NCBI GenBank assembly: GCA_016870515.1 | Contig: VGBL01000001.1 | Coordinates: 1-64,000, forward strand | Direction of reading: 5' to 3' | DNA: 64,000 bases | Origin: Actinomycetota bacterium | GTDB taxonomy: Bacteria; Actinomycetota; Actinomycetes; S36-B12 | Part shown: positions 1 to 64,000 of the stretch, one piece after another | How the letters are laid out: each line of letters opens with the position of its first letter | Numbering within the stretch: the first letter of the stretch is position 1 | Position numbers and translations under genes: made by a program | Notes under the pieces: generated by a model | The model's input: only the letters and a program-made list of their open reading frames with translations | What the model was told of the DNA's origin: nothing | Databases searched by the model: none

Positions 1-1
1 C

Positions 2-394
2 AGCCCGGCGATCGCCACCTACGCAGCACGCAACTGGACCATCACGCTGGGTGATCCCCCCGGCTGCGGTCCGACGCCGACACCTACACCCACACCGACA
101 CCGACACCGACGCCCACACCGACACCTCTCCTCGTGCCCAATCAGCAAAACCTCGTCGGCGTGGTAGGGCGCCCCCTCGCATCAGCCGCCATGCAGGCAA
201 CCGGCTTCGGCGGCACGGTGACGTACGCCCTCTCGGGGGCGCCCCCGGCCGGCACGACGTTCAACACCTCCACCGGAGTCCTCTCCGGTACCCCAACCCA
301 GACGTGGAGTCAGACCTACGTGATCACGGCGACCGGCAGCACCTCAGGCAGTGCGACGGCGTCACTGACTGTCACGGTGGGGACGCCTTCGTAG
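2..394 (+). CDS. C-terminal part of a secreted Ig-like (putative Ig, He_PIG type) protein
   Basis: The frame is open from the window edge to a TAG, so only the C-terminus (about 130 residues) is visible. It has an N-terminal stretch ending in a Cys, then a Pro-Thr dipeptide linker of 19 residues. The final ~85 residues match the 'putative Ig' fold of bacterial surface proteins: 'GRPLASAAMQATGFGGTVTY', 'ALSGAPPAGTTFNTSTGVLS', then 'GTPTQTW'. Proteins of this kind are extracellular, and the PT linker is typical of secreted actinobacterial proteins. The upstream catalytic or binding domains lie outside the window, so no activity is assigned. It converges on the next gene with 31 bases between the stops. 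Confidence 0.75.
   Translation, partial: SPAIATYAARNWTITLGDPPGCGPTPTPTPTPTPTPTPTPTPLLVPNQQNLVGVVGRPLASAAMQATGFGGTVTYALSGAPPAGTTFNTSTGVLSGTPTQTWSQTYVITATGSTSGSATASLTVTVGTPS
71..127 (+). repeat. Pro-Thr dipeptide-coding repeat (linker)
   Basis: Nineteen consecutive codons alternate Pro and Thr (ccg/ccc/cct with aca/acg). They give a simple-sequence DNA repeat that encodes an extended, probably glycosylated linker between domains of the secreted protein. Confidence 0.8.
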
Positions 395-425
395 CGTCCG
401 ATGAGCTCGCGCACGGCCGCCGAAC

Positions 426-1976
426 TCACGTCGGCGGTGGCGCTGGCGGCGTCCACGGGCAGGAGAGATCGACAGCGGGCAGCTGACCTGAGATGAGGAA
501 GTCGCCGAGCGCGGTGTTGACGCACTCGGACTGCGCCAGCCCGAACGTGCCGTGCAGTCCTCCGACCAGGGTCACCATCCGCGAATTGCGATAGACGCGC
601 GCCATGTTGACCGACCACTGGTACGGCGTCTCACCGTCCCGCGTGCTCGCCGCGACCATGACGGGCACGTTCGGGCCATAGGCCTTGGGCCTGGGCACCG
701 GATGCGGCTTTGCCTTGTCGTATCCGTCGCACGTCGTCACCATGTCCATGCCGAGCGTGCCGCCGTAGAACGGCCCATTGCGCACGGCCCACGCCAACTG
801 CGATCGCTGCTCGGCGGGCGAGAGACGGTCCGCGAAGTCCTGGCACACCACCGCCGACCACAGGGACCCAACCGTGCCGGATGACGGACTTTGCAGGTCG
901 GGGCTCTCCAGCGCCTTGAGTGCCGACTGCTGGGCCACCCCCGTCCCGAAGATCGCGGCGTACGCCGTCGAGATGACCTGCTCCGCCACCGACCAGTCAC
1001 CGGATGGGTCGGTGTAGAACATCACGCTGTCATTGAGCACGTCGAGCACGTCCCACCGCGTGTAGACATCGCCGTTGGGCAGCTTCAGCGACTTGCGATC
1101 AAGCGATGCGATGACCGAGTAGTACTGATCGGCTGTCTCCGGGTTGGCATCGAGGAAGAAGCCGAGGGAGTGGTCCGGGGCGACCGCACTCTCGACCATG
1201 TCGTGCAGGTTCATCTGCGGATCCATGTTGCTGTCGAGCACAGCCGCGCGCACGCGCTCGGGGAAGAGCTGCAGATAGGTCGAGCCGAGCAAGGTGCCGT
1301 AGGACAGACCCCAGTAGTTGATCTGCTGTTCCCCAAGTGCTTGGCGTATCGCCTCGATGTCGTAGGCGTTGTCGAGCGTGCCGGCGTTCTCGATGATCGC
1401 GGCGTTGCGCTCGAAGCAGCGGGCATTCATGCGACGCACCTGGGGCATGCGCTCCTTGAGTACCTTGCTCCAGTCCACCGTGCCGGTCGCCGGCCGGGTG
1501 GGCTTGGGGATCTCGCAGCCCGGGCCCTTGATCGCCGGTGTCGACACACCGATGCCACGCGGATCCCAGGTGATGAAGTCGAAAGACTGGCGCACTGCCT
1601 CGGGCAGGAGGAAGGAGACGCTGGAGAGTTCAACCCCGCTCTGCCCCGGTCCTCCCGGATTCCACAGCAGCACGCCCTTGCGCTGGTCCGGCGTGCCGGA
1701 TGCGGGCAGCTTGATCAGTGCCAGCGTGACCTTCGCGCCCTTGGGCTTGGTCCGGTCAAGCGGTCGGACCAGGGTGGCGCACTGGAAGTATTGCTTCACC
1801 TGGGGGAAGACAGGCCACTTCGCGAAGGCTGTGTCCGCGCAGGTCTGCCAGTTGATTGTGCTCGACGCTGCTCCCGTGGTGGCAGTAGGCGCGGCAGACC
1901 CGGCCGCGGGAGCGGACAGGAGTGCCATCGCCACAGCGAGCGCAGATCCTGCAGTGAGGGTGCGACGCAGGTGCAT
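426..1976 (-). CDS. Secreted alpha/beta hydrolase, tripeptidyl-aminopeptidase (TAP)-like
   Basis: Encodes 516 residues starting with a Sec signal peptide (MHLRRTLTAGSALAVAMALL, Ala-rich cleavage region about residue 30). The alpha/beta hydrolase core shows the oxyanion segment 'WNPGGPGQSG', the 'WDPRGIGVS' segment and the nucleophile elbow 'GLSYG'. The C-terminus has the TAP-like lid/His segment ('GGLHGTFG'). Members of this SlpD/SlpE/TAP family release N-terminal peptides outside the cell and are related to proline iminopeptidase. The start is 12 bases after the stop of the semialdehyde dehydrogenase gene on the same strand, so it is probably the last gene of the hydroxyproline cluster and may supply Pro/Hyp-containing substrates. 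Substrate specificity is inferred from context only. Confidence 0.85.
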   Translation of the reverse strand: MHLRRTLTAGSALAVAMALLSAPAAGSAAPTATTGAASSTINWQTCADTAFAKWPVFPQVKQYFQCATLVRPLDRTKPKGAKVTLALIKLPASGTPDQRKGVLLWNPGGPGQSGVELSSVSFLLPEAVRQSFDFITWDPRGIGVSTPAIKGPGCEIPKPTRPATGTVDWSKVLKERMPQVRRMNARCFERNAAIIENAGTLDNAYDIEAIRQALGEQQINYWGLSYGTLLGSTYLQLFPERVRAAVLDSNMDPQMNLHDMVESAVAPDHSLGFFLDANPETADQYYSVIASLDRKSLKLPNGDVYTRWDVLDVLNDSVMFYTDPSGDWSVAEQVISTAYAAIFGTGVAQQSALKALESPDLQSPSSGTVGSLWSAVVCQDFADRLSPAEQRSQLAWAVRNGPFYGGTLGMDMVTTCDGYDKAKPHPVPRPKAYGPNVPVMVAASTRDGETPYQWSVNMARVYRNSRMVTLVGGLHGTFGLAQSECVNTALGDFLISGQLPAVDLSCPWTPPAPPPT

Positions 1977-1988
1977 GATGGTCTCCGA

Positions 1989-3440
1989 TCAGCCAGGATC
2001 GAGCACGCCGTCGACGCGACGGGGGATCCCCCAGGGATTGCCGTCACGCAGCGGCACCGGCAGCACCGCCTGGGGCATACCCTGCCACGTCACCGGCCGC
2101 AGGAATCGATCAACGGCGGAAGCGCCGACGCTCGTCGTCGCCGGAGCGGTCGTCGCGGGGAAGGGGCCACCGTGCTGCATCGACCACGTCACGGCGACGC
2201 CGGTCGGCCAGCCGTTCCACAGCACGCGCCCGGCGCGCGCGACGAGACGAGGCATGAGTTCGTCGACGATGGGCTCATCAGCGTTGCCGTGGATGCCCGC
2301 GGCGAGCAGACCGGGGAGCACGTCGGCCAGCGCGAGCATCTGCTTCGGGTCGTCATACTCCACCAGCAGCGACATCGGGCCGAAGCACTCTTCAAGCAGC
2401 TCCGGCGTCGCGATGACCTCGCTCGCGGGCACGGCCAAGAGTGTGGCGTGCACCGTGTCGGTCTCGGCGTCCCAGCCGCCGCCGCTCAGCACGTCGATCG
2501 ATGCCATATCGATGCGCTCGCTCACGCCGTGCAGGAAGGCGTCGCGGATGGGCTGCGTGAGCATGCCCTGCGCGGGTACGCCGCCGACCGCGGCGACGGC
2601 AGCCGAGCGCATGGCTTCATCGCGCGGGGCCACCAGCAAGCCGGGCTTGGTGCAGAACTGGCCCGCGCCGAGGGTGAAGGAGCCGACCCAGCCCTCCGCG
2701 ATCGAAGCGCCACGCTCCGCGGCCGCCTCCGGCGTGACAAAGATCGGATTGATGCTGCCGAGCTCGCCGTAGAAGGGGATGGGGCGCGGCCGGTCGGCCG
2801 CGAGCTTCGCGAGCGCAAGGCCACCGCGCTGGCTGCCGGTGAAGGCGACCGCCTCAATGCGGTCGTCCGTGACGAGGTCGATGCCGTCCTGCAATCCGTG
2901 CGACACCATCGTGAGTACGCCGCGCGGTGCGCCCACGTCAGCGAGGGCCTGCTGTGCGACCGCCATGATCGCGTCACTCAGGCGCGGGTGACCGGGATTG
3001 GGCTTGACCACGACGGTACAGCCGGCGGCCAGGGCAGCGGCCGTGTCGCCGCCGAGCGTGGAGAAGGCGAAGGGGAAGTTCGACGCGGCGAAGACCGCGA
3101 CAGGCCCCAGCGGGACATTCATACGCCGCAGGTCCGGGCGCGGCGGTGTCGCATCCGGCAGCGCCTTGTCCAGGACCACACCAAGGAATGCTCCATCGCG
3201 CACCACCTGTGCCATGAGGCGGAGCTGACCGGTCGTGCGACCGACCTCTCCGGTGAGCCGCTCGATCCCGAGTCGGCTCTCCTCGACCGCGATGGGCACG
3301 AGGTCGTCACGTGCTGCGTCGACCGCGTCCGCGATGGCCTCGAGCAGGCTCGCACGAGTCTGCAGATCCGTGTCGGCGTACCACTGTTGTGCTGCCTCGG
3401 CAGCCGCGCAGGCCTCGTCGACGCTCATCACCGTGCTCAT
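1989..3440 (-). CDS. 2,5-dioxovalerate (alpha-ketoglutarate semialdehyde) dehydrogenase, ALDH family
   Basis: A 483-residue NAD(P)-dependent aldehyde dehydrogenase. Visible catalytic positions are Asn121 in 'ASNFPFAFS', Glu226 in 'YGELGS' and the nucleophile Cys263 in 'GAGQFCTKPG'. The 'FAFSTLGGDTAAALAAGC' stretch is typical of the ketoglutarate semialdehyde dehydrogenase branch. It would oxidise the semialdehyde made by the neighbouring HPC deaminase to 2-oxoglutarate, the last step of hydroxyproline breakdown. The ATG at 3440 overlaps the TGA of the upstream reductase gene (ATGA), which fixes the start against the longer open frame reaching 3485. A succinate- or other semialdehyde dehydrogenase is the alternative, but the context is strong. 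Confidence 0.88.
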   Translation of the reverse strand: MSTVMSVDEACAAAEAAQQWYADTDLQTRASLLEAIADAVDAARDDLVPIAVEESRLGIERLTGEVGRTTGQLRLMAQVVRDGAFLGVVLDKALPDATPPRPDLRRMNVPLGPVAVFAASNFPFAFSTLGGDTAAALAAGCTVVVKPNPGHPRLSDAIMAVAQQALADVGAPRGVLTMVSHGLQDGIDLVTDDRIEAVAFTGSQRGGLALAKLAADRPRPIPFYGELGSINPIFVTPEAAAERGASIAEGWVGSFTLGAGQFCTKPGLLVAPRDEAMRSAAVAAVGGVPAQGMLTQPIRDAFLHGVSERIDMASIDVLSGGGWDAETDTVHATLLAVPASEVIATPELLEECFGPMSLLVEYDDPKQMLALADVLPGLLAAGIHGNADEPIVDELMPRLVARAGRVLWNGWPTGVAVTWSMQHGGPFPATTAPATTSVGASAVDRFLRPVTWQGMPQAVLPVPLRDGNPWGIPRRVDGVLDPG

Positions 3441-4375
3441 GCCACTCCCTCTGCGATGCGGGCGCTCACGACCGCGTCCTCCCATGCCATGCCCATGCTC
3501 TTGAAGACCCGCGACCCTGTCGCCGGGATGTCGACCGACCGTCGCGCGATCTCAGTGAGGTCGGCGGCAATGTCGTCGGGCGTCATCAGGCCCGCCGTGA
3601 TCGCGCACACGACGTCACCGGCCTCGCGCAGGGCCGACTCGCGCTCCTCCACGACGACGAATGATCGACCCACCAGTTCGCTGGGGAGCTCACAGCAGGT
3701 CGGCGAGTGGGTGCCGACGGCGACGGCTGCGACATCCCCGCGCGCATCCGCGGCACTGAAGAGCGCCGATGTGGCCGTGGTCGCGCAGACGACGATGCGC
3801 GCCTCACGCAGAGCCGATGCTGCGTTGTCCGTGCGGACGAGGTCGATGACGATATCGGGGTGACGCTCGCGCGCGGAGGCGAGCAGGGCCTCGGCCCGCT
3901 CGGGGCGCCGCGCGACGATGTTGACGTGGCGGATCGGCCACTCCGCGATGATCGCGTCGACGTGCGCGCGTGCCTGTGGGCCTGCGCCATAGACGACCAG
4001 GGTGTGGCAGTCGGGTTTGGCGATCGCGCGCAGCGCCACGATGCTCACCGCGGTCGTGCGCACGACGGTGAGCGCAGCGGCATCCATGACCACGGTCGGA
4101 GCGAGCGAGACCGAGTCGAAGACCACGTGCACACCCTTGATCCGCGGGTCGGGGCGATCCGCGTCGTGGTGGATAGTGACGAGCTTGACCGTCGGCGTGC
4201 CCGTGACGCGGCTCGGCATGAGGAGCATCTCGCCGGGAGGCAGGTCGACGAAGATGCGTGCCGGGTCCGGCTCGCCGGGCAAGCCCGCACGCAGGGCCTC
4301 CTCGAGCGCATCGGCACACTCGCTGACAGTGGCCGCCGCGTAGGTCGCCTGCTCGTCGAGGAATCGCACTCTCAC
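3437..4375 (-). CDS. Ornithine cyclodeaminase/mu-crystallin family reductase (candidate delta1-pyrroline-2-carboxylate reductase)
   Basis: Predicted 312 residues, from a GTG preceded at ideal distance by AGGA; the frame runs open further upstream but reads like noncoding DNA. The Rossmann segment 'TLVVYGAGPQARAHV' and the substrate-loop region 'PSRVTGTPTVKLVTIH' mark the ornithine cyclodeaminase/mu-crystallin family. Members reduce cyclic imines such as delta1-pyrroline-2-carboxylate, or make proline from ornithine. In proline/hydroxyproline clusters they usually act as Pyr2C reductase (LhpI type), returning D-proline- or 3-hydroxyproline-derived imine to L-proline. That role here is inference. 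It overlaps the aldehyde dehydrogenase gene by four bases, and its promoter must lie inside or near the broken toxin gene just upstream. Confidence 0.8.
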   Translation of the reverse strand: MRVRFLDEQATYAAATVSECADALEEALRAGLPGEPDPARIFVDLPPGEMLLMPSRVTGTPTVKLVTIHHDADRPDPRIKGVHVVFDSVSLAPTVVMDAAALTVVRTTAVSIVALRAIAKPDCHTLVVYGAGPQARAHVDAIIAEWPIRHVNIVARRPERAEALLASARERHPDIVIDLVRTDNAASALREARIVVCATTATSALFSAADARGDVAAVAVGTHSPTCCELPSELVGRSFVVVEERESALREAGDVVCAITAGLMTPDDIAADLTEIARRSVDIPATGSRVFKSMGMAWEDAVVSARIAEGVA

Positions 4376-4422
4376 GAGGACATCCTGTCGCCCCCTGTCA
4401 CCCTGCTTGGCAGCGGACCTCC

Positions 4423-5080
4423 TTCGATCACGACCACGTCCTTGTCGACCCCGACCAGCGATACGCGCAGGTACTACAAGCGGTGGAGGCGAGCGAGGGC
4501 TGGGCGACATCCGTCCACGCATCACGGCCACCCATGACCAACAGGGGCTCTCGACGGAGTGCCAGCTGGGCTTCGCAATCTGCGCCGCACTCGGCCGCTC
4601 GAGCCGACGTCCCTCGAGGTCTCTCCTGACATGGCCGTGGTGGCACCGACGCTGGACGAGATGCTTTAGGTCAAAGCCTACCTCGTCGTGCAGCGCGACG
4701 TCGTGCGCGACTACCTCGATGTGGTTGCTCTCGCTGATCACATGGGACTGGTGCACGCCGCTGAACTTCTCTGGGGCATAGACGACTACTACGACGACCG
4801 TTACGCGGTGAAGGGCTCGGTCCGCACGAGCCTCGTTCTCGTACTTGCCGCGCCCCGACCCCTAGACGTCGACGTCATTCGCGAGCTTCCTCGGTATCGC
4901 GGCCTGGACCCGAAGTGGCACGGCTGGTCGTCGGTCGTCGCCGCCTGCGAAGCACTTGCCCTCGAGGTGGCTGAGTCGTCAGCGCCGTCACGGTCCGCAA
5001 TGTGGTGGCTCCACCGAGTGACCCCGTCGACACATGGCCCTTCGAGGCGCTCGCCAAGACCCTTGAGAGCGGGCTCGTGA
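4423..5080 (+). pseudogene. Broken nucleotidyltransferase (AbiEii/AbiGii-like) toxin-type gene
   Basis: Protein-like sequence runs in two frames. From 4423 it reads 'FDHDHVLVDPDQRYAQVLQ' and 'EASEGWATSV'. At about 4535-4545 it must shift +1 to continue as 'LDGVPAGLRNLRRTRPLE', 'VAPTLDEML', then an in-frame TAG (4667-4669), then 'VKAYLVVQRDVVRDYLDVVA' and 'GLDPKWHGWSSVV'. This matches the C-terminal two-thirds of the actinobacterial nucleotidyltransferase family usually annotated AbiEii/AbiGii toxin, which is paired with a helix-turn-helix protein. The catalytic N-terminus is missing, so the gene carries a truncation, a frameshift and a nonsense codon. Family recall is from memory; the breakage is visible in the sequence. 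Confidence 0.6.
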
Positions 5081-5409
5081 CCGACTGGCAGCCCATCTTT
5101 GCCGCGATCCGGAGTCACCCGTGGGGCACCCTCAGTCGACGCGTGCAGCGCTGGATCCGTGTGTCGGAGGGCGATCCCGCCGCTCGCCTCTTCGCCATCG
5201 CCATCGAACGCGCTCGTCAGCGCGTCGAAGATGACGAACGCGCCGAGGTCGCACGCCAGGTTCGTGACGCCATCGCAGCCTCCGGGCTGAACGGCAGCGA
5301 CTTCGCCGCGAGCGTCGGCACATCGGCTTCGCGACTCAGCACCTTCGCCAACGGCCAGGTGGTTCCATCGGCCACGATGCTGCTGCGCATTCAGCGAGAG
5401 GTCCGCTAG
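5002..5409 (+). CDS. Helix-turn-helix (XRE-like) DNA-binding protein, antitoxin-type partner
   Basis: A 135-residue soluble protein. The C-terminal 45 residues ('VRDAIAASGLNGSDFAASV', 'GTSASRLSTFANGQVVPSA') form an XRE/Cro-type helix-turn-helix. The N-terminal part ('DWQPIFAAIRSHPWGTLSRR') is the conserved front end of the HTH proteins that sit next to AbiEii-like nucleotidyltransferases. The GTG start at 5002 lies inside the end of the broken toxin gene, as expected for a coupled pair. It looks intact and so may survive as an orphan regulator. Its stop overlaps the stop of the convergent dehydrogenase gene. The pair sits on the opposite strand in the middle of the hydroxyproline cluster. Confidence 0.72.
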   Translation: MVAPPSDPVDTWPFEALAKTLESGLVTDWQPIFAAIRSHPWGTLSRRVQRWIRVSEGDPAARLFAIAIERARQRVEDDERAEVARQVRDAIAASGLNGSDFAASVGTSASRLSTFANGQVVPSATMLLRIQREVR

Positions 5410-6794
5410 CTCTCGGCCGCGATCGCGCCGAGCGGCACGGGGACGGCGACCGGGCGATAGGAGCCGCCGATAAGCGAGGCTGCGGAGTCAAATCTGCACA
5501 GCGCGTCAACGGCGGGGGCGCAGATTCGCCCCTGGCACCAGCCCATACCAGCCCGGGTCAGCAGTTTCACCGACCGAGCATCGCGCGCGCCCAGGTCACT
5601 CACGGCCCCTCTCACCTTCGACGCACTGACCTCCTCACACCGGCAGACCAGTGTCTGGTCGTCGACGTCGTCCCGCCAGCCATCGCGCACCGGGAAGGCG
5701 AAGTGGAGGGCATCGGCGAACCTCCGGAGCTTGAGCACGTCTCGCATGCCGCGCGCGATGGCCGCATCAGACAGTGCGGCCTGGCGCCCGCATTGCTCCA
5801 CGGCAGCGACGCCGGCAATGAGACCCTCCATGCGCGCGAGATCGACGCCGCCGATCCCGGTGGTCTCCCCCGCCGCCATCAATGCGGGCACCGACGTGCG
5901 CTGTCGCTCGTCGACCTCCACCGCGAGTCCGCCGTCGGAGCCGATGCGCATGCGTGCACCCACCTGGCCCGCGAGGTCGGTCTGCGCGGTGAAGCCGTAG
6001 CCGATGGCGAGCGCATCGCACTCCCAGATGCGCTCCGACCCTGCGATGCCCCGCCAGTCGCCATCGACCCGCGAGATTGTCACCGACTCGAGGTGACCAG
6101 TGCCCGAGGCACGACGTACACGATGACGACGCAGATAGGGGACGCGCTTCTTCGCGAGTGCCGTGACGAATTTGGCGAGATCAGCCGACTTCCCGGCGGC
6201 TGGAAGCACCGACCACGCATGCCGGGCCAAGCCCACGGGATCGTTCGCCTCGACGACAGCGATGACATTGCCGCCCGCGGAGATCAGGGCATATGTGACG
6301 GCGAGGAGGAAGGGGCCGGTGCCTGCCACGACGATGCGCTGGCCCGGAAGCACGTCGCTGCCCTTGACGAGCGCCTGCGCTCCCCCGCCGGACATGACAC
6401 CCGGCAGCGTCCAGCCAGGGAAAGGCAGTTGCTTGTCGAAGGCGCCCGTCGCGATGACAACTGCGCGGGACTCAAGCACGTCGACGTCACCTCGGTGTCG
6501 GTCGTCACCGCGGGTGCGTACGACGAACCCAGAGTCGCGCCGTGCGAGCGAGTAGACGTAGGTGTCGAGTCGCCGATCGATCCCTCTGGCGACGACCAAC
6601 TCATCGAAGGCCCTGCGGAGTGCCTCGTAGGACAGCCCCGACCCGCTCTCGGGCGACTTCGCACCGCGGTAGTACTGGCCGCCCACAGCCGATCCGCTGT
6701 CGAGCAGGGTCACCGAGCAGCCCGAGCGGGCGGCAACCACTGCCGCCGCGATGCCGGCAACTCCCCCTCCCACGATGACGATGTCACTGGGCAT
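5406..6794 (-). CDS. D-hydroxyproline dehydrogenase, FAD/NAD(P)-binding subunit with BFD-like [2Fe-2S] tail
   Basis: Predicted 462 residues. The N-terminus is a Rossmann FAD site ('DIVIVGGGVAGIAAAVVAA'), followed by a central pyridine-nucleotide-disulfide oxidoreductase-like region ('IVVAGTGPFLLAV'). The C-terminal 80 residues carry a BFD-type iron-sulfur motif with Cys384, Cys386, Cys420 and Cys425. This is the alpha-subunit architecture of heteromeric hydroxyproline/opine dehydrogenases (HcnB/OoxA-like). With the next two genes it would oxidise cis-4-hydroxy-D-proline to delta1-pyrroline-4-hydroxy-2-carboxylate. The ATG at 6794 overlaps the ferredoxin-like gene by 11 bases. The frame extends to 6830 but the upstream residues are not conserved-looking. 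Confidence 0.87.
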   Translation of the reverse strand: MPSDIVIVGGGVAGIAAAVVAARSGCSVTLLDSGSAVGGQYYRGAKSPESGSGLSYEALRRAFDELVVARGIDRRLDTYVYSLARRDSGFVVRTRGDDRHRGDVDVLESRAVVIATGAFDKQLPFPGWTLPGVMSGGGAQALVKGSDVLPGQRIVVAGTGPFLLAVTYALISAGGNVIAVVEANDPVGLARHAWSVLPAAGKSADLAKFVTALAKKRVPYLRRHRVRRASGTGHLESVTISRVDGDWRGIAGSERIWECDALAIGYGFTAQTDLAGQVGARMRIGSDGGLAVEVDERQRTSVPALMAAGETTGIGGVDLARMEGLIAGVAAVEQCGRQAALSDAAIARGMRDVLKLRRFADALHFAFPVRDGWRDDVDDQTLVCRCEEVSASKVRGAVSDLGARDARSVKLLTRAGMGWCQGRICAPAVDALCRFDSAASLIGGSYRPVAVPVPLGAIAAES

Positions 6795-7053
6795 AGCCGG
6801 TGCCCTCCTGCGAGCGGAGATCGTCGCCATCTTCCACTCCGGTCATGCAGGCGCGCACGTTGGGCTCGCCATTTACGGTGATGAGGCAGTCGAAGCAGAC
6901 ACCGATACCGCAGAGGATCCCACGCGGCTGGTCGTCCACGCGCGTGCGTCGCCACGACAGGATTCCGTGGTCGATGAGGGCCGCGGCGATGGTCTGGCCG
7001 TCCCTGCCGGGGTATGGCGCGCCATCGAACCTAAACACGACCTCACGCGACAT
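6784..7053 (-). CDS. D-hydroxyproline dehydrogenase, small [2Fe-2S] subunit
   Basis: An 89-residue protein of the Fer2_4 (HcnA/OoxX-like) type. The cluster ligands are Cys48, Cys53, Cys56 and Cys69 ('GILCGIGVCFDCLITVNG' followed by 'RACMTG'). It passes electrons between the two flavin subunits encoded on either side. It overlaps both neighbours by 11 bases, a strong sign of co-translation and complex formation. The ATG at 7053 is chosen because the upstream in-frame extension is Arg-rich noncoding-type sequence lying over the neighbouring gene. Confidence 0.85.
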   Translation of the reverse strand: MSREVVFRFDGAPYPGRDGQTIAAALIDHGILSWRRTRVDDQPRGILCGIGVCFDCLITVNGEPNVRACMTGVEDGDDLRSQEGTGYAQ

Positions 7054-8197
7054 GGCTGGCCCCAAACCGCGCGGGTGAAAAGGGCGCGAGGTCGATCGAC
7101 GTCGACGCACCCGTGATCCACTGCGCGATGACATGGCCGGTCGCGGCACCCAGACCAACGCCCGCACCCTCATGACCACATGCGTGGAGGAGTCCGGGCA
7201 CGCGGGGATCGGGGCCGATCACTGGCAGGTGGTCGGGGCAGTAGGGCCGGAATCCGCCGTAGGTGCGCAGCAACTGCACCTCGGCGAGCAAGGGGAAGAT
7301 CTCGATCGCCTGCTTGGCCAGCCGGCCGAGGACGTGCCAGTCGAGGGTCTTGTCAAAGCCGACCCGCTCTCGGCTGGCACCGATGAGGATCGTGCCGGAG
7401 TGCGTCCCCTCGATCACGGCGGACGTCTCGAGCCCAGCGTTGTCGGAGGCGACATTCGCGACGTAGTCGGCGGCGTAGACCTTGTGACGCACGAGCGGGG
7501 GCAGTGGCTCGGTGACGAGGATGAATCCGCGCCGCGGCAGGATCGGTAGTTCAACGCCGGCCAGCGCGGCGATCTCCCCGCCCCAGGTGCCGGCGGCGTT
7601 GATGACGTGACGGGTGGAGATCACCCCCTGCGCCGTGCGTACGCCCGAGACCGCACCCGAGGCGTCGACGTCGATGCCGGTCACCGCGCAGTCGGTCATC
7701 AGCGTCGTGCGACCCGTCGCGCAAGCGGCCTCGATGATGTGAGCGGCAGCGAGCATGGGCTGCACCTGCATGTCCTGCGGATACAAGACGCCGCCGGCGA
7801 GGTCGCGGGAGATGCGCGGCTCATGGTCTGGCAGGTCGGTGGCCGCGACAGGCTCGGCGATCACGCCACAGGCACGCTGCTCATCGGCGAAGCGCAGGAG
7901 GTAGTCGAGGGTGTGCTGGTGAGTGGCGACCACGAGCCCGCCCTTGGGATCGAGCTCGAACGAATCACCCAGCGAGCCAGCCATCTGCGCCCAAAGCTCA
8001 CGGCTCAGCAGCGCAAGGTCGAGCTCGGGCCCCGGCTCCTTGTCGGAGACGAGGATATTGCCCTCGCCGCCCCCGGTCGTGCCTCCAGCGACGGCGCCGC
8101 GATCGACGACCACAACGGTGAGGCCCGCCTCGACGCAGGCACGCGCACAGCAGGCGCCCACCACTCCCGCACCGATGACGACGACGTCGGGATTCAC
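7043..8197 (-). CDS. D-hydroxyproline dehydrogenase, DAO-family FAD catalytic subunit
   Basis: A 384-residue FAD-dependent oxidoreductase of the D-amino-acid oxidase/glycine oxidase (DAO) family. The dinucleotide site is 'DVVVIGAGVVGACCARACVE' followed by a conserved acidic strand end ('VVVVDRG'). The C-terminal 'TYGGFRPYCPDHLPVIGPDP' and 'HACGHEGAGVGLG' are diagnostic of the family. It is the likely substrate-oxidising (beta) subunit of the heteromeric D-hydroxyproline dehydrogenase, acting with the FAD/BFD subunit and the [2Fe-2S] subunit. It may also accept D-proline. Its ATG overlaps the GntR stop (ATGA). Confidence 0.87.
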   Translation of the reverse strand: MNPDVVVIGAGVVGACCARACVEAGLTVVVVDRGAVAGGTTGGGEGNILVSDKEPGPELDLALLSRELWAQMAGSLGDSFELDPKGGLVVATHQHTLDYLLRFADEQRACGVIAEPVAATDLPDHEPRISRDLAGGVLYPQDMQVQPMLAAAHIIEAACATGRTTLMTDCAVTGIDVDASGAVSGVRTAQGVISTRHVINAAGTWGGEIAALAGVELPILPRRGFILVTEPLPPLVRHKVYAADYVANVASDNAGLETSAVIEGTHSGTILIGASRERVGFDKTLDWHVLGRLAKQAIEIFPLLAEVQLLRTYGGFRPYCPDHLPVIGPDPRVPGLLHACGHEGAGVGLGAATGHVIAQWITGASTSIDLAPFSPARFGASHVA

Positions 8198-8874
8198 GCG
8201 CCGGCCTCCCGCTGCAGCGCCCAGATGCCGCGCACGTGATCGAGGTGATGCGCCATGACCGTCTCGGCCGCCCCACGATCACCCGACTCGAGCGCGTCGA
8301 TGAGGGCGAGGTGCTCGTCGGCCGACTCGACCAGCACGCCACCAGCGGCGAGTTGCTCCAAGCCATAGAGGCGGCTCTGGTCGCGCAGCCTGCCCACGAG
8401 ATCGACGAGTCGGGGATTGCTGGACTCATGGAGCAGGGCGAGGTGGAGCTCGCGGTCGGCCTCGACGTACGCGACGACATCGCCCTCCTTGGCCGCCTCC
8501 CGCACCCGCCTGGCAAGGGTGCGCAGATGCTTGATCGATGACGGCGTCAGCAAGCCGGCGAGTGCGCCGACCGTGGGGACCTCCAGGAGCTGACGCAACT
8601 GGCTGATCTGGTCGAGTTCCTCGTCGGACAACTCCACGACGCGGTAGCCCTTGTTGGGTACGGCCGCGACGATGCCCTCGTTGACCAGGTCGAGCATCGC
8701 CTCACGCACCGGAGTGGCCGAGACGCCGAACTGCTCGGCGAGCGCGGGCACGGAGTAGGTGACGCCAGGCAGCATGCGGCCGGACACCAGCGCCGCGCGC
8801 AAGGAGACGGCGACTCGCTCGCGCAGGCTGAGGCGCTCGCCGATCGACGCAAGGCCCAGCGGTACGGCGCTCAT
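8194..8874 (-). CDS. GntR-family (FCD) transcriptional regulator of the hydroxyproline cluster
   Basis: A 226-residue regulator. The winged-helix N-terminus (about residues 15-75) contains 'YSVPALAEQFGVSATPVREA', the classic GntR recognition segment. The C-terminal all-helical FCD domain (about 85-215) has the ligand/metal positions Asp, His and His in 'EADRELHLALLHESSNP' and 'MAHHLDHV'. It is embedded in the operon, joined to both neighbours by ATGA overlaps. It probably senses a pathway intermediate and binds the imperfect palindrome in the promoter region at 10817-10835; that link is inference. Confidence 0.88.
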   Translation of the reverse strand: MSAVPLGLASIGERLSLRERVAVSLRAALVSGRMLPGVTYSVPALAEQFGVSATPVREAMLDLVNEGIVAAVPNKGYRVVELSDEELDQISQLRQLLEVPTVGALAGLLTPSSIKHLRTLARRVREAAKEGDVVAYVEADRELHLALLHESSNPRLVDLVGRLRDQSRLYGLEQLAAGGVLVESADEHLALIDALESGDRGAAETVMAHHLDHVRGIWALQREAGA

Positions 8875-9872
8875 ACGAGGAAGCCCGCGGGGAAGGGATC
8901 GTCATCGAAGACCACGTACTGCGCAGTGCCGGTGATCCAGGCTCTGCCGGTGATCGTCGGCACAATGGCCGGACGCCCGGCGACCTCAGTCTCCTCCACG
9001 ATGCGACCGATGAACCGGGTGCCGATGAAGGACTCGTTGACGAACTCATCACCGAGGCCCATGAGACCACGGGCATGGAGCTGCGCCATGCGCGCGGACG
9101 TTCCAGTACCGCACGGTGATCGGTCGAACCACCCGGGAGAGATCACCATCGCGTGCCGGGAGTGCTGGGCCGTCGACCCGGGGGCGATGACCTGCACGTG
9201 CTTGCAGCCGCGGATCGCAGGATCGGCCGGATGCACGGGTGAGTCGGCGTCGTTGATGGCCGCCATGAGTTGCATCCCACGCCGGATGATCTCGTCGCCG
9301 TTGTCGCGCGAGAACTCCACGCCCAGCGCCTCGGCGTCGACGATGGCGTAGAAGTTGCCGCCGAAGGCCATGTCGTAGGGGACCTGCCCGATATCCGGCA
9401 CGTCGACCGCGAGGTCGAGGCCGTAGGAGAACGACGGGACATTGCGAATGGTCACCGAGCGGGCAACGCCAGCCTCCACGGCCACCTCGGCGACGACCAG
9501 GCCGGCCGGGGTGTCGAGCCGCATCGTCGTGACGGGCTCGGTCACCTCGACGCGGCCTGTCTCCACGAGCACGGTGGCCACGCCGATGGTGCCGTGCCCG
9601 CACATCGGCAGGCAGCCGCTCACCTCGATGAAGATGACGCCCCAGTCGGCATCGTCGCGCGTCGACGGCTGGAGGATGGCGCCGCTCATCGCACTGTGCC
9701 CGCGCGGCTCGAGCATGAGGAGTCGGCGTACGTCGTCCATGTGCTCGATGAAGTGCAGCCGCTTATCCATCATCGTGGCGCCGGACACCTCCCCGACGCC
9801 ACCGACGATGAGACGGGCAGGCATCCCCTCGGTGTGGGAGTCGACCGCGTCGAACGTGCGCGAGGCGCGCAT
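8871..9872 (-). CDS. 4-hydroxyproline 2-epimerase (proline racemase family)
   Basis: A 333-residue proline-racemase-fold enzyme with both catalytic cysteines: Cys91 in 'PMCGHGTIG' and Cys254 in 'DRSPCGTGTSARMA'. The Cys/Cys pair indicates an epimerase, not a trans-3-hydroxyproline dehydratase, which has Thr at the second site. It converts trans-4-hydroxy-L-proline to cis-4-hydroxy-D-proline, the entry step of the pathway. It starts three bases after the deaminase gene and its stop overlaps the GntR start (ATGA). Proline racemase activity is less likely, given the dehydrogenase, deaminase and KGSA dehydrogenase around it. Confidence 0.9.
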   Translation of the reverse strand: MRASRTFDAVDSHTEGMPARLIVGGVGEVSGATMMDKRLHFIEHMDDVRRLLMLEPRGHSAMSGAILQPSTRDDADWGVIFIEVSGCLPMCGHGTIGVATVLVETGRVEVTEPVTTMRLDTPAGLVVAEVAVEAGVARSVTIRNVPSFSYGLDLAVDVPDIGQVPYDMAFGGNFYAIVDAEALGVEFSRDNGDEIIRRGMQLMAAINDADSPVHPADPAIRGCKHVQVIAPGSTAQHSRHAMVISPGWFDRSPCGTGTSARMAQLHARGLMGLGDEFVNESFIGTRFIGRIVEETEVAGRPAIVPTITGRAWITGTAQYVVFDDDPFPAGFLV

Positions 9873-9875
9873 GAC

Positions 9876-10769
9876 TCAGCGGCAGCCGGCCGCGAGCACG
9901 GCCTCCGTCGCCTTGCGCACCGTGGCCTCCTGATCGGGGGTCAGCGGAAGGCGCGGCGGGCGGCAGGGGCCGCCGTAGCGACCGGCCATATCCATCGACA
10001 GCTTGATGGCCTGCACGAACTCGGTCTTGGCGTCCCAGCGCAGGAGGGGGTGCAGCGTTTTATAGAGCGGCAGCGCCTTCGACAGGTCGTGGGCCATGGC
10101 GGCGTCGTAGACCTCGCGGCAGGAGACCGGCAGGGCATTGGTATAGCCGGCGATCCAGCCCACGGCACCACCGATGGCGAGTTCGAGCACGACATCGTCG
10201 GAGCCGATGATGAGGTCGAGGCCCGCGGCCTCCTCGGCGATCTCATAGGCGCGGCGTGCGTCGCCACTGAACTCCTTGACGGCGACGATGAGGCCCTCGG
10301 CGTAGAGCTCGCCGAGCAGGCGCGGAGTGAGATCGACCTTGGTGTCGTAGGGATTGTTGTAGGCGACGATCGGCAGGCCTGCCTTGGCGACCTCGCGATA
10401 GTGCTCGACGACGATCCGGTCATCGGCGCGGTAGGCGTTGGGAGGCAGCAGCATGACGGCCACCGCGCCGGCCTCGCCTGCCTGCTCGGTCCAGCGCCGC
10501 GACTCCTGCGCGCCGTACGCCGCGACACCGGGCACGACGACACCGCCCGCAGCCTTGGCCGCAGCGACCGCGGTCTGCACAACCTTGGTGCGCTCCTCGT
10601 GTGTGAGCGTCTGGTATTCCCCGAGCGACCCGTTGCACACCACGCCGTCACTGCCGTTGCGGACCAGCCAGTCCACGTGGTCGGCGTAGCGGGGGAAGTC
10701 GACGGCACCGTCTGCGTCGAAGGGCAGGGCGGTCGCGGTGAGGATGCCGCGCCAGGGCGTCTCGGTCAT
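9876..10769 (-). CDS. Delta1-pyrroline-4-hydroxy-2-carboxylate deaminase (DapA/NAL family)
   Basis: A 297-residue TIM-barrel of the dihydrodipicolinate synthase/N-acetylneuraminate lyase family. Visible sites are 'CNGSLGEYQTLT' (the GxxGE substrate loop), Tyr137 in 'VAYNNPYD' and the Schiff-base Lys165 in 'IVAVKEFSGD'. In this gene context it should deaminate delta1-pyrroline-4-hydroxy-2-carboxylate to 2-oxoglutarate semialdehyde. The ATG at 10769 follows GGGAG at good spacing, so the longer frame to 10835 is rejected. It is the first gene of the main operon, with an AT-rich candidate operator about 50 bases upstream. Confidence 0.88.
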   Translation of the reverse strand: MTETPWRGILTATALPFDADGAVDFPRYADHVDWLVRNGSDGVVCNGSLGEYQTLTHEERTKVVQTAVAAAKAAGGVVVPGVAAYGAQESRRWTEQAGEAGAVAVMLLPPNAYRADDRIVVEHYREVAKAGLPIVAYNNPYDTKVDLTPRLLGELYAEGLIVAVKEFSGDARRAYEIAEEAAGLDLIIGSDDVVLELAIGGAVGWIAGYTNALPVSCREVYDAAMAHDLSKALPLYKTLHPLLRWDAKTEFVQAIKLSMDMAGRYGGPCRPPRLPLTPDQEATVRKATEAVLAAGCR

Positions 10770-10816
10770 GGGGTCTCCCAGGTGGTTGCCGTCAGAGGGA
10801 CCCGATGCCGAGCCCA

Positions 10817-10835
10817 GTGGAATATTACATATCAC
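10817..10835. promoter_or_regulatory. Imperfect palindrome, candidate operator of the hydroxyproline operon
   Basis: The 19-bp sequence GTGGAATATTACATATCAC is a partial inverted repeat (GTGnnATnT-n-AnATnnCAC). It forms an AT-rich island in otherwise GC-rich DNA, 48 bases before the deaminase ATG. Its size and symmetry suit an FCD-type GntR protein such as the one encoded in the operon. Binding is inferred, not shown. Confidence 0.4.
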
Positions 10836-10861
10836 CAGCGCCGCGTCAAGGGGCGGCCCTG

Positions 10862-11014
10862 TCAGGTCCTGTCCCTCAAGGTCGGGCCGAGAGCCCAGGC
10901 CGTGACGGCCAGCCGGGCGAGCATCCCGACATGGAGGGCGTCATTGGCAGAGAAGTAGACGCCCGAGGCCCATAGCGACTCGGCGACGCCGAGGGACGAG
11001 CTCGTCGATGCGGC
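10862..11014 (-). pseudogene. Possible 3' remnant of a membrane-protein gene
   Basis: Between the operon promoter and the next gene, the minus strand holds 50 codons with protein-like composition: 'ESLWASGVYFSANDALHVG', then 'RLAVTAWALGPTLRDRT' and TGA. A TAG precedes it in frame and another frame carries 'GAVNLAALGRIDELVP' just upstream. There is no plausible start codon, so it looks like the decayed end of a lost gene. The family is not recognised. Confidence 0.3.
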
Positions 11015-11053
11015 CTAGCGCAGCGAGATTCACGGCGCCAACCCTTGCAGGTC

Positions 11054-13270
11054 CTACAGTCCGCGGACAGAGATGCGGAATCCACGCCAGGGGTTGATGG
11101 CGTAGCCGGGGATCGTCTGCGGCGTCGTACCCACCGCGGACAGCCACATCTGGTAGGCCGTCGCCGTAACGACACCCCCGTGCCAGCGACGCCACACGAT
11201 CGTCGTGTCGCCCAGCGCCGGCGGCGGGGAGATGGTGTCGAGCACCTCCACCACATTGCCGCCCTGATCCAGCGTGCCCCACGGAGAACGCGTGAGTGCC
11301 TGACCCACCGGCGACGTATTGCCGTTGTAGGGCAGCACCGGCGGGAAGGGCGCATCCGCGGTGCACTGATCAGACGTCAGCGAGACGACCGGACACCAGT
11401 CGGGCGCCGTACCCGGGACGGCCTCGAAGGATGCGAGTGGCTGCTGGTCTGAGTTGGTGACATTGCCGTTGGCATCCATGACGACGGCGCTGGGCTGCTC
11501 CCCCTCTGCGCAGCCCTCCTTATCCACCTTGCAATTGACGAAGAGGCCCGGGTTGGTGGGGTAGTCCCAGTAGGAGAACTTCCCTCCACCACTGGGGTCG
11601 TAGTAGGCGGCCTTGATCCACTCGTTCTGGCTGGTGATCGCGAAGCCCTTCTTGGCGGTGCGGGTCGTCTTGGGGTTGCTCATGTCGTACATACCCGACT
11701 CGGTGTTGGTCGACAGGCGCACGGTGTAGTTCGTGCGCTTCAACGACTCCCCTGTCACAGTCGTGACGTAGTCGACCTTCTTCGACAGCACCTTGCCGTT
11801 GAAAAGCGAGTTGACGAATCGGGCGGAGCGACTGAAGTCCGCCTGGTTGTACGGACGATCACCCCAGCCCGGAGATGCCAGGTAGTAGCGCTGTCCCGGC
11901 GCAGCCCGCAGATTGCGATTGATGGATCCGTACTTCGGCCACACCGAAGCACTCTCGGCCACATCCCATAAGCGGTGGGTATTGGCGCCATTGGGGTCCA
12001 CGAAGTTGAGGAAGGTGACCCACTGGGATGTGGTGATCTCCGTCTCGCCCACGCCGTAGGTGTAGGGCACAGCGCCGACGGACATGCAGGAGGTGGCCGA
12101 CCCCTTCTGCACAGCGGGATCAGGGTCTGCCTGCACAGACTCCTGCACGGCCGGCAGAGCGTCGAGGCATGCCTGCTGGGTCTTGTAGACGTCGTTGTAG
12201 AAGGGGATGATCCAGGCGGGGTCGTTGCCCGGTGAGGCGACTGTCACGGTGGAGAAGGTCAGCGTGTTCGGTTGCGTGGCTTTCCCTGCGGCCACCTTGG
12301 TGACTGTGTCCGACATGAAGTTGACCATGTAGAGATTGCCTGCGGCATCCACCGTGATGCCCGAGGGACGTCGCTCGGTCACGGCGATGATCTGAGAGTC
12401 ACCCTTCTGCGTAATTCGCGAGACGCTATCCGCGCCGTTGTTCGTTGTGAAGACGTTGCCCACGGCATCGACCGTGATACCAATGGGGCGGTTGCCCGTG
12501 ACGCCGAAGATCGTCGACTTGCCGGCTGGTGTGACCTTGGAGACGTTTGAACTGTTCCAGTTGGCGGTGTAGAGGTTGGCGGCAGCATCCATGGCGATCG
12601 CCTGCGGCCACGACCCGGTCGTGCCGAGGGTTGTCGCGACCCCGGCCGGGGTGATCTTGGTGATGGTGTTCGAGCCCTCATTGGCGGTGTAAACATTGCC
12701 CGCGCGGTCGAGGATGATCCCGAGCGGATGCGTGCCTGTCTGTGCCAGCACGCTCGAAACGCCGGCCGGGGTGATCTTGGTGACCGTGCTGTCGCGGTAG
12801 TTGCTCGTGTAGACGTTGCCCGCGGAATCCACCCGGATGCCGATGGGGGTCCTGCCTGTCACACCCAGCACGCGCGACACGCCCGCCGGGGTGATCTTGG
12901 TGACGGTTGAGTCCCCGAAGTTCGATGTGTAGACATTGCCCTCGTCATCCAGCGCAATGCCCATGGGCTGCTTGCCGGTGGTGCCGATCACCTGGACGTC
13001 GCCTTCGCGGGTGATCCGCGTGACGTTGTCGGACTTCGAGTTGGCGGTGTAGACATTGCCGCTCGCATCCATCACCAGCGCGTTGGGCCCCTCACCCGTG
13101 ACGCCGTAGACGGACATGAGCCGCATCGGAGCTGTCGAGGAGGCGGCCGCGGGCGCGACGTCCGCCCCGTCAGCAGCTCCGGCCGCTCCAGTTGCCCCCG
13201 CAATCGTCGCGCACGCCACGAGTAGGACTAGACCAGACCTGCGTCGACGCGACAGAGGTTGAGTCAGCAT
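11054..13270 (-). CDS. Secreted seven-blade NHL/Vgb-like propeller fused to an FGE-sulfatase-like domain
   Basis: A 738-residue protein from an ATG preceded by GGAGG (8-base spacing). It has a Sec signal ('RRRRSGLVLLVACATIAGA') and then seven 40-residue repeats (about residues 62-335). The repeats have the consensus 'GNVYTxNxxDSTVTKITPAG' and match virginiamycin-lyase/NHL-type beta-propellers. From about residue 340 the protein becomes a formylglycine-generating-enzyme-like domain: 'YGVGETEITTSQWVTFLNF', 'PWGTLDQGGNVVEVLDT', and a C-terminal 'WRGFRISVRG'. The cysteines needed for formylglycine formation are absent from the 'WRRWHGG' to 'GFR' segment. It is therefore probably a binding or structural module, not a sulfatase activator. 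It appears monocistronic. Partner or ligand unknown. Confidence 0.82.
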   Translation of the reverse strand: MLTQPLSRRRRSGLVLLVACATIAGATGAAGAADGADVAPAAASSTAPMRLMSVYGVTGEGPNALVMDASGNVYTANSKSDNVTRITREGDVQVIGTTGKQPMGIALDDEGNVYTSNFGDSTVTKITPAGVSRVLGVTGRTPIGIRVDSAGNVYTSNYRDSTVTKITPAGVSSVLAQTGTHPLGIILDRAGNVYTANEGSNTITKITPAGVATTLGTTGSWPQAIAMDAAANLYTANWNSSNVSKVTPAGKSTIFGVTGNRPIGITVDAVGNVFTTNNGADSVSRITQKGDSQIIAVTERRPSGITVDAAGNLYMVNFMSDTVTKVAAGKATQPNTLTFSTVTVASPGNDPAWIIPFYNDVYKTQQACLDALPAVQESVQADPDPAVQKGSATSCMSVGAVPYTYGVGETEITTSQWVTFLNFVDPNGANTHRLWDVAESASVWPKYGSINRNLRAAPGQRYYLASPGWGDRPYNQADFSRSARFVNSLFNGKVLSKKVDYVTTVTGESLKRTNYTVRLSTNTESGMYDMSNPKTTRTAKKGFAITSQNEWIKAAYYDPSGGGKFSYWDYPTNPGLFVNCKVDKEGCAEGEQPSAVVMDANGNVTNSDQQPLASFEAVPGTAPDWCPVVSLTSDQCTADAPFPPVLPYNGNTSPVGQALTRSPWGTLDQGGNVVEVLDTISPPPALGDTTIVWRRWHGGVVTATAYQMWLSAVGTTPQTIPGYAINPWRGFRISVRGL
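12266..13087 (-). repeat. Seven tandem 120-bp coding repeats (propeller blades)
   Basis: Units begin at Pro codons spaced exactly 40 codons apart (residues 62, 102, 142, 182, 222, 262 and 302). The middle units are the most alike, with 'TVTKITPAGVS' nearly identical in blades 2 and 3. The last unit is degenerate. Regular spacing with near-identical units suggests growth by duplication of a blade. Confidence 0.8.
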
Positions 13271-13370
13271 GGGCAGTACCCTCCGATTGTGAGAGAAGGA
13301 GCAGGGCGCCGCCACCTGCGAGGGGGGCAGCGTTGGTAACCCTAGCCCTGCCCCTGCCGAGGGTGTCGCG

Positions 13371-14114
13371 TCAGGCACCAAGACCCGATGCCCGCCGGTA
13401 GGCACCCGGCGTGAGCCCGAGGACCGCACGGAATTGCCTCGTAAAGGAGCTCTGGTCGTAGAAGCCGCACGCTGATGCGATCTCCCCCGCCGTCAGTGAC
13501 GTGGTGGAGAGCAACCGCACCGCTCGCTCGAGGCGCAGTCGCTGGAGTACTCCCCGGGGCGCCATCCCAAGTGTGCGCCTACTCAGCCTTTCCAGCTGGG
13601 TCGCCGACAGGCCTGCGATGTCCGCGATCTCACGGACCCTCCAGGGGTGTGCAATATCCGCACGCACCGCATCTAGCGCTGTCGCTAGACCCGAGTGCGC
13701 ACTGTCCATCTGCGACTGCAGATCCACGGACATGACCGCCACGCCGACCACGTCTCCGCCATCGGACACCAGGCGAGTCTTGGACGTGAGGTACCAGCCG
13801 AGCCGGCCGTCCGCGCGCACGATCAACTCAAGGTGCCCCTGCAGCGGCTTGCCCGTGCGCAGGACCTCAGCGTCCTGTGCCGCGTAGGACACTGCCAGTT
13901 CGGCAGCGAAGAAGTCCTCCACCGTGCGGCCAACGATGTCGCGAGCGCGCCGGCCTACGCGCTCGGCGAATCCCCGGTTGACGTAGAGGTAACGCCCGGC
14001 GGTGTCCTTTGCCGCAGCCATCACCTGGGGCAGCCCCTCCACCAGGTCGACAAAGGCCCCCAGGGCTCTCACCTTTGGTATCGATTCGACACGCACAGCG
14101 TCACTGTGGCACAA
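13371..14114 (-). CDS. PAS-domain AraC-family transcriptional regulator
   Basis: Up to 247 residues. Residues about 25-130 form a PAS domain ('MAAAKDTAGRYLYVNRGFAE', 'IVRADGRLGWYLTSKTRLV'). The C-terminal 100 residues are an AraC-type double helix-turn-helix ('VREIADIAGLSATQLERLSR', 'GEIASACGFYDQSSFTRQFR', ending 'GLTPGAYRR'). The listed start is a TTG and could move inward to one of several GTG codons, because the upstream sequence gives no clear ribosome site. It is divergent from putA and is a natural candidate for its regulator, though nothing in the sequence shows the ligand. Confidence 0.83.
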   Translation of the reverse strand: MCHSDAVRVESIPKVRALGAFVDLVEGLPQVMAAAKDTAGRYLYVNRGFAERVGRRARDIVGRTVEDFFAAELAVSYAAQDAEVLRTGKPLQGHLELIVRADGRLGWYLTSKTRLVSDGGDVVGVAVMSVDLQSQMDSAHSGLATALDAVRADIAHPWRVREIADIAGLSATQLERLSRRTLGMAPRGVLQRLRLERAVRLLSTTSLTAGEIASACGFYDQSSFTRQFRAVLGLTPGAYRRASGLGA

Positions 14115-14234
14115 GACCAGCGGGCCCGGAAGCGCTGGACTTCTCCCATGGCGAGCGCACCCATCACAACCCCTCTCATTCTTGACGACTCATCTGGTCG
14201 GAAATCGGGCGCGGGTACGGCGGATTCGGGCCAT

Positions 14235-17200
14235 ATGGCTAGTCAAGACGCGGTGGGGGGACTCGCCCCCACCGCCGAGCGCCGCGCGCGTGACCTCCTC
14301 ACCGCAGCCCTGGCAGGAACCACCCGCAAGGAGCGCCGAGCTTCGCGTCGCCTGGGCAAGCTCCTCGCCGACGACGACGGCCGCGATCTCATCCTCGATC
14401 TCACCGATCAGGTGCTGCGCATCCGCGACCGCAAGCGGTCTGCTCGCCGCCTACGCGACCTCGTCGCCCAGGGAGCGCCGGCATCCCTGAGCCCCATTGA
14501 TCGTCTCGGACTGCTCATGCTCGGCGTGATCGCTCCCTACGTGCCGTGGATGGCCGAGCGCGCGGTCAATTGGCGCGTCAATCAGGAGACCACCGGTGTC
14601 ATCCTTCCCGGCGAGGACGCACCTCTCACGCGCTACCTCGCCCGCCGCCGTGCGGACGGCTTCCGTCTCAACGTCAACGTCCTTGGCGAATCAATCCTCG
14701 GAGACGACGAGGCCGCAGCACGCTTCGATCTCGTCGCTTCGCGGATACGCCGCCCCGATGTCGACTACGTCTCCATCAAGATTTCGGCTCTCTGCGCCAA
14801 TCTCGACGTACTCGCCTGGGATGACTCCCTCGACCGCGTCACGGAGCGACTCGCCGCCCTTTATCGCATCGCCGCCGATCACGGGACGTTCGTCAACCTC
14901 GACATGGAGGAGCACCGCGACCTCGACCTGTCGGTCGAGGCCTTCATCCAGGTCCTTGACCAACCGGAGTTCCACCACATGCCCGCGGGCATCGTCCTGC
15001 AGGCCTACATCCCCGACTCGCATGCCGCACTCGATCGGCTCATCGCCTGGGCCAACGCCCGCCACGCTGCGGGTCGCGCGCCCATCAAGATCCGCCTGGT
15101 CAAGGGCGCCAACCTCGCGATGGAGCAGGTCGAAGCAGAGTTGCACGACTGGCCCCAGGCCCCCTACTACTCCAAGGCCGACGTCGATGCGTCCTACAAG
15201 CGCATGCTCGACACCGCGATCCGCGACGCCGACCCCGGTGCTGTGTGCCTAGGCATCGCCTCGCACAACCTCTTCGACGTCGCATGGGCACTCACCGTGC
15301 GCGACACACTCGATGATCCGACGAAGATCGAGATCGAGATGCTCGAGGGCATGGCACCCGCCCAGGCACGCGCCGTGCGCGACGCCGCAGGGTCACTGCT
15401 GCTCTACGCCCCCGTCGTGGAGAAGGCCGATCGCGAAGCATCGATTGCCTATCTCTCACGCCGACTCGACGAGAACTCAGGGCCCGAGAATTTCCTGCGC
15501 TCGCTCTTCGACCTCATGCCCGACTCCCCCACCTGGCAGCGCGAGCTCGAGCGCTTCCGCACCTCGCTCGAGCGCCAGGACGCGATCGAGGTCACCAGCC
15601 ATCGCGACCAGGACCGGCGCACCGAGCAGATCACCTTCACCGCCGACGGCAGCTTCACCAATGTCGCTGACACCGACTTCACGACCCCCGGCAATCGCGC
15701 CTGGGCCGAGTCGCTCCTCGCCATGCCGGCCCCGGCCGAACCCGAGCTGACCACCAGCATCGCCGCGGTGGACCACGCGCTCGCACGCGCACGCGCGGCC
15801 CAGGAGCGCTGGTCGCAGACCTCCTGGCAGCAGCGCCGCGAGACCCTTGCCCGAGTCGCCGAGGTCATGGCCGCCCATCGCGCCGAGACGCTTGCCGCCA
15901 TGGCGACCACGACCGGCAAGACCCTGCGCGAGGGCGACCCCGAGATCAGCGAGGCCATCGACTTCACGACCTACGCCGGACATCTCACGCTCGCGCACGA
16001 GCGTCTCTCCGAGCGTCTCGACTGGCAGCCCCACGGCCTCATGCTCATCGCCGGCCCCTGGAACTTCCCCTATGCGATTCCTGCGAGCGGCCTCGTGCAC
16101 TCGATCGCCGCCGGTTCCGCGGTGATCCTCAAGCCCGCACCCGAGGCGCGAGCGGTGGCAGCGGCCCTCGTCGACCACCTCCACGAGGCGGGTGTGCCCC
16201 AGGATTTGGTCCAACTCGTCTGCACGCCCGACAACGAGGTCGGTCAGCACCTGGTGACGCACACCGGCGTGGATGAGGTGGTGCTCACCGGCAGTCTGGC
16301 CACTGCCGACCTCTTCCTCGGGTGGCGACCGGATATGCGACTGCACGCGGAGACCAGCGGCAAGAATGCACTCATCATCACGGCTGCCGCCGACATCGAC
16401 CTGGCCATCAAGGACCTCGTGAAGTCGGCCTTCGGTCATGCCGGCCAGAAGTGCTCCGCGGCCTCGCTCGCCATCGTGGAAGCGAGCGTGTACGACGATC
16501 CATCGTTCCGCCGTCGCCTCGCCGACACCGTGCGTAGCCTGCGGGTGGGATGGGCACATGACCCGGCGACGATTGTGGGTCCGGTCATCAACCCGCCGAC
16601 CGGCAACCTCGAGAGGGCTCTCACGACGCTCGAGAGCGGCGAGTCCTGGCTCGTCGAACCCCAGCAACTGGATGGTTCAGGCCGACTGTGGTCCCCCGGC
16701 GTGCGCTGGGACGTCGCCCCCGGATCCTGGTTCCACCTCACCGAGTGCTTCGGTTCGGTGCTGGGCGTCATGCGGGCCCGCGATCTCGACCACGCCGTCT
16801 CCCTGCAGAACGCTCCCGAATACGGCCTCACGGGTGGGATCCACAGCCTCGACCCGCAGGAGGTCGACCTGTGGCTCGACCGCGTGCAGGTGGGCAACGC
16901 CTACGTGAACCGCCCTATCACCGGAGCCGTCGTTCGTCGGCAGCCCTTCGGCGGCTGGAAGCGCTCCTCCATCGGTGGCGGCGCCAAGCCCGGCGGGCCC
17001 GGGCACCTGTCGACCTACGGCACGTGGACCGCCCGCACTCTCGACCCGACGTACGCACGCGACTCCTTTGCCCGCACGTGGCGCACGCGGTTCGGGGTCG
17101 AGTCCGATCCGTCGGGACTGCGCAGCGAGCGCAACATCCTGCGCTACCGACCTCTTGATGGCGTCGTCGTGCGCCTGGACGACACCGTGAGCGAGGATGC

Positions 17201-17489
17201 CCGCGAGATCCTTCAGGCAGCCACCGTGATATCCGGCACTCGCGTGATGTGGTCGCTGGTGTCCCAGGAATCGGATGGGGACCTTGCCGGCCGACTGTCA
17301 TCGCTGGGAGTCGAGCGCCTTCGCCTGCTCGCGCCGGCGTCCGCTGATCTCCTACGCGCGGCTCACTCTGCCGGCATTGCCGTCGACATGGGTGCGGTGA
17401 CCGACGAGGGCGAGACGGAACTTTTGCATTGGCTGAAGGAGCAGTCGGTGTCGATTACCCGACACCGCCACGGACGCCTCCTGGACTAG
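14235..17489 (+). CDS. putA: Bifunctional proline dehydrogenase / L-glutamate gamma-semialdehyde dehydrogenase
   Basis: About 1,084 residues. The first ~430 form the FAD proline dehydrogenase barrel ('YVSIKISALCANLDVLAWDD', 'FVNLDMEEHRDLDLSVEAF', 'IKIRLVKGANLAMEQVEAEL'). The second half is an aldehyde dehydrogenase with 'AGPWNFPYAIPASG', 'LHAETSGKNALII' and the nucleophile in 'FGHAGQKCSAASLA'. It oxidises proline to P5C and on to glutamate with substrate channelling. It lacks an N-terminal DNA-binding domain, so regulation must come from elsewhere, plausibly the divergent PAS-AraC protein. Start choice: ATG 14235, because the 29 codons from the alternative ATG 14148 have low third-position GC and no recognisable conservation. 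Neither has a strong ribosome site. Confidence 0.92.
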   Translation: MASQDAVGGLAPTAERRARDLLTAALAGTTRKERRASRRLGKLLADDDGRDLILDLTDQVLRIRDRKRSARRLRDLVAQGAPASLSPIDRLGLLMLGVIAPYVPWMAERAVNWRVNQETTGVILPGEDAPLTRYLARRRADGFRLNVNVLGESILGDDEAAARFDLVASRIRRPDVDYVSIKISALCANLDVLAWDDSLDRVTERLAALYRIAADHGTFVNLDMEEHRDLDLSVEAFIQVLDQPEFHHMPAGIVLQAYIPDSHAALDRLIAWANARHAAGRAPIKIRLVKGANLAMEQVEAELHDWPQAPYYSKADVDASYKRMLDTAIRDADPGAVCLGIASHNLFDVAWALTVRDTLDDPTKIEIEMLEGMAPAQARAVRDAAGSLLLYAPVVEKADREASIAYLSRRLDENSGPENFLRSLFDLMPDSPTWQRELERFRTSLERQDAIEVTSHRDQDRRTEQITFTADGSFTNVADTDFTTPGNRAWAESLLAMPAPAEPELTTSIAAVDHALARARAAQERWSQTSWQQRRETLARVAEVMAAHRAETLAAMATTTGKTLREGDPEISEAIDFTTYAGHLTLAHERLSERLDWQPHGLMLIAGPWNFPYAIPASGLVHSIAAGSAVILKPAPEARAVAAALVDHLHEAGVPQDLVQLVCTPDNEVGQHLVTHTGVDEVVLTGSLATADLFLGWRPDMRLHAETSGKNALIITAAADIDLAIKDLVKSAFGHAGQKCSAASLAIVEASVYDDPSFRRRLADTVRSLRVGWAHDPATIVGPVINPPTGNLERALTTLESGESWLVEPQQLDGSGRLWSPGVRWDVAPGSWFHLTECFGSVLGVMRARDLDHAVSLQNAPEYGLTGGIHSLDPQEVDLWLDRVQVGNAYVNRPITGAVVRRQPFGGWKRSSIGGGAKPGGPGHLSTYGTWTARTLDPTYARDSFARTWRTRFGVESDPSGLRSERNILRYRPLDGVVVRLDDTVSEDAREILQAATVISGTRVMWSLVSQESDGDLAGRLSSLGVERLRLLAPASADLLRAAHSAGIAVDMGAVTDEGETELLHWLKEQSVSITRHRHGRLLD

Positions 17490-18703
17490 CCCTTATCGCT
17501 CGGGCTACCGGAGAGTCGATCGACCATGCGGTCGACCTCCGTGACGAGTGCGCCACCGAGAAGTAGCGCGCCGGTGTCGTCGAGTTCCTTGATGGTGGCC
17601 ACCGAGCGCGAGCGATCCTCCTCGACGACCTCCAGCGCACGAAGGACTCCCGTGTCGGGGTCGCGTTCGTCCAATCCCCTCGGCATGGCATCGGCGTGGA
17701 TCGACAGGGCATTGCCGGTAGAGGCCAGCAGGTCGCCGAATCCCTCGGGGAGCGCGACGGACCCGCGAGATGTGGCGTCGAAGATGCCGCGGGCGATGTC
17801 ATTGACGTGGGCGCATGTCGACTCGATGAGGGCGAACTGATCGCACAGAGCGCGCCCGGCAGCCCGCTCGGAGCCGACGGCAAAGCGCCGTCCGAGGCCG
17901 AGATCGTCGATCTCCTGGCCGAGCTCGCGCACCTCGAGCGACAGGCGACGCGCCTGCGTGAGCCACTCGGCCGCTTCGCGGCGCGTCGCGCGCTCACCCG
18001 CCGTGTCGCCCATGGAGACAAGCAGGTCGGCAAGGCGGTGGCCGAGGTCCGAGAGGTTCTCGGTGATGCGCTCCTCGGGCCTCTCCGGGTGTGCGATGAG
18101 CGAGAAGAGAACGCCGATGACAACGCCGAGAAGCGTCGCGAGGATGCGATTGAGGATGACCTCGTTGGTGAGGTTGTCACCCAGGATGTAGACGAAGAGC
18201 GCCGTCGCCGGAATCTGCAGGGACCCGTCTGTGCCGAGTCGCATGACGCGGCCGATGACGAGTGAGGCGGCCACGATGACGCCCGCGGTCCACACGTGGA
18301 GTCCCCATGCCTGATAGAGGACGAAGGCCACGACGAGGGCAACGGCGGTTGCGCCCACCAGCGAGACGCCGGTGCGCAGCGAGCGATTGAGGGACAGGGC
18401 CACGGTGAGGACGGCGGCCACCGCCGCCGGCACAGGGCTCGACAGCCCCAGGACCAGGGAGGCCGACCACGCGACGCACGCGGCGATGGAGGTGACCGCG
18501 ATCCACCAGATGGTGGTCCAACTCCGCGCGACCGACTGGAGTGCTCGACCCACGATCGGGCGGCCTGCTGATCGGGCAGCCGCTCGATTCAGGGTGTCCT
18601 GGACGGCCCGGGACAGGTCTCGAAACGCCTGTCCGGGCGTACGTCGCACCGCAAGGGCGCGATCAGGATCCGAGGGGAGCATGCCTCTAGTGAACCGCGG
18701 CAC
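17486..18703 (-). CDS. FUSC/aromatic-acid-exporter-like membrane protein
   Basis: A 405-residue protein with about six predicted membrane helices between residues 60 and 210 ('IWWIAVTSIAACVAWSASLV', 'AALVVAFVLYQAWG'-like, 'LLGVVIGVLFSLI'). A long helical cytoplasmic C-terminus follows. This layout matches half-size FUSC/ArAE (YccS/DUF939-like) proteins, which are proposed efflux components for aromatic or other organic acids. The listed start is a GTG; an ATG at 18682 is possible, but its AGAGG is too close. It converges on putA, overlapping stops by four bases. Substrate unknown. Confidence 0.75.
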   Translation of the reverse strand: MPRFTRGMLPSDPDRALAVRRTPGQAFRDLSRAVQDTLNRAAARSAGRPIVGRALQSVARSWTTIWWIAVTSIAACVAWSASLVLGLSSPVPAAVAAVLTVALSLNRSLRTGVSLVGATAVALVVAFVLYQAWGLHVWTAGVIVAASLVIGRVMRLGTDGSLQIPATALFVYILGDNLTNEVILNRILATLLGVVIGVLFSLIAHPERPEERITENLSDLGHRLADLLVSMGDTAGERATRREAAEWLTQARRLSLEVRELGQEIDDLGLGRRFAVGSERAAGRALCDQFALIESTCAHVNDIARGIFDATSRGSVALPEGFGDLLASTGNALSIHADAMPRGLDERDPDTGVLRALEVVEEDRSRSVATIKELDDTGALLLGGALVTEVDRMVDRLSGSPSDKG

Positions 18704-18732
18704 ATGGCCAGCGCATTCCCCCGGTGCGTGAA

Positions 18733-18752
18733 GGGGTGACGCGCCTCACCCC
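18733..18752 (-). terminator. Hairpin downstream of the universal stress protein gene
   Basis: GGGGTGA - CGCGCC - TCACCCC forms a perfect 7-bp stem with a 6-base loop. It lies 17 bases past the stop of the usp gene on the minus strand. There is no U-run, which is common for actinobacterial terminators. Confidence 0.5.
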
Positions 18753-18769
18753 ACGTGCAGGGAACCCGA

Positions 18770-19177
18770 CTAGGGAACGACGAGGACAGGCACATCCGAG
18801 CGGTCCACCATCTTCGGGGCGACGGCCCCGAAGAGCGCCGCGCGGATACGACCAGACGAGCCGTAGCCGACGACCAGCATGCGCGGCTTGCGTTCCTCCA
18901 TGACCGTCTCCAGAGCTCCCACGGGATCGGCGTCGACGAGGATCGCCTCGGCGTCCACGCCGGCATCCTGCGCCCGAACGACGGCCTCCGAGACCATGGG
19001 TGCGAATGCCTCGACGAGGGCATCCTCCGTGGCCGTGTACTCCTCGCCGACATTGCCAGCAGGGGCGACCCCGCACACGATGAGCAGGGTCTCGCCGAGG
19101 TCCTTGGCCAGGGAGATGGCAACGGCGAGCGCGCCCTGTGCACTGTCGCCTCCGTCGTAGCCAACGGCCAGTGTCAT
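18770..19177 (-). CDS. Universal stress protein (UspA family)
   Basis: A 135-residue single-domain Usp: N-terminal 'MTLAVGYDGGDSAQGALAVA', and C-terminal 'RMLVVGYGSSGRIRAALFGA' then 'VPVLVVP'. The nucleotide-binding loop is a variant of the GxxGx9G(S/T) motif ('GYGSSGRIRAALFGA'), so ATP binding is possible but not certain. Its ATG overlaps the stop of the upstream amino-acid permease gene (ATGA). Permease-Usp pairs are common, and the Usp may modulate the transporter. No catalytic role can be assigned. Confidence 0.88.
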   Translation of the reverse strand: MTLAVGYDGGDSAQGALAVAISLAKDLGETLLIVCGVAPAGNVGEEYTATEDALVEAFAPMVSEAVVRAQDAGVDAEAILVDADPVGALETVMEERKPRMLVVGYGSSGRIRAALFGAVAPKMVDRSDVPVLVVP

Positions 19178-20688
19178 GACGCGGTGCCTCCATCCGATGC
19201 GGGCACGAGAGCCGGGTCGACCACGGTCGGACGCTCCTTCCAGAAGGGCGTGTTAGCCACGCGCATGATGATCATAAAAATGGCGCCCAGGGCAAAGAGG
19301 AAGATGCCGATGACGAGCGGGGGCCCAAGGCCAAACCACGAGATGCCCCCGTAGGAGTTGGCCGGGTTCGACATGGAGATGACCGACATGACGAGCAGCC
19401 AGACGAGAAGTATGCCTCCGAAGACCGGCCCCACACCGATCAGGACGAAGCCCTTCACACTCTTGGTCAGGAGCTTGCGGTAGTAGATCGCGCAGGCGAA
19501 TCCGGTGAGGGCGTAGTAGAACGCGATGAGCAGCGAGAGGGCAGTCAGGGAGTCGAAAAGCGCATTTTCGCTGATGAAGCGCACGCCGACGTACCAGACG
19601 ATGGCGATGATGGCGACCCACCACGTCGAGACGGCCGGGGTGCGGTGCTTGGTCGAGACCTGTCCGAAGTACGCGGGGATGGCGGTGCGACGCGCCATCG
19701 ACAGTGCCGTGCGGGACGCGGGGATGATCGTCGTCTGGGTGGATGCGATCGCCGACATCGCCACCGCCAGGAGCACGATCCACCCGAAACCGGTAAGAGC
19801 CTCGTCGGCGATCAGCGCGAAGACCATCTCCTCCTGATCGGCGTTGTCCGCGAGGAACGTCGGGCCGACGAGCATCAGCACGGCGATGGCGGTGCCGAGA
19901 TAGGTGACGAGGAGGATGACCGTCGACAGGATGGCGGCCCGACCGGGCGTGCTCGACGAGTCGGTCGTCTCCTCATTGAGGTTGACCGCGGACTCCCAGC
20001 CCCAGTAGGCGAAGACCCCGAGCAGCAGCCCGGCAGTCAGCGCCGCAGTGCCCTGGGCAAAGGGATTGAGCCAGTCGAGCGACAGCGTCACCGCGCCCGG
20101 GAGTCCCTGGCCCGACACCCCCTTGTAGAGCGCCACCCCGATGAAGATGAGGAGTGCCACGACCTGGATGAGGGTGAACACGGTCTGGATGCGTCCGGAG
20201 AGCTCGGTGCCGACCACGCAGATCCACGTCATCACGAGAATCAGGACAACCGCTAGCCCCATGACGAAGACGTCGTTGCTGGCCAGATCATCGAGTCCGA
20301 ACATCAGCAGCGTGAAGCGCACGCCGACGTCGGCGAGCGACCCGACCACGAGCACACCGGTCATGGCGATGGCCCAGCCGCCCATCCAGCCGAACCACGG
20401 CCCCATGGCGCGCGTGACCCAGGAGAACGTCGTACCGCAGTCAGGATCGACGCGATTAAGGAAGAGGAAGGCGCTGGCGATGAGGAGCATCGGGACGAAG
20501 GAGGCGAGCAGCACCCCGGGCGCCGCCACGCCAACGAGGAGAACGATCGGGCCGAGGCACGCGGCCAGCGAGTACGCCGGGGAGGTCGCGTTGAGGCCGA
20601 TGGAGACGGCGTCAACGAAGCCGATGGAGTTGGCGGCAAGCCCGGGAGTGACCTCCGGCTCCTAAGCCGCGGTGTTGGCGTCGGCCAT
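19174..20688 (-). pseudogene. APC-family amino acid permease, interrupted by an in-frame TAG at codon 9
   Basis: From an ATG at 20688 the frame reads 'MADANTAA', then TAG (20662-20664), then 'EPEVTPGLAANSIGFVDAV' and 'SIGLNATSPAYSLAACLG', continuing as a 12-helix APC permease ('FSWVTRAMGPWFGWMGGW', 'LLGVFAYWGWESAVNLNEE'). Without the stop the product would be 504 residues, normal for the family. The first in-frame start after the TAG is the GTG at 20529, which would remove the first membrane helix and its conserved substrate-binding turn. The gene is therefore probably a fresh nonsense mutant, or the base is a sequencing error; it could also be read through. Predicted role: amino-acid uptake at the membrane, coupled with the Usp gene downstream. 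Confidence 0.7.
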
Positions 20689-20752
20689 GAGGACAGTCAA
20701 GCCCACGCAGCGGCGCCGCGTCCATCAAATCGACAACGCGTAGCCTGCCTCC

Positions 20753-21802
20753 ATGCGAGGGCTGATCTACGAGGGCTACGGCCAGCCGCTGCAGGTCGCG
20801 GAGTTCCCCGAACCTCGACCACCGGCCGACGGCGTCGTGCTGAGAGTTGAGGCGGCCGGACTCTGTCGCAGCGACTGGCACAGTTGGAACGGCCACGATG
20901 ACGACATTCCGGCCTTCCCGCATGTCCCCGGGCACGAGTTCGCCGGCACCATCGCCGAGGTCGGCCCCGATGTCACGCGTTGGCGCGTCGGCGACCGGGT
21001 GACGACTCCGTTCGTGTGCGCCTGCGGACGATGCCTGGTGTGCGAGTCCGGCAACCACCAGGTCTGCCCCCACCAATGGCAGCCCGGGTTCGACGGCTGG
21101 GGAGGCTTCGCGGAGTACGTCGCCCTGCCGGCTGCCGACACCAATCTCGTCCGGCTTCCACGCGACATGGACATGACGACCGCGGCCGGATTGGGCTGCC
21201 GCGTAGCGACCGCCTACCGGGCCATCGCGTCGGTCGGCCGCGTAGCGCCCGGCGAGGAGGTCGTCGTCCACGGATGCGGAGGCGTGGGCCTCGCCGCCGT
21301 CATGATCGCCCGTGCGCTGGGAGCCCGCGTCACGGCCGTCGACCCCTCGGCGTCTGCCCGCGAGCTCGCCATGCGGTTCGGAGCAGCGGTCGCGATCGAC
21401 CCAACAGACGCTGAGACGACGCTCGACGCCCTCATCGAAGCCACGCATGGGGGACCCCATGTGTCCCTCGAGGCGCTGGGGTGCGCCGACGTATGTCGAC
21501 TATCCATCGAGTCCCTTCGCCCACGCGGACGGCATGTGCAGGTCGGGCTGCTATTCCCTGCGACGACCCGAGATCCCGTGCCCATGCACCGAGTGATCGC
21601 GCGCGAGCTGGAGATCCTAGGAAGTCACGGCATGGCGGCCCACGACTACGTCGACCTGCTCGCGCTCGTGGCATCCGGGCGCATGCGCCCTGACCTGCTG
21701 GTCACTCGAACGATCGGCTTTGCCGACGTCCCCGAAGCATTCGCCGAGTTCGGCGCCCCACACCAGCATCCAGGCGTCACCGTGCTGGTGCCAGGCTCCT
21801 AG
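20753..21802 (+). CDS. Zinc-dependent alcohol dehydrogenase family protein (MDR superfamily)
   Basis: 349 residues. Catalytic zinc ligands are Cys38 ('AGLCRSDWH'), His61-Glu62 ('VPGHEFAG') and the later Cys/Asp region. The structural zinc lobe uses Cys91, Cys94, Cys97 and Cys105 ('CGRCLVCESGNHQVC'). The NAD(P) fold is 'VVVHGCGGVGLAAVMIA'. This subgroup often oxidises secondary or aromatic alcohols with NAD(P). It is divergent from the permease gene with a 64-base gap that must hold both promoters. The stop overlaps the convergent HAD/acyltransferase gene. Substrate not predictable. Confidence 0.86.
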   Translation: MRGLIYEGYGQPLQVAEFPEPRPPADGVVLRVEAAGLCRSDWHSWNGHDDDIPAFPHVPGHEFAGTIAEVGPDVTRWRVGDRVTTPFVCACGRCLVCESGNHQVCPHQWQPGFDGWGGFAEYVALPAADTNLVRLPRDMDMTTAAGLGCRVATAYRAIASVGRVAPGEEVVVHGCGGVGLAAVMIARALGARVTAVDPSASARELAMRFGAAVAIDPTDAETTLDALIEATHGGPHVSLEALGCADVCRLSIESLRPRGRHVQVGLLFPATTRDPVPMHRVIARELEILGSHGMAAHDYVDLLALVASGRMRPDLLVTRTIGFADVPEAFAEFGAPHQHPGVTVLVPGS

Positions 21803-23235
21803 GAGTTCGCCGGCCAGTGGGCGAGGGTGTCGAGGAACATCTGCCGCACCTGCGCCACGTGGTCATCGATCGTGTCCTTGCTCCAACGCTTCGTAGATAC
21901 GGGCGGCAAAACGGCGACCTGGAGCGTTCCGGACGAGATTAGGACGCCATGCGCCGGCATGAGTTCGCCCGCATTGCGAATGACGATGGGCACCATCGGC
22001 ACGCCCGCCTGCATCGCGACGTGGAAGGCGCCCTTCTTGAAGGGTCCAAGTCGCGGAGTGGCCGAGCGGGTGCCTTCAGGGGCCATCGCTAGAGACCGAC
22101 CGTGCCGGAGCGCGTCGACGGCGGGCTCGAGCGCCTTCTTGGCCTCCTCGGTGTTGGCCCTGTCCACAAAAGCCACATCAGCGAGCCAGCCCAGGGGGGC
22201 AAACACCGGATCCTTCTGGAGTTCCTTCTTAGCCACGCCCGTGAAGTCAGTGCGCAGGAGCGCCGCCATGATGATCACGTCGAGTTGGCTCTGGTGGTTG
22301 AAAACGAAGACCGCTGGGCGCTCGGCCCAGAGGTTCTCCGTACCCACCACGTCCATGGTCACGCCCGCCGCGGCGAGAGCGAGCTCTGATCCCACCGACG
22401 CCGTCACCTCGATCGCAGTACGCCGATCGCGATTGAGCAGCCCCAGGCCTAGGCCGGCAGCCAGTCCAGCGCCCATGCCCGTGTAGGCGGCAACACTGCG
22501 CACCACTAGTTCGGGCGTCAGGTGCTGAGGCTTGGTCAGGCGCGCAGTGCTCCAGCCGCGCTCGCTGGCCGCTGCCTGCAAGCCCGACGAAGGATTGAGC
22601 GGCCTGGGGTTGCCGACCGTCTCCAGGTAGAACACGTCCTCGGCGCCGTTGCCGTAGGCGTAGGACTGGGCAAGGTCGATTCCGAATGTGTCCGCGAAGT
22701 CGCGCACCGCCTCGGCCTTGGCCTCGCCCCACAGGATGGGCCCGTCGACAAAGCCGGTGAGCACGCCGTCCACGTTCTCCATGCGCGTGCACAGCACATG
22801 GCCGATGCCGAGGTCATGCGCCGCAGCGCTGGTCTGGAAGGTTAGTGCCGACGACGCCATGACCACCGTGTGCCCGCGCGCCTTGTGAGCATCGACGAGC
22901 AGCCGGGCTTCGGCGAAGATCATGGGTGCGATGTGCTTCTTGAAGAGTCGATCACCCATAGCCTCGATTTCGGCCACTTCACGGCCGGCCAGCGCGCCAA
23001 CCCCCACAGCGACGAGGCGGTGCACGTCTTGGCCGCGGATCTCGACGTTGAAACTCTCCGTGATGGACCGCAGGAGTTCGGCGGTGCCGACATCCCGAGC
23101 GAGGAGGCGGTCGCGGAAATACGCAACGGCGGAATAGCCGTCGATGAGCGTGCCGTCGAAGTCGAAGAACGCGCCGATCCGGGGGCCCCCGGGGGAGCGC
23201 GCGATCTCGGCGAGCAGGCCGTCGATGTCGGGCAC
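21799..23235 (-). CDS. HAD-IB hydrolase / 1-acylglycerol-3-phosphate acyltransferase fusion
   Basis: 478 residues with two domains. Residues 1-220 are a HAD-IB phosphatase of the SerB-like type (Asp25 and Asp27 in 'FFDFDGTLIDG'; 'SYAYGNGAED' near the metal site). Residues about 290-478 are a PlsC-type acyltransferase with His314-x4-Asp319 ('FNHQSQLD'), the 'APEGTRS' motif and 'PFKKGAFHVAMQAGVPMVPI'. Such fusions are thought to make phosphatidate and act on a lipid phosphate. It lies two bases after a PlsB-like gene, so the two probably act in sequence in membrane lipid synthesis. Confidence 0.87.
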   Translation of the reverse strand: MPDIDGLLAEIARSPGGPRIGAFFDFDGTLIDGYSAVAYFRDRLLARDVGTAELLRSITESFNVEIRGQDVHRLVAVGVGALAGREVAEIEAMGDRLFKKHIAPMIFAEARLLVDAHKARGHTVVMASSALTFQTSAAAHDLGIGHVLCTRMENVDGVLTGFVDGPILWGEAKAEAVRDFADTFGIDLAQSYAYGNGAEDVFYLETVGNPRPLNPSSGLQAAASERGWSTARLTKPQHLTPELVVRSVAAYTGMGAGLAAGLGLGLLNRDRRTAIEVTASVGSELALAAAGVTMDVVGTENLWAERPAVFVFNHQSQLDVIIMAALLRTDFTGVAKKELQKDPVFAPLGWLADVAFVDRANTEEAKKALEPAVDALRHGRSLAMAPEGTRSATPRLGPFKKGAFHVAMQAGVPMVPIVIRNAGELMPAHGVLISSGTLQVAVLPPVSTKRWSKDTIDDHVAQVRQMFLDTLAHWPANS

Positions 23236-23237
23236 GC

Positions 23238-25082
23238 CTACTTCCTCCTGAACTGTCGAGAGACCGAGTCGCTTCCGTCGCCTTCTATCTGTGCGATGGC
23301 TGCGCGGCGGATGATGCCCACGCGGTCGACGGCTGCCTGGAGTTCGTCGCGGAAGGCCTCGCGCTGCTTGCGGAGTTCTTCGCCACCGACCCCCAGGAGG
23401 CCGCGATTGTCGGCGAGCTTCAAAGCGCCCTGCATCAGGTCGCGTGAGATCGACTCCGGACTATGCAACCGGTGCATGAGCCACGACTGCCGCGCGATGC
23501 CCAGGCACTCCTGAGCAAGCGCGTCCTGGTCGATGGGTGAGGCGGGCTCGAGTTGCGCGAGTCGGTCCGCGACGACCGCATAGGCCTCGAGGAACGGGCC
23601 GATAATGCGCTGGGAGACGTAGAGATGGGTCTGATCCAAGGCGGCCAGCACCTGCCGCTCGTCGAGTTCCTCGGTCTCCCAGCCCGGACGCGCCAGATCG
23701 ACCTCGCGGCGAATGTCTTCGGCGAATTCCCGCTTGCGCGGAAAGAAGAACTCGAACTTCAGCACATCGCGCAGCTCGAGCGCGGCCTGCCAGGTGCGCT
23801 CGGCGACATTGCCCCCCGCTGCTGCACCGGCCAGCAGCGCGTTTTCGGCGATCGCTCGGTAGACGAACCAGTGCGCCAAAGTGTTGCGGTAGAAGGCGGC
23901 CTCATGGAAGCGATCAGGGGCGATCGCATAAACAGGGTCGAGTCCTCCGTCATACACGTCGACGACGCCCTCTCGCTGCAGCATGCGAAGCACTCGCCGC
24001 AATCCATCAGGCCGTGCCAGGTCAATGCCGGAGGTCATGGGCAGGCGGCGTTCGCGCACGTATCCCAGCAGTGGCTCAAGCACCCGCAGGAGTTCGCCCA
24101 GCGTCAGCGCGCGACCCTCGTTGTCGAGCAGGGCAAAGGTGATGAGGGCAGACGGCGTGATGGGCGTCGCATTGTTGATCCGGTCAGCGATGTCGAACGC
24201 CACCCGGGGCACGACCGTGGTCGGATCCGCTGACCCAGCGCGCTCGCGCGCGTCACTGACGATGCTGGCCAGGGAGAGCGGCTCACCGAACCGCACGTAG
24301 ACCTGTCCGCGCTCGTCGGACTGGGCGCGCGCGAAGCCGACCGCCCACTTCAAACTCTCCGGCGTCTTCGACCCGCCGGTGTCCTCAAAAGAAATAGCCT
24401 CCACCTCGTGCTGCTGGTCGTAGACAATCGACACCGGGATCACATAGACGTCTTCGGGAGGCAAGCTCGGATCACGCGACTGCTCGTCTTCCAGGAAGGC
24501 ATCCACGAGGTAGCGCAACACGCCCATGCGCGGTGGACGCAGCTTGCCCGTGCGCGTGCGACCACCCTCGAAGTACCACTCCAGGTTGGCGTGATGACGC
24601 AAGAGGAAGCCGAGGTAGAGCCGCATCATCGCCGGGTGGACCGGATCGTCGCGGGTGTTGCGACGAATGAAGATGAGGCCAGCCCGCTTGGCCAGGGCCG
24701 ATGCCGGCCACATGGCCAGGTTGGACCCCCCCAGGACGAAATTCGGCGGGAAGCCCTGCTTGGCGAGGACCCTCCGCAGCACCAGCGGATCCAGGTAGGA
24801 GCGGTGATTGGGCAGGAACACGAGCGAGTGCTTCAGCCCCAGCGCCCTGATGTCAGCGAGATTGGAGGCCGAGGCGTCGATCGTGTAGGCGCGCGTCAGG
24901 TAGCGCCCGAAACGATCCCATGCCGATGTCGCCCGGGGCTCGACCGTCGCCATCATCTCGCCGAGGCAGTCCTTGGCATCGGCCTCGATGTCGCGTTGGC
25001 TGCGACCGGTCTGCGCCGAGAGTTCGGCCACGCGCTCAGCGAATTCCGGCGACGACGTGATGTCGGCGACGCTGAGCCTCAT
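23238..25082 (-). CDS. Glycerol-3-phosphate 1-O-acyltransferase-like protein (PlsB type)
   Basis: 614 residues. The acyltransferase block I is His93-x4-Asp98 ('PNHRSYLDPLVL'), followed by 'GLIFIRRNTRDDPV' (block II) and 'WYFEGGRTRTGKL' (block III). Later blocks include 'YVIPVSIVYDQ'. The large helical C-terminal part matches PlsB-type enzymes, which acylate sn-glycerol 3-phosphate at the membrane with acyl-CoA or acyl-ACP. It starts the operon with the HAD/PlsC fusion (two-base gap). It is shorter than the ~800-residue E. coli PlsB, as is usual for actinobacterial relatives. Confidence 0.86.
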   Translation of the reverse strand: MRLSVADITSSPEFAERVAELSAQTGRSQRDIEADAKDCLGEMMATVEPRATSAWDRFGRYLTRAYTIDASASNLADIRALGLKHSLVFLPNHRSYLDPLVLRRVLAKQGFPPNFVLGGSNLAMWPASALAKRAGLIFIRRNTRDDPVHPAMMRLYLGFLLRHHANLEWYFEGGRTRTGKLRPPRMGVLRYLVDAFLEDEQSRDPSLPPEDVYVIPVSIVYDQQHEVEAISFEDTGGSKTPESLKWAVGFARAQSDERGQVYVRFGEPLSLASIVSDARERAGSADPTTVVPRVAFDIADRINNATPITPSALITFALLDNEGRALTLGELLRVLEPLLGYVRERRLPMTSGIDLARPDGLRRVLRMLQREGVVDVYDGGLDPVYAIAPDRFHEAAFYRNTLAHWFVYRAIAENALLAGAAAGGNVAERTWQAALELRDVLKFEFFFPRKREFAEDIRREVDLARPGWETEELDERQVLAALDQTHLYVSQRIIGPFLEAYAVVADRLAQLEPASPIDQDALAQECLGIARQSWLMHRLHSPESISRDLMQGALKLADNRGLLGVGGEELRKQREAFRDELQAAVDRVGIIRRAAIAQIEGDGSDSVSRQFRRK

Positions 25083-25121
25083 GGCGACCCCCTCTCACGG
25101 GTCAGCGTAGAGGGGTTCCAA

Positions 25122-25141
25122 CGGTCCGAAGCCACGGACCG
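25122..25141 (-). terminator. Hairpin downstream of phoD-like gene
   Basis: CGGTCCG - AAGCCA - CGGACCG is a perfect 7-bp stem with a 6-base loop, starting 9 bases after the phosphatase stop on the minus strand. It sits between that gene and the plsB-like start. Confidence 0.55.
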
Positions 25142-25149
25142 CTTATCCG

Positions 25150-26847
25150 CTAGGCGGGGTCGAGCACCTCACTCACACCGGCGACGCCGTCGACGATGAC
25201 GACGGTCTTGTCCGCGCGAGGGGTGCCCTCAGGAGTGGTCACCGGCTTGAGCGCCTGGCAGATGCGGAACTGCGCTCGGTCGGACTCCGGCGTGATCTCG
25301 TGGAGCACGTAGCCGTTGTTGAGGAGCTCGCCGTAGGGCGCCCACGGCGTCTTCGCCAAAGTAGGCGGACCCGCTGCGGCCACGATCCCGCCCTCACCGA
25401 AGAACGTTGGCGAGGAGATAGCCCCGGCCGCGAGTTCGGCCGCGACCTTGGGGCGATCCCACGTGAGCGTGGCCTTGATGCACTCGGCCATCGAAGGGAA
25501 GTCCTTCGGATTGGGCCAGCTTTCGAGTACGTCGAAGGCCAGGTTGCAGTGGAAGTCGCCCGTGAGGATCACGGGGTTGCGGACCTGGCTCGACTTGATG
25601 GCCGCGGTCAGGCGCTCGCGCGGCTTCCAGTAGCCATCCCACGAGTCGTAGTTGTACAACCCGTCGGCGGGAATACCGAGACCGACCGATCCGTTGACGC
25701 TGGAGAAGACGGTCTGCTGGCCGATGAACGTCCACTTCGACGTCGAGTCCTGCAGCTGTTGGGCCAGCCACTTCTCCTGGGTCGCGCCCAGCATCGTTGC
25801 CTTCGGGCTCGCCATCGCGGCCACCCACTTGCCGAAATCATTCGGCGTGTTGTTGCCTGGCTGATCGCTTCGATATTGACGGCCATCGAGCATGAGGAAG
25901 GTCGCCAGGGTGCCCCAGTCGATCTGTCGGTAGATCGTCATGGACTTCGGCTTGGGCTTGGGCTGGGTAATGCGGATGGCGTGGTTTTCCCAGAACGCCT
26001 GGAAGCCGGCAGCGCGGCGTGCGAGGAACTTGATGCGATCCTTCTGGCCGTCGCCGCCGCTTTTGCCCGCGGTGTAGTTGTTGTCGACCTCGTGGTCGTC
26101 CCAGATCACGGAGTAGGGCGCTACCGCATGGAGCTTCTGCAGGTCTGCGTCCGAGCGATAGAGGCCGTACTGCCGGCGATACTCACCGATGGTGAATGGC
26201 TCCGTCTTCCACGGAATGGCGCGAGTCGGCTCCGTTTGGGCCGGCCGCATGTACTGCTTGTTGGAGTACTCGTAGATGTAGTCGCCCAGTGCCAGCCAGT
26301 AGTCAGGCTCCTGATCGGCCAGGTCGGCGTACAACTGGTAGTGGCCCGACTGCCAGTTGGCGCATGAGGTCTGGCCGACGACCAGGCGAGACATGGTCGA
26401 GCCGAGTTCGGGCGTGGTGCGAGTGCGTCCGGTGGGCGACAACTGCGAGCCGTGCTTGAAGCGGAAGTAGTACCACGTGTCAGGCGCGAGCCCCTTGACG
26501 TCGACGTGGACGCTGTGGCCAAAGGTCGCCGTCGCCTCGTCGCTGCCCGACAGGCGATTTTGGGTGAAGGCCTCGTCGGTGGCGATCTCCCACTCGACAG
26601 TGGCAGAGGCGGTCCCCATGCCACCGTCAAGCTCGAGGGGCTTGGGGGCAAGGCGGGTCCACAGGATCACCGAGTGGGGAAGGGGGTCACCTGAGGCAAC
26701 GCCCAGCGTGAAGACGTCGCCTTCCGCTCGCGAGATGCGCCCTGCCAGGGCTGGTGCGGCCGGCACGAGAACGGCACCGGTCGCCGCGGCGCCCAGGACG
26801 AGGAAGGACCGGCGGTCAAGGCCGCTTGAGGAGTTGTCGTCAGTCAT
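25150..26847 (-). CDS. Alkaline phosphatase D (PhoD-like), Tat-exported
   Basis: 565 residues with a Tat signal ('LDRRSFLVLGAAATGAVLVP'). A PhoD N-terminal domain follows ('FTLGVASGDPLPHSVILWTR'), then the metallophosphatase-type core ('YWLALGDYIYEYSN', 'VIWDDHEVDNNY', 'VILTGDFHCN'). Such enzymes hydrolyse phosphomono- and diesters outside the cytoplasm using Ca/Fe, typically under phosphate limitation. It is divergent from trmB. No Pho box was recognised in the short gap. Confidence 0.92.
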   Translation of the reverse strand: MTDDNSSSGLDRRSFLVLGAAATGAVLVPAAPALAGRISRAEGDVFTLGVASGDPLPHSVILWTRLAPKPLELDGGMGTASATVEWEIATDEAFTQNRLSGSDEATATFGHSVHVDVKGLAPDTWYYFRFKHGSQLSPTGRTRTTPELGSTMSRLVVGQTSCANWQSGHYQLYADLADQEPDYWLALGDYIYEYSNKQYMRPAQTEPTRAIPWKTEPFTIGEYRRQYGLYRSDADLQKLHAVAPYSVIWDDHEVDNNYTAGKSGGDGQKDRIKFLARRAAGFQAFWENHAIRITQPKPKPKSMTIYRQIDWGTLATFLMLDGRQYRSDQPGNNTPNDFGKWVAAMASPKATMLGATQEKWLAQQLQDSTSKWTFIGQQTVFSSVNGSVGLGIPADGLYNYDSWDGYWKPRERLTAAIKSSQVRNPVILTGDFHCNLAFDVLESWPNPKDFPSMAECIKATLTWDRPKVAAELAAGAISSPTFFGEGGIVAAAGPPTLAKTPWAPYGELLNNGYVLHEITPESDRAQFRICQALKPVTTPEGTPRADKTVVIVDGVAGVSEVLDPA

Positions 26848-26900
26848 GGGGGCAGACTAGGCAATCGGCCTGGCCGATGCCCGACCAATGGGCGAATGAG

Positions 26901-26907
26901 AAGGAGG
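26901..26907 (+). promoter_or_regulatory. Ribosome-binding site that sets the trmB start
   Basis: AAGGAGG lies six bases before GTG 26914. Because the site falls inside the frame that begins at ATG 26896, the inner GTG is the better start. Confidence 0.7.
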
Positions 26908-26913
26908 AATTGC

Positions 26914-27561
26914 GTGGAGGTCCTCCTGCCCACGACCAAGCACCGGCGCGGGCGTCGGACGGCTCGGCAGGAGGCAGCTCTGGCAAGCGCCTCTGCGTAT
27001 CTCCTCGCCGGCGGCGCGGATCTCGCCGCCGTCTTCGACGGGTGGCCCGTGGTCCTGGACATGGGCTTCGGCACCGGTGAGGCGGTGATCACCTACGCCG
27101 AGTCGGATCCAGCGACACGCATACTCGCCGTCGACATGCACACGCCGGGCATCGGCGATCTGCTGGCCAGCATTGCCGAAGGTGGACTGTCGAACGTCTT
27201 CGTCATAGAGGCCGACGTGCGGGAGGTGCTGACCAACGGGGTGCACACGGGCATGATTGCCGGTGCGCGCAGCCTCTTCCCTGATCCCTGGCCGAAGAAG
27301 CGACATCACCGACGCCGATTGATCCAGCCGGAGTTCGTCGAGATGCTGGCCGATCGGATGATGATCGGGGCTACATGGCACATCGCCACCGACTGGCCCG
27401 ACTACGCCAAGCACATCGAGGGGGTGCTAGCGGCTTCCTCGCAGTGGCTGGGTGGGCGAGTGCCACGTCCCCACGACAGACCCCTCACTCGATTCGAGCG
27501 CCGGGGATTGGCCGCCGGGCGTCAACCCATCGACCTTCGCTACGCGCGAGCGCAGTCGTGA
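26914..27561 (+). CDS. trmB: tRNA (guanine-N7)-methyltransferase
   Basis: About 215 residues. The SAM site is 'VVLDMGFGTGEAVITYAE' and the family signature is 'FPDPWPKKRHHRRRLIQPEF', with 'RPLTRFERRG' near the end. TrmB makes m7G46 in the variable loop of tRNAs. The start is taken as GTG 26914 behind a full Shine-Dalgarno sequence, not ATG 26896. Its TGA overlaps the GTG of the next RNA methyltransferase gene, so the two RNA-modification genes and the small membrane gene after them form an operon. Confidence 0.92.
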   Translation: MEVLLPTTKHRRGRRTARQEAALASASAYLLAGGADLAAVFDGWPVVLDMGFGTGEAVITYAESDPATRILAVDMHTPGIGDLLASIAEGGLSNVFVIEADVREVLTNGVHTGMIAGARSLFPDPWPKKRHHRRRLIQPEFVEMLADRMMIGATWHIATDWPDYAKHIEGVLAASSQWLGGRVPRPHDRPLTRFERRGLAAGRQPIDLRYARAQS

Positions 27562-28763
27562 CGACAACCCTGAGCGAGGATGACCCGCTCACCCTCGACG
27601 TCGGGGCGGTGGCCCACGGCGGCATCTGCGTGGCCCGTCACAACGGCCAGGTGATCTTCGTCAGGGGCGCGCTGCCCGGGGAGACCGTGGTGGCTCGCGT
27701 CACCGAGGCACCCGAGCACGGTCGCTTTGCCCGAGCCGACACGACCGAGGTCGTCGATGCCTCTCCCCATCGGGTGACACCTCCGTGCCAGTACGCCGGC
27801 GACTGCGGCGGCTGCGACTGGCAATTCGTCGACCTTGCCGAGCAGCGCCATCTGAAGGCCGAGGTCATCCGAGAGCAGCTCGCGCGACTCGCTGGCGAGA
27901 CCCCTGATCGGTGGGCTGACCTTCGCGTCGAGGAGGTGCTGGGTGGCACTGATGGACTGGGGTGGAGAACTCGCATGCGATTCGCTGTGGACCCCTCGGG
28001 TCGGGCGGGATTGCGCGCCGCCCGCTCACATCGGGTCGTCGCGATCGATCGGTGCCTGATCGCAGCAGAGGGGATCGACGCCCTGGGCATCACGCAGACC
28101 AAGTGGCCCGAAGCATCGGAGGTACTCGCTGTCGCACCGTCGATCGGCCGTGCCGTCGCCCTCGCGGATCCTCGACCCGGTGAAGCCCGCGTGAGCGAGA
28201 GCGCGGCGGGTCGCACCTTCACTTTTGATGCCACCGCCTTCTGGCAGGTGCATCCGGGAGCCGCCGACACCCTCGTTTGCGCTGTCCTGGAAGCACTTGA
28301 TCCCCGACCCAAAGACCACGTCATCGACCTCTATTCGGGCGTGGGGCTCTTCGCCGGCGCACTCGCGTCTGCCGTCGGTGTCGGCGGGCGCGTCGACGCC
28401 GTTGAGTCCGACGCGGTAGCGATCCAGGGTGCCAAGCGGTCGCTGCACGACCTGGCCGTCGTCCATCTGCACGAGGCTCGAGTCGATGAGTGGCTTCGGA
28501 CACCACCGCTACGCCGGTGCGATCTCGTCGTCCTTGATCCACCGCGCTCGGGGGCCAAGAAGGCGATCATCGACCGCATCGTGCGACTGCGTCCGCGTGC
28601 CATTGCCTACGTGGCATGCGACCCCGCAGCGCTCGGTCGAGACATTGCCCTGGCCAAAGCGCTCGGCTGGCGACTGGCCTCGCTCCGGGCCTTCGACCTC
28701 TTCCCTATGACGCACCACGCGGAGTGCGTAGCGGTGCTGCGACCGGATACCGTCCGATCATGA
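27558..28763 (+). CDS. TrmA/RumA-family class I SAM-dependent RNA (uracil-5) methyltransferase
   Basis: 401 residues from GTG 27558. An N-terminal TRAM domain ('LDVGAVAHGGICVARHNGQV') is followed by the iron-sulfur ligands Cys77, Cys83, Cys86 and Cys166. The SAM motif is 'VIDLYSGVGLFAGALA', with 'VVLDPPRSGAKKA' and the nucleophile Cys in 'AYVACDPAALGRD'. It should methylate U in rRNA (U1939/U747-like) or tRNA T54; which one cannot be told from the sequence. Translationally coupled to trmB (GTGA) and to the small downstream gene (ATGA). Confidence 0.9.
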   Translation: MTTTLSEDDPLTLDVGAVAHGGICVARHNGQVIFVRGALPGETVVARVTEAPEHGRFARADTTEVVDASPHRVTPPCQYAGDCGGCDWQFVDLAEQRHLKAEVIREQLARLAGETPDRWADLRVEEVLGGTDGLGWRTRMRFAVDPSGRAGLRAARSHRVVAIDRCLIAAEGIDALGITQTKWPEASEVLAVAPSIGRAVALADPRPGEARVSESAAGRTFTFDATAFWQVHPGAADTLVCAVLEALDPRPKDHVIDLYSGVGLFAGALASAVGVGGRVDAVESDAVAIQGAKRSLHDLAVVHLHEARVDEWLRTPPLRRCDLVVLDPPRSGAKKAIIDRIVRLRPRAIAYVACDPAALGRDIALAKALGWRLASLRAFDLFPMTHHAECVAVLRPDTVRS

Positions 28764-28969
28764 GCGACGGCGCCAACGATCCGCTGCGGCGTCAACTACG
28801 ATTCTCCCTCTTCCTGCAGGCAGGGGCGTGTGTGATGTTCACGATCGCCTTCATCGTGCAGACGCTAGCCGGCGGCTTCGGCTCCCTCACGATCGTCTTC
28901 GGGCTCCTGGCGGCACTTTGTGGCGGAGCCTTCGTCTTCACCCGCTCGAAATTGAGCGGCCTCGGCTGA
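28760..28969 (+). CDS. Small two-helix membrane protein, unknown function
   Basis: 69 residues: a short polar N-terminus ('MSDGANDPLRRQLRFSLF'), two hydrophobic helices ('AGACVMFTIAFIVQTLA' and 'LTIVFGLLAALCGGAFVF') and a short basic tail. The ATG overlaps the stop of the RNA methyltransferase gene (ATGA), which supports real translation. No family recognised. It is probably an inner-membrane protein with both ends in the cytoplasm. Confidence 0.65.
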   Translation: MSDGANDPLRRQLRFSLFLQAGACVMFTIAFIVQTLAGGFGSLTIVFGLLAALCGGAFVFTRSKLSGLG

Positions 28970-29065
28970 CTCGCCGGCTAGGAGCGCTTGGCCTAGCGGG
29001 TGAGCGCTCGGTCAAAGCTGCCCTCTATGCTTTCTTCGCTCAGCGGACGGAATGGTCCCGGGCAC

Positions 29066-29137
29066 GCCGCCTTAGCTCAGGGGTAGAGCAACGCACTCGT
29101 AATGCGTAGGTCCGGGGTTCAAATCCCCGAGGCGGCT
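29066..29137 (+). tRNA. tRNA-Thr (anticodon CGT)
   Basis: A complete cloverleaf. The acceptor GCCGCCT pairs with AGGCGGC, the D arm is GCTC-AGGGGTAG-AGC, and the anticodon stem ACGCA/TGCGT encloses the loop CTCGTAA (anticodon CGT). The T arm is GGGG-TTCAAAT-CCCC. CCA is not encoded. Its 3' part is repeated 1.7 kb downstream. Confidence 0.93.
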
Positions 29138-29140
29138 CCG
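29089..29140 (+). repeat. att-like direct repeat, left copy (3' part of tRNA-Thr)
   Basis: 52 bases from the D-arm end through the tRNA 3' end plus three flanking bases. They match 30816-30867 with a single G/C difference at 29115 versus 30842. Integrases commonly use tRNA 3' ends as attachment sites and restore the tRNA on one side, which fits the intact copy here. Confidence 0.75.
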
Positions 29141-29150
29141 TAGATTTCAT

Positions 29151-29342
29151 GTGGTTTCGGCTGATTCTTTACGCGGTATCGACACCGTGCAGATCGTGCT
29201 CCACGAAGGGTCGCTCACCCAGATCCACCTCACCATCCCCGCCCGTGAGGTACTCACCGACGACGACCTCGAACTAGTAGCCGGATGCGCCTGGGGTGGT
29301 GGTGAAGATTCCCTTTGTCATTCCTCGCGTCGGTCAGGCTGA
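29151..29342 (+). CDS. Small open frame just after tRNA-Thr, possible gene remnant
   Basis: 63 codons from GTG. The stretch 'TVQIVLHEGSLTQIHLTIPA' then 'REVLTDDDLELVAGC' looks like real protein, but the end ('GGGEDSLCHSSRRSG') does not, and there is no clear ribosome site. It may be the truncated front of a lost gene inside the tRNA-bracketed segment. The 80 bases after it, up to the DUF805 gene, show nothing I can support. Confidence 0.3.
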   Translation: MVSADSLRGIDTVQIVLHEGSLTQIHLTIPAREVLTDDDLELVAGCAWGGGEDSLCHSSRRSG

Positions 29343-29420
29343 GTTGGGTGCAGCCCATCGTCGGTGCCATCAATCGCGGTACCGACTCCATCCGGAGGGC
29401 AGCCGCTATGCGCTCGCACG

Positions 29421-29891
29421 TCACTCACCGAAGCGGTTGGGTCCGCGCGTGCCGGGGAGCAGGGCGAAGACCAGTAGGACGATGCCGCCGATGCCTGAGA
29501 GCAAACCGAACACGGCCCCCGCGGCAAACAGGACCTGATTCTGCAGCGCCGAAAGGGCGAAGAGGACGAAGCCGAGAACGCCGCTGGCGATGGTCAGCAG
29601 ATACCACCACCCGGACTTGCCGGAGTCGTGCAGACGTCTGAACCATACGGCGCTGACCGGAAGTATGGTCACCAGGAACCACACGAGCGTGGCGATGATC
29701 CCGACCTGAGCGAGTGCGCCCCACCTCTGGGGGTCCGCGCTCGTGGAGATGCCCACCATCGAGATGGTGTAGAGCACCGTGGACACAATGACCATGAACA
29801 GGTAGAACCACCAGAACTCCGAGCGGCTCGCCCGACCACGGAAGTTCACGTAGTTCTTGAAGACGGTCGTGATGGCCTGGCTAAAACTCAT
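29421..29891 (-). CDS. DUF805 family membrane protein
   Basis: 156 residues with four predicted helices. The family motif is clear at the N-terminus ('VFKNYVNFRGRASRSEFWWF') and in the loop 'RLHDSGKSGWWYLL'; it ends 'LLPGTRGPNRFGE'. DUF805 proteins are inner-membrane proteins of unknown role, often near phage or stress genes. The ATG at 29891 is preceded by GGGAG, so the open frame further upstream is not used. It lies inside the segment bounded by the tRNA-Thr repeats. Confidence 0.85.
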   Translation of the reverse strand: MSFSQAITTVFKNYVNFRGRASRSEFWWFYLFMVIVSTVLYTISMVGISTSADPQRWGALAQVGIIATLVWFLVTILPVSAVWFRRLHDSGKSGWWYLLTIASGVLGFVLFALSALQNQVLFAAGAVFGLLSGIGGIVLLVFALLPGTRGPNRFGE

Positions 29892-30086
29892 GCGAACTCC
29901 CTGGTCATGGCGTCCGGCGCGCCCAATGCTCCGGAGCCTAGTGCCACCCCGCCCTTCCGTAAGGGCTTTCGCCGCAGCGGTGATCTCAATGAGTTGTTGG
30001 CGCGTTCCGCGCGGGCACAGTGCCCCTCGTGCCATACTGGCTGCCTCATGGATGCGCGGTCTGTGGGTGACGCGAAGGGCTGGCAA

Positions 30087-30518
30087 ATGTCCGACCGGCC
30101 ACAAAGACCAGGGCGAGGCCTCGTCATCGCCGGAGCGATCCTTACCGGGATTTCGGTGCTCGTCACGGTCTCTGCAGGTGTCGATTCGATCAGGGCCCTC
30201 ACTGCGGAGAGGACGTACGGTATTGCCTTCTTCGGGATCCTTCTCTATTGGACGATCCTGGCAGCGCCGACCTGGTACGTCGGTGTGCCGCTCCTGGGGA
30301 TCGGACGAACTCAGCAGCGTGGACCGGTGAAGTACTCCGTGTGGGCCTGGGTGGTCGCCCTGGCAGTACTGCCCGTTGTTTTCGTGGCAACACCCCTAGC
30401 CTCCGTCCCATCTGTGGCCGCCGCCGCATGGCTGGTGTGGGGCAAGCCCGCTCAGACGCCCCCCGTGCAGGCGGATCCTGGCGCAGACGTCAAACACGCA
30501 CGGGACATCGGCGCCTGA
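30087..30518 (+). CDS. Hypothetical four-helix membrane protein
   Basis: 143 residues: basic start ('MSDRPQRPGRG'), then four hydrophobic segments ('LVIAGAILTGISVLVTVSAG', 'GIAFFGILLYWTILAAPTWY', 'SVWAWVVALAVLPVVFV', 'PSVAAAAWLVWG') and a polar tail. AAGGG precedes the ATG at about 9 bases. An in-frame ATG at 30048 is possible. No family recognised. It is divergent from the DUF805 gene and also inside the tRNA-bracketed segment, so it may be cargo of a former element. Confidence 0.6.
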   Translation: MSDRPQRPGRGLVIAGAILTGISVLVTVSAGVDSIRALTAERTYGIAFFGILLYWTILAAPTWYVGVPLLGIGRTQQRGPVKYSVWAWVVALAVLPVVFVATPLASVPSVAAAAWLVWGKPAQTPPVQADPGADVKHARDIGA

Positions 30519-30538
30519 CCAGGCCGCGGGGTATCGCG

Positions 30539-30667
30539 ATGACGATGAGGACGACCTCAAGGCCACTCAGGCCAGAACCTGAAGGCGTCCCTCGTCCGCT
30601 ACCTCAGGGAGGCGCTGGGGACTGGTTGGACGAGAGCATTCGCGAGCAAATCATCAATGAGCTATGA
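30539..30667 (+). pseudogene. Short open frame, probable fragment
   Basis: 42 codons ending 'GDWLDESIREQIINEL'. Another frame directly upstream reads 'LKASLVRYLREALG', which would join it after a one-base shift. That suggests a small frameshifted gene, perhaps an antitoxin-like or regulatory peptide. Family not recognised and expression unsupported. Confidence 0.25.
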
Positions 30668-31032
30668 AGTTGTCTGGCCCGGGCCCCGCTCGCTACGTGG
30701 ATTCCGCTGAAAACATCCTGACAACCTTGGCCAGGTCAGTCCCTGGTAGTCGGTGACACTGGCAACCACAGATCCCTCACAGACAATCACGCAGAACCAC
30801 CCCAGGAGACTCCTTCAACGCACTCGTAATGCGTAGGTCCGCGGTTCAAATCCCCGAGGCGGCTCCGATTCCCCTCACGATATTGTGCGCCCACAACCTG
30901 ATCGAAGGTCAGGAGCCCGAAGGTAGTCTCAGCTCCCACCGCTCCCTTTCGTGACTCCTCCACCCTTCGGTCGGTCGCGAGGAAGCCGCGCGCGGCCGTG
31001 GGCCATTGGGTGGACTCATGGCCACCGGACCC
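30668..31032. other. Intergenic region holding the right att-like repeat
   Basis: No convincing gene on either strand. The only structure I can support is the partial tRNA copy at 30816-30867. The sequence after it contains an AT-rich patch ('cacgatattgtg') and otherwise ordinary GC-rich DNA up to the end of the methyltransferase gene. Confidence 0.5.
30816..30867 (+). repeat. att-like direct repeat, right copy (partial tRNA-Thr)
   Basis: Copy of the tRNA-Thr 3' part (anticodon arm, T arm, 3' acceptor strand) without the 5' half, so it cannot fold as a tRNA. One G-to-C change disrupts a T-stem pair. With the left copy it bounds 1,675 bases. Confidence 0.75.
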
Positions 31033-31650
31033 CTAGCCCGGCACGCGAAACGTTGACACCACGTTGAGGGAGTCCCGGTATTCGCTGCCCTCGTCGTAGA
31101 CGCGCACGCGACGCATCTCGAGATCCGTGACTCCTCGTGAGGTCAGTGCGTCTTCGAATCCACGATCAAGGAAGTGGCTCTCATTGGCTCCCATCACCAC
31201 GTAGCCGCCCGGTCTCACCAGGGGAAGCAGGTTAGTGAGGGCCTCCGGACCCAGATGACCATGCGTGAATAGGCCGATGCTGATCAGCGCGTCGTACGGC
31301 GCATCGGTGTCGAGGACGGGCTGCATGAGATCGCGCTCGTAGAGATTGCGGTAGACGCCCTTTGCCTCGGCGACCTCGAGCATCTCGGCGGAGAGGTCGA
31401 TGCCATCGAGGGCGAGCGAAGGTCGCAGGGCGCATAGGTTGGAACCGACCAGTCCCGTGCCCGCACCGGCATCCACGGCCGTGGCAACTTCAGGCACCGA
31501 CGCATGGAATAGCTCGGCGATCACGCGGGGATGGAGGTAGCCGGCCGTGGCGACGAACTCGGACTCGTAGGTCGCGGCCCATCGCGCATAGAACTCGCGC
31601 GCCTCTTCGGGCGTTGTCAGTGCATAGGCGTCGTTGAGTCTTATCTCCAT
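31033..31650 (-). CDS. Class I SAM-dependent methyltransferase
   Basis: 205 residues. Motif I is 'ATAVDAGAGTGLVGSNL', with acidic motif II 'LDGIDLSAEMLEVAEAKG' and later 'LISIGLFTHGHLGPEALTNL'. The N-terminal 'EEAREFYARWAATYESEF' is typical of small-molecule methyltransferases of the Methyltransf_11/25 type. Substrate unknown. It starts 30 bases after the aldolase/isomerase remnant on the same strand and may share its transcript. Confidence 0.83.
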   Translation of the reverse strand: MEIRLNDAYALTTPEEAREFYARWAATYESEFVATAGYLHPRVIAELFHASVPEVATAVDAGAGTGLVGSNLCALRPSLALDGIDLSAEMLEVAEAKGVYRNLYERDLMQPVLDTDAPYDALISIGLFTHGHLGPEALTNLLPLVRPGGYVVMGANESHFLDRGFEDALTSRGVTDLEMRRVRVYDEGSEYRDSLNVVSTFRVPG

Positions 31651-31679
31651 GAGGCCTCCCGTGAAACCACGCGTGCAGT

Positions 31680-32040
31680 CTATGAGTCGGTGACGACCGT
31701 CACCCGGCGGATATCGGGATCGGTGAAGACGTCGAATTCGTCAGTGCTCCGCGTGGAGAACTCCGTGACGATTGCCCCCTCCGGCCCGGCCTGGAACCAG
31801 TGCAGGGTGTCGGGATAGATGGTGTGCTGGTCGCCGGCATGCGGCACGATCTCGTGCCAAGCCGTGAAGACGCCACGGTCCAAGCGACTGGGCGTGGCGA
31901 GCGGATCGACCGTCGGCTCCGCTTCGACGTGCGTCGAGGACCGCTTCGAGCGAGTAACTGTCCCAGCTCTCGAAGTAGCCGAGGGCGTAGCCATGGCGCC
32001 GGGCGTCATCGAGCAGCCGGGGAAGCGGCATCAGGGGCAT
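31680..32040 (-). pseudogene. Fused remnant: class II aldolase N-terminus joined out of frame to D-lyxose isomerase C-terminus
   Basis: The first ~38 codons from ATG 32040 ('MPLMPLPRLLDDARRHGYAL' then 'GYFESWDSYSLEAVLDA') match the start of class II fructose/tagatose-bisphosphate aldolases. At about 31925-31940 the sequence switches, in another frame, to 'FTAWHEIVPHAGDQHTIYPD' and 'TLHWFQAGPEGAIVTEFSTR', which matches the C-terminus of YdaE-type D-lyxose isomerases. The simplest reading is a deletion that removed most of both genes. They would have formed a sugar-catabolic operon with the PfkB kinase 9 bases upstream. Family matches are from memory of conserved segments. Confidence 0.65.
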
Positions 32041-32049
32041 GTGCGATCC

Positions 32050-33024
32050 CTACTCACCACGAGTCTCACGGGTCAATTGCACGCGCGACATGTGCTCGCG
32101 GGCCTCGACATCGCTGAAGAGAGTGGAGTGGCATCCCAGGCCTCGGCAAACGGACGCTCCGAGAGCGGCGGCGTAGCGCAACGTGTCGTCGAATGGCCAT
32201 TCGCGCATCAAACCGACGACGATACCGGCGGTAAACGCATCGCCCGCGCCAGATCCGTCGACGTAGTCGATAGGAAGAGGGCTCACGCGGATGACTTCGG
32301 CATCGTCGGCATAGACCGCGCCGTCGGAGCCGCAGGTGATGACAACCCACGGGCAGCCCCACTCCAGCAGGGCCTTGGCCTGACGCACGGGATCGCTCTC
32401 TCCGGTGAGCACCGCTGCCTCATCGTGATTAGGCAGGAAGCCGTCAATATGCCTCACGAGCGGGCTCACGAGTTCGTCAAGGCCGTTCTCGCCCAACGGA
32501 ATGACCACGTCAAGGAGGATGCGAGCGCCGCTCGATCGGGCGCTCTGCAGCACTGGGATCAGCTCACCGGGATCTAGGCTTGGCATAAGCAGGAATCCGC
32601 CAATCACCAGGATGTCTGCGCCCTCGGCTCCCGCCGCCACCTCCGCGGCCGTATATTCAGCGTTGGCTCCGACGTAGTGCATGAAGCGACGATCGTCGCC
32701 GGGAATGCAAAGCACGACCGTCTGCGAGGTGGCACTGGTTGCACTCCGGGAGATGCCGGAGGTATCCACGCCGTGAGATGCGAGTTCCTCGATTACCTGC
32801 TGGCCCAGCACATCGTCACCGACGCGTCCACCCACGCGCACACTTACGCCGAGGTCGGCGAGATCGATTCCGGTGTTGGCCGCACAACCACCCGATTGAT
32901 AGAGGGGCGCTGAGATTGAGGCGACTTGACCGGGCCGTGGGATTCCCTCCAGGGGAGGCACAAACAGATCGGACACAAGAATCCCGGCGCAGACCACCAG
33001 CGGATCGCGAACGGGGCTGGCCAC
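32050..33024 (-). CDS. PfkB-family carbohydrate kinase
   Basis: 324 residues of the ribokinase/PfkB fold: 'GGCAANTGIDLADLGVSV' (substrate loop), 'GRVGDDVLGQQVIEEL', and the C-terminal signature 'YVDGSGAGDAFTAGIV' with the catalytic Asp. It phosphorylates a sugar or nucleoside with ATP. The next genes on the strand were an aldolase and a sugar isomerase, now broken, so a ketose such as fructose, tagatose or an aldose-derived ketose is a reasonable guess. Divergent from a secreted protein gene. Confidence 0.87.
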   Translation of the reverse strand: MASPVRDPLVVCAGILVSDLFVPPLEGIPRPGQVASISAPLYQSGGCAANTGIDLADLGVSVRVGGRVGDDVLGQQVIEELASHGVDTSGISRSATSATSQTVVLCIPGDDRRFMHYVGANAEYTAAEVAAGAEGADILVIGGFLLMPSLDPGELIPVLQSARSSGARILLDVVIPLGENGLDELVSPLVRHIDGFLPNHDEAAVLTGESDPVRQAKALLEWGCPWVVITCGSDGAVYADDAEVIRVSPLPIDYVDGSGAGDAFTAGIVVGLMREWPFDDTLRYAAALGASVCRGLGCHSTLFSDVEAREHMSRVQLTRETRGE

Positions 33025-33127
33025 GGGGGCAGTCTGCCAGGGAGCCCTCGCCGAGCGGGGTGGAGGTCACTGCGGAACCCGCCGTATTAGCACGCAACGA
33101 GCCCTGCCCCGGTGCCAGGATGGGCCC

Positions 33128-34432
33128 ATGGAGCCGCTATCCGCTCTCCTGCTCATCCTCACCGCCTGGGCCGTCGGGACGCCTGTGGCCCAGTCGGCTC
33201 CCATCACCGAGTGGGCTCCGCACGCGTCGCCACGCGCCGACAATCCACTGCTGCTGGGGATGTCGATCCATGTCGAGGGCTTCCAACAGGAGGCTCGTGA
33301 TGAGGACCAATTTGACCGGCATGTGGAAGCGATCACCTCCTTTGCGGAAATCGCGGCTGACCACGGGGCGATCTTGACTATGGAATTCAGTGAGGTGTTC
33401 CTCGACGCGGTGGTGAAGTGGGACAGCACCGTCATCGACGAGCTCAAGAGCATGGGGCACGGCACTGCCGTGCACGCCGATGTCGGTGGGCAAGGGGATC
33501 CGACGCTGGAGGAGATGGTCGAGGACCTCGAACGACAGCGCGCAAAGGCGGAGCCCCTTGGCGTCGACCTACGCCATGTCTCAGGTGTGTGCTCTAGGGG
33601 GCCGTGGGTAGAGGCCGTCATCGCAGCTGGCTACCAGTCCAACAACGGTCCAGTGGAGTACTGCGCCCTGTCCCTTGATGAGGACGTTGTTCCATCTGAC
33701 TGGGATCTGTCCGGATGCACCACTCCCTCGGTCTGCCACGGACAGCTCAAGGTCAACCAAGACCTCATCGTGCATCCCTACTTCATCGACAGCAGCTCGG
33801 ACTTCATCATCCCGAAGGAGTCTGGACTCGTATTCATCATTGGCGACTCCGGCAGCACCGCTCCATGCAAGGCAGAGGCGGAGGGAGAGCGGTGCGCGGG
33901 CAACTCCGCTGATATCCCCTACATCGAGGACACGCTGCAGGAATACCTCGATGCCAGGGACCCTGATCGCGTGGCGGTGCTGTCACTGACCTGGAGCATC
34001 GGCACCATACCCGACGATGCGTTTGTCGATGATGTGTTCAACGTCTACGACGACGTCGTTGCAAGTGGTCAGGCGAAGTGGATGTCCAACGGCGACATCG
34101 GCCAGGCCGTGATCGATGCCGCTGACGCCGCCCTCGTCAGCACCGAGACCCTTATCACCAAGGTCAAGGAGACATCCTCCGGCAAGACGAAGGTCACCGG
34201 CACCGTCACCGTCGCATCCGGATCAGTCAAGGCAGTGAAGGGGGGCACCGTCGATATCAAGGTGAAGAAGCGAGGTGGCTCCTGGAAGTTGATGGCCTCC
34301 GGCGAGGCCGAGAAGGACGGCAGCTTCACGGTGAAGATCAAGGAAACCTATCCGGCCGGCACGAAGTTCAAGGCAGCGTTCAAAGGAACCGACGACGCCG
34401 ATAGCAGCACCTCCAAGACCTATACGTCGTAG
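33128..34432 (+). CDS. Secreted protein, polysaccharide-deacetylase-like barrel with C-terminal Ig-like domain (tentative)
   Basis: 434 residues with a Sec signal peptide ('SALLLILTAWAVGTPVAQSA'). The main domain contains 'GMSIHVEGF', 'HVEAITSFAEIAADHGAILT', 'MEFSEVFLDAVVKWDSTVID', 'SMGHGTAVHADVGG' and 'VIAAGYQSNNGPVEYCA'. This resembles the layout of NodB-type or other TIM-like barrels that act on glycans, but the metal triad is not certain. The last ~95 residues are Lys/Thr-rich beta sequence ('TKVTGTVTVASGSVKAVKGG') like an Ig-like or carbohydrate-binding module. Function not assigned; the fold guess is weak. Confidence 0.55.
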   Translation: MEPLSALLLILTAWAVGTPVAQSAPITEWAPHASPRADNPLLLGMSIHVEGFQQEARDEDQFDRHVEAITSFAEIAADHGAILTMEFSEVFLDAVVKWDSTVIDELKSMGHGTAVHADVGGQGDPTLEEMVEDLERQRAKAEPLGVDLRHVSGVCSRGPWVEAVIAAGYQSNNGPVEYCALSLDEDVVPSDWDLSGCTTPSVCHGQLKVNQDLIVHPYFIDSSSDFIIPKESGLVFIIGDSGSTAPCKAEAEGERCAGNSADIPYIEDTLQEYLDARDPDRVAVLSLTWSIGTIPDDAFVDDVFNVYDDVVASGQAKWMSNGDIGQAVIDAADAALVSTETLITKVKETSSGKTKVTGTVTVASGSVKAVKGGTVDIKVKKRGGSWKLMASGEAEKDGSFTVKIKETYPAGTKFKAAFKGTDDADSSTSKTYTS

Positions 34433-34441
34433 GCGCGCTCA

Positions 34442-35392
34442 CTAGTTGCTCGGTCGGGGCGCGACTTCCGCGAGGTCGACCCCGTCATTGCGCGGGGGCA
34501 TGAGCGACGCCGTGGAGGTCCGCACCGCTACATCTCGCGAAATCGGTACGACGAGGATCCATGGGAACGCCGTGCCATCGATGATCGAGTAGGCCTGAAC
34601 TCGTCCGGTCAGTGACGTGTTAGGGCTCATCTCTCCCGGGGAGATCAGCCAGCGCAGGCGTACCGAACGGTCGCCCGGCGGGTCTAGATCCTGGGCGCCG
34701 AGTCCGCGCAGTGCCGTGCCGTCGAGGGGAGTCAGCACAACACGCTCGGCGCGGCTTTGCACATCAGCGGTAATCACGAGTGTGCGATCACGAAAGAAGA
34801 CATCGATGAGCGCTGAGGTCGGCTCTAACACGGGGGCCTGCCCCCCAGCCGAGCACAGCCTCACCATCAACTGAGCCACCTCATCGCGCACTGACTCGGC
34901 GATGGGCACCACGGTGCCCTCACTGGTCACCAGGAGTTCCCTTGGTGAAGCACCGGCGGTCAGGCAGTCCGAGGGGGCAAGGACGACATCCGCGTTGACG
35001 GTCTGCCCTGCGGGGATCGCCGTGGGCACGACGGCCGACACGATCACCTCGGGCGAGGCGGGAGCTGGACTGACGAGAGCGCTGGCGCGCGGATCGCCTT
35101 CGACCGTCAGGCGCGCCCACACGGCCGGAGCAACCGCGCCCCCTGGCGTGCCCAGTCCTCCCACCCACCCGGAGTCGCCATCCTCGACCGTCAGGCTCGC
35201 TCGGCCGATCACCTCGACGGCCGAGATCTCCAGCCCGTAGGACCGCGGAGCTTGCTGCGACCACCAGCGCCAACCCGTGATGACCGCGCTGGCCACGATG
35301 CCCAGGGCGATAAGGCCGACCAGCGCTGCGACGAGAGGTCGGCGCGACGGACGCGCCCTCTCGTCGGGGCGACCCTGCTCGAGCACCTCCAT
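34442..35392 (-). CDS. Hypothetical single-pass membrane protein
   Basis: 316 residues: a basic cytoplasmic N-terminus, one membrane helix ('LVAALVGLIALGIVASAVIT', about residues 20-40) and a long beta-rich extracytoplasmic part. No family motif recognised. It lies 9 bases from both its convergent neighbour and the end of the dehydratase-like gene upstream on the same strand, so it may be co-transcribed with that broken gene. The even composition and long hydrophilic ectodomain suggest a surface or envelope protein. Confidence 0.6.
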   Translation of the reverse strand: MEVLEQGRPDERARPSRRPLVAALVGLIALGIVASAVITGWRWWSQQAPRSYGLEISAVEVIGRASLTVEDGDSGWVGGLGTPGGAVAPAVWARLTVEGDPRASALVSPAPASPEVIVSAVVPTAIPAGQTVNADVVLAPSDCLTAGASPRELLVTSEGTVVPIAESVRDEVAQLMVRLCSAGGQAPVLEPTSALIDVFFRDRTLVITADVQSRAERVVLTPLDGTALRGLGAQDLDPPGDRSVRLRWLISPGEMSPNTSLTGRVQAYSIIDGTAFPWILVVPISRDVAVRTSTASLMPPRNDGVDLAEVAPRPSN

Positions 35393-35401
35393 GCCTTGAC
35401 G

Positions 35402-36382
35402 CTAAGGCGAGCCAGCCTCACTCGCACTCGGGAGCGAGAGGGCAACGACTTCAAGATCGTGCCGCACCATGGTGGCGATGACGTCGACGGCCGAATCCGA
35501 AGACTTCCAGCCGAGCGACTGCCCAATGCGGCTGGGATTCGCTCTCACGGCATACGACGATCCGCTCCGCGCCAGGGCGGGATCGAGGCGGATGAGGTCC
35601 CACCGGTCCTCAAGGCCCGCGGTGGCGAGAGCTGCCTCGACGACATCGCGCAGGCTGACACTGACGCCCGTCGCCACGACGAAGTCGCCCGCGTCAGGAG
35701 CGTTGGCGATGAGGGTCATGGCCCGTGCGTACTCCGGTGCGTGCCCCCAGTCGCGTATGACGCTGAGGTCGCCGAGGGCCAACTCCGCGGCCAGGCCGCA
35801 CGCCAGTGCGGCCACACCAGCCGAGATTCGGCGGAAGACGTAGGGCAAGGGGCGCCGGACGGATTCGTGATTGCTAAGGATGGCATTGGCGACGTTGAGA
35901 CCGAACTCGTCGCGATAGCGGCAACCGAGCACATGTGCCTGCGCCTTTGACTCGGCCTAGGGGGAGTTGGGCCGCATGGGCGTGAACTCGTCGATGACAT
36001 CGCCCGCGTCGCCAAACATCTCCGAGCTGGACGCGTGTAGGACGCGGATGGACGGGTCGACGTCACGGACTGCTTCGAGGATCCGCGCATAGCCGGAGAG
36101 ATTTGCTGCCATCGTGGCAGCGGGATCGACCCAGGACCCGGACACCGAGCTGCGCCCGGCAAGGAAGACGACAATCGAGGGCTGTGTGGACTCGATCAAT
36201 CCGTGCGCGCGCGTGTGCGGGTCCGCGAGATCAATGGCGATGCGTCCAGCCAGCGCCGGACTGTCGGGCTCGGTGGTCAGGTAGGTGCCGTGCACGACAT
36301 AGCCGGCGTCGTGGAGTTCTTGAGCGACCCAAGGACCGTCCTGTCCGCTGGCGCCCAAGACGAGTGCGCGCTTCTCGGCCAC
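35402..36382 (-). pseudogene. NAD-dependent epimerase/GDP-mannose 4,6-dehydratase-like gene with TAG at the catalytic Tyr codon
   Basis: From GTG 36382 the frame reads 'ALVLGASGQDGPWVAQELHD' (GxxGxxG), 'HASSSEMFGDAGDVIDEFTP', 'MRPNSP', then TAG (35957-35959), then 'AESKAQAHVLGCRYRDEF' and 'ILSNHESVRRPLPYVFRRI'. The TAG falls exactly on the Tyr of the YxxxK motif (NSP-Y-AESK in relatives). The rest continues in the same frame to 326 codons, so the gene is intact apart from this codon. Active relatives dehydrate GDP-mannose for deoxysugar synthesis. It is either a nonsense mutant or a sequence error; protein made only up to the stop would lack the active site. Confidence 0.8.
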
Positions 36383-36438
36383 CTGATCAGAGTAGGTGCC
36401 GCGCGGTCGGGGCCGCAGCCCGTATGGCGGCCGCAAGG

Positions 36439-36471
36439 GCGAAGGGCCCCGGTCACCCCGGGGCCCTTCGC
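36439..36471 (-). terminator. Strong hairpin terminator after the substrate-binding protein gene
   Basis: A perfect 14-bp stem (GCGAAGGGCCCCGG with its complement) and 5-base loop TCACC, 15 bases past the stop at 36486. It also lies just before the start of the dehydratase-like gene on the same strand, separating the two. Confidence 0.8.
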
Positions 36472-36485
36472 TCATGCATCGTCGG

Positions 36486-37838
36486 TCAGTTACCCGAGCA
36501 GGGTGCGGAGTAGTCAAAAGCCTGCGCCGTCTTGCCGACGTAGCCCATCAGCAGCGTCTCGACGCCGAGGGCGCCTTCTTCGGACGGGATGTTGATCGAC
36601 ACGGAGCGGTCGACGTCCGCGGGCGGACCACCGACGAGGGAGTTCGGCAGAGCGCCCTCGTAGTCGACCTCGACACCACCCTGGACAGCCGCGACCAGGC
36701 CCTCACGGGTCAGGTCACCGTCGGCCGCTGCCTTCTCCAGCGCGGCCTTGAGTGGGTACTGCCACACCCAGCCGTAGGTGTAGCCATCGTTAGCCGGGAG
36801 GATCCCCTCGCCCAGCTGGGCCTTCATCGCGTCCATCGCTGCGGACGGAGTTCCGAAGGTGCCGGTCGTGCCGACGTTGGTGTAGGTCTTGAGGAGCGCG
36901 GGAGCGGCCGCCGTCTGCAGGAGCAGCGGGTTCCAGGTCGGTGCTGCACCGAGGAACTGTCCCTTGAACCCGGAGGCCACGGCCTTGCCGATGATCTCTG
37001 CCGCTTCGCCTGGGCCGACGCCGATGGCTACCACGTCTGCGCCCGAATCAAGGACTGCGGACACTGCGGCGTCCTGATTGCCAGCCGTGGCGTTGGGAGC
37101 AGTCTCGACGGTGCCCGCGAACTCGACCCCGTTAGCGGTGGCCCACTTCTCAGCACCCGCGGCGTAGTCGCCGCCGTAGTCACCGGGGTAGCCCACCGCG
37201 ATGAGTTTGGTGATGGGCGTCTTGTTTTCGACCCACCAGTCGAGGCCGCCCATGGCGGCTATGCAGTAAGACGCACCCGACTCGAGGATGACGCCGCCGT
37301 CGGTCTCGGGGAACTGCCAGCCGGACCACCATGAAGCCGGGACTCCGATGACGTTGTCGGCCTCCATGTCAGGCAGGATCGCCTGTGTCTGCGGCGTGCC
37401 CAGCGTCTGGGCTAGCGCAAGGACGTTGGGCTCGATAGCGCGGTACTCCTGGCTGTGCACTGCCGGGTCGTATTTATTGTCGCGCGTGTTGGCTGCCATG
37501 TTGACGTCGAAGCCCGAGATGCCACCGCGCTCGTTGACGTCTTTCCAGAAGTCCTGCTGGCCGGTGACCACCTGGGTCGCCAGCGGAGCGAACGGGCCTT
37601 CGGTCAGGTCGGAAAGGACACCGAGATAGATGCAGCCGTTCTCAGGGTTGATGGCCTCCGGGCACGGCTCGTCGGTGACGCCGATGTCGAAGACGATGCC
37701 CTCTCGCGGGTTGGGGCCCGCGTCGCTTGACGATACCGACGCAGAGGGGGTGCTGCTGCCGCCTCCGCCGCATGCGGTTAACACCAGCGCCGCGGCGCCC
37801 AGCGCTGCCGCCACCGTGGTCGTGCTACGAGCCTTCAC
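36486..37838 (-). CDS. Branched-chain-type ABC transporter substrate-binding lipoprotein
   Basis: 450 residues from GTG 37838 behind GGAGGG. The lipoprotein signal has the lipobox 'VLTACGGGG', so the protein is anchored outside the membrane. The periplasmic-binding-protein type I (LivJ-like) fold shows 'GCIYLGVLSDLTEGPFAPLA', 'FWKDVNERGGISG' and 'VAIGVGPGEAAEIIGKAV'. It is transcribed divergently from the ATPase and permease genes with which it should form one importer. Because an acyl-CoA ligase lies in that operon, an organic or fatty acid ligand is more likely than an amino acid; this is inference. Confidence 0.88.
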   Translation of the reverse strand: MKARSTTTVAAALGAAALVLTACGGGGSSTPSASVSSSDAGPNPREGIVFDIGVTDEPCPEAINPENGCIYLGVLSDLTEGPFAPLATQVVTGQQDFWKDVNERGGISGFDVNMAANTRDNKYDPAVHSQEYRAIEPNVLALAQTLGTPQTQAILPDMEADNVIGVPASWWSGWQFPETDGGVILESGASYCIAAMGGLDWWVENKTPITKLIAVGYPGDYGGDYAAGAEKWATANGVEFAGTVETAPNATAGNQDAAVSAVLDSGADVVAIGVGPGEAAEIIGKAVASGFKGQFLGAAPTWNPLLLQTAAAPALLKTYTNVGTTGTFGTPSAAMDAMKAQLGEGILPANDGYTYGWVWQYPLKAALEKAAADGDLTREGLVAAVQGGVEVDYEGALPNSLVGGPPADVDRSVSINIPSEEGALGVETLLMGYVGKTAQAFDYSAPCSGN

Positions 37839-37964
37839 AAACCCTCCCCTGTCGAGGACATGCCGACGGGCGGAATACCCGCCCGGGCCGCGCGGGCGAC
37901 CAGCCTCCACACTGTGCCAGGGATCTGATCGCGGCGCCAGGTAGATCCCGCCATGATAGCGGTG

Positions 37965-37980
37965 CCCCCCGGCCGGGGGG
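37965..37980. promoter_or_regulatory. Perfect 16-bp GC palindrome between the divergent transporter transcripts
   Basis: CCCCCCGGCCGGGGGG lies 30 bases before the first ATPase GTG, inside the 172-base region between the binding-protein gene and the transporter operon. It could be an operator or an mRNA hairpin near the start. No regulator gene is adjacent. Confidence 0.35.
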
Positions 37981-38010
37981 CGGCTCCGCGACGACCTGGA
38001 GGGGGCACCC

Positions 38011-38796
38011 GTGCTCGCCGTGGAAAACCTTGAGGTTGTCTACGAAGACGTGATCCTCGTCCTCAAGGGGGTGAGCCTGCAGGCTCCACAGGGTTCGATC
38101 GTTGCCCTGCTGGGGCCCAATGGCGCCGGTAAGACAACAGTGCTGCGAGCGATCACCGGCCTGCTCGACGTGCATCGCGGCCGCATCACCAAGGGCCGCG
38201 TGACGCTCAACGGCACCGAACTCAACTCACTGTCCGCACCGCAGATCGTTTCGGCCGGCGTCGGTCAGGTCATGGAAGGTCGTCGAATCTTCCGCGAATT
38301 CACCGTCGAAGAGAACCTCCGCGCGGGTGGTTATACCGCGTCACGCCAGCAGATCTCCGAGGGACTCGAGCGCAGCTACGAGAGGTTCCCTGTCCTCGCC
38401 GAACGCCGCAAGCAGGTTGCCGGCTACCTCTCGGGGGGTGAGCAGCAGATGCTTGCGATCGGCCGTGCGCTCATGGCGCAGCCGTCCTACCTGCTGCTCG
38501 ACGAGCCGTCCCTGGGTGTCGCTCCCAAGATCGTCCAGCAGTTGCGCGACCTCATCGTGCAGATCAACGAGGCCGGGACGTCGGTCCTGTTAGTCGAGCA
38601 GAACGCGGCCATGGCACTGTCGGTCGCTACCCATGGCTACGTCCTCGAGACGGGGCGAATCGTGATGGACAAGCCGGCAGCCCAGCTTCGCGAGGACGAC
38701 GACGTCCGGGAGTTCTACCTGGGCCTGCACGGCAACGAGCGCGGGTCACTGCGCGACGTGAAGCAGTACCGACGCCGGAAGAGGTGGTTGAGCTGA
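38011..38796 (+). CDS. ABC transporter ATP-binding protein, LivF type
   Basis: 261 residues from GTG behind GGAGGGGG. Walker A 'LLGPNGAGKTTVL', signature 'YLSGGEQQMLAIGRALM', Walker B 'YLLLDEPSLGVAP' and switch His region 'VLLVEQNAAMALS'. The 'VMEGRRIFREFTVEENL' segment is typical of LivF-type ATPases. The C-terminus has an unusual basic tail ('KQYRRRKRW'). It overlaps the second ATPase gene by 13 bases. With that protein it powers the two-permease importer downstream. Confidence 0.9.
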   Translation: MLAVENLEVVYEDVILVLKGVSLQAPQGSIVALLGPNGAGKTTVLRAITGLLDVHRGRITKGRVTLNGTELNSLSAPQIVSAGVGQVMEGRRIFREFTVEENLRAGGYTASRQQISEGLERSYERFPVLAERRKQVAGYLSGGEQQMLAIGRALMAQPSYLLLDEPSLGVAPKIVQQLRDLIVQINEAGTSVLLVEQNAAMALSVATHGYVLETGRIVMDKPAAQLREDDDVREFYLGLHGNERGSLRDVKQYRRRKRWLS

Positions 38797-39593
38797 GTCA
38801 CGAATCCACCGTCATCTCCCTAGACGGGATATCCCTCTCGTTTGGTGGCACCCGGGCAGTGCACGACGTGAGCTTCTACGTCAACATCGGCGAACTCTTT
38901 GCGGTCATCGGTCCCAACGGCGCGGGCAAGACCTCAATCTTCAACTGCATCTCCGGCGTCTACCGCCCACAGAAGGGCAGCATCACGTTCCTGGGCGAGG
39001 AGCTAATCGGCCAGTCTCCCGAGTACATCGCTCGCATCGGCGTGGCCCGCATGTTTCAGAACATCGAGCTCTTCGACAACCTGACGGTGGTCGACAACCT
39101 GATGCTCGGTCGCACGCAGCACCTCGCCTATTCGGTGCTCTCTGCCCTCGTCTACTCCCCAAAGACCCGGCGCCAGGAGACCGCAAACCGCGAGGTGGTG
39201 GAGGGGCTGATCGACTTCCTCGACCTTGAGGCCTACCGCGCGTTCCCCGTCGGCATGCTCCCCTACGGCGCGAAGAAGCGGGTCGAATTCGGCCGCGCGC
39301 TGGCCATGGACCCCAAGCTGCTCCTGCTTGATGAGCCCGTCGCGGGGATGAACGTCGAGGAGACCGAAGACATGGCCCGTTTCATCCTCGACGTGCGGGC
39401 GGAGATGGGGATCTCGATGATCCTCGTGGAGCACGACATGGGCCTGGTGATGGACCTGGCCGACCGGATCCTCGTGCTCGACTTCGGCGAGCGCATCGCC
39501 CTGGGCACTCCGGCGGAGGTGCAGGGAGACCCCAAGGTCATCCGCGCCTACCTCGGGGAAGACCTCAGTGAAACTACGAAGGAGTTGACATGA
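38784..39593 (+). CDS. ABC transporter ATP-binding protein, LivG type
   Basis: 269 residues from GTG. Walker A 'VIGPNGAGKTSIFN', then 'YRPQKGSITFLGEELIG', 'VARMFQNIELFDNLTVVDN' and Walker B 'KLLLLDEPVAGMN' with 'MILVEHDMGLVMDLAD'. The signature is degenerate ('MLPYGAKKRVEFGRAL' in place of LSGGQ), which is usual in LivG-type ATPases of this ligase-linked subgroup ('PYGxxKRVE'). It overlaps the neighbouring genes at both ends (13 and 4 bases), so translation is coupled. Confidence 0.9.
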   Translation: MVELSHESTVISLDGISLSFGGTRAVHDVSFYVNIGELFAVIGPNGAGKTSIFNCISGVYRPQKGSITFLGEELIGQSPEYIARIGVARMFQNIELFDNLTVVDNLMLGRTQHLAYSVLSALVYSPKTRRQETANREVVEGLIDFLDLEAYRAFPVGMLPYGAKKRVEFGRALAMDPKLLLLDEPVAGMNVEETEDMARFILDVRAEMGISMILVEHDMGLVMDLADRILVLDFGERIALGTPAEVQGDPKVIRAYLGEDLSETTKELT

Positions 39594-41500
39594 CCGCAAT
39601 CGCTGAGTCCGGCGTACGCACGTGGACGCTGGCCAAGCAGGTGCGCGGAAGTGCGGCCAGCATGGGCGACGGCGTCGCAATGCGCGCCAAGCGCCTCGGC
39701 GTATGGCGCGACATCACCTGGTCGGACTATGCCGACAACGTCTCCCTCGTCGGACATGCGCTCCTGGGTCTCGGCATCGAGCCTGGCGACCGCGTGGCGA
39801 TCCACTCCGAGAACAGGCCCGAATGGCTCTTCACCGACCTGGGCACCATCGCCGTCCGCGGCATCACGGTCGGTCTCTACCCCACCAATCCGTCCGCCGA
39901 GGTCGAATACCTGTTGGCCGACTCCGGATCGCGCATCCTCATTGCCGAAGACCAGGAGCAGGTCGACAAGGCACTCGCCGTCGAGTCACGCTGCCCGGCG
40001 CTCGAGCACATCGTCTTCCTCGAGAGCCGCGGCGTTGCCAGCATCGACCACCCAAAGCTGATGAGCTGGGAGGACTTCCTGGCCCGTGGCGCGGCACATC
40101 GCGAGGCATTCCCCGACGCACTCGACCGGCGCGCGGCCGAGACCCAGCCCGACGACGTGGTCACGCTGGTCTATACGTCGGGCACAACCGGGCCGCCCAA
40201 GGGAGCGATGCTCACCAATGCCAACGTCGAGTTCGCCAGCAATGTGATCGTCGACGGGGGCGGGCTTTACGAGCCTCCGCCCAACACCGGCGACGTGATC
40301 CTGTCCTACCTCCCGCTCTGCCACGTCGCCGAGCGCGCTGTGACCACATGGACCAATGCCGTATCAGGCGCCGTGGTCCACTTTGCTGAGTCGATCGACA
40401 CCGTGGTCGCCAACCTGCGCGAGGTGCAGCCCACGCTCTTCTTCGCCGTGCCCCGCATCTGGGAGAAGCTCAAGGCCGCAATCGAGGTGCGCATGGCAGC
40501 GGCCTCCCGGATCAAGCGACTCAACTACGGCATCTGGATGAAGGTGGGCAACGGCATCGCCCAGAGCATGCTGGCCAACGGCGGGCGCCACACCGCGTGG
40601 AGCCGCATCCGCTACGGCGTCGGCTACGTCTTCCTCTACCGGGCCATGCGAGACCGCATCGGCCTGCGCAAGGTCCGCGCCGCCGCCTCGGCCGCCGCCC
40701 CCATCGCCCCCGAGGTCCTCTACTTCTTCTTCATGATGGGCGTCCCGATCCACGAGCTCTACGGCATGACCGAGAACAGCGCCGTCGCGACCAGCAACCG
40801 ACGCGGCCGCATCAAGCTCGGCACCGTCGGCGAACCGCACCCCGGAGTCGAGATCCTCCTCGACGAGCAGACTGGCGAGATCCTCACCCGGCACCCGGGG
40901 TCCTTTGCCGGCTACTGGAATCGACCAGACGCCACCGCAGACACGCTCGATGCGGAGGGGTGGCTGCACACCGGCGACGTGGGTCAGTGGGTCGAGGGCA
41001 CTCATCTGAAGATCGTCGATCGCATCAAGGACATCATCATCACGGCGGGCGGCAAGAACATCTCTCCCTCCGAGCTGGAGAACGCCATCAAGTCATCGCC
41101 GTTTATCCGCGAAGCCATTGTCATCGGCGATCAGCGGCCCTACCTCGTCGCACTCATCGGAATCGAGGAAGACACGGTGGGCCAGTGGGCTAAGGCCAAG
41201 CGGATCCCCTACACCACCTACCGCGACCTGTCGGAGCGCGAGGAGGTTCTTCGGCTTGTGCAGGGCATCATCGCCAAGGTGAATGAGGGCACCGCGCGCG
41301 TCGAAAACATCCGGAAGTTCCGGATGATCACCAAGGCACTCGACCACGAGGACGGCGACCTGACGGCGACGCAGAAGGTCAAGCGCTCGGCCCTCATGGT
41401 GACCTTTGGGCCACTCATTGACGACATGTACGACGGGACCGATCGCCTCGCCGGCGGAGACCAGAGCGATGTCGTCGTCATCAGCCGGGTGGAGAACTGA
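39590..41500 (+). CDS. AMP-dependent long-chain acyl-CoA synthetase (FadD15-like)
   Basis: 636 residues of the ANL superfamily. The P-loop is 'LVYTSGTTGPPKGAMLTNAN'; A5 is 'ELYGMTENSAVA', A7 is 'WLHTGDVGQW', and the hinge is 'IVDRIKDIIITAGGKNISPS'. It activates a carboxylic acid with ATP to an acyl-AMP and then acyl-CoA. It is set between the ATPase and permease genes, with an ATGA overlap upstream and a one-base gap downstream. That position argues for activation of the imported substrate at the membrane (vectorial acylation). The FadD15 resemblance suggests a long acyl chain; aromatic acids remain possible. Confidence 0.9.
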   Translation: MTAIAESGVRTWTLAKQVRGSAASMGDGVAMRAKRLGVWRDITWSDYADNVSLVGHALLGLGIEPGDRVAIHSENRPEWLFTDLGTIAVRGITVGLYPTNPSAEVEYLLADSGSRILIAEDQEQVDKALAVESRCPALEHIVFLESRGVASIDHPKLMSWEDFLARGAAHREAFPDALDRRAAETQPDDVVTLVYTSGTTGPPKGAMLTNANVEFASNVIVDGGGLYEPPPNTGDVILSYLPLCHVAERAVTTWTNAVSGAVVHFAESIDTVVANLREVQPTLFFAVPRIWEKLKAAIEVRMAAASRIKRLNYGIWMKVGNGIAQSMLANGGRHTAWSRIRYGVGYVFLYRAMRDRIGLRKVRAAASAAAPIAPEVLYFFFMMGVPIHELYGMTENSAVATSNRRGRIKLGTVGEPHPGVEILLDEQTGEILTRHPGSFAGYWNRPDATADTLDAEGWLHTGDVGQWVEGTHLKIVDRIKDIIITAGGKNISPSELENAIKSSPFIREAIVIGDQRPYLVALIGIEEDTVGQWAKAKRIPYTTYRDLSEREEVLRLVQGIIAKVNEGTARVENIRKFRMITKALDHEDGDLTATQKVKRSALMVTFGPLIDDMYDGTDRLAGGDQSDVVVISRVEN

Positions 41501-41501
41501 G

Positions 41502-42398
41502 GTGGACGAGCTGATCTCGTCGCTCGTTCGCGGCCTAGGCCTCGGCGGCCTCTACGCCCTGCTAGGCGTCTCCTTCGTCATCATCTTTCGGGCCACCGGG
41601 GTCATCAACTTTGCCACTCCCGCCCTCATGATCCTGGGCGCATTTTTCACTGGAGCGTTCGGCAACGCCGTCGGACTGCCCTTCTGGCTCTCGGTGCTAC
41701 TGGGAATGGCCATCATGGCGATCATCGGCATGATCATCGAGCGCGTAGCTCTGCGTCCCATGGTGGGTAGACCGGCGTTCTCCGCCGCGACCGTCACGGT
41801 GGGCATCTTCATCATCCTGCTCATCATCAGCGGCCGGCTGATCGGCTCTGAGTTACTGACGGTCAACGATCCCTTCGGCCTCGACACCGTGATTGTTTTC
41901 GGCGCCACGATCTTCACGGTCGACATCGCACGCTTTATCGTCGCCCTGGTTGCCATCGGGATCGTGGGGCTGTTCCTGGCGCGGTCGCGCACCGGCCTTG
42001 CCATGCGCGCGACGGCACTCGATCAGGAGACGAGCCTGGCCCAGGGCATCAACGTCGGCCGCATGTTCGGGCTCTCCTGGGGCATCGCCGCCGCGATGGC
42101 GGCTCTCGCCGGGGCCCTGCTGACCGCTGGCAGTTCGGGAATCGAGACCACCGTGGCGCTAGTCGCACTGAAGGCGCTGCCGGTGATCATCCTGGGCGGC
42201 CTCGACTCCATTAAAGGGTCGGTCGTGGCCGGCATCATCATCGGCATCGCCGAGTCGATCACCCGCACCTACCAGCCGATCTACGCACCCTGGCTCGGCG
42301 CCAACTTCGACGTGATCGTGCCTTACATCATCATGATCATCGTCCTGATGGTGCGCCCCTACGGCCTCTTCGGCACTAGGGAGGTGGTGCGGGTATGA
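41502..42398 (+). CDS. ABC transporter permease, LivH type
   Basis: 298 residues from GTG 41502, which follows GGAG and lies two bases past the ligase stop. About eight membrane helices; family segments are 'GLGLGGLYALLGVSFVIIFR', 'GVINFATPALMILGAFF', 'ARSRTGLAMRATALDQETSL' and 'ALPVIILGGLDSIKGSVVAG'. It forms half of the membrane channel with the LivM-type permease. The frame is open upstream to 41406, but that part lies over the ligase gene and is not conserved-looking. Confidence 0.9.
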   Translation: MDELISSLVRGLGLGGLYALLGVSFVIIFRATGVINFATPALMILGAFFTGAFGNAVGLPFWLSVLLGMAIMAIIGMIIERVALRPMVGRPAFSAATVTVGIFIILLIISGRLIGSELLTVNDPFGLDTVIVFGATIFTVDIARFIVALVAIGIVGLFLARSRTGLAMRATALDQETSLAQGINVGRMFGLSWGIAAAMAALAGALLTAGSSGIETTVALVALKALPVIILGGLDSIKGSVVAGIIIGIAESITRTYQPIYAPWLGANFDVIVPYIIMIIVLMVRPYGLFGTREVVRV

Positions 42399-43540
42399 GT
42401 AAGGCCACCGCATCCTCGCACCGCACCACGCGCGGTCGCCCGCAGCTCTTCACGAGCTATGCCCAGGAGACTGCAGTTTTCAACACGCGCGTCAAGCGCA
42501 ACTGGGTGCTGGTTGGCATCCTCGTCATGCTCGTGCTGCCCTTCTTCATGCAGCGTGACATGGTCGCCCTGATCACGACAGTCTTCATCTTTGCCATCGG
42601 GGGGATCGGCCTAAACCTCCTCACGGGCTATGCCGGGCAGGTCTCCCTCGGCCAGGCGTTCTTCCTGGGAGTGGGTGCCTATACGGCGGCCGTCCTCGGC
42701 GGCGAATCCCGCAGCGGCGTCATCGGCCTGGGCTGGGACATGGCCATCTGGCTTCCGCTGGCCGGCCTCGTCCCCGCGCTGATCGCGCTGGTGCTGGCAC
42801 CCCTCGCGATGCGCGTGCGCGGGCTCTACCTGGCCATCTTGACCCTGGGCCTTGTCTTCATCGGAGAGCACATCTTCAAAGAGGCCAAGCCCATCACCGG
42901 CGGCGCCGGCGTGGGGCGCGCACCTGCCGACCCGGTCTTCCTGGGCTTCGACCTCTTCGCCAACCAGACGATCCTGGGCTACCGCATTGATCGCTTCACG
43001 ATCTTCTATGTGGCCTGCTTCATCATCTTCGTGATCATGGCCTTCGCCGCCAAGAACTTCGCACGGTCCCGCTTCGGGCGGTCCTTCGCTGCGGTCCGAG
43101 ATCGCGATATCGCTGCCGAAGTCATGGGCGTTTCATTGCTGCGCACCAAGACGCTGGCGTTTGTGATCTCGTCCTTCTACGCCGGCGTCTCTGGTGCTCT
43201 GCTATCCATCGTCATCGGCCGTATCTCACCCGAGACCTGGAACATCTTACTGTCGATCGACTTCCTCGCCGTCATCTTCATCGGTGGACTGGCCACGATC
43301 TCCGGCTCGATCATGGGCGCTGTCTTCGTGGTTCTGCTGCCCAAGGGCGTCAATGCGATCACGCCCTACATCCCCGGCTTCGGTGGCGTTGGCGAGGGAG
43401 GCGTCCTCAACGTCTTCGAACTGCAAACCATCATCTTCGGGCTACTCATCATCCTGTTCCTCATCCTCGAGCCACGTGGCCTCTACGGACTTTGGCTTCG
43501 ATTGCGCAACTACTTCAAGGCGTGGCCCTTCAGTTATTGA
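42395..43540 (+). CDS. ABC transporter permease, LivM type
   Basis: 381 residues with a polar N-terminal extension (~35 residues) and then about ten helices. Conserved blocks are 'IGLNLLTGYAGQVSLGQAFF', 'MRVRGLYLAILTLGLVFI', 'RSRFGRSFAAVRDRDIAAEV' and 'AVIFIGGLATISGSIMGAVF'. It starts by ATGA overlap with the LivH-type gene and is the last gene of the operon. Its stop overlaps the end of the convergent ProC-like gene by seven bases. Confidence 0.9.
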   Translation: MSKATASSHRTTRGRPQLFTSYAQETAVFNTRVKRNWVLVGILVMLVLPFFMQRDMVALITTVFIFAIGGIGLNLLTGYAGQVSLGQAFFLGVGAYTAAVLGGESRSGVIGLGWDMAIWLPLAGLVPALIALVLAPLAMRVRGLYLAILTLGLVFIGEHIFKEAKPITGGAGVGRAPADPVFLGFDLFANQTILGYRIDRFTIFYVACFIIFVIMAFAAKNFARSRFGRSFAAVRDRDIAAEVMGVSLLRTKTLAFVISSFYAGVSGALLSIVIGRISPETWNILLSIDFLAVIFIGGLATISGSIMGAVFVVLLPKGVNAITPYIPGFGGVGEGGVLNVFELQTIIFGLLIILFLILEPRGLYGLWLRLRNYFKAWPFSY

Positions 43541-44322
43541 CCCCCCGGGGTGCGCAGTACCGCGTTGTCGTAGATCTCCGTGAGTTCGCCGGGCAGTGCG
43601 TCAAACCATCCTTGATCGAGCAGGACCGCGCGCACGCGCTCGTTGAGCCCACCCTTGGTCTGGAAATCGCCGGGCAGGTCGCGACGTTGCGAGTCGGGGG
43701 TCACCTGCCCGACTGCAGCGAGGCCATCGAGTTCGGAACGGATGTAGCGCGAGGCAATCGCCTCGTCGATGCCATGGTCGGTGATCCAGTCGATGACGTG
43801 GTTCTGCAGCTCGAAGTAGGTCGACATGATGGCTGACGCACAACTCAGCACTCGGATGCGAGCCTCGTCGTCGAGCACGATCAGGTCTCCAAGCCCATCG
43901 AATGCAGCGAGCACCTCGGGCACCCCGGGGCACACCACCAGCGGACCCCTATGCAGCGTGATCGGCGGCAGGGGGATCAACTGGCAGATCGTGGCGGCAG
44001 GCGCGACCAGGGGTGCCAGTCCACTGGGCGGAGTGCCAGCGATGAAACTGGCGATGACCTGATCGTGGCGAAACTCAAGCGCGGCCACCGCTTCGTCGAG
44101 CTGCTGCGGGCGCATCCCGAGCACCACGATGTCGCTGTGGTCGATCACCTCCTGATTGGTCTCCATGACCACACACTGGTCGAACTCCTCGGCCAACGAC
44201 TGGGATCGCTCGGCCGACCGAGGTGACAGCAGGATCCGATCGGCCCGGCCCGGCCTGGCGCACATGGCGCGCACGACCGCCTCCGAGATGGTGCCGACTC
44301 CTAGGAATCCAATGCTCGTCAT
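43534..44322 (-). CDS. Pyrroline-5-carboxylate reductase-like protein
   Basis: 262 residues. N-terminal NAD(P) fold 'MTSIGFLGVGTISEAVVRAM' and 'DIVVLGMRPQQLDEAV', and a helical C-terminal dimer domain. The usual P5CR active-site stretch of ProC is poorly conserved here ('MSTYFELQNHVIDWI'), and the C-terminal 'GGLNERVRAVLLDQGWFDAL' is like other NADP-dependent oxidoreductases of the ProC superfamily. Housekeeping proline synthesis is therefore not certain. Start ATG 44322; the longer frame runs over the divergent promoter. Divergent from an AroE-like gene, possibly sharing control with it. Confidence 0.72.
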   Translation of the reverse strand: MTSIGFLGVGTISEAVVRAMCARPGRADRILLSPRSAERSQSLAEEFDQCVVMETNQEVIDHSDIVVLGMRPQQLDEAVAALEFRHDQVIASFIAGTPPSGLAPLVAPAATICQLIPLPPITLHRGPLVVCPGVPEVLAAFDGLGDLIVLDDEARIRVLSCASAIMSTYFELQNHVIDWITDHGIDEAIASRYIRSELDGLAAVGQVTPDSQRRDLPGDFQTKGGLNERVRAVLLDQGWFDALPGELTEIYDNAVLRTPGGQ

Positions 44323-44374
44323 GTGCGCATCCTCGCCTACTAGGGTCTGGGACGTTACGACACCAGGAGGCACC

Positions 44375-45214
44375 ATGCCCGGTTTCCTTGCCGACCTCAC
44401 CGGCTCCTTCGCCACCTCAGCGGCCCAGAACCCGACGGTGGCGGTGATGGAGGCGGCCTACGTGCACGCGGGGCTTGACATCCGCTACATCAACTGCGAG
44501 GTGCCACCAGAACGACTAGGCGATGCCGTGCGCGGCGCGATCGGGATGGGCTGGCTCGGCTTCAACTGCTCGATTCCGCACAAAATCGCGATTCTCGACT
44601 ACCTCGACGAACTCGCACCCTCCGCCGAGATCATCGGGGCCGTCAACTGTGTGATCAACGACGACGGTCGGCTCACCGGCGAAAACACCGACGGTCAGGG
44701 CTTCGTCAACGCCCTGCGCACCATCCTCGACCCCGCCGGCAAGCGCTTCGTGATCCTGGGCGCGGGCGGCGCAGCACGTGCCATCGCTGTCGAGTCGGCG
44801 CTGGCGGGCGCCGCCGCCGTCGAGATCGTCAACCGCACGCCGTCGCGTGGACAGGCACTGGCCTGCCTGGTCTCCGACCGAACCGCCGCCAACGCAGGGT
44901 TCACCGAGTGGACCGGTGCCTACGCCGTGCCCGACGGCACCGACGTACTCGTCAATGCAACATCGATCGGCTTCCACCCGAGCACGCAGAGCCCCGATGT
45001 CGACTTCGCCACGGTGCACCCGGGAATCGTGGTGGCCGATGTGGTGGCCAATCCCCCGCAGACGGAATTCCTGCAGCGGGCGCTGGAGCGTGGTGCGCAG
45101 CCGCTTCAGGGCCTGGGAATGCTCGTCAACCAGGCGCTGACCAATGCTCGGCTGTGGACGGGACGTGATCTGGATGCAGGCGTGATGCGACGTGCCCTCG
45201 AGGACAATCTCTAG
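44375..45214 (+). CDS. Shikimate/quinate dehydrogenase-like protein (AroE family)
   Basis: 279 residues from ATG 44375 behind GGAGG. The catalytic Lys70 sits in 'FNCSIPHK' and Asp105 in 'GENTDGQGF'; the NADP fold is 'FVILGAGGAARAIAVESA' with 'IVNRTPSRG'. The N-terminal substrate loop is unusual: 'GSFATSAAQNP' replaces the SxS-type 'HSxSP' that binds shikimate, and NVT is 'NCS'. It is thus an AroE homologue with an altered binding pocket and probably not the housekeeping enzyme. No other aromatic pathway genes lie nearby. Confidence 0.78.
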   Translation: MPGFLADLTGSFATSAAQNPTVAVMEAAYVHAGLDIRYINCEVPPERLGDAVRGAIGMGWLGFNCSIPHKIAILDYLDELAPSAEIIGAVNCVINDDGRLTGENTDGQGFVNALRTILDPAGKRFVILGAGGAARAIAVESALAGAAAVEIVNRTPSRGQALACLVSDRTAANAGFTEWTGAYAVPDGTDVLVNATSIGFHPSTQSPDVDFATVHPGIVVADVVANPPQTEFLQRALERGAQPLQGLGMLVNQALTNARLWTGRDLDAGVMRRALEDNL

Positions 45215-45256
45215 ACACCCGCCCGACCCGCGCGCCAACGCTGGGCGGGGAACTGC

Positions 45257-46585
45257 CTAGGCCACAATCTCCTGCACGACGCGCTCCGCCGCCTCGGCCG
45301 CGCCCTCCATGTAGCCCGTCCATTCACGGGCCGTCTCCGTGCCGGCGAAGTGCAGGGGCCCGATGGGCGCACGCAAGGCAGGGCCGTGCGTGCCTAGGAC
45401 CCCCGGAGGCATGATCCCAGTGGGGCAACCGCGCACCCAGGGGTCCAGGGTCCAGTCCTTGATGCGGAAGGCGACGTGCGAGCGCGCCTGCTCGCCGAAT
45501 CCTCTGACGAGCACGTCTTCGAAAACACGCCGCTGCTCTGTCTCCGCCATCTCGGAAACTCGAAGGGCGGCCGCGCCGACGCAGAATCCGGTGAGGGCGG
45601 GCTGCCGCCCATCGTGGCTGGTGTTGTCGAAGACCACGGAGACCGGCCCGGACGTGCACACGAGTTCACCCGAGAGGCCGGCCTCGCGCCAGAAAGCCCT
45701 TTCGTAGAGGGCGTGGAACTTGATGGTTGCTCCCATCGGCAGGCGTCGCTGCAGTGTGCGGCGCGACGCGGGTAGTTCGGGGGCGAAGCGGATGAGCGAG
45801 GTCATATTGGACGGGGTGGCGATGACGAGGCGATCGGCCCGGTGCTCCTCGTGCGGCGTGCACGCGATCACCCCATCGGGGGTCCAATCGACTCGCTCGA
45901 CCGGCGAATCCAGTCGCACGGCATCGCCGAGCCCTGCGGCGAGTCGCTGCGGGACCGCGAACGCGCCGTCCACGAATCTCGTGGCCTGCGCGGCATCGCG
46001 GACCTCCACCAGGCTCAAGATGCCCCCTCCCTGGCCGATGTACCAGAGCGCAAACAGGAGGCTCAGGTCTCGTGGCTCGGCACCGAATATCACCCGGATC
46101 GCGGTCGTCATGACATCGCGGACGAGTCGCGATGGCACCGTGGCGGCCATCCACGCCTGGAGCGTTCGGCCATCCAAGCTCGACGCGTCCGGTGCATTCC
46201 ACGGGTCCCGGGCGTACACGCGACGCGCCGCTCTATCGATGCGCCAGATGGTCGTCTGCAGGATGGCCAGCTTTAGCGGGGATAGCGAGGGGACGGCGCC
46301 GGCGTAGGTCGAGATGCGGCCGTCGACGTCGAGGACCTTGCGGCCGGTGTCGTATGTCGGGAACGTCGCGAGGCTGAGTTCGGCGGCCAATGCGGTCATG
46401 CGCGGCTGGGAGGGGCCGATCCACTGACCGCCCAGATCGAAAACGCCCTGGCCGATCTCTTCGGCGTAGATGCGCCCACCAACCCGAGCCGCTGCCTCCA
46501 GGACGGTGACGTCGACTCCTGCGCGGGCTAGCCCGCGCGCCGTCAGAAGACCCGCAATCCCCGCGCCCACGACGAGTATCCTCAC
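45257..46585 (-). CDS. FAD-dependent amine oxidase (monoamine oxidase family)
   Basis: 442 residues. FAD site 'MRILVVGAGIAGLLTARGLA', the 'VGGRIYAEEIGQGVFDLGGQ' and 'WIGPSQPRM' segments, and C-terminal 'IGPLHFAGTETAREWTGYME' and 'GAAEAAERV' are the hallmarks of flavin-containing amine oxidases. No signal peptide is visible, so it is cytoplasmic. It would oxidise a primary or polyamine to an aldehyde with H2O2 release. Convergent with the AroE-like gene and divergent from a small membrane protein gene. Confidence 0.88.
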   Translation of the reverse strand: MRILVVGAGIAGLLTARGLARAGVDVTVLEAAARVGGRIYAEEIGQGVFDLGGQWIGPSQPRMTALAAELSLATFPTYDTGRKVLDVDGRISTYAGAVPSLSPLKLAILQTTIWRIDRAARRVYARDPWNAPDASSLDGRTLQAWMAATVPSRLVRDVMTTAIRVIFGAEPRDLSLLFALWYIGQGGGILSLVEVRDAAQATRFVDGAFAVPQRLAAGLGDAVRLDSPVERVDWTPDGVIACTPHEEHRADRLVIATPSNMTSLIRFAPELPASRRTLQRRLPMGATIKFHALYERAFWREAGLSGELVCTSGPVSVVFDNTSHDGRQPALTGFCVGAAALRVSEMAETEQRRVFEDVLVRGFGEQARSHVAFRIKDWTLDPWVRGCPTGIMPPGVLGTHGPALRAPIGPLHFAGTETAREWTGYMEGAAEAAERVVQEIVA

Positions 46586-46619
46586 GTCCGCATCGTAGGG
46601 ACGGTGCTAGGTTCCGCGC

Positions 46620-47088
46620 ATGGGCATCTTCATTCCCGGCTTCACCCTCGTGCTCGCGTGGATACTCGCCGCTGTCAACGTCGCGGCTCCCGGGGCAGTG
46701 GCCGAGGAAGTCTTCATGGACTCAGCCATGCGTTGGCTGCTGTTCCTACCGGGCGGATTCATGTTCTTGGCGAGCTTCGTCATGCACAGCGTGTTTGCCA
46801 AGAAGACCGCTGCGTCCATCGGGTGGCAGACCAATGGCTTCCAGTACGAGATCGCCTTCGCATCGCTAGGGTTCGGCATCGCCGGCATCATCGCCGCGAC
46901 GAGTTCGTCAGTGGCATGGCTGCCAATCGCGGTGGCTCAGTCGATCTTCCTCGTCCTCGCGGGCGTCAACCACGTCCGCGAGATGGTGCAGAAGAAGAAT
47001 TTCGCCCGGCAACACGATCATCCTGATCTACGACTTCGGACTGCCCGTCTCCTACGCCATCGCCCTCATCTCGATCGGCGCCGCATAG
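46620..47088 (+). pseudogene. Four-helix membrane protein gene with a one-base frameshift
   Basis: The frame from ATG 46620 gives 'GIFIPGFTLVLAWILAAVNV', 'MRWLLFLPGGFMFLASFVMH' and 'AGIIAATSSSVAWLPIAVAQ'. At 47001-47010 ('ttcgcccggc') it loses its protein character. Reading one base later restores 'GNTIILIYDFGLPVSYAIAL' and 'ISIGAA' with TAG at 47086, clearly the missing last helix. One extra C in the CCC run explains it, so this is either a recent frameshift or a sequencing error. Read without correction it would end at 47114 with a basic, unlikely tail. Family not recognised. Confidence 0.6.
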
Positions 47089-47118
47089 CCGGCCCGGCCC
47101 TAGTGACAAGGTGATGCC

Positions 47119-47400
47119 ATGACTGAGAAGTCGACGTCGGCGAAGAAGGCGACCGCGAAGAAGCCCGCGCCGAAGAAGGCTGCTGAGTCGGCATCGGCCC
47201 CTCCCCCCGTACCGCAACCCGAACCAGCTCCCGAGAGGTTCCATTCCGACGACCCCAAGGAGATGTTCCGCCACGCGCTCGAGCAGAAGAAGAAGCGATC
47301 CGGGTTTGGCTCGGAGGCTCATCTGTCGGGCGGCAGCGCGAAGCAGCAGAAGTCCGGCAAGGCCGGTGGCAAGCGCGAGTTCCGACGTAAGAGCGGCTAG
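47119..47400 (+). CDS. Small basic protein, DUF5302-like
   Basis: 93 residues. The N-terminus is Lys/Ala/Pro-rich ('KSTSAKKATAKKPAPKKAAE'), followed by a conserved-looking 'DDPKEMFRHALEQKKKR' and a C-terminal 'GGKREFRRKSG'. This ending and the 'FRxALxxKK' block resemble the actinobacterial DUF5302 proteins; the match is from memory. It is probably cytoplasmic and may bind nucleic acid or ribosomes because of its charge. Convergent with the flavoprotein gene, overlapping by four bases. Confidence 0.6.
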   Translation: MTEKSTSAKKATAKKPAPKKAAESASAPPPVPQPEPAPERFHSDDPKEMFRHALEQKKKRSGFGSEAHLSGGSAKQQKSGKAGGKREFRRKSG

Positions 47401-49226
47401 TAGCCCTCGCTGCCCACTCCCTTGTGCACGGTGAAGAGGTTGGTGGGGTCGTACTTCTTCTTGATCTTGAGCAGGCGCGCATAGTTGCTGCCCCAGAACT
47501 CCTGCTGCCAGTTGTCCTGGAAGTAGTTGCCCTCGTTTGAATATGACCCCCCACCCGGGGTCACCTCGTGAACATGTGCAGACGCTGCCATCACCCCATC
47601 GAACTGTGCCTGCGACTCGGACTTCGAGGGCTCATGGCCGGCGATACCGGGGTACCTGCCCTGCTTCCAGGCCCCGACGGTGATGAAGGCAACGTTGTCG
47701 AAGACGGCCGGATTGATCGAGGTGGTGAGGTCGCGCTCCTTGGCTTCGGGGTGCTCGCCGTAGAGGGCTTTGTTGGTCTGCCACAGGATCAGCGACGTGC
47801 GCGAGGCGTCGAAGAGACCCTGGGCAAGCGTCTTGGCAGTGCCCCCCTGCGTCATGGTCCACGGCACACCGCGCCCGTCGTAGGCGCCCCAGTAGGCCGA
47901 CACCTCCGATGCGTTGCCCTTCCACCAGTAGTAGCCCATCGGCGCGTTGCGGCGCGTGTCGAAGATCGCCTCATTGGTGGTGGGATGCCATCGATTCTTG
48001 AAGGTCTGCTGGCTGAAGGAGACACTGACAGTGAAGTCGTCGGGCCGCGCCTTCAACGGGGCGAGGAACGGCTCCCAGGCCGCCTCTGCCGCTTCCACGG
48101 AGATGTCGAGGAAGGTCGATCCGACCTGCATCACGTTAAGGCCCCTGTCGAACTCATGGGCCATGCCGTAGTCGGGATTGAGGATCACGCCCTCGCCCCA
48201 CGTGGGATCGATCAGCGTGGTACCCGCGAATTCGACATAGCGCTGCAGGAGTTCGACGAAGGCAGCGTCGGACTTGGCCGTGATCGGCCCCGAGATCCAG
48301 CCCGAGATGCTCGGCTCCGGATGAGCCAGGAGCGTCATGTGCGTGACCACGCCGAAGGTGCCGCCGCCGCCGCCTCGCAGCGCCCAGAAGAGGTCGGAGT
48401 TCTGGTAGTCGTTGGCCACCGCCACCTTGCCGCTCGCCAGCACCAACGTGATCTCCAGGACCCCTGCGGCGCCACTTCCAAAACGCTTGCTGAATGAGCC
48501 GAATCCCCCGCCGAGGGCGAAGCCGCCGCATGCGCCGACGCTCGTGCAGCCGCCGCCCTGGATATAGAGGCCGTCGTACTTCTCAGATCCGTATGACGAA
48601 GCCGCCGTATACGCCTCCAGCCAGCGATTGCCCGCAGTCGTGGTGACCGCCGGGACCGCTGGCAAGCCGGGCGGTGCACCCTGGGGCCGAAATTCCTCAT
48701 GCACCGTGATCCTGCGCATGTTGTGGGTCCAGATGAGGAGCGACTTGCGCGGGCCGCACGACCGGCCGTAGTAGTCGTGACCCGTGCCCTTCACGACCAG
48801 GCGCACGCCGTTGTCTCGCGCGAAGTTCACGGCGGCGACGATGTCTTCACTGCTCTCGGCCGCCACGGCGTATTCACTTGCCGTCGACTGCCAGGCCTTG
48901 TACATGCCTGTGGATTGCGTGGCACCCGCCTGCTCCTCGAGGTACCACGGGTTGCGGAACTTGGCCGGCACAACCGCATCGGGCGCGAGCCTGGCCCACG
49001 GCTGCTGCGGCCGGATGAGCCGCTCGCCCACCTGGCGACGGAGTTCCTGCCAGCGGGAGCGGCTCGGCCATGCCGAACGCGGACGTGCACCTCCGGACGG
49101 CGCTGCACTCGCACCCCGGGGGGTGAGCACGGCCGCGGCAGCCCCCGCGGCGAGGCCGAGGAAGGTGCGCCGCCCAAGCCCTGCACCGCCCCCTTGCGAC
49201 ATCGGGCGCTCAGAGGATTGGCTCAT
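47397..49226 (-). CDS. Tat-exported BBE-type FAD-binding oxidoreductase
   Basis: 609 residues. Tat signal 'GLGRRTFLGLAAGAAAAVL'. The PCMH-type FAD domain has a His in 'VKGTGHDYYGRSCG' and a Cys in 'QGGGCTSVGACGGFALGGGF', the two positions used for bicovalent flavin attachment in berberine-bridge-enzyme relatives. The C-terminal BBE motif is 'NYARLLKIKKKYDPTNLFTV'. Such enzymes oxidise sugars or secondary-metabolite alcohols and amines with O2 outside the cytoplasm. The substrate is unknown. Divergent from the EamA exporter gene. Confidence 0.86.
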   Translation of the reverse strand: MSQSSERPMSQGGGAGLGRRTFLGLAAGAAAAVLTPRGASAAPSGGARPRSAWPSRSRWQELRRQVGERLIRPQQPWARLAPDAVVPAKFRNPWYLEEQAGATQSTGMYKAWQSTASEYAVAAESSEDIVAAVNFARDNGVRLVVKGTGHDYYGRSCGPRKSLLIWTHNMRRITVHEEFRPQGAPPGLPAVPAVTTTAGNRWLEAYTAASSYGSEKYDGLYIQGGGCTSVGACGGFALGGGFGSFSKRFGSGAAGVLEITLVLASGKVAVANDYQNSDLFWALRGGGGGTFGVVTHMTLLAHPEPSISGWISGPITAKSDAAFVELLQRYVEFAGTTLIDPTWGEGVILNPDYGMAHEFDRGLNVMQVGSTFLDISVEAAEAAWEPFLAPLKARPDDFTVSVSFSQQTFKNRWHPTTNEAIFDTRRNAPMGYYWWKGNASEVSAYWGAYDGRGVPWTMTQGGTAKTLAQGLFDASRTSLILWQTNKALYGEHPEAKERDLTTSINPAVFDNVAFITVGAWKQGRYPGIAGHEPSKSESQAQFDGVMAASAHVHEVTPGGGSYSNEGNYFQDNWQQEFWGSNYARLLKIKKKYDPTNLFTVHKGVGSEGY

Positions 49227-49318
49227 GGTCTAGCCATACTGCACTCGGGGGTGCGCAGCAAGCACATCGACCGATCCGGCATCTGAGAGTGTGGGCGACA
49301 CCCCGTGAAAGAGGTCAC

Positions 49319-50158
49319 ATGAGCCCGCTGCTTGCCCTCGTCTCCAGCCTGTGCTGGGGCCTGGCCGATTTCACCGGGGGCCTGGCCACACGCCGCGTGG
49401 GAGCGATCCGCGTGATCTGCGTGACCTATCCGGTGGGCATGGTGCTCCTCATCATCCTGGCCCTGGCCGTCATCCCCGGCACGATCGACGCCAGCGTCCT
49501 CGGCTGGTCCGTCTTCGTTGGCGTTTTCGGTCTGGCCGCGATGTTCCCGCTCTACGCGGCACTTGCCCTCGGGCCGATGGGGATCGTGTCGCCGCTGACC
49601 GCCCTGGGCGGCGCGCTGGTGCCGGTCGTCGTCGGGATCCTGCGCGGGGAGACCGTGACCGCCCTGACGGTCGGCGGCATGATCCTTGCGATTGCAGCCG
49701 TGATCCTGGTCAGTCGCGAGCCCGGCCCCCATCGTCGAGTGACGCCGAAAGCCTTGATCCTCTCCGGCGCAGCCGGCCTGCTGATTGGTCTCTACCTGAC
49801 CGGCATGGGCGTCGCTCCGGAGACGTCCGGCATATGGGTCGCGACCCTCGGTCGCGCCGTTGGCTCCGGCATCCTCGTCGTCGTCGCCGTGGTGCTGCTA
49901 GCGCGCAAGGGCACCGCGTCATGGCGACCGTTCCCCTGGAGGCTGGCGGTGATGACCGGCATGGTGGATGCCCTTGCCAACGGGCTATTTCAGCTTGCCG
50001 CGCAGTCTGGGGAGCTCGTCGTTGTCGCGGTCATCAGCTGCCTCTACCCTGCGGCCACTTTGCTACTGGCGCACTGGGTGCTCAGGGAGCGCATGACGCG
50101 CGTGCAGGGGCTCGGCGTCGCGCTGGCCCTGGGCGCAGCCATCGCCCTCAGCGTTTAG
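49319..50158 (+). CDS. EamA/DMT-family transporter
   Basis: 279 residues with ten predicted helices in two EamA repeats: 'MSPLLALVSSLCWGLADFTG' opens the first and 'AAGLLIGLYLTGMGVAPETS'-like sequence the second. The conserved glycine-rich ends 'GIVSPLTALGGALVPVVVGI' and 'LYPAATLLLAHWVLRERMT' are typical. Members export metabolites or amino acids. The ATG at 49319 is preceded by GAGG; an in-frame start at 49289 is less likely. It converges with the threonine aldolase gene (four-base overlap), so threonine-family metabolites are a possible but unproven substrate. Confidence 0.85.
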   Translation: MSPLLALVSSLCWGLADFTGGLATRRVGAIRVICVTYPVGMVLLIILALAVIPGTIDASVLGWSVFVGVFGLAAMFPLYAALALGPMGIVSPLTALGGALVPVVVGILRGETVTALTVGGMILAIAAVILVSREPGPHRRVTPKALILSGAAGLLIGLYLTGMGVAPETSGIWVATLGRAVGSGILVVVAVVLLARKGTASWRPFPWRLAVMTGMVDALANGLFQLAAQSGELVVVAVISCLYPAATLLLAHWVLRERMTRVQGLGVALALGAAIALSV

Positions 50159-51273
50159 TGATACGCCGTCTCGGCGAGAGCCTTGGCACTGGCCTCCAGC
50201 GCGCGATCGATCTCCGCCTCGCCGATGCCCAGGTGTGTCACCGCGCGAATCTGCCCGTGAGGGTACGACACCATTCCGACACCATGATCTCGTAACGCCT
50301 GCAGGTAGGCCGCCCGTCGGGTCAGACCTCCGGCTACCGCGAAGAGCACGAAATTGGTCACGACCCGTTGCGGATCGAGCAACGCACCGCTCGGCTGCGC
50401 CAGGTGACCCGGGCTGACGATGCCATCCTGCTGCGCGAGGCCTTCGGCAAGGCGTCGCGCCATCGCGTGGTCATTGGCCAGCCGCGCAACGGTGCCGTCA
50501 GGACCGTCGGCGAGCGCAACGAGACCCGCGGCGGCGAGGATGCCGGCTTGACGCATGCCACCCCCGACGAGCTTGCGGGCGCGTCGCGCACGCCAGATGA
50601 AGGCTTTTGAACCGACCACGACACTCCCCGCCGGGGTGGCCAGGCCCTTGCTTAGGCAGAAGGTCGCCGAGTCGGCATCAGCCACGAGGTCGCTCACGGG
50701 CATTCCCAGAGCGACGGCCGCGTTGAAGAGCCGCGCGCCGTCGACATGGATGGGTAGACCGTCTATCAGCGAGGATCGCAGTTCACGCATGTAGGTCGGC
50801 GATATCGGCCGACTCATCGTGTGGGCGTGGCAGTTTTCCACCACCACGAGACTGGTGATCGGGCAGTGGGGATCCGTCGAATCCTGGATCGCGCCGACAA
50901 CCGACTGGACGGGTGGCGTTCCGTCTTCGGTTTCCGCTATCGGTCGTAGGCCAGCACCAACGACCACCGCGTAGTTTGCGGCCTCATCATTGAAGACATG
51001 GGATTCGGCGGGCGCGATGACCTCGCCCCCGCGCGGCACGTGCGCCATGAGGCTGACCAGGTTGCCCATCGTGCCGGTCGGCACGAAAAGGGCCGCTTCC
51101 TTGCCGAGAAGCGCGGCCGCCCGTCGCTCTAGGGCGATAACGGTCGGATCGTCACCGAAGACATCATCCCCAACCGGTGCCGACGCCATCGCCTCGCGCA
51201 TGGCGGTGGTCGGGTGCGTGACGGTATCGGAGCGCAGGTCGACCTGCGGAGCCTGCGGCATCTCACCCGTCAT
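50155..51273 (-). CDS. Low-specificity L-threonine aldolase
   Basis: 372 residues, PLP fold type I. The N-terminal '[19 protein letters not shown]' and '[15 protein letters not shown]' are diagnostic, and the Schiff-base Lys lies in '[17 protein letters not shown]'. '[16 protein letters not shown]' contributes to PLP binding. It cleaves L-threonine/allo-threonine to glycine and acetaldehyde, and may act on other beta-hydroxy amino acids. The gene starts 9 bases after the stop of the lipoprotein hydrolase gene on the same strand, suggesting co-transcription. Confidence 0.92.
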
Positions 51274-51282
51274 GTGCGAAGG

Positions 51283-52782
51283 CTATGTGCACACCGTGCC
51301 TGGCCCGGGCAGGACCCCGTCGATCAGGAAGGCATCGATCGCCTCGTCGATGCAATCAGAGCCCTCGCGGTACGCCGTATGACCGTCTCCGTCGCGCACG
51401 AGAAGGGTCGCGCTTCCCAACTGCTCGACAAGCACCGGCCCCCAGGCGATCGGAGTCGCGGGATCGTGGGTCGTGGCTACGACGAGCATGGGCGGTAGCG
51501 GCGACGTGGGCAGAGTTGGGGGCACGACGGGCACCGGCCAGGTCGCACACGGCAGATTGCCCCAGGCGAAGTACTCGCCGAGCACTGGCAACTCGGCCTT
51601 CCACACTTCAGCGAGCTCGCGGGCCGACTCAGCGCCGCCTGACACCGGGCGATCCAGGCATGACACCGCGTAGAACGCCTCACTTGAGTTATTGGCGTAG
51701 ACGCCATTGGTGTCGCGCCGCATGCGCGAGTCGAGCAGTTGCTGGAGGGTGATGCCCACGCCCTGACTCAAATCCGACAGCGCTAGGCGCAGGTTTGGCC
51801 AGTCGGTTTCCGGCGAGTAGAGCATCATCAAGATGGCATACGTCGCGGCACCCTCGGTGAGAGGTCGCGCATCGTCGCCGGTGGGTGCGGGCTCAGAATC
51901 GAGGGCATCGAGCCAGCCACGAAGCTGCGTGACAGCACGCGCTCGATCCCCCGCAAAGGGGCAGTCGTCTTGACCCAGGCAGTCGTCGATGAACCGCATG
52001 AGCGCATCCTCGAAGCCTCGGGCCTGTTCGAGTGACACCTCCTCCGCCGTCAACTCGGCCGGGAGTGGGCCGTCGAGCACGAATCGTCCGACGTTTTGGG
52101 GGAAGAGGGCCGCGTAGGTGGCCCCTAGGTGGGTGCCGTAGGACACCCCGAGGTAATCGAGGCGCGACTGGCCGAGTGCAGCTCGCAGCACATCCATGTC
52201 GCGCGCGGCATCAGCCGTCGACATGTGCTCGAGGAGACCCGGCACGGGCGCCGTGCAGGCCGCGACGAATCCCTCGGCCAGCCGCGCATTGTCTGCCTCT
52301 TCCTTTGGTGCATCCGGAGTGCCGTCGGAGGCGACGAGCGCATCGAGATCGGCGTCTGTTCCGCACTGCACTGGAGAGGACTCGCCCACCCCCCTGGGGT
52401 CGAACCCAACGACGTCGAAACGGTCCAGGACCGCGTCGGAGACGACGTATTGGCGTGCCGCTGCGTATTCGGTGCCACTTCCTCCCGGGCCACCTGGATC
52501 GAGGACCAGCACTCCCTGACGATCACCGGCCGCCGGCACGCGAAGGAGCGCGAGTTCGAAAGTGACGCCTTGGGGCTTGGCGTAGTCAACCGGCACCAGC
52601 AGACGCGCGCATTCGTCGTCGCCACACGGCTCCCACTCCAGGATTTGGGAGTAGAAGCGCGCGAGATCGGGGACGGGAGGGGCGAAAGTCGGGGTCGCAG
52701 TCGCATCAGCGGCCCACGGAGGGGAACAGGCAGCGAGTGAGATGACGGCGGCTGCGGTAGCCGCGATCCGTCGAGCCTTCAC
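51283..52782 (-). CDS. Alpha/beta hydrolase lipoprotein, TAP-like peptidase
   Basis: 499 residues with a lipoprotein signal ('[20 protein letters not shown]'). The hydrolase core has '[14 protein letters not shown]', '[16 protein letters not shown]' and the nucleophile '[14 protein letters not shown]'. The C-terminal TAP-like segment has '[17 protein letters not shown]' and the catalytic His in '[15 protein letters not shown]'. It is a cell-surface relative of the secreted hydrolase at the left end of the window and probably trims peptides or esters outside the membrane. Confidence 0.87.
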
Positions 52783-52836
52783 CCCCCGAGGCTACGTGGC
52801 TGCCCCTGCTGTTGCCTCCCGGCGTACCGTGGACGC

Positions 52837-53700
52837 GTGGCCACGTCGGACAGCGACAAGTTCGCGCGCATGGTGCAGTCGGGCATCGCGCACGGCCTCG
52901 ATGTGGTCGAGGCCTGGCGGATCGCCCGCGCGCAGCGCCCCACTCCCCAGGCCCGTCAGTTGCAGGCTGAGCATGACCGTCTGACCACCCAGGCCAGACG
53001 CGAGACCAACCGGTATCGGCGCCGCGATCGACGGCTCCAGACCCAGGTCACGGCCGGCACCGCGGTGGCAGGCGTCGCCGGCACCATCGGGGCGATCGAC
53101 GTCATTGCCGAGGCGGCGACGTCGCAGACGGCGGTCTATGGCCCGTCGTGGATGTGGATCGGCACGGCGGTGGTTGGCGCGGTCGTCGCCATCACGTCCA
53201 AACGCGCCCGATCCTCCCTTCCCCCCGAGCCGCGGCCCGCCGTGCCGCCACCTCCGCCGGCTCCGGTGCCATCGTCGGCCATCGGCGCAAGCGAGGCCCA
53301 GCGGCTCAACGCGCTGCGCCTGCAACTGGCTCAGGTGATCACCACCATGCAGCAACTTCATCCCGGGGCAGCCGACGAGTTGCGTCGTGCTGACGCCGAG
53401 GCAGCGCCTCCACTCCACGGACTCGTTGATCGATTGGCCGTCCTCGATCGCATTCGTCGCGAAATGTCTGGCACGCAGGCCGAAGCGGCGGCGACTGTTG
53501 CCTCCGTCGATGTGCGCGACCGGTTGGCAGCCGGGTGCGGTACATACGAGCGACTGCTGGCCGCCTCGGCGACCATGCTGGCCGCACCCGATATCGCGCG
53601 CTCTACCGACGAGGTGCTCGGGCCGGCCCTGCAGGCCATGACGGCCTACACGCACGGACTCCAGCGAACCGCCGAGTCACTCGGCTGGCCCGACCCCTAG
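52837..53700 (+). CDS. Hypothetical actinobacterial membrane protein
   Basis: 287 residues from GTG. The N-terminal ~65 residues are helical and basic ('MVQSGIAHGLDVVEAWRIAR', 'QARRETNRYRRRDRRLQTQV'). Two hydrophobic segments follow ('TAVAGVAGTIGAIDVIAEA', 'WIGTAVVGAVVAITS'), then a Pro-rich linker ('PAVPPPPPAPVP') and a helical C-terminus ('LRLQLAQVITTMQQLHPGAA'). The shape resembles the Psp-associated membrane protein PspM, but I cannot confirm it and no pspA is nearby. Divergent from the lipoprotein gene; its stop overlaps holB by four bases. Confidence 0.6.
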   Translation: MATSDSDKFARMVQSGIAHGLDVVEAWRIARAQRPTPQARQLQAEHDRLTTQARRETNRYRRRDRRLQTQVTAGTAVAGVAGTIGAIDVIAEAATSQTAVYGPSWMWIGTAVVGAVVAITSKRARSSLPPEPRPAVPPPPPAPVPSSAIGASEAQRLNALRLQLAQVITTMQQLHPGAADELRRADAEAAPPLHGLVDRLAVLDRIRREMSGTQAEAAATVASVDVRDRLAAGCGTYERLLAASATMLAAPDIARSTDEVLGPALQAMTAYTHGLQRTAESLGWPDP

Positions 53701-54878
53701 CGAACGGCGACCAGCGGATCCTTCAGTTCGACCATGAGCCCCTCGAGGACGAGGGGCAGAGCGCCGTTGGCGTGCACGGCCAATCGCGTCCGCTCGATCG
53801 CATCGAGCCGACGGGCGGTGTCTGGGGCCGGGCTCGCAGCCGCTTCCTGCTGCAGCTGAGTGCGTGTCTCATCGTTCACGAGGGCTACGCCACCACCCAT
53901 TTGAAGCACCAGCACATCGCGGTAGTACGACAGCAGATCGACAAGAGCGCGATCTACCTGGTCGCGGATCGCGCGAGTACGGCGACTCTTCTGCATCTTC
54001 TGCAGATCCTTGAGCGGCTTGGAGCTCAGCCTGTCGAGGCGTGCCTTGGTCACGCCCTCGGCTCCCTCACCGCAGGCACGACGCAACTCCTCTTCCTCTT
54101 CGGCATCGAGGACGTCCGTGAGGGCTGCCGCATCCTCCATGGCGGAGGACAGCAACTCTCCCGCGGCAATGAAACAGGCCGAGAGATCGCGTAGCGCCCC
54201 CGGAATGCGCAGGATCTCCTGTCGCCGAAGGCGGGCACCCTCATCGGTAGCGAGCGCCCGAGCTCGGCCAATGTGGCCCTGCGATGCACGGGCCGCGAAG
54301 GCGGCCATGGTCGGGTCGATTCCATAGCGCTCCTGCAGGGCGGCGGCCACCTCCGACGTCGATGGCGTTCGCAGGGTCACCGCGCGTACGCGCGAGCGGA
54401 TGGTCGGCAGGACACCTTCTGGACTGGGAGCGCAGAGGATCCACACCAGGTGGGGTGGAGGTTCCTCGAGGACCTTCAGCAGGACGTTGGCCGCTTGATC
54501 CGTGAAGCGATCCGCGTCTTCGACGATGACGACATGCCAGGGTGCGTCGGCCGGGACTATCGAGGACCGAGCGATGAGCTCGCGTGCGTCATCGGTGCTG
54601 TAGCTCAAGGTCTCGGAGCGCACGATCTCGACATCGGGATGCGTGCCCGTGCGCGCGCCCCGGCAGATCGCGCACGCGCCGCACCCGAGATCGCGGCACT
54701 GGAGCGCCGAGGCAAAGGCTGCGGCCGCTGTCGACCGGCCCGAGCCGGGCGGACCGGTGATGAGCCAGGCGTGCGTCATGCCCTGTCCGGCCCTGGTGCC
54801 GAGAGCAGCAGCCTGCGCCGCCCGAGAGAGCTCGTTGACGGCAGCGTCCTGGCCCACAAGCGCATCCCACGCCGACAT
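53697..54878 (-). CDS. holB: DNA polymerase III subunit delta'
   Basis: 393 residues. AAA+ clamp-loader subunit: 'WDALVGQDAAVNELSRAA', Walker A 'LITGPPGSGRSTAAAAFA', zinc-binding cysteines in 'CRDLGCGACAICRGARTG' with 'THPDVEIV', and 'VVIVEDADRFTDQAANVLLK' plus 'EEPPPHLVWILCAPS'. The ATG at 54878 shares one base with the tmk stop (TGATG), which fixes the start. It works with tau and delta to load the sliding clamp. The tmk-holB pairing is widely conserved. Confidence 0.93.
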   Translation of the reverse strand: MSAWDALVGQDAAVNELSRAAQAAALGTRAGQGMTHAWLITGPPGSGRSTAAAAFASALQCRDLGCGACAICRGARTGTHPDVEIVRSETLSYSTDDARELIARSSIVPADAPWHVVIVEDADRFTDQAANVLLKVLEEPPPHLVWILCAPSPEGVLPTIRSRVRAVTLRTPSTSEVAAALQERYGIDPTMAAFAARASQGHIGRARALATDEGARLRRQEILRIPGALRDLSACFIAAGELLSSAMEDAAALTDVLDAEEEEELRRACGEGAEGVTKARLDRLSSKPLKDLQKMQKSRRTRAIRDQVDRALVDLLSYYRDVLVLQMGGGVALVNDETRTQLQQEAAASPAPDTARRLDAIERTRLAVHANGALPLVLEGLMVELKDPLVAVR

Positions 54879-55513
54879 CAGGGGTCCTGCACCAATCCCT
54901 CGACCACCACGGCGATCTCCACCGCGAGATCCTCGGCCGGGCGCGAGGCATCGAGCACGAGGTAGCGCCCGGGGTCTGCAGCCGCGATGTCGAGGAAGCC
55001 TTGCCGCACTCGACGGTGCCACTCGAGCGGCTCGGACTCCAGTCGATCAGGACCGACTACACGGGCCAGTCCGATCTGCGGGTCAACGTCGAGCAGGATC
55101 GTCAGGTCGGCACGCAGCCCTGAGGTCGCCCAGAGGCTGATTTCGGCCACGCGCTCGAGCCCGAGATCTCGACCGACTCCCTGATAGGCGATCGAGGAGT
55201 CCATGAAGCGATCGCTGATGACGATGTCGCCACGCCCGAGGGCCGGGCGGATGACGCGAGCGGCATGGTCGCCGCGCGCAGCGGCGAAGAGCAGGGCCTC
55301 GGCACGGTCGTCGAGTCCGGTGTATGCCGGATCGAGGAGGATGCTGCGAATGGCTTCGGCGGCGGGGGTGCCCCCCGGCTCGCGCGTACGCACTACGCGG
55401 TGATCTCGAGCCACCAGGTAGTCGGCAAGGGCCGCCGACTGCGTGGACTTGCCGGCTCCCTCCCCACCCTCGATGACGAGGAAGAGCCCGGGTGCATTGA
55501 GGCCTTCGATCAC
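54878..55513 (-). CDS. tmk: Thymidylate kinase
   Basis: 211 residues. P-loop 'LFLVIEGGEGAGKSTQSAAL', 'TREPGGTPAAEAIRSILLD' (the DRX/dTMP region), 'VISDRFMDSSIAYQGVGR' and 'TILLDVDPQIGLARV'. It phosphorylates dTMP to dTDP for DNA synthesis. It precedes holB with coupled translation. The 109 bases between topA and tmk carry a small inverted repeat that may belong to its leader. Confidence 0.94.
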   Translation of the reverse strand: MIEGLNAPGLFLVIEGGEGAGKSTQSAALADYLVARDHRVVRTREPGGTPAAEAIRSILLDPAYTGLDDRAEALLFAAARGDHAARVIRPALGRGDIVISDRFMDSSIAYQGVGRDLGLERVAEISLWATSGLRADLTILLDVDPQIGLARVVGPDRLESEPLEWHRRVRQGFLDIAAADPGRYLVLDASRPAEDLAVEIAVVVEGLVQDP

Positions 55514-55558
55514 AGCGCGAGCCTACGGCGCCCACGGCAGTCGCGTTCTCGGGGCGGA

Positions 55559-55579
55559 ATGTGCACCTCATCTGCACAT
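55559..55579. promoter_or_regulatory. Inverted repeat in the topA-tmk gap
   Basis: ATGTGCA - CCTCATC - TGCACAT is a perfect 7-bp inverted repeat 46 bases upstream of the tmk start and 44 past the topA stop (both minus strand). It could end topA transcription or be an operator for tmk. Confidence 0.35.
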
Positions 55580-55622
55580 CTAGCCCCCAGAACGTGACTG
55601 GGCGGCGCAGCGGCGGGGAGGG

Positions 55623-58358
<2,736 letters not shown>

Positions 58359-58384
58359 TTACAACTCCACTTCTTTCGCGCCCA

Positions 58385-58406
58385 CCCGGCGGTGAGGTCC
58401 GCCGGG
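58385..58406 (-). terminator. Hairpin before topA
   Basis: CCCGGCGG - TGAGGT - CCGCCGGG, a perfect 8-bp stem with 6-base loop, 26 bases before the topA ATG. A further 12-bp palindrome (GGGGGGCCCCCC) lies at 58422-58433. Either a terminator for upstream transcripts or part of the topA leader. Confidence 0.4.
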
Positions 58407-58464
58407 GGAGTGTGCGGGGTCGGGGGGCCCCCCTGTCAAATGGCCAGCGATGACCCAAGCCCCG

Positions 58465-58481
58465 CACCCCCTACGGGGGTG
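58465..58481 (-). terminator. Hairpin downstream of hppA
   Basis: CACCCCC - TAC - GGGGGTG, 7-bp stem with 3-base loop, 36 bases past the hppA stop on the minus strand. Likely the hppA terminator; no U-run. Confidence 0.5.
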
Positions 58482-58517
58482 AGGAGCGGGCGAGCGTCCC
58501 GCGGAGAGGAACGATCT

Positions 58518-60848
58518 TCAGGAGGTCGAGGACATCTGCTCCTCGCCGACCGCAATGGGACGGCGCTTGGAGATGACGACCGCGACGATGACGATGAGCG
58601 CAGCGCCGATCGCGATGGCCCAGCGCAGGAGCGTGTTGGCGCCCTCGCCGATCGACATCGCGACAACCGCGGGCGCGATGAGCAGCGCCACGAGGTTCAT
58701 CACCTTGATCAGCGGGTTGATAGCCGGACCGGCGGTGTCCTTGAACGGATCGCCCACGGTATCGCCGATGACGGTCGCGGAGTGTGCCTCCGAGCCCTTG
58801 CCGCCGAAGTTGCCGTCTTCGACGTACTTCTTGGCGTTGTCCCACGCGCCACCGGAGTTGGACAGGAACACGGCCATCAGGACGCCGGTCGCGATTGTGC
58901 CCGCGAGATAGGAGCCCAGAGCACCCACGCCGAGGCCGAAGCCGACGGCGATGGGCGTGAGCACCGCGAGCAAGCCCGGCGTGATGAGCTCGCGGAGCGA
59001 ATCGCGCGTGACGATGTCGACGACCTTGCCGTACTCGGGCTTCTCGGTGCCCTCCATGATCCCGGGGTGCTCGCGGAACTGGCGGCGCACCTCGAAGATC
59101 ACGGCGCCGGCCGCGCGCGACACGGCGTTGATCGCAAGGCCGGAGAAGAGGAACACGACCGAGGCGCCGATGATCAGGCCCACGAGATTGGCCGGATTGG
59201 CCACGTCGAGGATGCCGGAGTACTGCAGCAGGTCGGCGATGCTCTTGATCGAGGCTCCCGCCGCCTCGCCCGCCGAGGCCGTGGCGCCCACGACGGCGTC
59301 GCGGAACGAGCCGAAGAGCGCGGTGGCCGCCAGCACGGCGGTGGCGATCGCGATGCCCTTGGTGATGGCCTTGGTGGAGTTGCCCACGGCGTCGAGGCGG
59401 GTCAGCACCGCGGCGCCCTCGCCCTCGACGTCGCCCGACATCTCGGCGATGCCCTGGGCGTTGTCCGATACCGGCCCGAAGGTGTCCATCGACACAATGA
59501 CGCCGACCGTGGTGAGTAGGCCGGTGCCGGCCAGTGCGATGGCGAACAAGCCGAGCACGACCACGCCGCCACCGAGGAGATAGGCGGCGTAGACTGCGGC
59601 ACCGATGAGCAGTGCGGAGTACACGGCCGACTCCAGGCCGAGCGAGATGCCCGACAGGATGACCGTCGCCGGGCCCGTCAGCGAACTCTTGGCGACGTCG
59701 TCGACCGGACGACGATTGGTCTCGGTGAAGTACGCCGTGAGCTGCTGGATCAGGGCGGCCAGCACGATACCGATGAGCACCGAGCCGAGGACGAACCAGC
59801 GGGGGTCAATCGGGGTGCCCTCGGCGAGGGTCTCGGCAGCGATGCCGCCGATCGAGCTGATGTCGGCCCAGGAACCGGGAACGAAGACGAAGACGGCCGC
59901 CAGCACGAGTAGGGCGGAGATCACCGCCGAGATGAAGAAGCCGCGGTTGATGGCGCTCATGCCCGAGCGGTCGGATGCGCGAGGGGACACGGCGAAGATG
60001 CCGATGACCGCGGTGATGACGCCGATAGCGGGGATGACCAGCGGAAGGACCAGGCCCAGCTCGCCGAAGGCCGCCTTGCCCAGGATCAGGGCGGCGACAA
60101 GGGTCACGGCGTAGGACTCGAAGAGGTCGGCGGCCATGCCGGCACAGTCGCCGACGTTGTCTCCGACGTTGTCGGCGATGGTGGCGGCATTACGGGGGTC
60201 GTCCTCGGGGATGCCCTGCTCGACCTTGCCGACCAGGTCGGCACCGACGTCGGCAGCCTTGGTGAAGATCCCACCGCCCACGCGCATGAACATCGCGAGA
60301 AGGGCAGCGCCGAAGCCGAAGCCCTCGAGCACCTTGGGTGCCTCGCCCTTGTAGACAAGAACGACGATTGCCGCGCCGAGCAGGCCCAGGCCCACGGTGA
60401 ACATGCCGGCGACGCCACCTGTGCGGAACGCGATCTTCATGGCCTTCTGCTCGCCCGATTCGTTTGCGGCGGCTGCTACGCGCACATTGCCGCGTACGGC
60501 GAGCCACATGCCCATGTAGCCGGTGATCGCTGAGAAGACAGCGCCCACGAGGAAGAAGATGCTGCGACCGATGCGCTCATTCATCGTCTCGGCAGGTAGC
60601 AGGAAGAGCACGAAGAAGACGATCACCGCGAAGATCGCGAGGGTCTTGAACTGCCGGTTGAGATAAGCGGCGGCGCCCTCCTGAACCGCAGCGGCGATCT
60701 CCTTCATGCGCGCGGTGCCCTCGCTAGCGGAGAGGACCTCCCGCACCAGCACGAAGGCAACGAGCAGCGCCAGAACGGCGATCACGGCGACAACGACGAC
60801 CGTGATGAAGTTCGTCCCAGTGAGGTCGATCGACAGGGGGCTGGGCAT
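58518..60848 (-). CDS. hppA: K+-insensitive H+-translocating pyrophosphatase
   Basis: 776 residues with about 16 membrane helices. The pyrophosphate site is 'DVGADLVGKVEQGIPEDDPR' then 'NAATIADNVGDNVGDCAGMA'; a second Asp-rich site is near 'DNAKKYVEDG' and 'TVIGDTVGDPFKDTAGPA'. The 'GNSTKAITKG' segment has Lys where K+-dependent enzymes have Ala, indicating the K+-insensitive H+-pumping class. It uses PPi hydrolysis to export protons. Start ATG 60848 behind AGGAGA; an upstream in-frame ATG at 60872 lacks a ribosome site. Divergent from the helicase gene. Confidence 0.95.
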   Translation of the reverse strand: MPSPLSIDLTGTNFITVVVVAVIAVLALLVAFVLVREVLSASEGTARMKEIAAAVQEGAAAYLNRQFKTLAIFAVIVFFVLFLLPAETMNERIGRSIFFLVGAVFSAITGYMGMWLAVRGNVRVAAAANESGEQKAMKIAFRTGGVAGMFTVGLGLLGAAIVVLVYKGEAPKVLEGFGFGAALLAMFMRVGGGIFTKAADVGADLVGKVEQGIPEDDPRNAATIADNVGDNVGDCAGMAADLFESYAVTLVAALILGKAAFGELGLVLPLVIPAIGVITAVIGIFAVSPRASDRSGMSAINRGFFISAVISALLVLAAVFVFVPGSWADISSIGGIAAETLAEGTPIDPRWFVLGSVLIGIVLAALIQQLTAYFTETNRRPVDDVAKSSLTGPATVILSGISLGLESAVYSALLIGAAVYAAYLLGGGVVVLGLFAIALAGTGLLTTVGVIVSMDTFGPVSDNAQGIAEMSGDVEGEGAAVLTRLDAVGNSTKAITKGIAIATAVLAATALFGSFRDAVVGATASAGEAAGASIKSIADLLQYSGILDVANPANLVGLIIGASVVFLFSGLAINAVSRAAGAVIFEVRRQFREHPGIMEGTEKPEYGKVVDIVTRDSLRELITPGLLAVLTPIAVGFGLGVGALGSYLAGTIATGVLMAVFLSNSGGAWDNAKKYVEDGNFGGKGSEAHSATVIGDTVGDPFKDTAGPAINPLIKVMNLVALLIAPAVVAMSIGEGANTLLRWAIAIGAALIVIVAVVISKRRPIAVGEEQMSSTS

Positions 60849-60956
60849 GGGTCTCCTCGAGGCATGGGCCATGGACCGTGTAACGATCCGAAACTTCGCG
60901 GAATCCTACGCAAGGGCCTTACGCAGGTGTCAGGGGGGCGAGGGAGGATGACGGCA

Positions 60957-63248
60957 ATGCCCTCCGACCACCAACGACTCCTCGACCGGCCGCAGGCCCG
61001 CCATGTCCGGCGGCTGCCCGAGCGGCCCGGGGCCCCCGTGCCCTGGCCCGACTGGGTGCCCGATCCGCTCCGCGCGGCGCTGAGGGGCCGGGGCATCGAC
61101 CAGCCGTGGTCGCACCAGGCCGAGGCAGCCGACCACGCGCGGTCCGGCCAGCCCGTCATCGTCGCCACGGGCACCGCATCGGGCAAGACGCTTGCCCTGT
61201 GGCTACCGGTGCTGAGCGAATTGCTCGATGACGACTCGGCGACGGCGCTCTATCTCTCGCCCACCAAGGCACTGGCCCACGACCAGTTGCGCGCCCTGGA
61301 GTCCCTCGATCTCACGGGCCTGCGGGCCGCCGCATACGACGGAGACACCCCGGCAGACGAGCGCGCATGGGTCCGCGCTCATGCGTCCTACGTCTTCAGC
61401 AACCCCGATCTCGTGCATCGCTCGATGCTTCCCCGGCACACCGCGTGGTCACGATTCCTGCGTGGGCTGCGCTACATCGTCCTTGACGAGGCCCATCACT
61501 ATCGCGGGATGTTCGGATCTCACGTTGCCGTCGTACTGCGCCGGCTGCAACGCGTCGCACAGCACTACGGCGCGGACCCCGTTGTGCTGTGCGCATCGGC
61601 GACCATGGCGGACCCCGAGCGTGCCGCACAGCGACTCATCGGGTCGCCCGTCCGCGCGGTGACCGTCGACGGCGCTCCCCACGGCGCCCTCACCGCCGTC
61701 CTGTGGGAGCCTGCCGAGGCTGTCGGCATCGCCGACCACGGCCAGCGCACGCCGCGCCGCTCGACGATCGCCGAGACCGCCGACCTGCTGGCCGACCTGG
61801 TGTGCTCCGACGTCCGCACCCTCGCCTTCGTCCGGTCACGCCGCGGGGCGGAGACCGTCGCCATGATGGCCCGAGACGACATCGAGGAGGTCGACGCCGA
61901 GCTAGTCGACCGCGTCGCGGCCTATCGCGGTGGCTACCTCGCCGAGGAGCGGCGTGCACTCGAGTCCGACCTGCGCGACGGCAGGCTTGCCGGCCTGGCC
62001 ACCACCAACGCCCTCGAGCTCGGCATCGACATCAGCGGACTCGACGCTGTGCTCACGTGCGGTTGGCCTGGCACTCGCGCATCGCTGTGGCAGCAGTGGG
62101 GTCGCGCCGGACGTCGCCAAGGCGGTGCCCTCGGAGTGCTCATTGCGCGCGAGGACCCGCTCGATCGCTACGTCCTTGAGCATCCGGGCGTGATCTTCGA
62201 TGAGCCTGTCGAGACTGTCGTGCTCGATCCGGCCAACCCCCACGTGCTGGGCCCGCACCTTCTTGCCGCCGCAAGGGAGCAGCCACTCACCGAGGACGAC
62301 GCGACCACATGGTTCGGCCCCACGGCCGTGCCGCTGCTCGACGCGCTAGCGACTGAGGGCCAGCTTCGTCGGCGTCGCACAGGGTGGTTCTGGACCTCCA
62401 AGGAATCGCCCGCCGACCGCATCGACCTGCGCGGGGAGGCCGGCACACCCATCCGGCTCGTCGAAGACGGCACAGGTCGACTCCTTGGCACCGTCGAGGC
62501 CGCCCGCGCACCCGCCACCGTGCACTCCGGTGCCGTCTACGTCCATCAGGGAGACACCTATGTGGTGATCACCCTTGATCTCGATGAGGCCGTCGCCTTC
62601 GTCGGGCGCGAGACCGTCGACTACTCCACGACGGCGACCGAAGTTGCCGACTATCGGATCGTGACCACCGACGAGGTCATCGCGTGGGGCGATGCGCATC
62701 TCGCGCGCGGCGAGGTCGAGGTGACATCGCGGGTAGTCGGCTACCTCAAGCGTCGCTACTCCACCGGAGAGATCCTCGGCGAGGAACCCCTCCATCTCCC
62801 TGAGCGCCTCTTGCGCACGCGTGGAGTCTGGTGGACGCTCTCCGACGAGCAGATCCACGCCCTCGGCGACCTCGATGTCGCCGGTGCCGCGCACGCAGCT
62901 GAGCACGCGTCAATAGGCTTGCTCCCCCTCGTCGCCACCTGCGATCGGTGGGATATCGGCGGGGTCTCCACTCCCTTGCATCCCGACACGGGTCGCTGCA
63001 CGGTCATGGTCTACGACGGCCACCCGGGCGGGGCGGGCTTCGCCGATCGCGGCTTCGAGACCGCCACCGCATGGCTGGCCGCCACCCGCGCCGCCATCGC
63101 CGAGTGCTCGTGCGACTCAGGCTGCCCGTCGTGCGTGCAGTCACCCAAGTGCGGCAACGGCAACGAGCCCCTCGACAAGTCCGGTGCCGTGCGCATGCTC
63201 GATGCGCTGCTCCTCGCTACGCCGGACCCGCCCGAGATGACGCGCTGA
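60957..63248 (+). CDS. DEAD/DEAH-box helicase with DUF1998-type C-terminus (MrfA-like)
   Basis: 763 residues. Motif I 'VIVATGTASGKTLALWLPVL', motif II 'YIVLDEAHHYRGMFG', motif III 'VVLCASATMADPE', motif V/VI 'TNALELGIDISGLDAVL' and 'WQQWGRAGRRQGGALGVLIA'. The C-terminal cysteine cluster 'CSCDSGCPSCVQSPKCGNGN' is the four-Cys zinc site of MrfA-type helicases, which take part in DNA repair. ATG 60957 is preceded by AGGGAGG at 9 bases; ATG 60948 is too close to it. The 3' end overlaps the convergent TadE-like gene by 32 bases. Confidence 0.92.
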   Translation: MPSDHQRLLDRPQARHVRRLPERPGAPVPWPDWVPDPLRAALRGRGIDQPWSHQAEAADHARSGQPVIVATGTASGKTLALWLPVLSELLDDDSATALYLSPTKALAHDQLRALESLDLTGLRAAAYDGDTPADERAWVRAHASYVFSNPDLVHRSMLPRHTAWSRFLRGLRYIVLDEAHHYRGMFGSHVAVVLRRLQRVAQHYGADPVVLCASATMADPERAAQRLIGSPVRAVTVDGAPHGALTAVLWEPAEAVGIADHGQRTPRRSTIAETADLLADLVCSDVRTLAFVRSRRGAETVAMMARDDIEEVDAELVDRVAAYRGGYLAEERRALESDLRDGRLAGLATTNALELGIDISGLDAVLTCGWPGTRASLWQQWGRAGRRQGGALGVLIAREDPLDRYVLEHPGVIFDEPVETVVLDPANPHVLGPHLLAAAREQPLTEDDATTWFGPTAVPLLDALATEGQLRRRRTGWFWTSKESPADRIDLRGEAGTPIRLVEDGTGRLLGTVEAARAPATVHSGAVYVHQGDTYVVITLDLDEAVAFVGRETVDYSTTATEVADYRIVTTDEVIAWGDAHLARGEVEVTSRVVGYLKRRYSTGEILGEEPLHLPERLLRTRGVWWTLSDEQIHALGDLDVAGAAHAAEHASIGLLPLVATCDRWDIGGVSTPLHPDTGRCTVMVYDGHPGGAGFADRGFETATAWLAATRAAIAECSCDSGCPSCVQSPKCGNGNEPLDKSGAVRMLDALLLATPDPPEMTR

Positions 63249-63543
63249 CCGTGGGCAGCGACCAGGGGCCGAGCGTGCCGGCCGGGTGCACGGAGACATG
63301 CACGACCGCGTCGTCCCCGACGAATTCGCACGCATCGAGACTTACGTGGTTGGCCCGTGCGATGACGCCGCCCCACGGGCACCCGGCTCGGGCTGTCGCT
63401 AGCGCGACAAGATCGGCGGCAATCGCGGCTCGCTGACGCGCAGTCGACACCGAGACCAGTGCCCAGCATGCCGAGCCGCCAAACAGGAGCAGCGTGACCA
63501 TGACGATGCCGAGCACGGTGCCCGAACCACGATCTGCCCTCAT
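63217..63543 (-). CDS. TadE-like helicase-neighbourhood secretion protein (Rv3654c type)
   Basis: 108 residues with one N-terminal helix right after a type-IV-pilin-like 'MRADRGSGTVLGIVMVTLLL', then 'RQRAAIAADLVALATARAG'. This is the Rv3654c family found next to DUF1998 helicases and TadE genes in Actinobacteria, and is probably a pseudopilin or accessory of the Flp/Tad system. The C-terminus overlaps the helicase gene by 32 bases. Its start overlaps the stop of the TadE gene upstream (ATGA). Confidence 0.85.
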   Translation of the reverse strand: MRADRGSGTVLGIVMVTLLLFGGSACWALVSVSTARQRAAIAADLVALATARAGCPWGGVIARANHVSLDACEFVGDDAVVHVSVHPAGTLGPWSLPTVSASSRAGPA

Positions 63544-63875
63544 GGCACAGTGACGGATTCGATGAGTGCCGTGGCCTCCGCGGTCACGTCGATGGTCATC
63601 CCGCCGAGCATCGGCAGCGGGGCACTCATCGGCTGGACGACGACGGCGCGGACGAGGCCGCCGTCGACAGACACGCTCACTCCTTCGAGGGCCGGCATCG
63701 TGACCCCGCGGGCGGCCTGTCGCGCCGCGGTCTGGGCGACGTCAAGGGCACGGATATAGGCCGCGCCCAGCGACGCCACCCAGACCAGGGCGACGGTGAC
63801 GGCCAGGAGGATCGGGATGGCGAGGGCTGTCTCCAGCAGAACGCTTCCTCTGTCAGCTGTCCTCCGCAGCCGCAT
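63540..63875 (-). CDS. TadE family protein
   Basis: 111 residues: 'ADRGSVLLETALAIPILLAV' is the TadE signature (Glu at +5 of the pseudopilin-like helix), followed by 'LDVAQTAARQAARGVTMP' and a short beta-rich end. It is a minor pseudopilin of the Tad/Flp pilus or related secretion system. The rest of that system is expected beyond the right edge. ATGA overlap with the downstream gene. Confidence 0.88.
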   Translation of the reverse strand: MRLRRTADRGSVLLETALAIPILLAVTVALVWVASLGAAYIRALDVAQTAARQAARGVTMPALEGVSVSVDGGLVRAVVVQPMSAPLPMLGGMTIDVTAEATALIESVTVP

Positions 63876-63877
63876 GA

Positions 63878-64000
63878 CTAGCCCCCGACGAAGATCGAGA
63901 GGGCGCGGGTGATGAGCGACCAGATGAGATTGCGGGCCTCCTCGCTCGTCAGGATCTTGATCAGGAGCCCGCCGAGGCCAGCCACGGCGACGGTGCCGAC
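63878..64000 (-). CDS. DUF4244 domain protein, C-terminal part
   Basis: 40 codons in from the window edge and a TAG: 'VGTVAVAGLGGLLIKILTSE' then 'ARNLIWSLITRALSIFVGG'. This matches the C-terminal membrane segment of the small DUF4244 (Flp-pilin-like) proteins that precede TadE in actinobacterial Tad loci. It stops two bases before the TadE start. The N-terminus is outside the window. Confidence 0.8.
   Translation of the reverse strand, partial: VGTVAVAGLGGLLIKILTSEEARNLIWSLITRALSIFVGG

Follow-up and report, generated by a model that had tools for sequence, protein, structure and literature searches.

The duplicated 3' part of tRNA-Thr and the genes between its copies

The window, i.e., the whole stretch of 64,000 nucleotides that was analyzed, contains a single tRNA according to ARAGORN, an intact tRNA-Thr(CGT) whose 3' part recurs further downstream on the same strand as a 52-nt direct repeat (Table 1). 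The two copies are 98 % identical, their starts are spaced by 1727 nt, and they enclose a segment of 1,675 bp (29141-30815). This duplication with one mismatch had been pointed out in an earlier sequence-only reading of the locus, with which both ARAGORN and the repeat search agree; chance cannot account for a match of 51 out of 52 positions. The downstream copy covers the tRNA from position 24 up to its 3' end, including the anticodon loop, plus one additional G. Since its only mismatch (G to C at 30842) disrupts one base pair of the T stem and the copy lacks the tRNA's 5' third, it is a fragment and not a working tRNA.

Table 1. Features at the tRNA-Thr(CGT) locus of the window.
Feature	Position	Strand	Basis
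tRNA-Thr(CGT), intact; 3' part forms the left attachment core	29066..29139	+	ARAGORN
Left copy of the 52-nt core (attL side)	29089..29140	+	repeat search
IS481-like insertion-sequence end remnant	29149..29173	+	match to left end of the C52 IS (L012) and to L023 sequences beside tRNA-Thr
NHLP-leader RiPP precursor gene, 3' part, start missing	29180..29342	+	65-75 % aa identity to precursors
DUF805 membrane protein gene, intact	29421..29891	-	PF05656, E 7e-27
Four-helix membrane protein gene (start possibly 30087)	30048..30518	+	C4 paralog
Putative integrase arm-type direct repeat (P arm), 11-nt period	30708..30728	+	arm-pair scan, genome pattern search
Displaced tRNA-Thr 3' fragment (attR core), one mismatch	30816..30867	+	repeat search, core search in genomes
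Possible arm-end relic of an older, second element (AGTCTCA type)	30898..30936	+	local alignment to L022

Two intact genes lie within the segment, one for a DUF805 membrane protein, as the Pfam match bears out for the earlier reading, and one for a four-helix membrane protein without a match in Pfam, PHROG, or NCBIfam. Both have paralogs on contig C4 of the same genome, with 95 % amino acid identity and a dN/dS of 0.09 for DUF805, and 77 % and 0.25 for the four-helix protein; given these ratios, purifying selection has kept both proteins in one of the two lineages or in both. At the C4 locus (L031, G000:C4:146845-148421, compared to window 29425-30455), the paralogs occur in swapped order, as if circularly permuted, and with another gene between them. 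The idea that the segment is a recent copy of the C4 locus was rejected based on this arrangement and on DNA identities of 92 % and 82 %. The passenger genes are host-type membrane-protein genes that were carried along, and the GC content of the segment (0.61-0.65) resembles that of its flanks, so that composition, which had been proposed as a check, does not mark it as foreign.

Arm-type repeats upstream of the fragment

Approximately 109 nt upstream of the tRNA fragment, a direct repeat (TGAAAACATCC/TGACAACCTT) was found that resembles the arm-type sites of integrases; the p value for a pair starting at -109 is 0.0036. In relatives, tRNA fragments are likewise preceded by 8-nt direct-repeat pairs with a spacing of 11-12 nt. 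Using a threshold of 7 of 8 matches and a start 100-125 nt before the core, such a pair is present at 23 of 35 fragments and at none of 44 intact tRNAs, as compared to a chance expectation of 0.8 on average and 5 at most (300 trials of first-order Markov resampling); even though position range and spacing were picked after sequence inspection and some of the 35 fragments stem from related records, so that the test is not fully independent, the count lies far above the null. When 59 genomes were searched for the arm pattern of the window with up to two mismatches, only two occurrences emerged (30708 and G006:C44:113, the latter in a congener), each preceding a tRNA-Thr fragment by about 108 nt; the pattern had been composed from the two sequences later found, their identical placement not being built in. 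Moreover, the sequences preceding the two fragments align better than all of 500 shuffles (18.4 versus a maximum of 16). Judged by form, spacing, and position, these repeats presumably bind an integrase.

The presence of an arm-type repeat where 23 of the 35 fragments of relatives have one argues that the scar is an attachment site and not a tandem copy of the tRNA. A tandem duplication of the tRNA region, after which the second copy lost its 5' part, would account for the 98 % identity of the copies, but their similarity is confined to the stretch from tRNA position 24 to the end of the core, and in relatives many fragments begin at positions 24-34 and have arm repeats at a fixed distance, which makes this scenario extremely improbable. 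Of the findings that the sequence-only reading had named as speaking against integration (relatives with the segment that lack the second repeat, or a simple tandem tRNA duplication with deletion), neither was encountered. A second copy of the arm pattern would be expected at the tRNA side and is absent from the window; likewise, no arm pair was detected at the tRNA end of the segment, which is a weak test, as many intact tRNAs in relatives also have no detectable pair downstream.

A recurrent landing site in relatives

Of 59 related genomes, 48 contain the core, and many of them harbor additional 3' fragments. Candidatus Nanopelagicales and unclassified actinobacteria are the prevailing labels among genomes with the core (a few labels, for example, Bifidobacterium breve, look like mislabelled assemblies), and we take the window to belong to Nanopelagicales. 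Most fragments start at tRNA positions 24-34, and several in the same orientation may share a contig (four in L017, two in L018/L054, two in L014). Integrases of the PF00589 family adjoin tRNA-Thr or a fragment in L027/L085, L022, L067, and others, and in the three cases named here the C-terminus of the integrase faces the tRNA. Consequently, tRNA-Thr(CGT) is a recurrent target across Nanopelagicales relatives for an insertion of a known kind. The earlier claim of site-specific integration is supported by arm-type repeats at canonical distance, by integrases at the same tRNA, and by pairs of occupied and apparently unoccupied sites in congeners, which are described below.

Among closed core-to-core intervals, including that of the window, 17 of 20 are without an integrase match, one contains an intact integrase (L022, about 3 kb) and two contain remnants; the count was made by hand and is biased to short intervals by short contigs and loci, and genome-wide PF00589 scans agree with it for the genomes covered. 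Passengers of these intervals in relatives include P450, formate-THF ligase, AbiE proteins, and pentapeptide-repeat proteins. In L020 (G029), an integrase-less 1.8-kb interval with an AbiEii gene has near-identical arm repeats (CTAATAACCCGCTAATAAC) at both ends and, taken singly, speaks most strongly for movement in trans. G011 contains an integrase remnant with arm sequences similar to those of an integrase-less interval in the same genome.

All three observations favor another scenario for the window, in which the segment has always been a small non-autonomous cassette of core, arm sites, and passengers that was moved in trans by integrases of other elements at the same tRNA. Intervals seen on short contigs are, however, biased to small ones, many of which may be decayed too, and the left end of the window's segment looks damaged rather than minimal (truncated gene, IS end, no arm), so that we regard this scenario as rather unlikely for the window. 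For the tRNA as a whole, we tentatively consider that tRNA-Thr(CGT) of Nanopelagicales might host short integrase-less cassettes (core, arm repeats, and one or two genes) that are moved in trans by the integrases of rarer autonomous elements with the same arms and thereby build up arrays.

Occupied and apparently unoccupied sites

In G003, an intact tRNA-Thr is followed by the flank that comes after the tRNA fragment in G006 (L039, L038). The upstream flank of the window's tRNA matches that of G001 (85 % over 130 nt), where it is followed by the tRNA and tandem 59-bp units; the same 59-bp unit is found on another G001 contig just before the ortholog of the methyltransferase gene that follows the fragment in the window. 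The window's segment has no DNA match in G001. With C148 and C311 being separate contigs of this congener, we infer that the segment is missing from this position in G001, which would then offer a nearly empty version of the site.

These comparisons also bear on the possibility that two loci were artificially joined at the repeat. The assembly comprises 61 contigs (2.42 Mb), a second, identical tRNA-Thr(CGT) is located on contig C52, and the contigs of relatives often end at this very repeat. Nevertheless, the upstream flank matches G001, and the G001 ortholog of the gene after the fragment adjoins a tRNA-Thr-derived repeat that also follows the tRNA-Thr of G001. As both sides of the segment are thereby tied to the tRNA-Thr site of G001, they fit a single locus, and an assembly artefact appears very unlikely.

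The apparently damaged left end

Only 10 nt past the tRNA begins the end remnant of an IS481-like element, which runs into the start-less RiPP precursor gene. Its alignments to the left end of the IS in L012 and to L023 score 19-21, as compared to a mean of about 8 and a maximum of 16.5 for shuffled sequences, with a match of only ~25 nt; the transposase of this IS combines rve and IS481 leucine-zipper domains. The stretch that follows the tRNA had first been read as an arm site, which was rejected because it matches the end of the insertion sequence on C52. The RiPP fragment has 65-75 % amino acid identity to precursors in G002 and elsewhere in the same genome, two of which match TIGR03793 above the cut-off, the window fragment by itself being below the threshold. 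In line with the sequence-only reading, no integrase was found between or near the repeats, including the tRNA-proximal end where one would be expected (PF00589 scan of the whole genome and local profile). A single deletion beginning within the IS could explain these features of the left end and would have taken an integrase from its usual place.

The IS end fused to a start-less gene and the missing tRNA-proximal arm favor decay. The alternatives offered earlier, i.e., a decayed or a small non-autonomous element, were the right ones to consider, and the first of them is preferred, with the qualification that the two main genes have not decayed.

Proposed history of the segment

We consider it probable that the segment goes back to an integrase-mediated insertion at tRNA-Thr that decayed at its tRNA-proximal end. 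A tyrosine-integrase element would have entered the 3' half of tRNA-Thr(CGT); as its attachment site presumably duplicated the tRNA sequence from position 24 onward, the tRNA would have been rebuilt and the original 3' fragment displaced to its present position, with an arm-type integrase-binding repeat retained at the far end. Later, an IS481-like element may have landed just after the tRNA, and a deletion from inside this IS could have eliminated the body of the IS, the arm on the tRNA side, presumably also the integrase gene, and the start of the RiPP precursor gene. The outcome would be a 1.7-kb remnant that can no longer move but retains two intact passenger genes.

The origin by insertion is well supported. 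Besides the duplicated core, the arm repeats, the IS end next to a truncated gene, and the selection on both passenger genes, the proposed history is backed by the second tRNA-Thr locus on C52, which shows the order tRNA, complete IS481-like element, and truncated integrase, and by L027/L085, L067, and L022, where integrases converge on tRNA-Thr or its fragments at a short distance. The account of decay, including the former presence of an integrase gene and its removal by a single IS-linked deletion, is probable and not proven. Against it stands that no integrase remains to prove autonomy and that other short intervals at tRNA-Thr are also integrase-less, as would suit a native non-autonomous cassette.

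Relation to known systems

Genomic islands targeted to tRNAs have been mapped by Islander (PMC4383910). As in these islands, a rebuilt tRNA is followed by a 3' fragment in the same orientation, the core spans the anticodon loop, and arm-type repeats lie near the core, which in the window applies to the distal end, none having been found at the tRNA end. In contrast to them, the segment is shorter than 2 kb and has no integrase inside, so that the filters of Islander would reject it; for the latter reason, we file it as a remnant or cassette and not as an autonomous member.

Also comparable are the additive flexible-island cassettes that Ca. Actinomarinales carry at tRNAs (PMC7771536) and, in Ca. 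Methylopumilus, an island with a 3' repeat of tRNA-Lys (PMC10872708). Like these, the segment is small, ends in a partial-tRNA direct repeat, and has counterparts at the same tRNA in related genomes. They differ in belonging to other orders and using other tRNAs, and arm repeats are absent from the available parts of their descriptions. Tycheposons of Prochlorococcus, cited in PMC10872708 as elements of 4-200 kb with a tyrosine recombinase, similarly carry cargo at a tRNA; with 1.7 kb and no recombinase, the segment falls outside this group. The segment is likewise no prophage or phage satellite by its content: it has no phage structural or packaging genes, its sole PHROG match being a membrane protein (the DUF805 gene), no phage records match it, and 33 nt of the core have no exact match in IMG/VR viral contigs.

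On its own, the segment is a fresh example of an already known type of insertion and an ordinary scar. The comparison with relatives, however, reveals a heavily used landing site in a group of freshwater actinobacteria, and a partial search of the literature yielded no paper on tRNA-Thr cassettes in Nanopelagicales. Furthermore, the fixed spacing between arm repeats and a tRNA fragment provides a sequence test by which such insertions can be recognized after loss of the integrase, whereas island finders that require an integrase overlook them.

Further observations around tRNA-Thr

Downstream of the fragment, 39 nt (30898-30936) align to the arm end after the L022 fragment with a score of 19 (shuffles 8.5 +/- 1.5, maximum 15.5). 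If this match holds, an earlier element may have occupied the site first; its far end, i.e., CAGTCTCA repeats, was not found in the window. A homolog of the gene at 51283-52782 (reverse strand) directly precedes tRNA-Thr in several other genera; in the window it lies 22 kb away on the opposite strand, and the neighborhood of the tRNA has therefore been rearranged.

On C52 (L012), the tRNA-Thr occupies positions 250-323, with the IS481-like element and integrase remnant alongside (351-2105), and a further tRNA fragment lies on C49 (L011/L033, 2642-2690). Both contigs carry a common cargo gene, which has 861 aa on C52 and is truncated on C49, and may therefore represent the two termini of a single island. 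IS481-like ends begin ~5-11 nt from tRNA-Thr 3' ends at five places (window 29149, L012 332, L011 2620-2642, and in L023 both beside the tRNA and beside a fragment), which suggests that this element prefers the spot just after tRNA-Thr as its target.

Beside tRNA-Thr, G001 (L040 on C148, 4332-4450, and L036 on C311) and G016 (L111 on C58) have units of 59 to 76 bp in tandem. These contain the last 15-19 nt of tRNA-Thr plus GGGAGGAGCGAAGCGACGGCTCCC, and a related unit occurs in G012; the 59-bp unit of G001 folds no better than its shuffles. In L017 (G032:C28, 638-6445), an array of four tRNA-Thr fragments on a contig without integrase encloses genes for a cytochrome P450 and for formate-THF ligase, the latter complete. 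Finally, NHLP-leader RiPP precursor genes are arranged in tandem in L109 (G002:C242, 382-1510), with a period of 315 bp, 2.8 copies according to TRF, and four tblastn matches.

Follow-up and report, generated by a model that had tools for sequence, protein, structure and literature searches.

The GMD-like gene and its surroundings

The window, the whole stretch of 64,000 nucleotides analysed here, covers positions 1–64000 of contig C1 in a draft genome of 2.42 Mb (G000; 61 contigs, estimated 96.7% complete). Within it, a gene similar to that of GDP-mannose 4,6-dehydratase (GMD) lies between two neighbours on the minus strand:

34442..35392, minus strand: downstream neighbour, the 'MEVLEQG' protein (no Pfam family above cut-off)
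35402..36382, minus strand: GMD-like extended-SDR gene, with a GTG start and 326 positions followed by a terminator, interrupted once
35402-35404, minus strand: the gene's own terminator, TAG
35957..35959, minus strand: in-frame TAG, codon 142, at the tyrosine position of YxxxK (from the translation and alignments)
35960..36382, minus strand: part expected to be translated under standard decoding, 141 residues
36440..36470 (approximate), minus strand: G+C-rich terminator-like hairpin between the upstream gene and the GMD-like gene (by eye)
36486..37910, minus strand: upstream neighbour, a periplasmic binding protein (PF13458 of Pfam)

Read from 36382 to 35402, the gene has 327 codons including the terminal TAG, the first being GTG. 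The TAG at codon 142 is the sole in-frame stop ahead of the terminator and stands in the context P-N-S-P-[TAG]-A-E-S-K. The initial annotation had reported, with no strand given, a TAG at the catalytic-tyrosine codon of an otherwise uninterrupted frame; both points hold, and the strand is the minus strand. The G+C contents at the three codon positions are nearly equal on the two sides of the stop (0.69/0.51/0.79 before and 0.71/0.52/0.78 after), so that the sequence looks like a single frame interrupted once.

In a functional extended SDR, both the Tyr and the Lys of YxxxK are encoded. Here, TAG occupies the position of the Tyr and the codon for Lys146 is present. The expected product of 141 residues corresponds to the NAD(P)-binding half and is devoid of the active-site Tyr and Lys. 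The earlier statement that the stop abolishes the active site is thus correct as regards the tyrosine codon, but it understates the consequence, since under ordinary decoding only about 141 of the 326 residues would be made. The idea that the two halves are expressed separately finds no support, as the nucleotide-binding motif and the YxxxK pair do not occur together in either half.

The order periplasmic binding protein/GMD-like protein/'MEVLEQG' protein is common to G001 (apparently Actinomycetales bacterium mxb001), where four genes (three transporter-like and one regulator-like, named by eye) lie between the GMD-like gene and that of the periplasmic binding protein. It is also common to G008 (apparently an uncultured actinobacterium, LaPlata-7m-b), as far as the end of the contig. 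In both loci (L074 and L076, respectively), the upstream periplasmic binding protein gene is closely similar to that of the window (by eye), and in G008 a similar hairpin precedes the GMD-like gene (by eye). A relative of the 'MEVLEQG' protein occurs in all 11 genomes of the genus searched (the window's own included) and adjoins the GMD-like gene in G001. In two further loci that were read, those of G005 and G009, the downstream neighbour is present and the stretch upstream of it shows other genes. Just upstream of the GTG, a TANNNT hexamer resembling a −10 element can be seen by eye in both orthologs (window 36375-36400; 1570-1600 of L005, the G001 ortholog); its place beside the start codon suggests a leaderless transcript.

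Protein family and the tyrosine position in relatives

With the stop read as Tyr, the protein scores 224.9 bits on PF16363 (GDP_Man_Dehyd), well above the gathering cut-off of 27 bits, and spans the entire profile (1-332 of 332). With X at the stop, the score is 217.4 bits. On the GMD equivalog model TIGR01472 (NCBIfam; cut-off 415), the same protein reaches 179.1 bits and the intact ortholog L005, at 181 bits, is also far below the cut-off. An intact canonical gmd paralogue does exist in the same genome (L002, on contig C46) with 505 bits on that model. Alignment A1 contains four further GMD-family rows (L002, L006, L008, and L013), of which two were scored on the model: L002 passes and L013, with 391 bits, does not. 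The designation "GDP-mannose-dehydratase-like" is therefore appropriate at the level of the Pfam family, and these scores do not identify the protein as a true GMD. Judged from its sequence, the gene is a GMD-like extended SDR of putative substrate, and the divergent proteins, that of the window and L005, possibly represent another nucleotide-sugar enzyme.

In comparison with GMD, the window protein keeps the GxxGQDG and SSE motifs, the lysine of YxxxK, and the NHES and RDWG regions; the difference at the active site is the TAG in place of the Tyr codon. The protein also differs by the absence of about 13 residues that follow 'VHG' in the four further GMD-family rows of A1, all from the genus. 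The same residues are missing in L005, and the gap falls just after the first beta-alpha-beta unit, or glycine-rich region. The loop formed by these residues presumably binds NADP. A more distant relative (L119, 37% identity) also seems short at this gap (by eye).

The best matches among solved structures are the GDP-mannose 4,6-dehydratases 1rpn, 2z1m, and 1db3, and codon 142 stands opposite the tyrosine of the SPY motif in all three of these alignments, the ones listed among 14 hits. These structures are from Pseudomonas, Aquifex, and E. coli, respectively. By counting along the 1db3 alignment, codon 142 corresponds to Tyr156, and T132, E134, and K160 stand opposite S119, E121, and K146; these four residues of 1db3 are presumably those with catalytic roles.

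Among the 11 genomes of the genus, a full-length ortholog is found in G001, with 62% identity by search and 65% over the aligned gene (83 of 141 positions before the stop and 123 of 176 after it). The two loci also share the downstream neighbour and the missing 13 residues; they differ in that the window gene has TAG, whereas the G001 gene is intact with a Tyr codon. A comparison with nearest relatives, which the initial annotation had advised, gives a uniform answer. Tyr is present at the site in each of the five other rows of A1, as in the three structure alignments, and in the relative from G150, which is L119 and has no internal stop. L007, L010, and L023 likewise carry Tyr in YxxxK. The ortholog fragment of G008 is cut by the contig end before the site of the stop. 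A TAG kept at the equivalent site, as expected for programmed readthrough, is absent from L005 and from the G150 relative, both of which have Tyr. The "stops inside" some relatives were also considered as possible recoding and discarded: in L008, L010, and L023 they fall upstream of the homologous part, and in L013 and L004 at the gene ends.

Among the 85 genomes of the family, the window's own included, only two have a match at E<=1e-60, to which the contig-end fragment of G008 can be added. Among 166 genomes of the order, three have a match at E<=1e-55, the third being G150. Because so few genomes have a match, and because other genes lie upstream of the 'MEVLEQG' neighbour in G005 and G009, the GMD-like gene is accessory.

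Decoding of TAG in the genome

The coincidence of the stop codon with a Tyr position is the only observation in favor of a reassignment of TAG to Tyr, total or partial, in this organism. RF1 is present (465.8 bits with the prfA model, cut-off 423.25), and no CTA anticodon was found among the 48 tRNA places detected with Rfam or the 46 distinct sequences given by ARAGORN; as the genome is estimated to be 96.7% complete, a further tRNA may have gone unseen. The sole tRNA-Tyr has a GTA anticodon and an ordinary anticodon stem of five pairs. For one tRNA (L071, G000 C4:132523-132596), ARAGORN gives no clear anticodon. This tRNA carries a CAT loop and is an altered version of the initiator tRNA, matching the intact L055 almost completely except for a change on the 3′ side of the anticodon arm.

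Terminator use was assessed in a sample of 452,583 bases (the window and 388,583 further bases, 18.7% of the genome). Of the 214 long, largely non-overlapping open frames of this sample, a few of which may be spurious, 97 end with TAG, 106 with TGA, and 11 with TAA. The GMD-like gene itself ends with TAG. The frequency of TAG, nearly that of TGA, seems high for a window with about 66% G+C; TAG stops are expected to be rarer in a G+C-rich genome.

The same sample contains 37 candidates for a stop within a single frame (24 TAG and 13 TGA), with coding-like sequence on both sides. The filter used a weak codon-usage score, at least 60 open codons on each side, and a comparison of the six frames, and it can miss cases. 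A filter with a stricter score and no six-frame comparison gave 50 candidates; the Pfam tests cover the 37 of the six-frame filter. Only two of the 37 stops cross a Pfam domain: the TAG of the window gene, alone among the 24 TAG candidates, and a TGA in a multiply damaged gene. For 33 others, the best Pfam stretches (taking only the best stretch per family) end before the stop or start after it, and the remaining two (window:1449-2531 and window:33890-34612) have no Pfam family at E<=1e-5.

The damaged gene, outside the window, encodes a SIS-domain protein (NagB-II/GlmS-like; G000 C1:98400-99500, or about 14400-15500 of L078). Its in-frame TGA is at C1:98886-98888, and the homology moves between two frames. 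The Pfam match reaches one residue past the TGA, and the NCBIfam NagB-II match continues well beyond it.

With RF1 above its cut-off, no CTA tRNA found, TAG as terminator of 97 of the 214 long frames, and a single TAG inside a domain among the 24 candidates, reassignment, global or partial, was rejected and we give it practically no credence. The suggestion in the initial annotation that the codon might be read as Tyr is accordingly disfavored, by the relatives as well as by RF1, the tRNAs, and the terminators.

Origin of the interrupted frame

The frame is ended early, at codon 142 of 327, relative to the intact ortholog L005, as in a pseudogene. Two features do not match a plain pseudogene: neither further lesions nor relaxed constraint are visible in the gene beyond the stop. 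Each of the two divergent proteins was compared at the columns of A1 that are invariant in all remaining rows, namely the second divergent protein and the four GMD-family rows. The window protein is the lone exception at four such columns, the intact ortholog at eight. Between the window gene and the ortholog, pN is 0.24 and pS 0.70 (0.27 vs. 0.65 in the first half and 0.22 vs. 0.74 in the second), although a pairwise dN/dS of this kind integrates a long period, over which synonymous sites have come close to saturation, and is a poor guide to the recent past. As no decay is visible, the stop must either have arisen very recently or be spurious. The constraint that can be seen is as compatible with a sequence error, or with a gene that still functions, as it is with a recent mutation.

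We consider it probable that the TAG arose very recently as a nonsense allele, either fixed or still segregating, in an accessory sugar-nucleotide gene of the GMD-like type. A single substitution would have converted the tyrosine codon into an ordinary terminator; as already proposed in the initial annotation, one base change suffices, and two single-base changes turn a Tyr codon into a stop. RF1 would then terminate translation after about 141 residues, with no working enzyme made. Too little time would have elapsed for more decay, which would leave the remaining frame intact. The loss would be tolerated because the gene is accessory and because a canonical GDP-mannose dehydratase is still encoded, intact, elsewhere in the genome. 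This account takes the base to be real, the change to be recent, and the product to be inactive.

The strongest competing explanation is that the draft assembly has a wrong consensus or base call at this position and that the real gene is intact, with a tyrosine codon. It is a possible explanation, which we hold to be clearly less likely than a recent nonsense allele. The draft state of the genome (61 contigs), the absence of decay in the rest of the gene, and the intact ortholog all agree with it. In addition, the base at 35957 comes immediately after GGC on the plus strand, a context that is error-prone in Illumina reads. Against it, a consensus substitution should be unlikely a priori in a contig of 205 kb, and stops inside domains are rare: in the sample of 452,583 bases, two of the 37 candidates cross a domain, and one of these lies in the multiply damaged gene. 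These same counts led us to reject an assembly ridden with errors throughout; a single error at the TAG base is the form in which the error explanation keeps its lesser likelihood.

In-frame stops in bacterial genes have been surveyed by Belinky et al. (2021; PMC7918605). According to these authors, many such stops are associated with dN/dS below 1 and are common in constrained genes, with carbohydrate transport and metabolism among the commonest categories. The sources they list are annotation artefacts, sequencing errors, pseudogenes, and premature stops in functional genes. The window gene likewise has a single stop in an otherwise constrained frame; it differs in that the cases shown by Belinky et al. 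are common to several genomes, whereas the stop of the window is known from one genome only. Among the source classes given there, sequencing error or pseudogene fits it best.

The same authors argue from in-frame stops with dN/dS below 1 for readthrough (Belinky et al. 2021; PMC7918605). Applied to the window gene, low-level readthrough of TAG by a near-cognate tRNA, with insertion of Tyr or another residue, would keep the gene functional and yield a small amount of full-length enzyme. The preserved frame and the other preserved active-site positions are consistent with this, but a recent mutation would preserve the frame equally well. With RF1 present, TAG heavily used as terminator, no suppressor tRNA found, and an ortholog that has no TAG, we regard readthrough as improbable. 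Its more specific form, in which the near-cognate tRNA-Tyr would decode the codon as Tyr at a low rate and the active-site stop would act as a brake keeping the expression of an accessory nucleotide-sugar enzyme low, appears more doubtful still.

In itself, the stop is of little importance, be it a nonsense allele of recent origin or an error in the sequence: the gene is accessory and the actinobacterium uncultured. If a full-length product were made, an active-site Tyr supplied through UAG despite a normal RF1 would be surprising.

The position of the stop can be compared with chance. In total, 75 single-base changes would create a stop in the gene: 73 elsewhere and two at codon 142 taken as Tyr. 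A hit on the catalytic Tyr thus has a frequency of about 2 in 75, or about 1 in 40 per broken gene, which is unusual without being striking, since Tyr codons are among the easiest to turn into a stop, and it is not evidence of design.
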